Positions 1-25,944 of a stretch of DNA of 25,944 bases are shown here, piece after piece. The stretch is taken from positions 1-25,944 of the IMG/VR virus record IMGVR_UViG_3300009506_000171; one strand, given 5' to 3'. The notes below the pieces were generated by a model that saw nothing but the letters and a program-made list of their open reading frames with translations, searched no databases and had not been told where the DNA came from. The DNA is from a virus. Position 1 is the stretch's first letter, and every line of letters begins with the position of its first letter. A program made the position numbers and the translations under genes.

Positions 1-450
1 CCGGAAGCAGACGCGAGCGGCCAGTTCCAGTTCCACGTAGCGGCGGAAGTCTGGCGTCCAGCGCGACAGTTCCAGACCCATGCCCGTGTCGTCGGAAACG
101 TAACGCATGTAGATGGGGGTGACGGGGGCTGCGATGTAGTCCTGTTCGAGGACGTACTGGAGGAGGGGGTGGTCGAAGTTCTCGTCGGCGGAGAGGGCGA
201 AGAGGCGAACGAAGTCGGTCGGCTTGGCAAAGATCTCGCTGTCGCCGAAGTTCGGCTCGACGCCCGTGTCGGCAACAAGCTTGACGCTTTCCATGGCGAA
301 GTTCCAAGAACCGCGTTTCAGGCATTCGGCGACCACCTGATCGTACACGTTGTCGAGAACCCGGCGAGCCGTCGAGTTCTCTGTGATCGTGATATTGTAA
401 TCGCCCAATGCGGTGAGAGCGCCAGTGTACAATTCTTGTTTTGTTGTCAC
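1..450 (-). CDS. Tail adaptor-like protein (tail tubular protein A type), partial
   Basis: The first 150 codons of a gene whose 3' end lies beyond the window edge. The GTG start at 450 has AGGTGA a few bases upstream. The N-terminus reads TTKQELYTGALTALGDY, followed by a stretch around VLDNVYDQVV and RGSWNFAMESV. That layout (short helix, 'ALGDY', then a W-N-F-A segment about 45-50 residues in) is typical of podovirus gp11/gp4-like head-tail adaptor or tail tubular A proteins, which join the portal to the tail. Its place downstream of the coat protein gene fits. It contains two Asp-Thr-Gly tripeptides, discussed in the findings. The assignment rests on recalled family pattern and gene order, so it is moderate. 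Confidence 0.6.
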   Translation of the reverse strand, partial: MTTKQELYTGALTALGDYNITITENSTARRVLDNVYDQVVAECLKRGSWNFAMESVKLVADTGVEPNFGDSEIFAKPTDFVRLFALSADENFDHPLLQYVLEQDYIAAPVTPIYMRYVSDDTGMGLELSRWTPDFRRYVELELAARVCFR

Positions 451-472
451 GGGTCACCTACTTTCGGTTTCT

Positions 473-541
473 GGCAAGGCGAGGCTTGGCAAGGTCTGGC
501 AAGGCGAGGACAGGCGCGGCATGGCAAGGCAGGCGAGGGTT
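473..541. repeat. Short GGCNN pentanucleotide array
   Basis: Consecutive 5-base units of the form GGCNN on the plus strand (GGCAA, GGCGA, GGCTT, GGCAA, GGTCT, GGCAA, GGCGA, GGACA, GGCGC, GGCAT, GGCAA, then GGCA and GGCGA). They fill the gap between the stop codon at 540-542 and the ribosome binding site of the next minus-strand gene. The units match the complement of the much longer array at 10194-10653, in the opposite orientation. Function is unknown. Confidence 0.8.
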
Positions 542-1079
542 ACCCCTTGTTTGCCGCCACCCACAGGAGCGCCTTCTCCCTCAGTTTGAAATCCCTTGCG
601 CGGCCAACGATGTTGGCACCCTTCAGGATGTCGAAGCCCTTGTCGGCTGCGTTCCAGCGGATCTCGAAACCATCCACCGTCTCGTCGTCCTGAGGACCGA
701 AGTAGACCGGCTCGCGGAGCACGGCGACATCGAGGCTCTTGGGGTGGACGGCGCGGACGTAGAGTTGGGCGAAGAAGGCATGGTCGACGCGACCGATGTT
801 GATGATCGCCCCTGTCAGGTCGGTGACGACGCCGGGACGCCTGCCGAAGCGGAAGGCGACAACCGCCCAGAAGTCAGGTTCGAGGCATTCCTCGAACTGC
901 ATGCCTGCTGGCAGGGTCACATCGAAGATGGCACGCGCGTGCTCCTGCAGGCGGAGATCCTTTTCGAGAAGCTTGGCGCTGGCCTTCTGGCGCGCCTTGG
1001 AGCGGATGGCGTCGGGGGTGGGAACTGGTTCTGCGGGTGCTGCCACCGTGGCGGGTTTTGGTTTGGTAGCTGTAGACAT
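540..1079 (-). CDS. Phage protein of unknown function between coat and tail adaptor genes
   Basis: 179 residues. The ATG at 1079 is preceded by AAGGAAAACAG, a good ribosome binding site. The first 25 residues are Ala/Pro/Lys-rich and probably flexible. The rest is a mixed charged domain with no membrane segment and no recognisable catalytic motif. It sits between a small virion-type gene and the tail adaptor-like gene, just downstream of a rho-independent terminator, so it probably has its own promoter or depends on read-through. A small structural or head-completion role is plausible from position only. Confidence 0.75.
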   Translation of the reverse strand: MSTATKPKPATVAAPAEPVPTPDAIRSKARQKASAKLLEKDLRLQEHARAIFDVTLPAGMQFEECLEPDFWAVVAFRFGRRPGVVTDLTGAIINIGRVDHAFFAQLYVRAVHPKSLDVAVLREPVYFGPQDDETVDGFEIRWNAADKGFDILKGANIVGRARDFKLREKALLWVAANKG

Positions 1080-1092
1080 CTGTTTTCCTTAC

Positions 1093-1121
1093 AAAAAAAG
1101 CCCCCGCCGGGATGGCGGGGG
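1093..1121 (-). terminator. Rho-independent terminator after the 88-residue gene
   Basis: On the minus strand an 8-bp GC stem (CCCCCGCC / GGCGGGGG, plus-strand arms 1101-1108 and 1114-1121) with a 5-base loop is followed by one C and then seven T residues (1099-1093). It lies 25 bp past the stop of the 1146-1412 gene and would end or attenuate the coat protein transcript. Confidence 0.88.
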
Positions 1122-1145
1122 ACGTTGGTGATGATCAAGAGGGGA

Positions 1146-1412
1146 TCAGTCCGTGTCGGTGACCTTGACAGTACCCTGCGTGTTCCCCGTGTCTTGCACG
1201 GTGATGAAGACACCATCGTAGGTCTCGTTGTTGGTCGTATCCACGATCTTGACGATATCGCCAGTATCTGCGCCGACATCCTTGGCGTTGGTGAAGTAGC
1301 CAGCGGCTTGGTAGGTGCCGACTGCCTCACCGCCAGTGTCGGTGTAGACGAACTGCTTGATACCGGCGATGCTCTGGCTCTGGAGGACCAGCTTTGAACT
1401 ATCGTAACCCAT
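1146..1412 (-). CDS. Small virion-type protein downstream of the coat protein
   Basis: 88 residues, starting at ATG 1412 behind GGGAGG. It begins MGYDSSKLVLQSQSIAGIKQ and is rich in Thr, Asp, Gly and Val, with predicted beta character and no hydrophobic segment. Small proteins of this kind next to coat protein genes are often capsid decoration or head-completion proteins; that role is inferred from position and size. Three Asp-Thr-Gly tripeptides occur in its 88 residues. A strong terminator follows it, so it is probably the last gene of the coat protein transcript. Confidence 0.7.
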   Translation of the reverse strand: MGYDSSKLVLQSQSIAGIKQFVYTDTGGEAVGTYQAAGYFTNAKDVGADTGDIVKIVDTTNNETYDGVFITVQDTGNTQGTVKVTDTD

Positions 1413-1426
1413 AACTCAAGCCTCCC

Positions 1427-2261
1427 TCAAATTGCCGAAGCGTCATGCAGGAACTGCACGATGCCGGACTGTTGCAGCAACTGTGCGCCAGTGAATGACG
1501 AGGCACGGGCATAGGAATAGTCCTGCTCGTCATTGTAGCCCACGGCGGTGTTGAGGCCCTCGCCGCTGTCGAACGCCGAACCGATGGCGTTCTGGTGGAA
1601 GAAGTAGCACTTCTCCGAAGCGGTGCCCACGCCTGTGAGCAGCGGATGGAAGATCCAGTTGTAACCGGCCCAGCGCAGGACGCGCTTGGCAGGTCCGGTC
1701 AGGAACTTCATCTCCACGTAGTCGGCGCTGTTGAACTCGTTGAGTTGCATCAGGTAGCCGCGCACGGCGGGGGTGGCCACGGCCCACATCTTGTCTTCTT
1801 CCTCGACGGGAACTTCGTTCTCGCCAAGGGTGACGGTAGCTTTCGCCACCGCTGCAAGAGACATCGTGGTCGCTGCACCAAGGTTGGTGGTTGCCCCATC
1901 GAGAGCCGAGATGATGTCGGCGTCGATGCGACGGTTCAGTACCATCCTCGTGGTGGACTGCATCAGCGCACGCTGATCGCCCTGACTTTCGAAGATGTTC
2001 CACCGGGTCTTGCGGACCAGATCGTGCCACTCGGTGAGTGTGCATTCGGTCTGTACGTTGTTGTCCGCACGAGCGGGGATGAGGCCGTTGAGGCCGCGCG
2101 TTACAGCGGCTGCGCCGCCGGAACCCGCGACGAGGAAGGTGGCCCTGTCGCCTTTGATTATTGCCTCGGTCACAGTGGTGCGCCGAAGCCACGACATGCC
2201 TTCCTCGAACTCCGCTATCAACTCCTGTCGATCAACGCGCATCATGCGCGTCAGACTGTCG
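1427..2261 (-). CDS. Major capsid (coat) protein, exon 2
   Basis: Main part of the coat protein gene. With exon 1 (3149-3171) it gives an uninterrupted 858-nt reading frame, 285 residues plus stop. The coat-protein-like part includes RVDRQELIAEFEEG, TEAIIKGDRATFLVAGSG, TRGLNGLIPARADN and EWHDLVRKTRWNIF, a pattern recalled from capsid proteins of podoviruses. The product would assemble the head shell with the scaffold encoded just upstream. Read alone, exon 2 has an in-frame ATGATG at 2245-2240, but this lacks a good ribosome binding site and would lose the N-terminal segment. The exon 2 boundary at 2261 is predicted from intron pairing (see the intron entry); the alternative is an unspliced gene starting at 2245. 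Confidence 0.82.
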
Positions 2262-3051
2262 CTTCCCCCGCAGGGGTTGGAACACTCAGTCGTTGCTGAC
2301 GGTGGAAGTGAATAATCTGGTCTATCTTGTGTTTTTTCAATCTCGCGTGGCGCGTCACCTTCGATAAAAACCGCAGGGCAAAATCAGCATCCTTCACGCC
2401 AAGATTTCGTCGCCATATCATGACATCTGGCGACTGATCGTGTTTGAACACGTTTCCGCCAAAGGCATTCCGAAGAAATTTCAGGACACCCATATCGTTA
2501 GCATGCGCGACGGCGCCGACATTGATCTGCCAGTAATTATGGGGCGGCTTCTGGTATTTCAGACGATACCATCCGTCGCCATCCAGATAACCTGCCAACC
2601 ATGCCCACGTAGGATGATTTTTCGGTTTTGCTGGCCCGGCATTTTCAATGCGAGATACCTTACTGGATGCTGTCAACTGCTCCCGGTCTTTCGACGAGAG
2701 CCAAACGCTCCTTTGTTCGCGCCATTTTTCCAGCAACCATTTCCAGTGTTTTCCCTTGATGACCATGTGCTTGATCAGGCGAGGCAAAAGCATCTCCAAA
2801 TCGGAACGCTTGCTGACAGTCCATGTGATGTACTGCTTGTCCTTGCCATATCGGCTGATGCCACCCATGCCGGTTTCTTCCGGCAGCGAGGCGACAAACC
2901 CATGATGATCGATAGCATCGGATGCCGCCAATCTCATTTGCAGCCCAAGAAAAAACACATCTTCGGCCTTCTCGTATTTCTTGAATGAGAACGATAATGA
3001 ACCATCCGCATCCAGAAGGCCTGCAAGATATTTGACCAAATTTTCCTTCAT
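2251..3051 (-). CDS. LAGLIDADG homing endonuclease inside the coat gene intron
   Basis: 266 residues; ATG at 3051 with AAGGA six bases upstream. It has two LAGLIDADG motifs: LAGLLDADG at residues 9-17 and LAGYLDGDG at 152-160. Both keep the acidic residue at the eighth position (D16, D159), so this should be an intact single-chain enzyme that cuts intronless copies of the coat gene and promotes copying of the intron into the break. The last codons cross the predicted 3' splice site and the stop (2251-2253) lies in exon 2, so the enzyme is complete only from unspliced RNA. It lacks the DTG tripeptides of nearby virion genes. Intron-encoded LAGLIDADG enzymes sometimes also act as maturases; nothing here decides that. 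Confidence 0.92.
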   Translation of the reverse strand: MKENLVKYLAGLLDADGSLSFSFKKYEKAEDVFFLGLQMRLAASDAIDHHGFVASLPEETGMGGISRYGKDKQYITWTVSKRSDLEMLLPRLIKHMVIKGKHWKWLLEKWREQRSVWLSSKDREQLTASSKVSRIENAGPAKPKNHPTWAWLAGYLDGDGWYRLKYQKPPHNYWQINVGAVAHANDMGVLKFLRNAFGGNVFKHDQSPDVMIWRRNLGVKDADFALRFLSKVTRHARLKKHKIDQIIHFHRQQRLSVPTPAGEATV

Positions 3052-3148
3052 CCCGGCTTCCTTTTGTTTCGAGCCAAGATACCTTTCATCGGGTTACCGT
3101 TTCACCGGCTCCCCGTTGTTCAGTTCCAAACCAACAATACCTTATTGG
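2262..3148 (-). mobile_element. Predicted group I intron (887 nt) interrupting the coat protein gene
   Basis: Without splicing, the first coat reading frame stops after nine codons. P1: exon bases 3154-3149 (CCAAAT) pair with intron bases 3131-3126 (GTTTGG), leaving the diagnostic U-G wobble at the 5' splice site after 3149. P10: the adjacent intron bases 3132-3138 pair with the first seven bases of exon 2 (2261-2255, CGACAGT) using five Watson-Crick pairs and two G-U pairs. The intron ends in G (2262), as group I introns do. Joining there restores the coat frame exactly. Candidate P4 (3115-3112 with 3093-3090) and P5 (3108-3106 with 3099-3097) stems lie before the endonuclease gene, and a CCCC-TGC-GGGG hairpin lies just before the 3' end. 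I did not place P3, P7 or P8. Confidence 0.78.
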
Positions 3149-3171
3149 ATTTGGGGGGCACTTTCTGCCAT
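3149..3171 (-). CDS. Major capsid (coat) protein, exon 1
   Basis: ATG at 3171 lies five bases after GAGGTGTC, a strong ribosome binding site. The exon encodes MAESAPQ plus the first two bases of an Ile codon, completed by the first base of exon 2. Unspliced, the frame ends at a TAA two codons later. A very short first exon would escape ordinary gene calling. Support comes from the binding site, the P1 and P10 pairings and exact frame restoration; it has not been compared with an intronless relative. Confidence 0.75.
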
Positions 3172-3370
3172 TTTGACACCTCAAAAAAGGTTGTTGATGA
3201 GATGCCGTTAACGCTCGGGGTGTCCCTTTCCGATCAGCCGGGGCCGCTAAAGCGGGGTGTCCGGCCACCCAAGGGGGCTTCACGAACGACGATCTACTGT
3301 CGCATCTTGCGACAGTAGCTTGGTGGTGCTCGGTGGGGCCTCGAAGAGGGGTATCCGCCTTTGCACCGGG
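3172..3370 (-). promoter_or_regulatory. Leader region of the coat protein gene
   Basis: A 199-bp gap, long for this genome, between the scaffold stop (3371) and the coat start (3171). It holds a perfect 10-bp inverted repeat with a 5-base loop (arms 3294-3303 and 3309-3318), a small CCGC-TTTA-GCGG hairpin (3244-3255) and two copies of a 10-mer (CGGGGTGTCC on the plus strand, 3216-3225 and 3253-3262). No T-run follows the large hairpin, so it is not a standard terminator. No sigma70 promoter is obvious. A role in raising coat protein expression over scaffold is an inference. Confidence 0.5.
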
Positions 3371-4330
3371 TCATGCTGCGCTCTGACGCGCACGCATCCT
3401 TTCGCGGGCATCCAGCAGTTCGCGGTAGCGAGCCTGCTTGGCCTCGTCCTTGTTGTATGCCCTGCGGTCTGTCCGCATGAGCGTCTCGATTTCCTTGATC
3501 TCCTCGTCTACGCCCTTGCCGCTCATGTCGACGTCGTCGACAACCGCAGCGGTCGGGTTGATGGCCTTGGCCATGTTGACGAGAGCGCGAACAAAATTCG
3601 GATCGTCGCCGATGATGTTGCCACCTGCGGTTCGTCCGCCCAGAACGGCAGCAAGGCCCTCCTTGCCCCCCGGCCAGTACGGAAACACGGCGGCGATCGA
3701 GTTCAGGTTGCGCTTGTATGCACCGCCGTACTCCTCCTTCAACTCATTCTGGGACGCCACCTTGAACTCGTCGTCAAACTCGTCCTGCGCCTCGGAGGCT
3801 TTTTCCTGCTGCTGGTAGTACCAGTTGACAATGTCGTTGTACTGTTCCTTCGACATGTTGGAGTTCATCGCCACCTCGGCGAAGGCGTCGGCGACAGGCC
3901 TGTCGTCGTCACCGAGGTCAACGCCCTCCGGCAGTTGCAGGCTGGTGACGTATTCGGCCTGTTCCTTCGGGATCCCCATAACCTCCCGGTATCGCGCCTT
4001 CTCCTCGTCCGTTGCATCCTCTCCGGGCTTGCGGATCAGGTTCCCCTCCGAAAATATCTTTTCCAGTTCGGATGCCTTGCCGTAGACGGATGCCGGATCC
4101 GAGTAGCGTTCAAGCTGCTTCAGGATACGTGCGCGTGCCTTTTCATCTTCGCCTGCGCGCTCGGTCGCGATCCTGTCTCGCCAGTCTTCCGGCCAATAGC
4201 CTTTTTTCTCCTCTTCCACCGGCGCTTCCGCACCGCCTGCAATCGTCTCCTCGCCCTTTGTCTCCTCGCCTTGAGACGGGTCAACTGCTGGCGATTTTTG
4301 CTCTTCAAGTTCTGCGGGATCTTCAGCCAT
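3371..4330 (-). CDS. Capsid assembly scaffolding protein
   Basis: 319 residues; ATG at 4330 with AAGGAG upstream, overlapping the stop region of the previous gene. The first ~45 residues are very acidic and Glu/Pro-rich. The middle is charged and helical with a KGYWPEDWRDRIA segment, and the C-terminal ~60 residues are rich in Asp, Glu, Lys and Arg and end in a basic helix (ELLDARERMRARQSAA). Acidic low-complexity N-terminus, helical body and basic coat-binding C-terminal helix are the usual design of podovirus scaffolds. Its position between the portal and coat genes agrees. It would guide coat assembly and leave the mature head. Confidence 0.85.
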   Translation of the reverse strand: MAEDPAELEEQKSPAVDPSQGEETKGEETIAGGAEAPVEEEKKGYWPEDWRDRIATERAGEDEKARARILKQLERYSDPASVYGKASELEKIFSEGNLIRKPGEDATDEEKARYREVMGIPKEQAEYVTSLQLPEGVDLGDDDRPVADAFAEVAMNSNMSKEQYNDIVNWYYQQQEKASEAQDEFDDEFKVASQNELKEEYGGAYKRNLNSIAAVFPYWPGGKEGLAAVLGGRTAGGNIIGDDPNFVRALVNMAKAINPTAAVVDDVDMSGKGVDEEIKEIETLMRTDRRAYNKDEAKQARYRELLDARERMRARQSAA

Positions 4331-4332
4331 GA

Positions 4333-4647
4333 TTACTCCTTGAACAGTTCTGGCTTCAGTCGGAACATCTTGACCAGCGCGAGACCGACCGACCTCCGGC
4401 CCGCGAGGTAGTCACTGGCGTCGGGTTCGCCAGCGACAAAGGTTTCGTTGTAGGTTCCAGCGGCCTCCTCGATGATCCAGTCCAGCGCGACCTTGCAGTC
4501 GTGCGCCGAGGGTGGATCATCTCTACTGCCGATGCCGTAGAGCATGACCGCCTGCACGGCCCTGATCTGCTCCTTCGTGTAGAGCGGCGGATAATGCGGC
4601 TTGCGCCTGCGCGGGTTTGTATGGACTTTCTCCGGTTGTTCGCTCAT
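4333..4647 (-). CDS. Bbp19-family phage protein
   Basis: 104 residues, start at 4647 overlapping the portal stop by ATGA. The N-terminus is basic and Pro-rich. The body includes GRRSVGLALVKMFRL near the C-terminus, a pattern typical of the Bbp19 family (named for Bordetella phage BPP-1), which sits beside portal and scaffold genes in many podoviruses. The biochemical role of the family is unknown to me; a head-assembly role is inferred from gene order. Confidence 0.75.
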   Translation of the reverse strand: MSEQPEKVHTNPRRRKPHYPPLYTKEQIRAVQAVMLYGIGSRDDPPSAHDCKVALDWIIEEAAGTYNETFVAGEPDASDYLAGRRSVGLALVKMFRLKPELFKE

Positions 4648-6305
4648 GCAGCCTTACCGGGCGCTGGCAGCGCCTTCTGGACAGCCTCGAGACCCTTGCC
4701 ACCCTTTTCCGCTGCAGCGCCTGCCTGCTCGCCTGCCGCCAGCATCTGCATCAGTTCGGCCTGCTTCTGAAGCTGCGCCCTCTTCTCCTTGACCGCTTTT
4801 TCCGGCTTGAACCACTTGTCCTTCCATCCTGCCAGCTTCATCGCATCGCGTGTCGCAACGTCGAGATCAGCGACCTCGAGCAGCGCCGGGTCGACAGACG
4901 CTGCAGGTGCGAGAATGCGCTGCATGATATCGACGAACTGCGAAGCCTCCGCCTCCTCCGTCATGTCGGAGATCGGCGAGTGGAACGTGAAGCGAATGTC
5001 CGATCCCTGAAGCGATTTCGGCATGCCCTCGAGGGGGAAAGCCGAGTGCTTCATCATGATATTGAACGCCAGTTCGCAAAGCGGGCTGGAGTAGGACTTC
5101 TCGATCGGTTCGAAGATCGGCGATGCCCCGCGGATATGTTCCTCGATGCGTCGGCGAACCTCGAACGCCGTCATGTCGGTGTTCTCGGGGCTGGGCAGGT
5201 TGATCTTGTCCAGCATGAATGCTGCCCGGACATCCTCGCGGAGAGCCTGCGCTATCTCGAAGCCGACAGGCATGTTGCCGGACTGCTGCGTGATGGGCCT
5301 GAGAACCTCGCCAAGGCGCTCGTCGTACTCCATGTCGGCATACGTGATGCCTCCGGGGTAGAGCGGGATGTCGCCGCGGATGGCCTCGTAGACCGCGACC
5401 ATGGGTGGATCGACGTACTTCTCGCCAGCTTCCCTGAGCGTCCTGATGACCGCCTGCATGGTACGCCCGTCTGGCAGAGCCACTTCTGTCGCCATTGACC
5501 TGCCGTACTGGGATCCCGAAACCGTCATCCAGCGAGGAACGACATACGGGAAATAGTCGATGCCGACTTCCTCGATCACCTTCTCCGTCACGCGCTCGAC
5601 CATCAGGCTCGTGAAGCGGTAATTGTCGCCATTGCTTTTCTGGTGCCTGTATACTCGTTCAGGCAGAATGACGTGGCGACATTTTACCTCCTGATGAGGG
5701 TCTTCCTTGAAATACCGCAGCGTTTCCTTCGACACGCTGCTTCCGTAATACTGGACGAGTTGCTTGGCGGTCGGGTTCCAGTTGCGGTGCATCTCGTCAA
5801 CTTCGCCGTCATGGTTCTCCTTCCATGCGCAGTCGCGAAGATGATAGTTGCGAAACAGCAGGCCATCGAGGTTCGCATTTGGCTGGCCATGGATCACGGC
5901 GTTGCCGAATGTGACGTAGTCGTGGTCGGCCTGCTTGGTCGATCTCACCAGACCCGACCTTCCCTCGTACATGGCACGCCACTGGATCTCGCTCATCCTC
6001 TCGAGAAAGCGGCGTTCCGGCGAGTTCTCGTCGAGGTCGTAGTCCATGACGTGGATCGAGAACCACTTCTTGGACTGGGGCCTGAGGTTCGAGGAGAGCA
6101 GGTTGCCCAGTTCGCGGCGGGCGATCACCGGGTAGGAGGCGTAGAGATGGTCGGCATATTCCCCGCCGTCGTTCTGCGTCTCCGTAAAGTCGGCACGCTC
6201 AGGGTAGAAGTTCAGCGCCAGTTCCTGCCACATGCTGTCGACGGTTCGTTTCTTGCCGAACAGCTTGTCTCCTATTTTGATGGCATCTCGGGCGCGTTGA
6301 TCCAT
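4644..6305 (-). CDS. Head-to-tail connector (portal) protein
   Basis: 553 residues from the ATG at 6305, which overlaps the previous stop (TGATG); CAGGA lies about nine bases upstream. A longer frame from 6377 exists but would overlap the upstream gene by 73 bases. The sequence has the pattern of podovirus collar/connector proteins: an early FYPERADF segment, PQSKKWFSI, a QADHDYVTFGNAV segment, PYVVPRWMTVSGSQYGRS, and a long charged helical C-terminus ending in Ala/Gly/Gln-rich residues. It forms the dodecameric ring at one head vertex through which DNA enters and leaves. Size is within the 500-600 residues usual for the family. Confidence 0.93.
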   Translation of the reverse strand: MDQRARDAIKIGDKLFGKKRTVDSMWQELALNFYPERADFTETQNDGGEYADHLYASYPVIARRELGNLLSSNLRPQSKKWFSIHVMDYDLDENSPERRFLERMSEIQWRAMYEGRSGLVRSTKQADHDYVTFGNAVIHGQPNANLDGLLFRNYHLRDCAWKENHDGEVDEMHRNWNPTAKQLVQYYGSSVSKETLRYFKEDPHQEVKCRHVILPERVYRHQKSNGDNYRFTSLMVERVTEKVIEEVGIDYFPYVVPRWMTVSGSQYGRSMATEVALPDGRTMQAVIRTLREAGEKYVDPPMVAVYEAIRGDIPLYPGGITYADMEYDERLGEVLRPITQQSGNMPVGFEIAQALREDVRAAFMLDKINLPSPENTDMTAFEVRRRIEEHIRGASPIFEPIEKSYSSPLCELAFNIMMKHSAFPLEGMPKSLQGSDIRFTFHSPISDMTEEAEASQFVDIMQRILAPAASVDPALLEVADLDVATRDAMKLAGWKDKWFKPEKAVKEKRAQLQKQAELMQMLAAGEQAGAAAEKGGKGLEAVQKALPAPGKAA

Positions 6306-6697
6306 CAACCGTATCCTGCGATCGTTTTCCTGCGCGGCAGGCGTGGGGTTTTCGCATTCTCCACCGTCTGCATCCATTCAGGAAGAGGCGGCATTGGCGG
6401 CGGCTGCGGGTTTTTGGCATTCTCCACAGTCGTCATCCACTCGGGAAGAGGTGGCATTGGCGGCGGCTGCGGGTTTTGCAAATCTCTCACATCCTTCGCC
6501 CATTCAGGCCCGGTACCACCGAGGCCTTCCTTGACGATGGTGTCCCGCTGCCCCTCTTTCACCATGTTGGTCCTCTTCTGTCCGCCCCTGTCAGAGATCA
6601 CGGCTGTTTGTCCGCGGTACGCCTCCTTGGCCTTGTCGTTCGACGAAAGATAGGGGGTCTGCTTGACGTGCCCACCGCCTCCGAACAAGCCACTCAT
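6305..6697 (-). CDS. Small phage protein with a duplicated Pro-rich 21-residue unit
   Basis: 130 residues from ATG 6697 (GGAGG nine bases upstream); longer starts lack support. It begins MSGLFGGGG and ends with two tandem 21-residue units built around NPQPPPMPPLPEWM and TVENAK. At DNA level the units are 63 bp each (6353-6415 and 6416-6478) with only scattered differences, so the duplication is fairly recent. Proteins opening with a Gly-rich 'GLFGG' and Pro-rich segments are common between terminase and portal genes of podoviruses; function is unknown. Confidence 0.75.
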   Translation of the reverse strand: MSGLFGGGGHVKQTPYLSSNDKAKEAYRGQTAVISDRGGQKRTNMVKEGQRDTIVKEGLGGTGPEWAKDVRDLQNPQPPPMPPLPEWMTTVENAKNPQPPPMPPLPEWMQTVENAKTPRLPRRKTIAGYG

Positions 6698-6699
6698 GA

Positions 6700-6909
6700 T
6701 TATGTCCCTCCGCCAAGATAGCGTCCCGTCGAGCCCGTCATGTCGCGAAGGCTTTCGCTCATGATGGTCGATCGGCGACCTGCCGCAGCCTCGCGGCGCT
6801 TGCGCCATGCCAAGCGCTGCTTGTCGGCGTTCGGGTCTTCCTGCGTGGGAAGACGGACAACTTTCGGTGCAGGTATCTTCTGCTCTGGAATGTCAGGTGA
6901 TCCACCCAT
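6700..6909 (-). CDS. Small conserved phage protein between terminase and portal
   Basis: 69 residues; ATG at 6909 with AGGAG seven bases upstream. A Pro-rich start with VVRLPTQEDPNADKQR is followed by a basic helix and GRRSTIMSE near the C-terminus. This layout (R-x-P-x-x-x-D-P, then G-R-x-S-T) recurs in small phage proteins found beside portal genes. No enzyme motif is present. Tight spacing (three bases after the terminase stop) shows that it belongs to the head operon. Confidence 0.75.
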   Translation of the reverse strand: MGGSPDIPEQKIPAPKVVRLPTQEDPNADKQRLAWRKRREAAAGRRSTIMSESLRDMTGSTGRYLGGGT

Positions 6910-6912
6910 TGT

Positions 6913-8547
6913 TCATCTCCTTCTGGTCATCTGCTTGGCCTTTGCGTGGCCAAGGATTGCTTTCGGCATCCGGCCCGTCCTGCCGTTCACCACTCGCCTT
7001 GCCTCCGCCCTCATGCCCTCGATGAGGCACATCGCGACGGCATCGCCGCGGTCGGTCGAGCGACCGATGCGTTTCTTGATGTCTTCCTTGCTTTCGATCT
7101 GGATGCCCCTCGATGACATCTGCCAGCGGGCGGCGGCGAGATCCGCCCTGAGAACGCTGTCTGGTGGCAGGGCGACTACCGCCCCGCCCTCCTGATCCGG
7201 GTCCAGTTCCTCCCGAAGCCGCCACATGACCTCCGCCCTCTTGTTGTGAAACCTGAGCCCGGATCCGCGAGCCGTCGCTATGGAATTGGAGGCACCATTG
7301 AAGCGGTGATAGTCGATGCCGTTGTCTTTCAAACGCTCGATCACCGAACCGGCATACCCGCCGCCGACATCGATCACGAGGGCTGCGTTGTCGCGCCTGC
7401 ACTCGACTATCACCGTCGCCATCGCAGAGCCGTCCGCAGTTTCGGCTCCGTTCTTGGCGACCAGCGGGGCGACCCATGTTCCGTACCGATAGGCCAGCAC
7501 GGCAGCATCGTCTCCACCGCCAGCGCAGTCGAAGCCCATGGCGGTCATTGCCTGCCCCTGAAAACCATTCTCCTTCCACCGCTCCTGAGCGGCCATGATC
7601 CAGTTGGTCGGGATCACCTGATAGGGATCCTGCTCCAGAGTGATCATCCAGTTGCCGTCGCGGACTGCCGACCTGAGAGGCTCCGGCAAATTGTCCAGCT
7701 TGTGCTGGTAGGTCGAGTGGCCGTCGCTGTCCCAGAAATACGGGTTGTCCTCGAGCCTCGCCGGGATGAAGGTCCGGCTCAGCGGCCTGATCATTCTCCC
7801 GCCGATCTCTACTTCATCGGGACCGTCGACCCACATGTCCTTGCCGCGCGCGTCGGTGACCACGTACATCAGTTCCCCGGCCTTGCGACCGAGGTGCGGG
7901 TAATCCGGGTCCGCCCCCATCTGGTAGAGCGGGTGAGACGGGTCCAGCCATGGCCCGAACATTTCCTTCAGCCATTGGCCCTGAACCTCGCTCTCCGGCG
8001 GGTTGGTCGCGAGCACCACGCGGCATTTCTGGTTCGGATCCGCAGAGCGGACCCAGCCCATCAGGAACCTGACTTGGCTCTCCTCGAACTGGGATGCCTC
8101 GTCGATCGCCAGCAGGTCATGGGGCTGACCCTTGTAATGCTGCTCGTCGCCGACGTTCTTCGCGCCTCCAAACTCGATCAGCCTGCCATCGACCGTCCTC
8201 AGCTTGGCGGGCGGACTGCCGTTGAAACCATCGCGGGTTCCGTAGATCCTCAGCGTGTCCTCGACCAGCGACGACAGGTCCGAGTATTGCCGCCTCATCA
8301 CGAGGCTGCGCTGATGTGCCGTCAGTGACAGGCCCGTGATCAGTCCTGACTTTCCTCCCCCCGCCTGACCGCCGTAGAGCATGACGTCCGCCGCCGAATG
8401 GTAGGCCATCGACTGGGGCCCCTTGGATGGCCTCCACCTTGTCAGCTTGTCGCGGATCTTGGGCAGCTTTTCGATGTTTATCCGGTTTTCCGGTGACATC
8501 CGCTCGATCAACCGTTCAACAGCCAGCAGATCTTCGGCAGCGCCCAT
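6913..8547 (-). CDS. Terminase large subunit
   Basis: 544 residues from ATG 8547, chosen because GGAGGTTTC directly precedes it. ATPase motifs are clear: Walker A GGQAGGGKS at residues 59-67 and Walker B LLAIDEA at 145-151, followed by LATNPP as the coupling region. The C-terminal half has an RNase H-like nuclease pattern: an acidic strand in MGFDCAGGGDDAA, VIDVGGGYAG, and a late RGDAVAM segment with another Asp. It packages DNA into the head through the portal and cuts concatemers. The small subunit is 17 kb away at the other end of the window, although the two are usually neighbours. Confidence 0.95.
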   Translation of the reverse strand: MGAAEDLLAVERLIERMSPENRINIEKLPKIRDKLTRWRPSKGPQSMAYHSAADVMLYGGQAGGGKSGLITGLSLTAHQRSLVMRRQYSDLSSLVEDTLRIYGTRDGFNGSPPAKLRTVDGRLIEFGGAKNVGDEQHYKGQPHDLLAIDEASQFEESQVRFLMGWVRSADPNQKCRVVLATNPPESEVQGQWLKEMFGPWLDPSHPLYQMGADPDYPHLGRKAGELMYVVTDARGKDMWVDGPDEVEIGGRMIRPLSRTFIPARLEDNPYFWDSDGHSTYQHKLDNLPEPLRSAVRDGNWMITLEQDPYQVIPTNWIMAAQERWKENGFQGQAMTAMGFDCAGGGDDAAVLAYRYGTWVAPLVAKNGAETADGSAMATVIVECRRDNAALVIDVGGGYAGSVIERLKDNGIDYHRFNGASNSIATARGSGLRFHNKRAEVMWRLREELDPDQEGGAVVALPPDSVLRADLAAARWQMSSRGIQIESKEDIKKRIGRSTDRGDAVAMCLIEGMRAEARRVVNGRTGRMPKAILGHAKAKQMTRRR

Positions 8548-8566
8548 GAAACCTCCATAGCAAAGG

Positions 8567-8603
8567 GCCGCTGCAGAACTCTGTGGGAACTGCAACGGCC
8601 CTG
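8567..8603. promoter_or_regulatory. Long inverted repeat in the terminase leader
   Basis: Arms GGGCCG-c-TGCAG and CTGCA-a-CGGCCC form a strong stem with one internal mismatch and a loop of about 13 bases. On the minus strand it ends just before the terminase ribosome binding site, so it could stabilise the mRNA end or be an RNase processing site. No run of T suitable for a terminator follows on the plus strand; on the minus strand only TTT does. Confidence 0.5.
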
Positions 8604-8623
8604 ATCTTCCAAGGAGAAGATGA

Positions 8624-8737
8624 ATGCCCGATAAGAAGACACAATTCGGGTGCCCGAATATTTACGCCTCTTCTTCAGAGGCGTCAACACCCCGCGTGAT
8701 TTCGGGGCGTTTTCAAGTGTTCTTATGCACTACTTAA
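8624..8737 (+). CDS. Possible 37-residue plus-strand reading frame (doubtful)
   Basis: ATG 8624 has AAGGAG seven bases upstream, matching the binding site of the plus-strand gene at 8864. The frame begins MPDKKTQFGCPN and runs through three hairpins, the last of which resembles a terminator inside the frame. That makes a protein less likely than a structured RNA or leader. A second ATG at 8620 in another frame makes only four codons. No family is recognised. Confidence 0.25.
   Translation: MPDKKTQFGCPNIYASSSEASTPRVISGRFQVFLCTT
8690..8713 (+). terminator. Candidate plus-strand terminator
   Basis: Stem CCCCG / CGGGG (8690-8694 and 8703-8707) with an eight-base loop, followed by CG and TTTT (8710-8713). 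It is preceded by a perfect 8-bp stem hairpin (8664-8671 with 8677-8684) and a 7-bp inverted repeat (8644-8650 with 8653-8659). It would end a short plus-strand RNA made before the 8783 promoter. The stem is short, so the call is tentative. Confidence 0.45.
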
Positions 8738-8782
8738 ACTGTTCTACTATCACTTCAAGTATTAACAGTAGTAACAAACAAC

Positions 8783-8810
8783 TTGCAATATATGCTCAAT
8801 ATGGTATAAT
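8783..8810 (+). promoter_or_regulatory. Sigma70-type promoter for the plus-strand gene
   Basis: The -35 box TTGCAA (8783-8788) and a perfect -10 box TATAAT (8805-8810) are 16 bp apart. The TGG directly before the -10 makes it an extended -10 element. Transcription would start near 8817, beside the palindrome at 8815-8836, and reach the ATG at 8864. Confidence 0.8.
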
Positions 8811-8814
8811 AAAC

Positions 8815-8836
8815 CTGACAGTCGAAAGACCGTCAG
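8815..8836 (+). promoter_or_regulatory. Palindromic leader element or operator
   Basis: CTGAC-a-GTC, loop GAAA, GAC-c-GTCAG: a 22-bp imperfect palindrome with one mismatch per arm, lying at the predicted transcription start. It could be an operator for a repressor (possibly the downstream product) or an RNA hairpin with a GNRA-type loop. There is no T-run, so it is not a terminator. Confidence 0.5.
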
Positions 8837-8863
8837 TTATTTGACATTACCAAGGAGAAGACA

Positions 8864-9091
8864 ATGGCAAGGAAGACAACGAGGAAACAGATGTATCGAC
8901 ACGCCATCTGGATCCGCCTCGACAACGAGGCACCGAGACTGGGCTGCGGGGTTCGCCCGCTGTTCGTCAGAAGCGTCGGTCCCAAGTGGGTCAGGGTCAC
9001 TGCCCCGGCTGACGGGACCAACCATCGCTTCCCGCGACGTGTGTGGGATCAGTTGATGAAGGCCAAGAACAACAGGACGGTCACCGCCTGA
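8864..9091 (+). CDS. Small basic protein, only clear plus-strand gene (moron-like)
   Basis: 75 residues; ATG at 8864 with AAGGAG seven bases upstream. It begins MARKTTRKQMYRHAIWIRLD and is rich in Arg and Lys. A VRSVGPKWVRVTAP segment suggests a small beta-barrel-like fold, followed by a helix RRVWDQLMKAKN. No family is recognised. It has a strong promoter upstream and a perfect terminator downstream and lies opposite to all its neighbours. Such a self-contained unit is the usual sign of a moron, a gene added late and often expressed independently of phage development. Nucleic acid binding is possible from charge alone. Confidence 0.82.
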   Translation: MARKTTRKQMYRHAIWIRLDNEAPRLGCGVRPLFVRSVGPKWVRVTAPADGTNHRFPRRVWDQLMKAKNNRTVTA

Positions 9092-9097
9092 CACTCG

Positions 9098-9126
9098 CCC
9101 CCGGTTCACGCCGGGGGTATTTTCTT
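9098..9126 (+). terminator. Rho-independent terminator of the plus-strand gene
   Basis: A 7-bp perfect stem CCCCCGG / CCGGGGG (9098-9104 and 9111-9117) with a six-base loop, followed by TATTTTCTT. It starts seven bases after the stop at 9091 and overlaps the stop codon of the convergent minus-strand gene. The minus direction lacks a T-run, so it acts mainly on plus-strand transcripts. Confidence 0.85.
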
Positions 9127-9657
9127 GATCTCTTCCATGGTCATCTCGAGGCTTCTGATTACCTCGGCATCGAAGCCGTGTTCGACGAACCATTCCACGC
9201 CCCATGGCGGTGCCCAAGCATCGTGGCCGCGATGGATCACCGGCACCATTTCAACTCCGAGCGCGAGCGCGCATGCGACCCGGTGGGCACCGCCAAGCAG
9301 TTCGCCCATGGGATCGATCGGGATGGGGAAATTGTCGGAAAAGCCGTGCATCTTCATGCTTTCGAAGAGACGGATGGCGGCGTTCTGGTAGTCGTCGAGG
9401 TTCATTTTCCATCGGTCCATCGGATCGCCCTGCGCCCAGCGCCTGTTGACGCGGTGGTAGATGTGGTCGCGGTAGAGGCTGATGATTTTGACCGGGTCTC
9501 CCTCACCACCAGACAGGAGGCGAAACAGGCGGTACTTTACTGCCAAGTCCAAGCGTCTCGGTGTGACCAGCGTCTGCGGCAAGACCCTGTAGAAGCTTTC
9601 TTGCCGCGTCTGGGTCTCCGGTGGTGGTGATTTCAGATACCTCAACTCCCCTGTCAC
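9106..9657 (-). CDS. ParB/sulfiredoxin-like phage protein
   Basis: 183 residues from a GTG at 9657, chosen because AAGGAG lies eight bases upstream; this makes a 155-bp overlap with the previous gene. The C-terminal half has the motif DPMGELLGGAHRVACALALG at residues 116-134, with G-A-H-R at 123-126. This resembles the G-x-H-R box of ParB-like nuclease or sulfiredoxin-fold domains, where Arg contacts a nucleotide. The first half, including AVKYRLFRLLSGG, is unassigned but looks folded. Phage ParB-like proteins range from nucleases to enzymes of DNA modification; the reaction here is unknown. Confidence 0.65.
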   Translation of the reverse strand: MTGELRYLKSPPPETQTRQESFYRVLPQTLVTPRRLDLAVKYRLFRLLSGGEGDPVKIISLYRDHIYHRVNRRWAQGDPMDRWKMNLDDYQNAAIRLFESMKMHGFSDNFPIPIDPMGELLGGAHRVACALALGVEMVPVIHRGHDAWAPPWGVEWFVEHGFDAEVIRSLEMTMEEIKKIPPA

Positions 9658-10174
9658 CGAGGATCTCCTTCGCGTAATCGATGGCCGGTTGCATCAGCGG
9701 CACCATGAAGCTGCGATTTTCGTGGGCGGTTTCCGCTACATCTTCCCGCTCCCTGTTCCTTCGGCGGATCTCGTCCTGATCGGCCTCGAGGAAGACGACG
9801 CCGAGCGATACCGGCATCAGGCGGAAGAAATGATACAGTTCAGAGACCGGCATGCCAAGGTCGGCCAGCCTCCAGCCGAAGCCGAGGCCGCGCTGTACGA
9901 AGCCTGTCTGGATGTAGACAGGCTTGGATGCGGATGCGCCGAGGTAATGGACCGCCGCCATCTTGCGCATCGTGCGCCTGTTCATCCTGACAGCGGCGAC
10001 GTAGCTTGGGTGGTCCTGCACCAACATCAGCAGCCGGGTGACCTCGTTGAAGAAATCATGCCACTCTGGGGGGGGCAGCGTATCGGAGAGCGGGATGTCG
10101 CGGGGGCCGAAAATCGGATCGCACAAAGTGCTTTTCCCAACTCCCGGCGGTCCCGCAACATCAAGCCATTTCAT
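9503..10174 (-). CDS. P-loop kinase-like protein
   Basis: 223 residues; ATG 10174, with an AGGT-type binding site upstream. Walker A is GPPGVGKS at residues 8-15. A later VVFLEADQDEIRRRNRERED segment matches the LID region of nucleotide kinases, with an Arg cluster after a strand ending in Leu-Glu-Ala-Asp. This suggests a nucleoside or nucleotide kinase fold such as dNMP kinase, deoxynucleoside kinase or a DNA-base kinase; the substrate cannot be read. The C-terminal ~50 residues overlap the next gene in another frame. Its start lies at the end of the pentanucleotide array. Confidence 0.75.
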   Translation of the reverse strand: MKWLDVAGPPGVGKSTLCDPIFGPRDIPLSDTLPPPEWHDFFNEVTRLLMLVQDHPSYVAAVRMNRRTMRKMAAVHYLGASASKPVYIQTGFVQRGLGFGWRLADLGMPVSELYHFFRLMPVSLGVVFLEADQDEIRRRNREREDVAETAHENRSFMVPLMQPAIDYAKEILGDRGVEVSEITTTGDPDAARKLLQGLAADAGHTETLGLGSKVPPVSPPVWW

Positions 10175-10193
10175 GGATTACCTGCCGTTCCGT

Positions 10194-10653
10194 GCCTAGC
10201 CACGCCTTGCGTTGCCAGCCTGACCATACCCATCCTTGCCTGCCGTGCCAAGCCTTGCCCAGCCTCGCCAAGCCCTGCCTGCCAAGCCCGGCCACGCCGT
10301 GCCGTGCCTCTCCCGGTCATGCCATGCCTGCCTTGTCTTGCCATACCTTGCCTTGCCGCGCCTCGCCTCTCCCGGTCATGCCTCGCCAAGCCTGCCTCGC
10401 CAAGCCCCGTCTTTCCGCGCCCCGCCTCGCCGTGCCTGCCTTGCCAAGCCTCACCTCGCCAATCCTAGCCAAGCCAAGCCCTGCCTGCCCAGCCTCGCCA
10501 TGCCTCGCCATGCCTCGCCACGCCTGCCTTGCCTGACCATGCCACCCCCCGCCATGCCACACCTCGCCTGCCTCGCCAAGCCCCGCCGCGCCATGCCAAG
10601 CCCCGCCCAGCCGCGCCTGCCCAGCCTTGCCTAGCCATGCCCAGCCATGCCAA
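10194..10653. repeat. Long GCCNN pentanucleotide array
   Basis: About 460 bp made almost wholly of 5-base units GCCNN on the plus strand (GCCAA, GCCTT, GCCTC, GCCAT and so on), with occasional 4-base GCCT units that shift the phase. An 18-bp block, GCCTCTCCCGGTCATGCC, occurs twice 59 bp apart (10306-10323 and 10365-10382), showing local duplication. It fills the gap between a terminator (10651-10677) and the kinase gene start (10174). Several frames stay open through it, but their products are Pro/Ala/Ser/Cys- or Arg/Gly-rich low complexity and are not believable proteins. Function is unknown. Confidence 0.92.
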
Positions 10654-10676
10654 AAGAGAGGGGGGCCGAAGCCCCC
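10651..10676 (-). terminator. Rho-independent terminator after the 169-residue gene
   Basis: On the minus strand GGGGGC-TTCG-GCCCCC (10676-10661), a stable UUCG-loop hairpin, is followed by CTCTCTTTTG. It begins a few bases after the stop at 10683 and ends the transcript before it enters the pentanucleotide array. Confidence 0.85.
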
Positions 10677-10682
10677 ACCCTG

Positions 10683-11192
10683 TTACGCGCCTCTCCCCTC
10701 CGCGAAGGAGGAGAGAGCCTTTCGGAACGGCTTCAGGTCGACCCCGAAATATTCCGCCGTTCCCGACCATTTGCGAACCCAACTATCGAGTTCCATGTGC
10801 GCTTGGTTTGCGGCCTCGCGCCAGAACTCCGGGGAGTTGGTGGCAAGCATGTGCCCGCCACCACGGTTGCGTTTTTCCAGCGATGCCAAAGCGAACGGAA
10901 CCTCTACAAATTCTGCTCGTACGTTGGATATGTCCAGTTCCGCGACCTCGAACCTCTGCTTGAGGCCTTGTGCAAACTGGCGCGCCCGCTCGAGGTTGTA
11001 TTCGAGGAAGCACTTGTCCGTATCCCACTCGAACCAGCCATAGGCAGGATGATCGGAACCGGCTTCCAAGACCTCCTTGAAAAAGACATCGCAATGATAT
11101 TCGCCGTCCGGTTGACGCATGGCGTGCTCCCGGATGATCTTCTGACGTTCGCTGGCCGTGATGCGCTCCCTGCGCTTTGTTTTTTCCAGCAT
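10683..11192 (-). CDS. Hypothetical protein
   Basis: 169 residues; start at 11192 overlaps the previous stop. The N-terminus is basic and helical (KTKRRERITASERQKII). Next comes GEYHCDVFFKEVL, then a segment with two Trp and several acidic residues (YGWFEWDTDKCFLEYNLERA). No membrane segment or known catalytic motif is visible. It is the last gene of a two-gene unit with the 249-residue protein: promoter-like sequence upstream near 12000, terminator directly after. No function is assigned. Confidence 0.75.
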   Translation of the reverse strand: MLEKTKRRERITASERQKIIREHAMRQPDGEYHCDVFFKEVLEAGSDHPAYGWFEWDTDKCFLEYNLERARQFAQGLKQRFEVAELDISNVRAEFVEVPFALASLEKRNRGGGHMLATNSPEFWREAANQAHMELDSWVRKWSGTAEYFGVDLKPFRKALSSFAEGRGA

Positions 11193-11941
11193 CAGGCAGC
11201 CCTCCGATCAACCTCGCCCTCGTAGTAGGCGAGCAGGTCAGCCGTTTCTTGGTTGTAGCATTCCGGCTCGTTGAGGGCTGCAAGCTGGGCATCGCGACCG
11301 CCGGAAGCGACGATCTCGTCCCACTCTGGATCGTCTTCGTCGGTGACGACGCGGAAGGATCCGAAGCTGAACTTGCCCTTCTCCTGACGACCATCGCCGA
11401 CGCCAACCAGCATCCCGGCATTGAAGAGCAGGGAGACCACGTCGGTCTGCGAAAGCTGCGGGCTGGCGAACCTGATGTCGAACTCGCTGCACCATTTCGC
11501 GAGGATCGGGCGAGAGCGAACGTCTGGCGTCCTGTTGATGTCTGCCGAACGGACGACGTCCATGCGAAGCTGGGGGATGCCCCAGACGGGAGCCGTTTCA
11601 CCGGGCATGAACAGCAGGCGCTGGGCCTGCGTCTTCTTGATGCCCCCGGTCTCCAGTGCTGCGGTACACATTGCAGCCTTGATGGCGACGGTACGGATGC
11701 CGATTGCAGTTGGCCCGGTCTCCTCCAGTTCGGTCGCGTCAAGCATTTCCTGAAGGGGATGATGCTTGATCTCCGCACGTTCCGCCATCGTCTTCTTCTT
11801 GGACCCGACGAGCAGGCCCTGCTTGACCTTGTTGGACATCCGGTTCTGGAGGAGGGGGGTGGTTCCGATGATGCGGGCATGAACTCCGCCCATCTTCATT
11901 TTCACGATAGTAGGTTTGGCAATCTTTTTCGTAGCAGCCAT
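11192..11941 (-). CDS. Conserved phage protein with glycine-rich C-terminal loop
   Basis: 249 residues from ATG 11941, chosen for CAAGGAGATTTACC directly upstream. The first ~18 residues are basic; then GVHARIIGTTPLLQNRMS (19-36), GIPQLRMDVVRSADINRTPD (121-140) and a glycine-rich loop GVGDGRQEKGKFSFGSF (180-196). I recall this pattern from many uncharacterised phage proteins. The 'TPLL' strand plus late G-x-G-x-R-x-x-K-G loop resembles RAMP or Cas7-type RNA-binding folds, but this is a loose comparison. It opens a short unit downstream of a promoter-like sequence, and an 11-bp inverted repeat could mask its ribosome binding site. Confidence 0.75.
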   Translation of the reverse strand: MAATKKIAKPTIVKMKMGGVHARIIGTTPLLQNRMSNKVKQGLLVGSKKKTMAERAEIKHHPLQEMLDATELEETGPTAIGIRTVAIKAAMCTAALETGGIKKTQAQRLLFMPGETAPVWGIPQLRMDVVRSADINRTPDVRSRPILAKWCSEFDIRFASPQLSQTDVVSLLFNAGMLVGVGDGRQEKGKFSFGSFRVVTDEDDPEWDEIVASGGRDAQLAALNEPECYNQETADLLAYYEGEVDRRAA

Positions 11942-11947
11942 GGTAAA

Positions 11948-11997
11948 TCTCCTTGGTGGCTTGTTGATGTGCTGCCTGCGGTGCAACACCAAGGAGA
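11948..11997 (-). promoter_or_regulatory. Inverted repeat covering the ribosome binding site
   Basis: An 11-bp perfect inverted repeat (plus-strand arms 11948-11958 TCTCCTTGGTG and 11987-11997 CACCAAGGAGA) with a 28-base spacer. The arm nearest the gene contains the AAGGAG used by the 11941 start. If the transcript includes both arms, the hairpin would hide the binding site and control translation. The predicted transcription start (about 11993) would leave only part of the distal arm, which weakens the idea. Confidence 0.5.
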
Positions 11998-11999
11998 AC

Positions 12000-12025
12000 A
12001 TTATACGTTATTCTTTTTTAGTCAA
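12000..12025 (-). promoter_or_regulatory. Promoter-like sequence upstream of the 249-residue gene
   Basis: On the minus strand a perfect TATAAT (12005-12000) is preceded by TTGACT (12025-12020). The spacing is 14 bp, shorter than the usual 16-18, with an A-run directly after the -35. It lies in the only gap of this part of the island, so a real promoter for the next two genes is plausible. Confidence 0.5.
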
Positions 12026-12465
12026 TCAGATATCCTGTCAATTATCGCGAAGCCGCTGATCGGGACAAACTTGCAGGGTTCGCGGTCCATCTCGTCCCCT
12101 CGATCAGACCTGCCACCCATTGCCAGTGTCGCTTTCGACGACCAGAAGTCTGAGATTGGGAGGACGCCTGTGCAATCCGACCATTGGACGACGAGCCATG
12201 CCTTGACGTTGGTGACTTCCTCAAGCTGCTTCAGCGATATTACCTTCAGGGCCGAAAGCATGTAGGTATCGTATATCCCGTAATCGTGGGGGCGGCATTT
12301 CACCTCGAGCCAAGAATGCGGCCTGCCGTGCTTGAAACCCAGTGCATCAGCCGGGTAAAGTCGTGGCATCAATTCGTAGCCATACAGGCCTGTTTTCTCC
12401 ACCAGCCTGTCCAGCACGGCCTTTTGCCTGTCCCTGTCCTCGTCGCTCTCGTAGACGGGCCTCAT
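12022..12465 (-). CDS. PD-(D/E)XK nuclease-like protein
   Basis: 147 residues from ATG 12465, which overlaps the previous stop by ATGA. D40 (in YPADALGF), then E54 and K56 in SWLEVKCR, give the D...E-x-K arrangement of PD-(D/E)XK nucleases, followed by a helix with ALKVISLKQLEE and a hydrophobic strand VKAWLVVQW, as in Holliday-junction or VRR-type resolvase folds. It may cut branched or foreign DNA, or act within the local modification genes. The fold call depends on motif spacing only. Confidence 0.6.
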   Translation of the reverse strand: MRPVYESDEDRDRQKAVLDRLVEKTGLYGYELMPRLYPADALGFKHGRPHSWLEVKCRPHDYGIYDTYMLSALKVISLKQLEEVTNVKAWLVVQWSDCTGVLPISDFWSSKATLAMGGRSDRGDEMDREPCKFVPISGFAIIDRISD

Positions 12466-13634
12466 TTCGGTACCAGCACGACCATGCGGTAGTCTTGGTC
12501 GTCTCCGATCTGGTGATGCTCCTGCAGCCTGAAGCCTTCCGGAATGTCGGCATTGATCGCCTCGAGCGGGTATGCCTTCGGGTTGTTGGCAATGCGTGCC
12601 GTGAAGATGATCGATCCCTTCGTCACCCTGCCCAGTTCCATGAGCGCCTGCCGCCGTTCGTCGGGCGTCAGCCATCGCGTCAGGCGGATCATGAACGAGG
12701 CGTCGAAGACCTTGTCCTCGCAGGGCATGCTTATGACGGAACCCTGCGCCAGTTCGCCCCGCCCCTTGCCACCCTCCATCTTCTCAGCCGCCAGCTTCAG
12801 CATGTCATCGGAAACATCGATGCCGACATAGCGGACACCTGCCTGCTCGAAGAGCGGGATCAGTCGCCCTGTCCCGACCGGGACGTCGAGCACGTCGAAA
12901 TGGTTGGGCATGGCCGTGATGATTTTCTCCAGCATGTCCTGCTCGGCGATCCATTTCGGCGACTGGTCGCGGCGCTTGTCGTAACTCTCTGCGATGCGAC
13001 CGGAGTAGAGCCTGACACCCGGCTTGCAGTTCTCGATGTCCGACAGGATGTGCGTCACGTTCTCCTCGATGCCCTCGGTGCTGTCCACCCTGATTACCCT
13101 GCAGCGGTTCGAGATCGCCTCGTATGTCATGTTCGCCACGTCCCATGATCTCTGGCTCTCGTAGGAGCGGTCGTGGGCGAGGTCGTGCGTCTCGATGCGG
13201 GCGACGTTGCGCTGCTTCAGGACATCGACGGGACAGGTGACGTAGATCGCGATGTCCGGCACGGGCACGACCTTGAACCAGTCCTCCATGTTGACCTTGG
13301 GCACGAGGCGCTCGATGCTCTGGCTGCGATGCAGGAGACCGCCGTCGACCAGCATCATGTCGTTGGTCTCTCTGGCCAACAGTTGCTTTGCCAGCGCCCT
13401 GACCACGCCCTGATGGCGGACCCCGAGGCGCGGGCCGATGCAGACGTGCCAGACCTTGTCGAGAGAGGGCAGGAAGTCGACCACGTCGATCCACTTGCCG
13501 CCCTTCGCCTTCACGATCTCGAGGGCTTCCTCTGCGGGCATGGTCGGGTTGGGGATGAACTTCCCCGTCTCCATCAGCGCCTTGTAGATTTCCGACTTGC
13601 CTGCGCCGGAGGGACCAAACAGTTCAACGATCAT
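12462..13634 (-). CDS. P-loop kinase fused to SAM methyltransferase
   Basis: 390 residues; ATG 13634 overlaps the previous stop by 11 bases. Residues 1-205: P-loop GPSGAGKS at 7-14, a strand DIAIYVTCP near 127-135 and an Arg-containing segment after it, as in nucleotide or small-molecule kinases. Residues ~210-390: class I methyltransferase with motif I VLDVPVGTG at 248-256 and YVGIDVSDDML (269-279) as the acidic end of the second strand. The second half is clearly related to the neighbouring methyltransferase gene. A two-step reaction on one substrate is suggested by the fusion but not proved. The separate kinase at 9503-10174 is a different protein. Confidence 0.85.
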   Translation of the reverse strand: MIVELFGPSGAGKSEIYKALMETGKFIPNPTMPAEEALEIVKAKGGKWIDVVDFLPSLDKVWHVCIGPRLGVRHQGVVRALAKQLLARETNDMMLVDGGLLHRSQSIERLVPKVNMEDWFKVVPVPDIAIYVTCPVDVLKQRNVARIETHDLAHDRSYESQRSWDVANMTYEAISNRCRVIRVDSTEGIEENVTHILSDIENCKPGVRLYSGRIAESYDKRRDQSPKWIAEQDMLEKIITAMPNHFDVLDVPVGTGRLIPLFEQAGVRYVGIDVSDDMLKLAAEKMEGGKGRGELAQGSVISMPCEDKVFDASFMIRLTRWLTPDERRQALMELGRVTKGSIIFTARIANNPKAYPLEAINADIPEGFRLQEHHQIGDDQDYRMVVLVPK

Positions 13635-14268
13635 CCTTCACCCTCATCGCCAGCCAGACGTAGTATTCGGGATCCCGCACCGTGTGGGCGTCGACAAGGC
13701 GGAAGCCGTTCCTCTTCAGGGCACCCTCGAGCACAGACTGGAGGTGACGCCACGAGCGGTTGCGCGCCTCCATCTCCTTGCCCGTGATGGCATTGAAGAT
13801 CAGCCGCTTGGAGGTCACCCTGCACAGTTCATCGATGGCCGCTGCGAACTCCTCCGGGTTCAGCTTCTCCAGAAGGCGGATGCAGACGACGGTCGGGTAT
13901 GACCTGTCTAGGACGGGGATGGAAGTGATGTTGCCCTTGCCGATCCTCGCCTTGGGGAACTTCTTCTTGGCGATTGCCAGCATTTCCTCTGAGACGTCGA
14001 GGCCCGCATATTCCAGCCCCAGCTTCTCGTAGACGCCGAAATAGCGCCCGGTGCCGCACGGGATGTCGAGGACAGGCCCCTCCGCATCGGCGAGAAAGCG
14101 CATGACCCCTTCGTTCTCGGCCAGCCACTTCGGGTCTGTGTCCCGGCCTTCGTCGTAGGTCTGCGCTTTCTCTCCGTACCAGTCGCGCGTTGCACGTTCG
14201 AGGTTCATTTCCCGAACCTGCGCGACTGCCTGCGGTCCCCGCCCAAGGTAAACCATCTGTCCCTTCAT
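13624..14268 (-). CDS. SAM-dependent methyltransferase
   Basis: 214 residues from ATG 14268, overlapping the previous stop by ATGA. Class I fold: motif I VLDIPCGTG at 66-74, then YAGLDVSEEML at 87-97, and a RLLEKLNPEEF segment. It shares with the C-terminal half of the next gene the run DPKWLAE/SPKWIAE, VLD-x-P-x-GTGR and G-x-DVS-x-x-ML, so the two are paralogues from a tandem duplication. The substrate is unknown; no DPPY or other DNA-amino methyltransferase motif is visible, so a small molecule or sugar is more likely than unmodified DNA. Confidence 0.85.
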   Translation of the reverse strand: MKGQMVYLGRGPQAVAQVREMNLERATRDWYGEKAQTYDEGRDTDPKWLAENEGVMRFLADAEGPVLDIPCGTGRYFGVYEKLGLEYAGLDVSEEMLAIAKKKFPKARIGKGNITSIPVLDRSYPTVVCIRLLEKLNPEEFAAAIDELCRVTSKRLIFNAITGKEMEARNRSWRHLQSVLEGALKRNGFRLVDAHTVRDPEYYVWLAMRVKDDR

Positions 14269-14576
14269 TTTGCCAGCGGGCCTTGGTTGGCCCCTCCCTT
14301 TTCGGATCTCAGTCGTGCGAAGGCATCGGCTGCGTCCCTCGACACGAAGCGCGGGAAGCGCCTGCCCGTGTTCTTCTCGTACATGTTGGCGAGGCGCTTG
14401 GAAGCCTTCTCGTCCATCTGCGTCGAGGTGTTCTTGGAGGTGAACCAGAGCGAGGGGATCACGGCCCACATCGGGCCGTCCTTCACGGTGATCGTCCTCT
14501 CGGTCGACCATGTCCCGTCGTGGTTGTCGACCGCGTCATGCTTCTCGGGATCGAACGGCACGTACCAATCCGTCAT
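14265..14576 (-). CDS. Small phage protein (virion-associated C-terminal domain type)
   Basis: 103 residues; ATG 14576 overlaps the previous stop by ATGA. It contains NHDGTWSTERTITVKDG, AVIPSLWF, then a helix with acidic residues and FPRFVSRDAADAFARLRS. This order (TERTITV, IPTLW, FP-x-F, S-x-x-x-A-x-x-F-A) is recalled from a small domain found at the ends of many phage tail and internal virion proteins; here it stands alone. Function is unknown. Confidence 0.7.
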   Translation of the reverse strand: MTDWYVPFDPEKHDAVDNHDGTWSTERTITVKDGPMWAVIPSLWFTSKNTSTQMDEKASKRLANMYEKNTGRRFPRFVSRDAADAFARLRSEKGGANQGPLAK

Positions 14577-15283
14577 CTCCAGTGCTCCTTGATCCATGGG
14601 TGCTGTTGCTGCACCCCTTCCTGCCATGGCGCTCTTGCGCCCGGTACGGTGACGAGGCAGGCGTTGGCAGGCAGGTCGGACCCCAGCCCCGTCGAGTTCA
14701 GGCGACCTGCACCATACACCCCGTCTCGCTCGTCGACAAAGGGGGTGGCGTACCAGTCGACCACCTCGGAGAGCCATGCCTGTTCGCGTCCGCCGAAGCG
14801 CCAGTTGATGCTCTCCACCAGATCCTTGTCGTTCGGGTCGAACGCCTCGTAGAGTTCGGGATGCGATCCCGGCGTGAACAACTGGAAGGATGACTGGAAG
14901 AAGGCGCGTCCCGGCTGCGGCCAGTTCGGGTTGCGGAACAGGACGAGCGGTTCTGTCCGCCTGATCAGGTGATCGAGACTGCCCGTCACCACCATGTCGA
15001 TGTCGAGGTTCATCACCCTGCTGGCCTTGATCAGGTCGCCGTAATCGCGCCTGTGCTGCATCAGCCTCGCGTAGACGGTGCCGGGGATGTGCTTCGACAT
15101 GTCAATCGGCAGCGTTTGAATATCATCGATCTCGTGATCTGATACACAAACGAACTTGTGTTCAATGGATAAATGCCTGCGGACCATGTTACGCAGGATC
15201 CTGACGTAATCGTCCTTGAAGGTGTAGCCACGGCTGTCTCGGGCCGGGTCGCGCCAAAGGAAGCATGTTACTGCGAGGGTCAT
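14573..15283 (-). CDS. GT-A-type glycosyltransferase-like protein
   Basis: 236 residues; ATG 15283 overlaps the previous stop by ATGA. It starts with a hydrophobic strand (LAVTCFLW), has ASRVMNLDIDMVVTGSLD at 87-104 with a D-x-D metal and sugar-nucleotide site (D94, D96), then FFQSSFQLFTP and GGREQAWLSEVV. This is the order seen in family 8-like and related glycosyltransferases. It would move a sugar from a nucleotide donor to an unknown acceptor, perhaps a virion protein, host glycan or modified base. Nearby sulfotransferase and oxidoreductase genes suggest a joint pathway. Confidence 0.8.
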   Translation of the reverse strand: MTLAVTCFLWRDPARDSRGYTFKDDYVRILRNMVRRHLSIEHKFVCVSDHEIDDIQTLPIDMSKHIPGTVYARLMQHRRDYGDLIKASRVMNLDIDMVVTGSLDHLIRRTEPLVLFRNPNWPQPGRAFFQSSFQLFTPGSHPELYEAFDPNDKDLVESINWRFGGREQAWLSEVVDWYATPFVDERDGVYGAGRLNSTGLGSDLPANACLVTVPGARAPWQEGVQQQHPWIKEHWR

Positions 15284-16374
15284 GCCACCGCCTTTTCAAA
15301 TCTCGACAGCACCTGATCAGCAGCCTTGACGCAGGTCGAGATCTTGCCGGAGAAGATCGAGTAGATCCTGTGGTTGCCGTGCCGCCTGACCAGCGTCGGG
15401 CGCTTGTCCGTCTCGTCCTCGTGAGGCAGGACGGCCCTGACCGTGAACATCGACCCGACGTGCTCGGCGTGGTCGAGAAATGGCAGGTACCGCTTGGCGT
15501 CGTCGATCATTTTCCCGAACTTCGAGTATTCACGCAGCCCCGGATCGTCGTGGCCAACGCATCCGACATCGATCATGCCCTTGAGCCATGCCGGGATATT
15601 CGGTTCGATGCCGATGAACTCCTCGTGCAGGGCGTACTTGGCATGACCGAACAGGTGCAGGCTGCTCCTGCCGTATGGATCGACCGATGAGAACGGGCCG
15701 TCCATGATGACGACCGACGTCTTCTCGAACCTCGGTGGAAGGGAGATCAGCGGTTTCTCCACCACCTCGTAGAGGCGCTTTGACGGGGTCTGGCCGAGGT
15801 TCTTCAGCACTGCCTCGCCACTGGCGTAGCAGGCCACCACGATGCGGTCGTAATCGTTCTTTTCAGCGTAAGGGAACTCCCTGCTCCAGTGGCAGGTGAT
15901 GTTGCGGTGCGAAAGCTTTTCCTTCATCAGCCTGAGCATGATGATCGGGTCGATGCGGCCCTCGTCTGCCAGCATGGCGAAGCGGATCTCGTGGCGGTTG
16001 AACAGCGGCGAGTTGGTGACGGGCCTGTTCCACAAGCCTGCCTCGTCGAGGAACGATCTGTATTTCTTGACGCTCGTCAGGCTTCCCGCTCTGGCGATGG
16101 CGTAGTAGTGCCTCTCCTGACCGTACGGTGAACAGGGGATGATGGCCTCTCCGTATTCCTCGAAAAAGCCATGGTTGCCGATACGGCATTCCCATCCCGT
16201 CTTGGGCGATCTGGGATAATGGTAGCCGCGATGCAGCCGGAACTGGTTGCACCATGACGCGCCCTTCATCGGGCCGCGCTTGGTATCGAACAGGTCGACC
16301 TTGTAGCCTGCCCTCGCGGCCTTGGATGCCACGGTGACGCCGAAGATGCCCGCCCCGATCACCGCGATCCTCAT
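15280..16374 (-). CDS. FAD-dependent oxidoreductase (DAO-like)
   Basis: 364 residues from ATG 16374, overlapping the previous stop by ATGA with GGAG upstream. The N-terminus MRIAVIGAGIFGVTVASKAA has G-x-G-x-x-G at 7-12, the FAD/NAD dinucleotide site, followed by an acidic end of strand two. A RLHRGYHYPRSP segment is typical of DAO-family enzymes found in glycan gene clusters. An IYSIFSGKISTC segment near the C-terminus is the usual second FAD contact. It probably oxidises a sugar or amino group; the substrate is unknown. Confidence 0.88.
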   Translation of the reverse strand: MRIAVIGAGIFGVTVASKAARAGYKVDLFDTKRGPMKGASWCNQFRLHRGYHYPRSPKTGWECRIGNHGFFEEYGEAIIPCSPYGQERHYYAIARAGSLTSVKKYRSFLDEAGLWNRPVTNSPLFNRHEIRFAMLADEGRIDPIIMLRLMKEKLSHRNITCHWSREFPYAEKNDYDRIVVACYASGEAVLKNLGQTPSKRLYEVVEKPLISLPPRFEKTSVVIMDGPFSSVDPYGRSSLHLFGHAKYALHEEFIGIEPNIPAWLKGMIDVGCVGHDDPGLREYSKFGKMIDDAKRYLPFLDHAEHVGSMFTVRAVLPHEDETDKRPTLVRRHGNHRIYSIFSGKISTCVKAADQVLSRFEKAVA

Positions 16375-16823
16375 GCCGTGATCTCCTTCTTCAGGATCTT
16401 CAGCGCCTCGGCCTTGGTGATCATCGACCCGTAGATCGGGTTGGCCAGACGCATTGCCGTGACCGCCGCCCACTTGCGCCGTGCAGCCCTGTTGTCGCCA
16501 ACCATCCTGAGGCGCTGCTTCAGTTCGACGGTGTGGGCCAAGATCTCCTCCTCGAGCCTGAACTCTGGATCGGTGCAGTATCGCCGCCACCAGATGTCCG
16601 GGCCTAACTGATGCTGGCGGAACAGGTGCAGCGCCTCGTGGTCGACCAGTTCGACGGGAAAGATTTCGCCGGAAGGGCTGTACACCTTGTCGAAGTAGGC
16701 GAAGTAGACCTTCTTGCCCCTGATCGGGAAGATGCTTGCGACCATGTCGTAGACAGGCGGCTTCTCGTACACCACCTCCACCCAGTGCTTCCCGATGTCG
16801 TTGTAGACCTTCACGCCTGACAA
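16371..16823 (-). CDS. Zincin-like metallopeptidase-type small protein
   Basis: 150 residues. The start is uncertain: TTG 16823 follows GGGGGTGAGCA, while GTG 16814 is an alternative. HEALH (62-66 from the TTG start) is an H-E-x-x-H zinc site in the helix VDHEALHLFRQH; EFRLEEEILA, about 20 residues later, could give the third ligand. Small HExxH phage proteins of this layout with a Trp-Trp pair before the Glu helix are common, but their targets are unknown. It may be catalytic or only use the fold. Confidence 0.7.
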   Translation of the reverse strand: MSGVKVYNDIGKHWVEVVYEKPPVYDMVASIFPIRGKKVYFAYFDKVYSPSGEIFPVELVDHEALHLFRQHQLGPDIWWRRYCTDPEFRLEEEILAHTVELKQRLRMVGDNRAARRKWAAVTAMRLANPIYGSMITKAEALKILKKEITA

Positions 16824-17413
16824 TGCTCACCCCCGTTCATCCTGATGGTGACCCCTGAAACGAAAGAGCCGTCCGGCCCGAGCAGCCACCTGATCAGGCT
16901 GGCGACCTCTTCAGGATCGACCATGCGCCCCTTGGGGTGCTCCTGCAGGCGTTTCTGCAGGGCCTCCTTGCCATCGTCGTTGCGCCGCTCGACCATGCCT
17001 GACGTGGCGATCATCGATGGTGCGATGCAAACAAGCTGCTGGTTCGGGGATTTCATCCGCTTGGTCTCGATGTAACGCTGCAGTGCCAACTTGGCCGCAG
17101 CGTAGGCACCGACATGGGACCACTTGAAGGCACTGTCGGACCCCATCACCACGATGCGGGCGTTGACGTTGTCATCGATCAGCCACTCGATCTCGCGCAT
17201 GGTCACGAAGCAGTTCGTCCACATTATCTCGTAGATCTCGTTATCGGTGCAGTCCCTGAAATGCTTCTGGTTGTGCCAGCCTTGGGCGAACAGGTAATAA
17301 TTCCCATCCATGGGAACAGGCCTCATGCGGTCGACGGGCTCGATCACCACGTCTGGCAAGCCTTCCAGCGACTTGACGATGACGGACCCCGCTCCACGCG
17401 TGATGATGTTCAT
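16811..17413 (-). CDS. Short-chain dehydrogenase/reductase
   Basis: 200 residues; ATG 17413 overlaps the previous stop by ATGA. The catalytic set is present: Ser in VVMGSDSAF (89-96), and Y-A-A-A-K at 104-108, then IAPSMIATSGM. The ending WLLGPDGSFVSGVTIRMNGG is classic for the family. The N-terminal cofactor loop is degenerate: RGAGSVIVKSL replaces TG-x-x-x-G-x-G, and the protein is ~50 residues shorter than usual. It probably oxidises or reduces a sugar or other small metabolite with NAD(P). Phage genes of this family usually sit with glycan or metabolite genes. Confidence 0.88.
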   Translation of the reverse strand: MNIITRGAGSVIVKSLEGLPDVVIEPVDRMRPVPMDGNYYLFAQGWHNQKHFRDCTDNEIYEIMWTNCFVTMREIEWLIDDNVNARIVVMGSDSAFKWSHVGAYAAAKLALQRYIETKRMKSPNQQLVCIAPSMIATSGMVERRNDDGKEALQKRLQEHPKGRMVDPEEVASLIRWLLGPDGSFVSGVTIRMNGGEHCQA

Positions 17414-17598
17414 TTGCCCCTGAACTCCTCCAGCATCTTGCGCGCCCGGTGGACCTCTTCCATGTCGCGGTCGTAGCGCCTCTTCATTGCCGGGTGATCC
17501 TTGACACCTCGGTAGCTATGCTCGACCTCCGCCTCGAGACTGTCGGTCACTTCCTTCAGCATGCGGCACAGCCGACCGATGTCCGCCCGCTCGCTCAT
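17410..17598 (-). CDS. Small hypothetical helical protein
   Basis: 62 residues from ATG 17598, overlapping the previous stop by ATGA. It begins MSERADIGRLCRMLKEV and is almost entirely charged helix, with a basic C-terminus. No motif is recognised. It probably belongs to the same coupled operon; a regulatory or accessory role cannot be decided. Confidence 0.65.
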   Translation of the reverse strand: MSERADIGRLCRMLKEVTDSLEAEVEHSYRGVKDHPAMKRRYDRDMEEVHRARKMLEEFRGK

Positions 17599-17825
17599 TT
17601 CGATCCTGCCCTCGGCGGGTACCCGATCATCACGACACCCGCGATGGCGAAGATCTCGCATGGCTCGTCCGCCAGCCTGTATTTTTCCCTGACGGTCTCG
17701 ACCAGCTTGCGGTGCTTCGACCACGCCTGTGGCGGTATGTCCTCCTGACGGTAGTCGCCGTCCTCGGGGAACTTGCCGTATTCCTCCATCTCGATCTGGT
17801 CCCACCAGCATGGCTGTTCAGTCAT
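17595..17825 (-). CDS. Small hypothetical protein
   Basis: 76 residues from ATG 17825, overlapping the previous stop by ATGA. It begins MTEQPCWWDQIEMEEYGKF, acidic at first, then basic. A final hydrophobic stretch CEIFAIAGVVMIGYPP is too short and mixed for a sure membrane segment. No family is recognised. Longer frames upstream lack a good start and would overlap the membrane protein gene. Confidence 0.6.
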   Translation of the reverse strand: MTEQPCWWDQIEMEEYGKFPEDGDYRQEDIPPQAWSKHRKLVETVREKYRLADEPCEIFAIAGVVMIGYPPRAGSK

Positions 17826-18175
17826 GGTCTCTGCCCGCTGCTCTTGACAGGGACGGTGCGCCTGTTCTCGCCTTCGTGGTAGGCGCTGACATGGGCCTCT
17901 ATCGCCTCCCTGATCTTGAACTCGTAGCCTGTCGATCTGGCCTCTACCTCGGCGAGGCGCTTCGGCTCCCTGATCCAGTCGTAGATCGGTTCGTGGAGCG
18001 TGGTCGAGTAGATCATGATCTCGGATGCCAGAGCGATGAGGACGACGACGAGCGATCCCCACCATGCGCCACCTGCGAACGAGGCGATTGCCCAAAGGGC
18101 CACATAGGCCATGAGGGCGAGGGCAGCGGTCAGCATGATGAAGCCGAGCGTTGCGCGAGTGAAAGTGCTGTCCAT
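17822..18175 (-). CDS. Membrane protein with two predicted transmembrane segments
   Basis: 117 residues; ATG 18175 with GGAGG five bases upstream. Two hydrophobic segments, about residues 11-32 (FIMLTAALALMAYVALWAIA) and 38-57 (AWWGSLVVVLIALASEIMIY), are followed by a charged soluble tail. Size and topology could suit a holin-like protein, but no lysis enzyme is adjacent and the long hydrophilic tail is unusual. It could equally be a membrane anchor for the sugar-modifying enzymes. The call is limited to membrane protein. Confidence 0.72.
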   Translation of the reverse strand: MDSTFTRATLGFIMLTAALALMAYVALWAIASFAGGAWWGSLVVVLIALASEIMIYSTTLHEPIYDWIREPKRLAEVEARSTGYEFKIREAIEAHVSAYHEGENRRTVPVKSSGQRP

Positions 18176-18184
18176 GTGTTCCTC

Positions 18185-18460
18185 CTATCCGTCCAATCCC
18201 GGCGCGTGACCCTGCTCGATCGCCACGATCCTGCCCTTCTCCAAATCCTCCAGAACGATGCCGTATATCTCCTCAAGCTTGCCGAAGAACATCTCGATCT
18301 CGATCTCGTTGCCGATGGCCATGCCGACGAGGGCGTAGGCCAGCGTGGACAGGCGCTTGTCGAGAATATCCTCCTCGTCGTCACCATCAGGGTGCAGGTT
18401 TTCCACGAAGCGCAGGACGGCGTTCATGTCACCGTATTGCAGCTTCCCTTCCTCGGACAT
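18185..18460 (-). CDS. Small acidic hypothetical protein
   Basis: 91 residues from ATG 18460, which overlaps the previous stop (TGATG). It begins MSEEGKLQYGDMNAVLRFVE, is strongly acidic (a DGDDEED run) and helical, with no membrane segment. It shares a coupled start with the upstream gene. The larger frame on the same strand is not supported because it lacks a start near a binding site. Function is unknown. Confidence 0.7.
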   Translation of the reverse strand: MSEEGKLQYGDMNAVLRFVENLHPDGDDEEDILDKRLSTLAYALVGMAIGNEIEIEMFFGKLEEIYGIVLEDLEKGRIVAIEQGHAPGLDG

Positions 18461-19233
18461 CACCATTTCACCTTCTGCGGCTCGAACAGCTTGCTCTCCT
18501 CGTTGCAGACGACGGTGATGCCTGCCTCGTTCAGCCTCGTTATCCAGTACTGGATGCCGGGCCTTTGATAGCTGTACTCGTTTTCGTGTGCCTGCATGAC
18601 GCCCCAGATGCCGACCTGCTTGATGCCGTTTGCCTCGCAGTCGATCAGCGCCTTGGCCAGCATGTAGGCGATCGAGGACGTCCAGAAGAAGGGCCCGAAG
18701 CGTTCGGTCAGTTCCTTTTCGGGATAAAGGCGCGCCGACTGGATGAGTTGGACTGCTTCCGGATCGCGCACCCAAACCACCTGATGCTTGGGATTGGTGG
18801 CGAGATCCATCACGTAGGAGAGCGGTCTCGTCTCGTCGCAGAAGGGGGAGTGGACCTCGAACCACTGGTCGACGCGGAATGCCCCGCCGTCCGGTCGCCT
18901 GCCGCCCTGCAGGTAGCGAAGGTAAGGATCCTGACCGGAGCGTGGGTCGGGCCTCTTGACGAAGGCGTTTTTCTCGTAGTCGACAGGGGGGAGCGTGGCG
19001 AGGTTGTGGGAAGAGCAGCCGTAGATCACCCACTTGGGATCATCGAACGGTGCCATCATGATGGTCTTGGGATTGGAGCCGAGAACAGCAATGCCTTCGA
19101 TGGCGGGCTGGTTGCCTGCAGCCTGCTTGGCTGCGTCTGCCTGCGCCTTGAGCGCGTCGGCCTTGTCGGGGGAGGTCTCTTGGATCTTTTCAGGGGTGGT
19201 GGGTTTGGGCGTGCTGGAACGCTTCTTGGTTGC
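18460..19233 (-). CDS. Conserved phage protein of unknown function (nucleotide-binding-like)
   Basis: 257 residues from GTG 19233, chosen because AGGAGG lies nine bases upstream; a longer frame from 19275 lacks this. The first ~45 residues are Lys/Pro/Ala-rich, probably disordered. Then GIAVLGSNPKTIMMAP (48-63) starts a Rossmann-like strand-loop with G-S-N-P. Later come RVDQWFEVHSP, RFGPFFWTSSIAYMLAKAL and GIWGVMQAHENEYSYQRPG. This pattern recurs in phage genomes near virion and glycan genes. The N-terminal loop resembles MptE-like or glycan-associated nucleotide-binding proteins, but this is a weak comparison. Confidence 0.75.
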   Translation of the reverse strand, partial: ATKKRSSTPKPTTPEKIQETSPDKADALKAQADAAKQAAGNQPAIEGIAVLGSNPKTIMMAPFDDPKWVIYGCSSHNLATLPPVDYEKNAFVKRPDPRSGQDPYLRYLQGGRRPDGGAFRVDQWFEVHSPFCDETRPLSYVMDLATNPKHQVVWVRDPEAVQLIQSARLYPEKELTERFGPFFWTSSIAYMLAKALIDCEANGIKQVGIWGVMQAHENEYSYQRPGIQYWITRLNEAGITVVCNEESKLFEPQKVKW

Positions 19234-19801
19234 CACTGCGGATGACCTCCTGTTGAAGTTCATCCCGTTTAGCATCGTTGCTGTAGAATTTCCACTCCCG
19301 TTCGAAACGATTGTGGACGATCTCGACCGCGGCCTTTGAAAGCGGCCTGCGACGGGAATTGGTCCTGCGCTCCTTGGTCACGTTGAGGCGTGGCACGGGC
19401 TTGGTGACGCCGATGGCCCGGAAGAACCTGTCCATGTCCTCGGCACGCCAGATCTCGTCGAAGATCAGGCGACCATAGGTGTCGGTGAACCAGTCGTACG
19501 GAGTGAAGCAGCGTTCGGCGAACTCGGCGTCGTCGATGTCCTTCTCGGCGATGCCCCATGCCTTCCAGCCCTTGTGGGCGTTGTAGCAGGTAGTAACCCA
19601 CTCGACGGGGTGCCGGACGAAACCTATCCGCCTTGCGGTGCGGTAGTCCGCCCAGCCGTCCCAGTCCCGCGTCTTCGCGTGGTCGTCCCCGCCGCAATGG
19701 GAGACATCGCGGCAGGTCTTCTTCATGTGCCGTATGAACGACGTGGACCCCGTGCAGGGAACGCGGACGTAGAGGAAGTCGTGCTCCCCGCAGTAGTGCA
19801 T
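19190..19801 (-). CDS. Sulfotransferase-like protein
   Basis: 203 residues; ATG 19801 overlaps the previous stop (TAATG). VPCTGSTSF (14-22) fits the phosphate-binding loop after strand one, and IGFVRHPVEWVTTCY (59-73) matches the conserved R-x-P segment that binds the 3'-phosphate of PAPS. It would transfer sulfate from PAPS to a sugar hydroxyl. The C-terminal ~15 residues overlap the next gene in another frame. It is the first enzyme gene of the accessory island, directly after fibre-type genes, so a virion or host glycan is the likely target. Confidence 0.75.
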   Translation of the reverse strand: MHYCGEHDFLYVRVPCTGSTSFIRHMKKTCRDVSHCGGDDHAKTRDWDGWADYRTARRIGFVRHPVEWVTTCYNAHKGWKAWGIAEKDIDDAEFAERCFTPYDWFTDTYGRLIFDEIWRAEDMDRFFRAIGVTKPVPRLNVTKERRTNSRRRPLSKAAVEIVHNRFEREWKFYSNDAKRDELQQEVIRSGNQEAFQHAQTHHP

Positions 19802-20658
19802 TACAGGCCTGTGTCCCTCGGTCCCGACACGTTGACCCAGTCGATGTCGAGCAGGGCCATGCCGCCCGTGTCCGACCAGAACAGGATCTGTGGAGCGAGA
19901 GGGATGGCCATGCCGAGCGGCGAGGAAATCGAACCCTTCGGCTCGCCGTTGACGTAGAACGTCGCCGTGCCGCCCGTATCGGATGGCCCGTGGTGGATGG
20001 CCACCTCGAGGTCGACGTACTTGCCGAGCGTGTAGCCCGTGTCGAGCACGACAGGTGTCCTGTTGGTGTCGCCGTTCACCGCGTAGGCCACCAGCCCGGT
20101 GTCACCCGATCCGCGGTTGGAAAAGCCGATGCCGACAGCATTGGTCGCCACCGATACGATGGCCCCGCCAGTGTCGATCACGGGTGCCTCCGCCACGTTG
20201 GTGTCGGTAAAGCCCATCCACATGGCGCACTTGGTGAAGCCCGTGTCTGAAATCCTGACGCGGGCAGCGAGCCTTACAGGTGCCTTGCCATCGTTTGGTC
20301 CTGCTCCTTGGTTGCCCTTCCACTGCATTGCAGCGCTGATACCAAGCTTTGCCTGCTCGGTTGGCGTTGCCCCGGTGGCGAGACGCAGCACGCCGCCTGT
20401 CGAGTTTCTGATGGAGACCACGGCACCCGTGTCGGCCTTGAAGATGCGCCACGTCGGGTCGGTGTTGTCGAGGGAACGCCCGGTGTCGCCGACGAAGTCG
20501 TCGAAGAGTGCGACGATGTCGGGTGATCCCGGCAGGGCGATGGAGGCTCGACCCGGCATGCCGCCGCCGCCGACGAACCCACCGGCTGCGCCGATCTGGT
20601 CGTCCTTGGTGAGGTATGCCCTCGAGCCATGGAGTGAAACCTGTCTCTTGGTAGTCAT
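19801..20658 (-). CDS. LamG/concanavalin A-like virion protein
   Basis: 285 residues; ATG 20658 with AAGGA upstream. After a ~45-residue Gly-rich start, the rest is beta-rich, with segments such as AARVRISDTGFTKCAMWMGF and KYVDLEVAIHHGP typical of a jelly-roll sugar-binding domain, and FYVNGEPKGSI near the C-terminus. This suits a tail fibre, spike or head-surface protein that binds a glycan. Nine Asp-Thr-Gly tripeptides occur in 285 residues. It sits between the repeat-bearing fibre-type gene and the sulfotransferase. Confidence 0.72.
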   Translation of the reverse strand: MTTKRQVSLHGSRAYLTKDDQIGAAGGFVGGGGMPGRASIALPGSPDIVALFDDFVGDTGRSLDNTDPTWRIFKADTGAVVSIRNSTGGVLRLATGATPTEQAKLGISAAMQWKGNQGAGPNDGKAPVRLAARVRISDTGFTKCAMWMGFTDTNVAEAPVIDTGGAIVSVATNAVGIGFSNRGSGDTGLVAYAVNGDTNRTPVVLDTGYTLGKYVDLEVAIHHGPSDTGGTATFYVNGEPKGSISSPLGMAIPLAPQILFWSDTGGMALLDIDWVNVSGPRDTGL

Positions 20659-20697
20659 GTCCTGATCCTTTGCTGGTTGCTGTTGCTGTAGGACGGA

Positions 20698-20850
20698 TTA
20701 TCCCTTGCGGGATTTCTTCTTTTTCTTCTTCGACTTGCCTGCCTTGTCCATGGCGATGGCAACCGCCTGCTTCTGCGGGTAGCCCGAGTGCCGCAGTTCA
20801 CGGATGTTCTCGGACACGATGGTGGGCCTCGACCCTTTCTTCAGTGGCAT
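20698..20850 (-). CDS. Small Lys-rich phage protein (DUF6496-like)
   Basis: 50 residues; ATG 20850 shares bases with the previous stop (TAATG) and has GGAGG upstream. It begins [20 protein letters not shown], has [14 protein letters not shown], and ends in a Lys/Ser-rich tail. The pattern 'MPLKKG...I-x-x-N-I-x-E-L, Q-A-x-A-I-A' is recalled from very short phage and bacterial proteins of unknown function. Its short length makes it easy to miss. A basic tail suggests DNA or RNA contact. Confidence 0.8.
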
Positions 20851-23165
20851 TACGCTGCCCTCCTTCTAACTCGCCTGCGCTTGATCCAGCCTGACAGGCC
20901 TCCCTCTCCTCCTCCTGCCGGACCTGCCGTCACGGCGTAGATCGTCGGCTTGGGAACGAACAGGACAATGTCCGATGCAGGCACGTTGGCGTTCGCCCCT
21001 GCCAAGACGCTGGCTGGTGCAGGTGACGCGATTGCGATGTCGGCTGCAGGGACGAGGGCCGCTCCGCCAGATGCGGCAGACGGAGCGACCGCCGAGGTGG
21101 CGATGTCGGAAAAAGGAACCGAAGCCGACGCGCCACTGGAAGCAGATGGTGCCTCTGATGCAACCGAAATGTCAACGGCAGGGACATCGATCAATGCAGC
21201 CTGACCGACCAGCGGCTCGTGCGCCGCGATGGCGATGTCAGGTGCAACTGCGACAACGCCCGCCCCCGCAGCGAGTACAGGGACGGGCGCTACCAGCACA
21301 ACATCGGTCGTGGGAGGCTCGACCGACTTGCCGGTTGCCAGAGACGGTTCGTGGCCGCTCACGGCAATGTCGGCAACGGGTGAAACGATCAAGGCACCAG
21401 TGCCAACACCGGGAGCCTCGACCGCGACAGCGATGTTGTCCGCAGGTGGCCGTATGTTTACAATCGATGGCACCAGTGGAGCAAGCGCATCGATGACGAT
21501 GTTCGCGGCAGGCACGGCGATGAGCGAACCCTCTGCCACTTCCGGTGCCAGCACGCCAAGCACGATGTCGGATGCAGGGACGTCAGCCAGTGCGCTGGTG
21601 CCGACCGAAGGCGAAAGCGCATCGAGGGCCACGTCGGATGCAGGGACGTCGGCTGACTTGCCTGCTGCCAGTACCGGCGCTGCCGTTGCCGTTGCAATGT
21701 CCGATGACGGTGCCGATGCGCTAGCCCCTGCAGCCAGAGCAGGAGAAGCGGCAGCGACAGCGATGTCGGTGACAGGCACATCGGCAAGGGCGCTGGTGCC
21801 GACCAGCGGAGCCTGAACTGCAATCGCGACATCGGTGACAGGCACCGTGACCGCCTTGCCTGCAGCAGCAGCCGGGACAGCAGCATCGATGGCGATGTCG
21901 TCGACGGGCGGCAGGATCTCGACGCCGCCCTGAGCAGGCCCATACTCGACGGCACCGACCGACCACGATGACCCGGAGAACAGCGTGGAATAGTCCACCG
22001 CCGTCCCGGTGTATTCGTCGTTCCTGAACTCGTGGTTCGCCGTCGTCTCCGAGCCGTAGTATTCACCCGCCTGAACCCAATTCGTGCCGGGAGCCGCGCT
22101 TGCATCGCCGCCCGTGGCTTCATTCGACGCCGACCCGGCAACCAGCACGTCCCCGGCGGTGCAGGAAGCCGAAAGGGTGCCGCTGTACGAGCCGCTCCTG
22201 CCCCCGCCTGTCGCCCCGTCCGTGAACGACTGGATCGCCGCGATGTCACCAGCCGATGCCGTGTTGACGAAGTTCAGCACCGTGATCGATATCTGGCCCA
22301 GCGATCCGGTCCCGCCCCCGCCCGAGTTCACGGTGACCGTCATCGACGCCCCGGAGGTGACCGGGGCCGACCAGATCGACACCCCGGTGCTGTCGAAGGA
22401 CTGGTGTGTCACCTCCTCGTCCTTCGTCCACGTCAGGGACTGGGTGTCGGAGATCGACTGGTTGGAGAGCGTGGTCGGGTTCGGCCCGACATTCTTCACG
22501 CTCATGATGACGACCAGCAGCGAATTGTCCGCCGGGGTGAAGCTGTTCGACGTTAGCGAGTTCGAGGACGACTGGTTCGCGCTCTTGCCGTCCAGTTTCT
22601 GGAGAGCGATGCCGCTCGAACTGTCACCCGCGATGACCTGTGGCGTGGAAGTATAGGAGTTAAGCGTCGTGCCGCCCGTCAGGACGATCCTGAACTCGTA
22701 GATGTCGCCGACATTCGCCCCGTTCGTCGACGAGAACGAGAGCGTGTATTCCGCCTCGTACTCGTCATTGCCTGCGGTAGCCGCCTCGGCAGGGGTGGTG
22801 CCGGTGCTTTCCACCGCGTCCCCGTCCCTGAACGTGCCGGAGCCGAGTTGCTGCGTGGCAGCGACGTTCAGCGCGTAGGCCGACGCCGCGTATATGACCG
22901 GCGTGGAGGTGCCGACATTCGTCCACGATCCGAACGTGGCCCCGTCCGTCGAAACGCGGTACTGGATGACCCATGTCGGCGTCTCGGACTGGTTGGACCC
23001 CGCCGTCTCCTGAAGGAGGAAGCGCAGGCGGAACGCGGTATCCAGCGGCAGAGCCGGGGCTGGCGATCCCGCCACGGCTGACCACGTCGCCGCGCTCTCG
23101 GACCCGTCGTCATTCCTGAAGCGGAAGGCCTGCTGGTTCCAGACTGCTGCTGTCTTGCCGCCCAT
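20850..23165 (-). CDS. Large fibre-type protein with fifteen ~22-residue repeats
   Basis: 771 residues; ATG 23165 with GGAAGG upstream. Residues 1-~400 are beta-rich, Ser/Thr/Gly/Ala-rich, with possible jelly-roll segments ([28 protein letters not shown]). From ~405 to ~745 come about fifteen tandem units of ~22 residues, pattern V-P-x-x-D-I-A-x-x-x-x-x-P-x-x-x-x-G-x-x-x. The DNA has a matching 66-bp period (about 20925-21915). The end is a Gly-rich linker and a basic tail. Such repeats suggest an extended fibre or solenoid on the virion. No Asp-Thr-Gly excess is seen here. Confidence 0.82.
20925..21915 (-). repeat. In-frame 66-bp tandem repeats (22 residues each)
   Basis: About fifteen diverged copies of a 22-residue, 66-bp unit in the 3' part of the large fibre-type gene, with a conserved V-P-x-x-D-I/V and a Pro near the middle. 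Some units are near-identical (for example those containing [16 protein letters not shown] and [16 protein letters not shown]), others have drifted. One or two units are a residue longer or shorter. Copy number could vary by slippage or recombination. Confidence 0.85.
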
Positions 23166-23168
23166 CGG

Positions 23169-23522
23169 TCATGCCTTCCATGCAGGATGTGCAGGCTCGT
23201 CAGGCGAGATGCGCGGAACGAAATCGTCCTGATGCGCCCTGATCAGGTTCTTCTCGAACTCCGCCTCTGTCTGGTATCCGCCCTTTCGTGCGATTACATG
23301 GCCGTTATTGGCAAGGGCGAACAGCATGTCGAAGCTTTCTCCCTTCGCCCAGATACCTTCGTCCATCCACCTGTACCAGTCCGACCCGTAGAGGAGCCTG
23401 CGACCGCACCGTCCATCCTCGGTGTGGATGACCGCGACCTCCCTGCATGGCGCGTCGTTCGGCTCCCCCTGCGAACTGTCGAACGTCGTTCCGTCGCAGT
23501 AGAAGATCTTCCAGCGGCGCAT
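23169..23522 (-). CDS. Phage protein of unknown function
   Basis: 117 residues; ATG 23522 lies four bases past the upstream stop and lacks a strong binding site, so translation is probably coupled. It begins MRRWKIFYCDGTTFDSSQGE, with AVIHTEDG, LLYGSDWYRW and an end rich in charged residues. The 'W-x-I-F/Y-x-D-G-x-T-F' opening recurs in small phage proteins near fibre genes. No enzyme motif is visible. Confidence 0.75.
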   Translation of the reverse strand: MRRWKIFYCDGTTFDSSQGEPNDAPCREVAVIHTEDGRCGRRLLYGSDWYRWMDEGIWAKGESFDMLFALANNGHVIARKGGYQTEAEFEKNLIRAHQDDFVPRISPDEPAHPAWKA

Positions 23523-23526
23523 CAGA

Positions 23527-23967
23527 TCAGGTGTAGGTCCAAGTGATGATGCCGGATGCGTTCCAAGTGATCTTGAAGTCGGTGCCTGCGTCAGCCGTCT
23601 TGACTTCGCCGAAATCGATGTAGACGAGAGGCTTGTTCAGCGTCTTGGCGTAGATGACGGCAGCATCGGCTGGGCCGATGGCACCGCCTGTCGCGGTCAC
23701 CGTGATGTCGGCTGCGTCAAGCTTGGCATCGTTGGTGGTGACGATGGATACGCCGCATGCAGTGAGCAGCATGCCGCCCGTGTCCCACTGGTTGCCGTAG
23801 ACTTCCTGCGTGCCCGTGTCGTCCACGTTGTCCATCGATGTCTCGGACGCGACGAATGGAGCACCCGTGTCGAGCAGTTCGACGTACAGGTCGGTCAAGT
23901 CCAGCCCGCCGCCGGTATCGGCGAACAGGCGGACGGTGTGATCGTAAAGTGATGCTGTGACGGCCAT
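23527..23967 (-). CDS. Virion-type protein with Asp-Thr-Gly tripeptides
   Basis: 146 residues; ATG 23967 shares bases with the previous stop (TAATG), with AGAGG upstream. Beta-rich with YDHTVRLF, NDAKLDAADITVTATGGAIGPADAAVIY and YIDFGEVKTADAGTDFKI. This arrangement is recalled from phage minor structural proteins in fibre or decoration gene clusters. Four Asp-Thr-Gly tripeptides lie in its first ~65 residues, where recalled relatives mostly have other residues. Function as a structural protein is inferred. Confidence 0.72.
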   Translation of the reverse strand: MAVTASLYDHTVRLFADTGGGLDLTDLYVELLDTGAPFVASETSMDNVDDTGTQEVYGNQWDTGGMLLTACGVSIVTTNDAKLDAADITVTATGGAIGPADAAVIYAKTLNKPLVYIDFGEVKTADAGTDFKITWNASGIITWTYT

Positions 23968-24500
23968 TACGAGATCCTCTCTTTCAGCCTGTCGAGATCG
24001 GCTGTGATGGCATCACGCTTGGTGGTGAGTGCCTTGATCTCGCCGTGGAGTTCTGCCTGCCTCTTCTCGGCGGCGGCGATGTCTTCCTTGACGCCCTTGA
24101 GCCTGCCCGTGAGGCCTGCCGAAACGTCGTTGGCCTTCTTCTGGGCGACGGTAATGATATCCGTTGCCTGCTCGTTTGCCTTGGCGAGGATCAGTTCAGC
24201 CTGCCTGTTGGCACTGGCAAGCTGCTGCTCGGCGCTGGCTGTCTTCTCGAGAGCCTTGGCCTCGATGGCCTTGGCCTTCTGTCCTGCCGTCCTGATAGTG
24301 TCTGCAGCGGATTTCTTGGCCTTTTCGATTTCGCTGGAAGCCGCGGCAAGCGTAGCCTGTGCCCTCACGATCTGGTCCTTGAGCGCCGCGTAGGCCTTGG
24401 AGCGTTTCGCCTCGTTCTCGAGGAACTCCAGTGCCGCCTCGATGGCCTCCTTCTTCTTCAGTTCAGCCTTCAGGAGGTTGATGGTTGCCTTGCTGGTCAT
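23967..24500 (-). CDS. Coiled-coil protein
   Basis: 177 residues; ATG 24500 behind a GA-rich binding site. Almost entirely Ala/Lys/Glu/Gln helix: KATINLLKAELKKKEAIEA at the start, many heptad-like repeats through the middle, and LTTKRDAITADLDRLKERI at the end. No membrane segment, no enzyme motif. Long helical proteins among virion genes may be fibre stems, tape-measure-like or chaperones. At 177 residues it is too short for a usual tape measure. Confidence 0.78.
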   Translation of the reverse strand: MTSKATINLLKAELKKKEAIEAALEFLENEAKRSKAYAALKDQIVRAQATLAAASSEIEKAKKSAADTIRTAGQKAKAIEAKALEKTASAEQQLASANRQAELILAKANEQATDIITVAQKKANDVSAGLTGRLKGVKEDIAAAEKRQAELHGEIKALTTKRDAITADLDRLKERIS

Positions 24501-24502
24501 GG

Positions 24503-25030
24503 TCAGTTCCCCCTCTTGCCGATTTCCTCGAACACGAGCGTGCCTGCCATGGAGATGGGGTCGGCAGCAGCCGAGATCCGGACAACGAAACGGTCACCCG
24601 GCTCGATGCAGATCATTTCGTTGGTTTCGGGATAATACCACCAGCCTGCCTGCACGTTGAAGGCATCGGAGATGATGGTGCGGGCATTGACCGACGCGGT
24701 GCCTGTATCGGTGGCCAGCACATCGTTGGAGCGCACGACAGTGCATCCACCGCCGCCCGTGTCGCCTGTCTGCAGGAGCGGCGTGGGCGTCACCGCGATG
24801 CCGCCGCCTCCCTCCCCGCCCGTGTCGTCGCTGGAATTGTCGAAGCGGATGATCCTGACGTTCAGCATTTCTGCCTCGGCGTCACCCGCGTCACTGTACT
24901 GGCCAACCCGCACTTCGCGGATCTTGACCATGGAATTGGCCGGTGCCGTGACCTCGAAGAGATCATGTCCGCCTGCCTTGTTCGAGGGACCAGTGTCACC
25001 CTCGACCACGGCAGTGTAGATTTCTGCCAT
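24503..25030 (-). CDS. Virion-type protein with Asp-Thr-Gly tripeptides
   Basis: 175 residues; ATG 25030 with GAGG upstream. MAEIYTAVVEG, then DLFEVTAPANSMVKIREVRVGQ, a long Gly-rich loop region, DAFNVQAGWWYYP and AGTLVFEEIG. A beta-sandwich protein is likely; the pattern is recalled from phage surface or decoration proteins. Four Asp-Thr-Gly tripeptides, mostly in loops. Structural role is inferred from context. Confidence 0.72.
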   Translation of the reverse strand: MAEIYTAVVEGDTGPSNKAGGHDLFEVTAPANSMVKIREVRVGQYSDAGDAEAEMLNVRIIRFDNSSDDTGGEGGGGIAVTPTPLLQTGDTGGGGCTVVRSNDVLATDTGTASVNARTIISDAFNVQAGWWYYPETNEMICIEPGDRFVVRISAAADPISMAGTLVFEEIGKRGN

Positions 25031-25361
25031 TTGTCAGCCCTCTTGCTGTTTGCTGTTTGCTTTCGAGGATCCCGAGGATCCACTCGGGGTCGGAGATCAT
25101 GTAAGCCTCGATCTCGAAGGGATTTCGCCAGTAGCCGTACCTGAGCGAGTACCACGCATACAGGAGCGAGAACTTCCATGCGCCGTGCAGCTTGATCTGC
25201 TCGACGTGGACGACTTCATGCCTGACGAGTTGCCGATCGTGTTCATGCCCCGGCCTGATCCAGATCGTGCGCCATGGCATGGTAAGGGCACAGACTTCGA
25301 TGCCCGAGAGACAGGAGACGAGGTGGAGCATCAGCAGCCTCCACCCCGCCGCCACGATCAT
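24996..25361 (-). CDS. Zincin-like phage protein
   Basis: 121 residues from ATG 25361, overlapping the terminase small subunit stop by ATGA. A hydrophobic start (MIVAAGWRLLMLHLVSCLSG) could be a signal or membrane segment. HEVVH at 48-52 in LVRHEVVHVEQIK is an H-E-x-x-H zinc site; NPFEIEAY, about 30 residues later, could give the third ligand (E83 or E85). Small proteins of this kind are found near phage terminase and lysis genes, but the substrate is unknown. It overlaps the next start by 35 bases. Confidence 0.72.
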   Translation of the reverse strand: MIVAAGWRLLMLHLVSCLSGIEVCALTMPWRTIWIRPGHEHDRQLVRHEVVHVEQIKLHGAWKFSLLYAWYSLRYGYWRNPFEIEAYMISDPEWILGILESKQQTARGLTNGRNLHCRGRG

Positions 25362-25906
25362 TCCGCCGGTTCCGGCGAAACGTCGAGCAGTTCGTGGGGC
25401 TCGAGCGCAGCCTCCTCCAGAAGTTCGAGAACCGCTCTGGCAACGTCTCGTGTCTCGTGCAGATGCGTGTGGCTGACGTGGCCATCGATGGTCTTGGTGT
25501 CGGACCACTTGTCGCGCTGGCGGTTCTTCAGCCAGTTCATGGCCGCGCCGGGATCAGGCGGCACATGCTCGATGACGTCGGCCCGGATCACCTCGCCTTC
25601 CTTGGCGTTGTAGAAGATCTTCTCCGAATGGTACGTGTAACCCACCGCTCTCTCGTAGAGCGAACGCACCACACGCTCGTCGGCAGGGGCTTGCCCGACC
25701 TTCACCGCCTTACAAAATTCCTCGAAGCGGCTCATCCACCTGTGGATCGTCAGGACGTTCACTTCGAAGAAATCGGCAAGGTCGTATAGGGTCGCGCCCA
25801 GCCTGCAAAGCTTCTCTGCCTGCTCGGCATACTCGGGCTTGTAGCTGGAGGGACGCCCTACAGGGTTCGCCTCCCGCTCTTGCGGATCTGCGGGATCTTT
25901 GCTCAT
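25358..25906 (-). CDS. Terminase small subunit
   Basis: 182 residues from ATG 25906; earlier starts (25930 or 25933) add only nine or so residues and lack a clear binding site. VGRPSSYKPEYAEQAEKLC is followed by LGATLYDLADFFEVNVLTIHRWM, a helix-turn-helix, and YERAVGYTYHSEKIF, then VPPDPGAAMNWLKNRQRDKW, a common order in small terminase subunits. It binds the packaging site and helps the large subunit start. It lies about 17 kb upstream of the large subunit gene in the direction of transcription. Confidence 0.88.
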   Translation of the reverse strand: MSKDPADPQEREANPVGRPSSYKPEYAEQAEKLCRLGATLYDLADFFEVNVLTIHRWMSRFEEFCKAVKVGQAPADERVVRSLYERAVGYTYHSEKIFYNAKEGEVIRADVIEHVPPDPGAAMNWLKNRQRDKWSDTKTIDGHVSHTHLHETRDVARAVLELLEEAALEPHELLDVSPEPAE

Positions 25907-25944
25907 GTCTGTCTCATGAAAATGGCCCATCACTACGGGGGGCA

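Follow-up and report, generated by a model that had tools for sequence, protein, structure and literature searches.

How does a tailed phage make its main shell protein when the first codons of the capsid gene and the bulk of that gene lie on either side of an open reading frame (ORF) for another protein? This arrangement is found in the 25,944 bases analysed here (the window), a virus record that is a metagenomic contig and not a cultured phage. On its minus strand, a head module of the podovirus type (Table 1) leads into a capsid region, whose reading frame ends at 1427 and matches PF19821 (5.9e-20) and phrog_3437, 'major head protein' (2.9e-46). The source of the window is a tailed phage in which the gene for this protein is split by an intron. 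A first-pass annotation had proposed a split near the start of the gene by a group I intron bearing a LAGLIDADG ORF, and the parts that it listed on the minus strand are present: a short first exon from the ATG at 3171, the ORF at 3051-2251 and the capsid bulk ending at 1427. Empty sites, core covariation and the way the enzyme is distributed strongly support this proposal, but the splice junctions and the P1 and P10 helices had to be redrawn or dropped.

Boundaries of the split capsid gene

A scan for capsid relatives returned 56 loci, in 27 of which the corrected capsid protein aligns without interruption over residues 1-277. The N-termini of these intronless relatives read MAESAPQIQY-RQELV or close variants, with the uninterrupted start MAESAPQIQYRQEL. 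In the window, the 5' junction of the intron reads ...CAA ATC CAA T|AA GGT and the 3' junction ...GCGTTG|AT CGA CAG GAG. When T3144 is joined to A2232, the codon TAT for Tyr10 is created and the product has 834 nt and 277 residues. Because this junction yields both Tyr10 and a protein like those of the relatives, we place the intron at 3143-2233 (911 nt). Aligning the joined exons with intronless capsids, a check proposed by the first-pass annotation, gave an end-to-end match at the corrected junction, with 84% identity to the capsid of L001. Joining at the predicted sites in relatives that retain both ends likewise gave capsid proteins of 277-283 residues. With the junction set to restore the frame, the intron ends in G in the window, as had been expected, and in all relatives except L073. 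The intron boundaries and the empty sites are thus established by sequence comparison.

The 5' junction itself carries an in-frame stop, as exon T3144 and the first two intron bases form TAA; the earlier annotation had put this stop two codons into the intron. In each of the eight introns at codon 10 for which both ends are available, the Tyr codon becomes UAA or UAG at the junction, and translation of unspliced mRNA would therefore stop after nine residues. The annotation had also foreseen that a gene finder starting at 2245 would truncate the capsid protein. The mis-start is real, although its extent differs: the true first 10 residues are lost and 5 false ones (MMRVD) are added. With capsid introns of this family, gene callers therefore place the start of the major capsid protein wrongly or overlook the protein.

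In four other capsid loci (L046, L047, L049 and L050), the capsid frame runs on upstream of the match into a hydrophobic stretch (for example, ...AERHLVFYVDTPYQTQY), and the usual ATG is absent. Elsewhere in the window, DTG tripeptides crowd four minus-strand proteins (1146-1412, 19801-20658, 23527-23967 and 24503-25030), with 3, 9, 4 and 4 copies, respectively, against 0.14-0.31 expected per protein; 21 other ORFs contain none. Several are kept in relatives of the 1146-1412 protein. A repeated DNA word was rejected as the source, as the codons vary, which makes this a protein-level pattern. Positions 10192-10651 (also 472-530) are occupied by degenerate C-rich repeats, TGCCTCGCCA being one of the units, in many overlapping periods, with short ORFs in several frames at 10192-10651. 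A tandem repeat of 63 bases, present in 2.1 copies that match at 88%, lies at 6345-6477 within the ORF at 6305-6808.

Table 1 Coordinates of the capsid locus, intron helices and head module
Feature	Position	Strand	Basis
Exon 1, major capsid gene, 28 nt (MAESAPQIQ and first base of Tyr10)	3144..3171	-	Matches MAESAPQIQYRQEL of intronless relatives
Group I intron, 911 nt; first base A3143 after U3144, last base G2233	2233..3143	-	Empty-site relatives, core covariation, joined exons
Exon 2, major capsid gene, 806 nt with stop	1427..2232	-	PF19821, phrog_3437
LAGLIDADG homing endonuclease ORF, 266 aa, two motifs (LAGLLDADG, LAGYLDGDG)	2251..3051	-	PF00961 9.8e-11
ORF codons ~251-266, doubling as P6', P7, P3', P8, P7'	2251..2299	-	Third-position divergence falls
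P1: 3148-3142 (CCAAU|AA) with 3137-3131 (UUGUUGG)	3131..3148	-	U3144.G3135 wobble at 5' splice site
P3 5' strand UGGAAC, with 2283-2278 GUUCCA	3123..3128	-	Compensatory changes in 6/6 pairs
P4: 3115-3112 CGGG with 3093-3090 CCCG, enclosing P5	3090..3115	-	All 4 pairs kept in 16 sequences; compensatory changes in one pair
P5: 3108-3106 CCG with 3099-3097 CGG	3097..3108	-	By eye
P6 5' strand UGA, with 2299-2297 UCA; ORF in P6 loop	3086..3088	-	3/3 pairs compensatory
P7 5' strand GACUG, with 2258-2254 CAGUC	2287..2291	-	5/5 pairs kept in 16 sequences
P8 hairpin CCCC (2276-2273) / GGGG (2268-2265)	2265..2276	-	4/4 pairs compensatory
P9 hairpin ACGCGCA/UGCGCGU (2251-2245 with 2241-2235) and terminal U-G	2233..2251	-	By eye; equivalent hairpin in relatives
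Terminase	8595-6913	-	Podovirus-type head module
Connector	6377-4644	-	PF12236 1.7e-74
Further head-module protein, before the capsid region	4330-3371	-	Podovirus-type head module

The predicted ribozyme core and its endonuclease

A scan based on the endonuclease gave 22 loci, and removal of the ORF allowed 16 cores to be aligned. P3, P4, P6, P7 and P8 are paired in 100% of 351 scorable cells, and both sides change in 15 of the 22 pairs across these 16 introns. Core covariation was 0.524, compared with 0.187 in shuffled alignments and 0.03-0.11 in slid ones, and pairing fell to 24-46% when the partner strand was slid by 1-3 columns. P6 varies as UGA/UCA, UGG/CCA, CGG/CCG, CGA/UCG or CUG/CAG among homologues, and in P7 one G-C is swapped for A-U in 3 of 16 sequences. 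RNAalifold independently recovered P3, P4, P6 and P8; P7 is beyond its prediction because it forms a pseudoknot with P3. In the 3' core, the J8/7-P7 strand GAAGCGACAGUC is similar to the consensus of RF00028, GAAGAUAUAGUC. On these alignments, a compact group I core is present. It amounts to about 125 nt, with 58 nt up to the end of the 5' strand of P6 and 67 nt from its 3' strand to G2233, and its halves lie about 785 nt apart.

Because the family-wide MAFFT alignment is poor at P1, P5 and P9, P1 was tested in each sequence separately, with P5 and P9 judged only by eye. P1 with a U.G at the splice site occurs in 17 introns, with all five pairs in 15 and four of five in 2. Six contexts of the last five exon bases (CCAAU, UCAGU, CCAGU, GGCAU, GGAAU and GCGGU) each pair with the guide of their own intron, and exon and guide change together: CAA/UUG in the window versus CAG/CUG elsewhere, and GGAAU/GUUCC in L068 versus GGCAU/GUGCC in its neighbours. 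The 5' splice site of the divergent L073 departs from the U.G rule, and for this reason L073 was excluded from the junction tests. We recognised no peripheral P2, P7.1 or P9.1 in the intron, and unaided self-splicing is uncertain given so small a core without recognised peripheral helices.

The first-pass annotation had named a covariance-model search without a group I core as evidence against its intron. Taken literally, that is what we found, as RF00028 has no match in the window, whether the gathering score or a cut-off of E up to 10 is applied, nor in ten relatives; yet the 16 homologues support the core. The same search detects an ORF-less group I intron in the L036 capsid gene (70.8 bits). 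The silence of RF00028 apparently arises from the minimal core and from the 801-nt ORF that splits P6 open. A match to RF00028 is an operational criterion of group I membership and not a biological one; the model is known to be incomplete, and its matches to phage introns are split by nuclease loops (PMC11878797). Weak Rfam FTHFS, snoRNA and CRISPR matches in the window were rejected as chance.

The ORF in the P6 loop retains the acidic residues of its two motifs, with D14, D16 and D157 invariant and D159 kept in at least 90% of 18 homologues. Its predicted fold (pLDDT 91.5) matches I-SmaMI, I-MsoI and I-OnuI with Foldseek E values of 1e-14 to 1e-12. As judged from sequence and model, the product is an intact two-motif, monomeric LAGLIDADG enzyme with predicted cleavage activity. 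In codons 1-250, divergence from eight relatives is 0.20-0.40, 0.12-0.31 and 0.57-0.69 at positions 1, 2 and 3, and the fastest change being at third positions indicates constraint at the protein level. In codons 251-266, third-position divergence is 0.07-0.40, a rough figure from 8-15 codons only, and enzyme residues 258-266 are predicted to be disordered. This switch at about codon 251 marks, by codon-wise comparison, where the RNA constraint begins. Scanning genome contigs with the endonuclease found no relatives.

Among the homologues, the LAGLIDADG ORF of L057 (3772-3920), L060 (940-1104), L067 (2440-2598), L062 and L069 continues through the P8 loop and ends in a short Cys/His zinc-finger-like segment, making the intron about 100 nt longer; the 49-residue extension of L057 matches HNH-endonuclease profiles (phrog_5351, 6.4e-6). 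In L085 (704-760), the same 3' core motif follows a different LAGLIDADG ORF (CYLAGIIDGEG), with no downstream capsid exon recognised.

Insertion sites and cultured Pseudomonas phages

By tblastn, the same capsid family adjoins or surrounds the element in 18 of the 22 enzyme loci. Judged from reading frames, L075 and L077 map to a different capsid gene, as L074 probably does. Because relatives were recruited through either enzyme or capsid, the search itself accounts for part of the apparent bias towards capsid genes; the fairer sample is the one drawn with the enzyme. Introns with both ends at codon 10 are found in the window, L057, L058, L059, L060, L061, L063 and L069, and others retain one end; L071 has its 5' end and exon 1 in common with L059. 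Codon 40 is occupied in L067, codon 79 in L034, L035, L053, L065, L066, L068 and L072, and codon 17 probably in L070, of which only the 3' end is available. Homologous introns, aligned against the capsid, occupy at least three sites within one capsid gene, and many capsid relatives carry empty sites. The capsid gene of L053 also has a second, different intron near codon 200 (~4364-5212), with another endonuclease-like ORF and a weak RF00028 match (23.2 bits), giving two introns in one capsid gene.

In a tree of the endonucleases, the seven site-79 enzymes group together (support 100/100), whereas in the capsid tree a matching group of five capsids is rejected (p-AU 4.4e-7). The capsids of the window and L034 are 83% identical and their enzymes 54%, whereas those of L034 and L065 are 50% identical and their enzymes 70%. 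Enzymes thus group by site and capsids do not, which points to horizontal, site-wise spread, as homing predicts.

The family also reaches cultured phages. Pseudomonas phage HHBS10_2 (PQ287653), which forms plaques, encodes an enzyme 45% identical to that of the window, and its capsid gene (PF25209, 3.1e-12; phrog_267, 4.7e-57) holds an 885-nt homologous intron after codon 13, with AGAGU/GCUCU and a U.G in P1. Phage O4, 93-98% identical around the intron, has an uninterrupted gene that matches the junction GAGAGT|GAACAA at every base, and TC6 (98-99% identical) has the same empty site as judged from BLAST boundaries. The viability of HHBS10_2 requires an expressed capsid gene and would thus imply splicing. 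In its record, the enzyme is labelled 'HNH endonuclease', the capsid gene is unannotated and an antisense ORF is called over exon 2; the isolation paper does not mention an intron or the capsid. HHBS10_2 and its intronless near-twins TC6 and O4 offer a ready system for studying splicing and homing in an essential, highly expressed phage gene. A more distant enzyme lies directly upstream of the annotated terL in J2-1.

Competing readings and known introns

Could the window be read without an intron? An in-frame ATG at 2245 and the lack of an Rfam match would fit a capsid gene that starts there, downstream of a free-standing homing endonuclease gene. We regard this as very unlikely: the ten residues conserved in relatives are encoded by 3171-3144, position 2245 falls within P9, the core covaries, and this gene is also split by homologous elements deep within its coding region, at codons 40 and 79. 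Nor do the capsid genes of relatives without the intron begin at the position corresponding to 2245, the finding that the first-pass annotation had said would undo its intron. The junctions that it drew itself, with a 23-nt exon 1 ending at T3149 and exon 2 starting near 2261, have a next to negligible chance of being right, even though the resulting 858-nt frame is open and CCAAAU (3154-3149) pairs with GUUUGG (3131-3126) to a U.G end. That product, MAESAPQIDSLTRMMRVDRQEL, contains an extra DSLTRMMRVD that occurs in no relative and lacks QY, and intronless relatives put the end of exon 1 at 3144 and the start of exon 2 at 2232. The pairing is a chance alternative to the real P1, and the seven-pair P10 using 2261-2255 is also due to chance, overlapping the 3' strand of P7, which such splicing would break; the best true P10 in the window has 3 pairs only. 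The corrected junction, by comparison, fits every homologue.

A third possibility keeps the same group I intron and refines the best explanation, making splicing dependent on the LAGLIDADG protein as both maturase and endonuclease. The very small core without recognised peripheral helices, an ORF whose coding reaches into that core and a DNA-pattern scan that found no ORF-less core copies (the pattern being exact and narrow) would agree with it. However, ORFs overlapping the core are already known in other group I introns (PMC3984707), a single exact-pattern scan says little about absence, and the codon pattern is equally consistent with selection on the endonuclease; we consider such dependence quite unlikely.

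We have high confidence that codon 10 (Tyr) of the major capsid gene is split behind its first base by a mobile group I intron with a LAGLIDADG enzyme. In the mechanism that we propose, the intron would fold in the late mRNA (P1, P3-P8, P4-P6, P7 and P9), a guanosine would attack after U3144, and the freed exon 1 would attack after G2233 to give the joined 834-nt capsid message. The U|AA stop would ensure that unspliced RNA yields no capsid and would keep ribosomes off the ribozyme. The ORF would provide a monomeric endonuclease that cuts capsid genes lacking the intron in co-infecting relatives, at the corresponding site, and repair of the cut gene would copy the intron in. A more speculative reading, unlikely but worth stating, is that this family has specialised in the capsid genes of phages and serves as a weapon in competition between co-infecting phages. 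Its enzyme would then cut a competitor's essential late capsid gene at several evolved targets, and carriers would win mixed infections with or without copying of the intron.

The T4 td intron with I-TevI is a phage group I intron whose endonuclease ORF is looped out of P6, as in the window; it differs in its GIY-YIG enzyme, its host gene (thymidylate synthase) and its larger core with peripheral helices. I-OnuI, I-SmaMI and I-MsoI, which are organellar enzymes, share the fold (TM up to ~0.7) and LAGLIDADG motifs with acidic residues, but are only 12-19% identical to the window enzyme. The L036 intron is also group I and lies in a homologous capsid gene, but it has an Rfam-detectable core, no long ORF and another insertion point, and falls outside the window family. 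The intron-encoded endonuclease of the jumbo phage PhiPA3 has been shown experimentally to mediate interference between co-infecting phages (PMC11620839); it resembles the window enzyme as a phage intron-encoded nuclease, and action during co-infection may extend to the window family.

Capsid introns with LAGLIDADG enzymes are already known, and the window adds another. The mycobacteriophage LittleE (Cluster J) has a spliced major capsid gene intron with a LAGLIDADG ORF, for which splicing in vivo was demonstrated by RT-PCR and N-terminal sequencing (PMC3706429), and a passage of the same paper cites another capsid intron in Tuc2009. The LittleE intron (~820 nt) is similar in its host gene, the U before the intron and the terminal G. 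It differs in belonging to a different phage group and in having its ORF, of 177 residues and I-CreI-like, on the opposite strand; it was called 'most likely group I', its core was not worked out and one capsid insertion site was described. Compared with the literature in open PMC papers, the present analysis adds the correct boundaries, a compact core family that RF00028 does not score, and its recurrence at several sites and in two Pfam capsid families with site-wise horizontal spread. Capsid-gene introns have been known from single cases, whereas here one compact family missed by Rfam recurs and appears to move between phage lineages.
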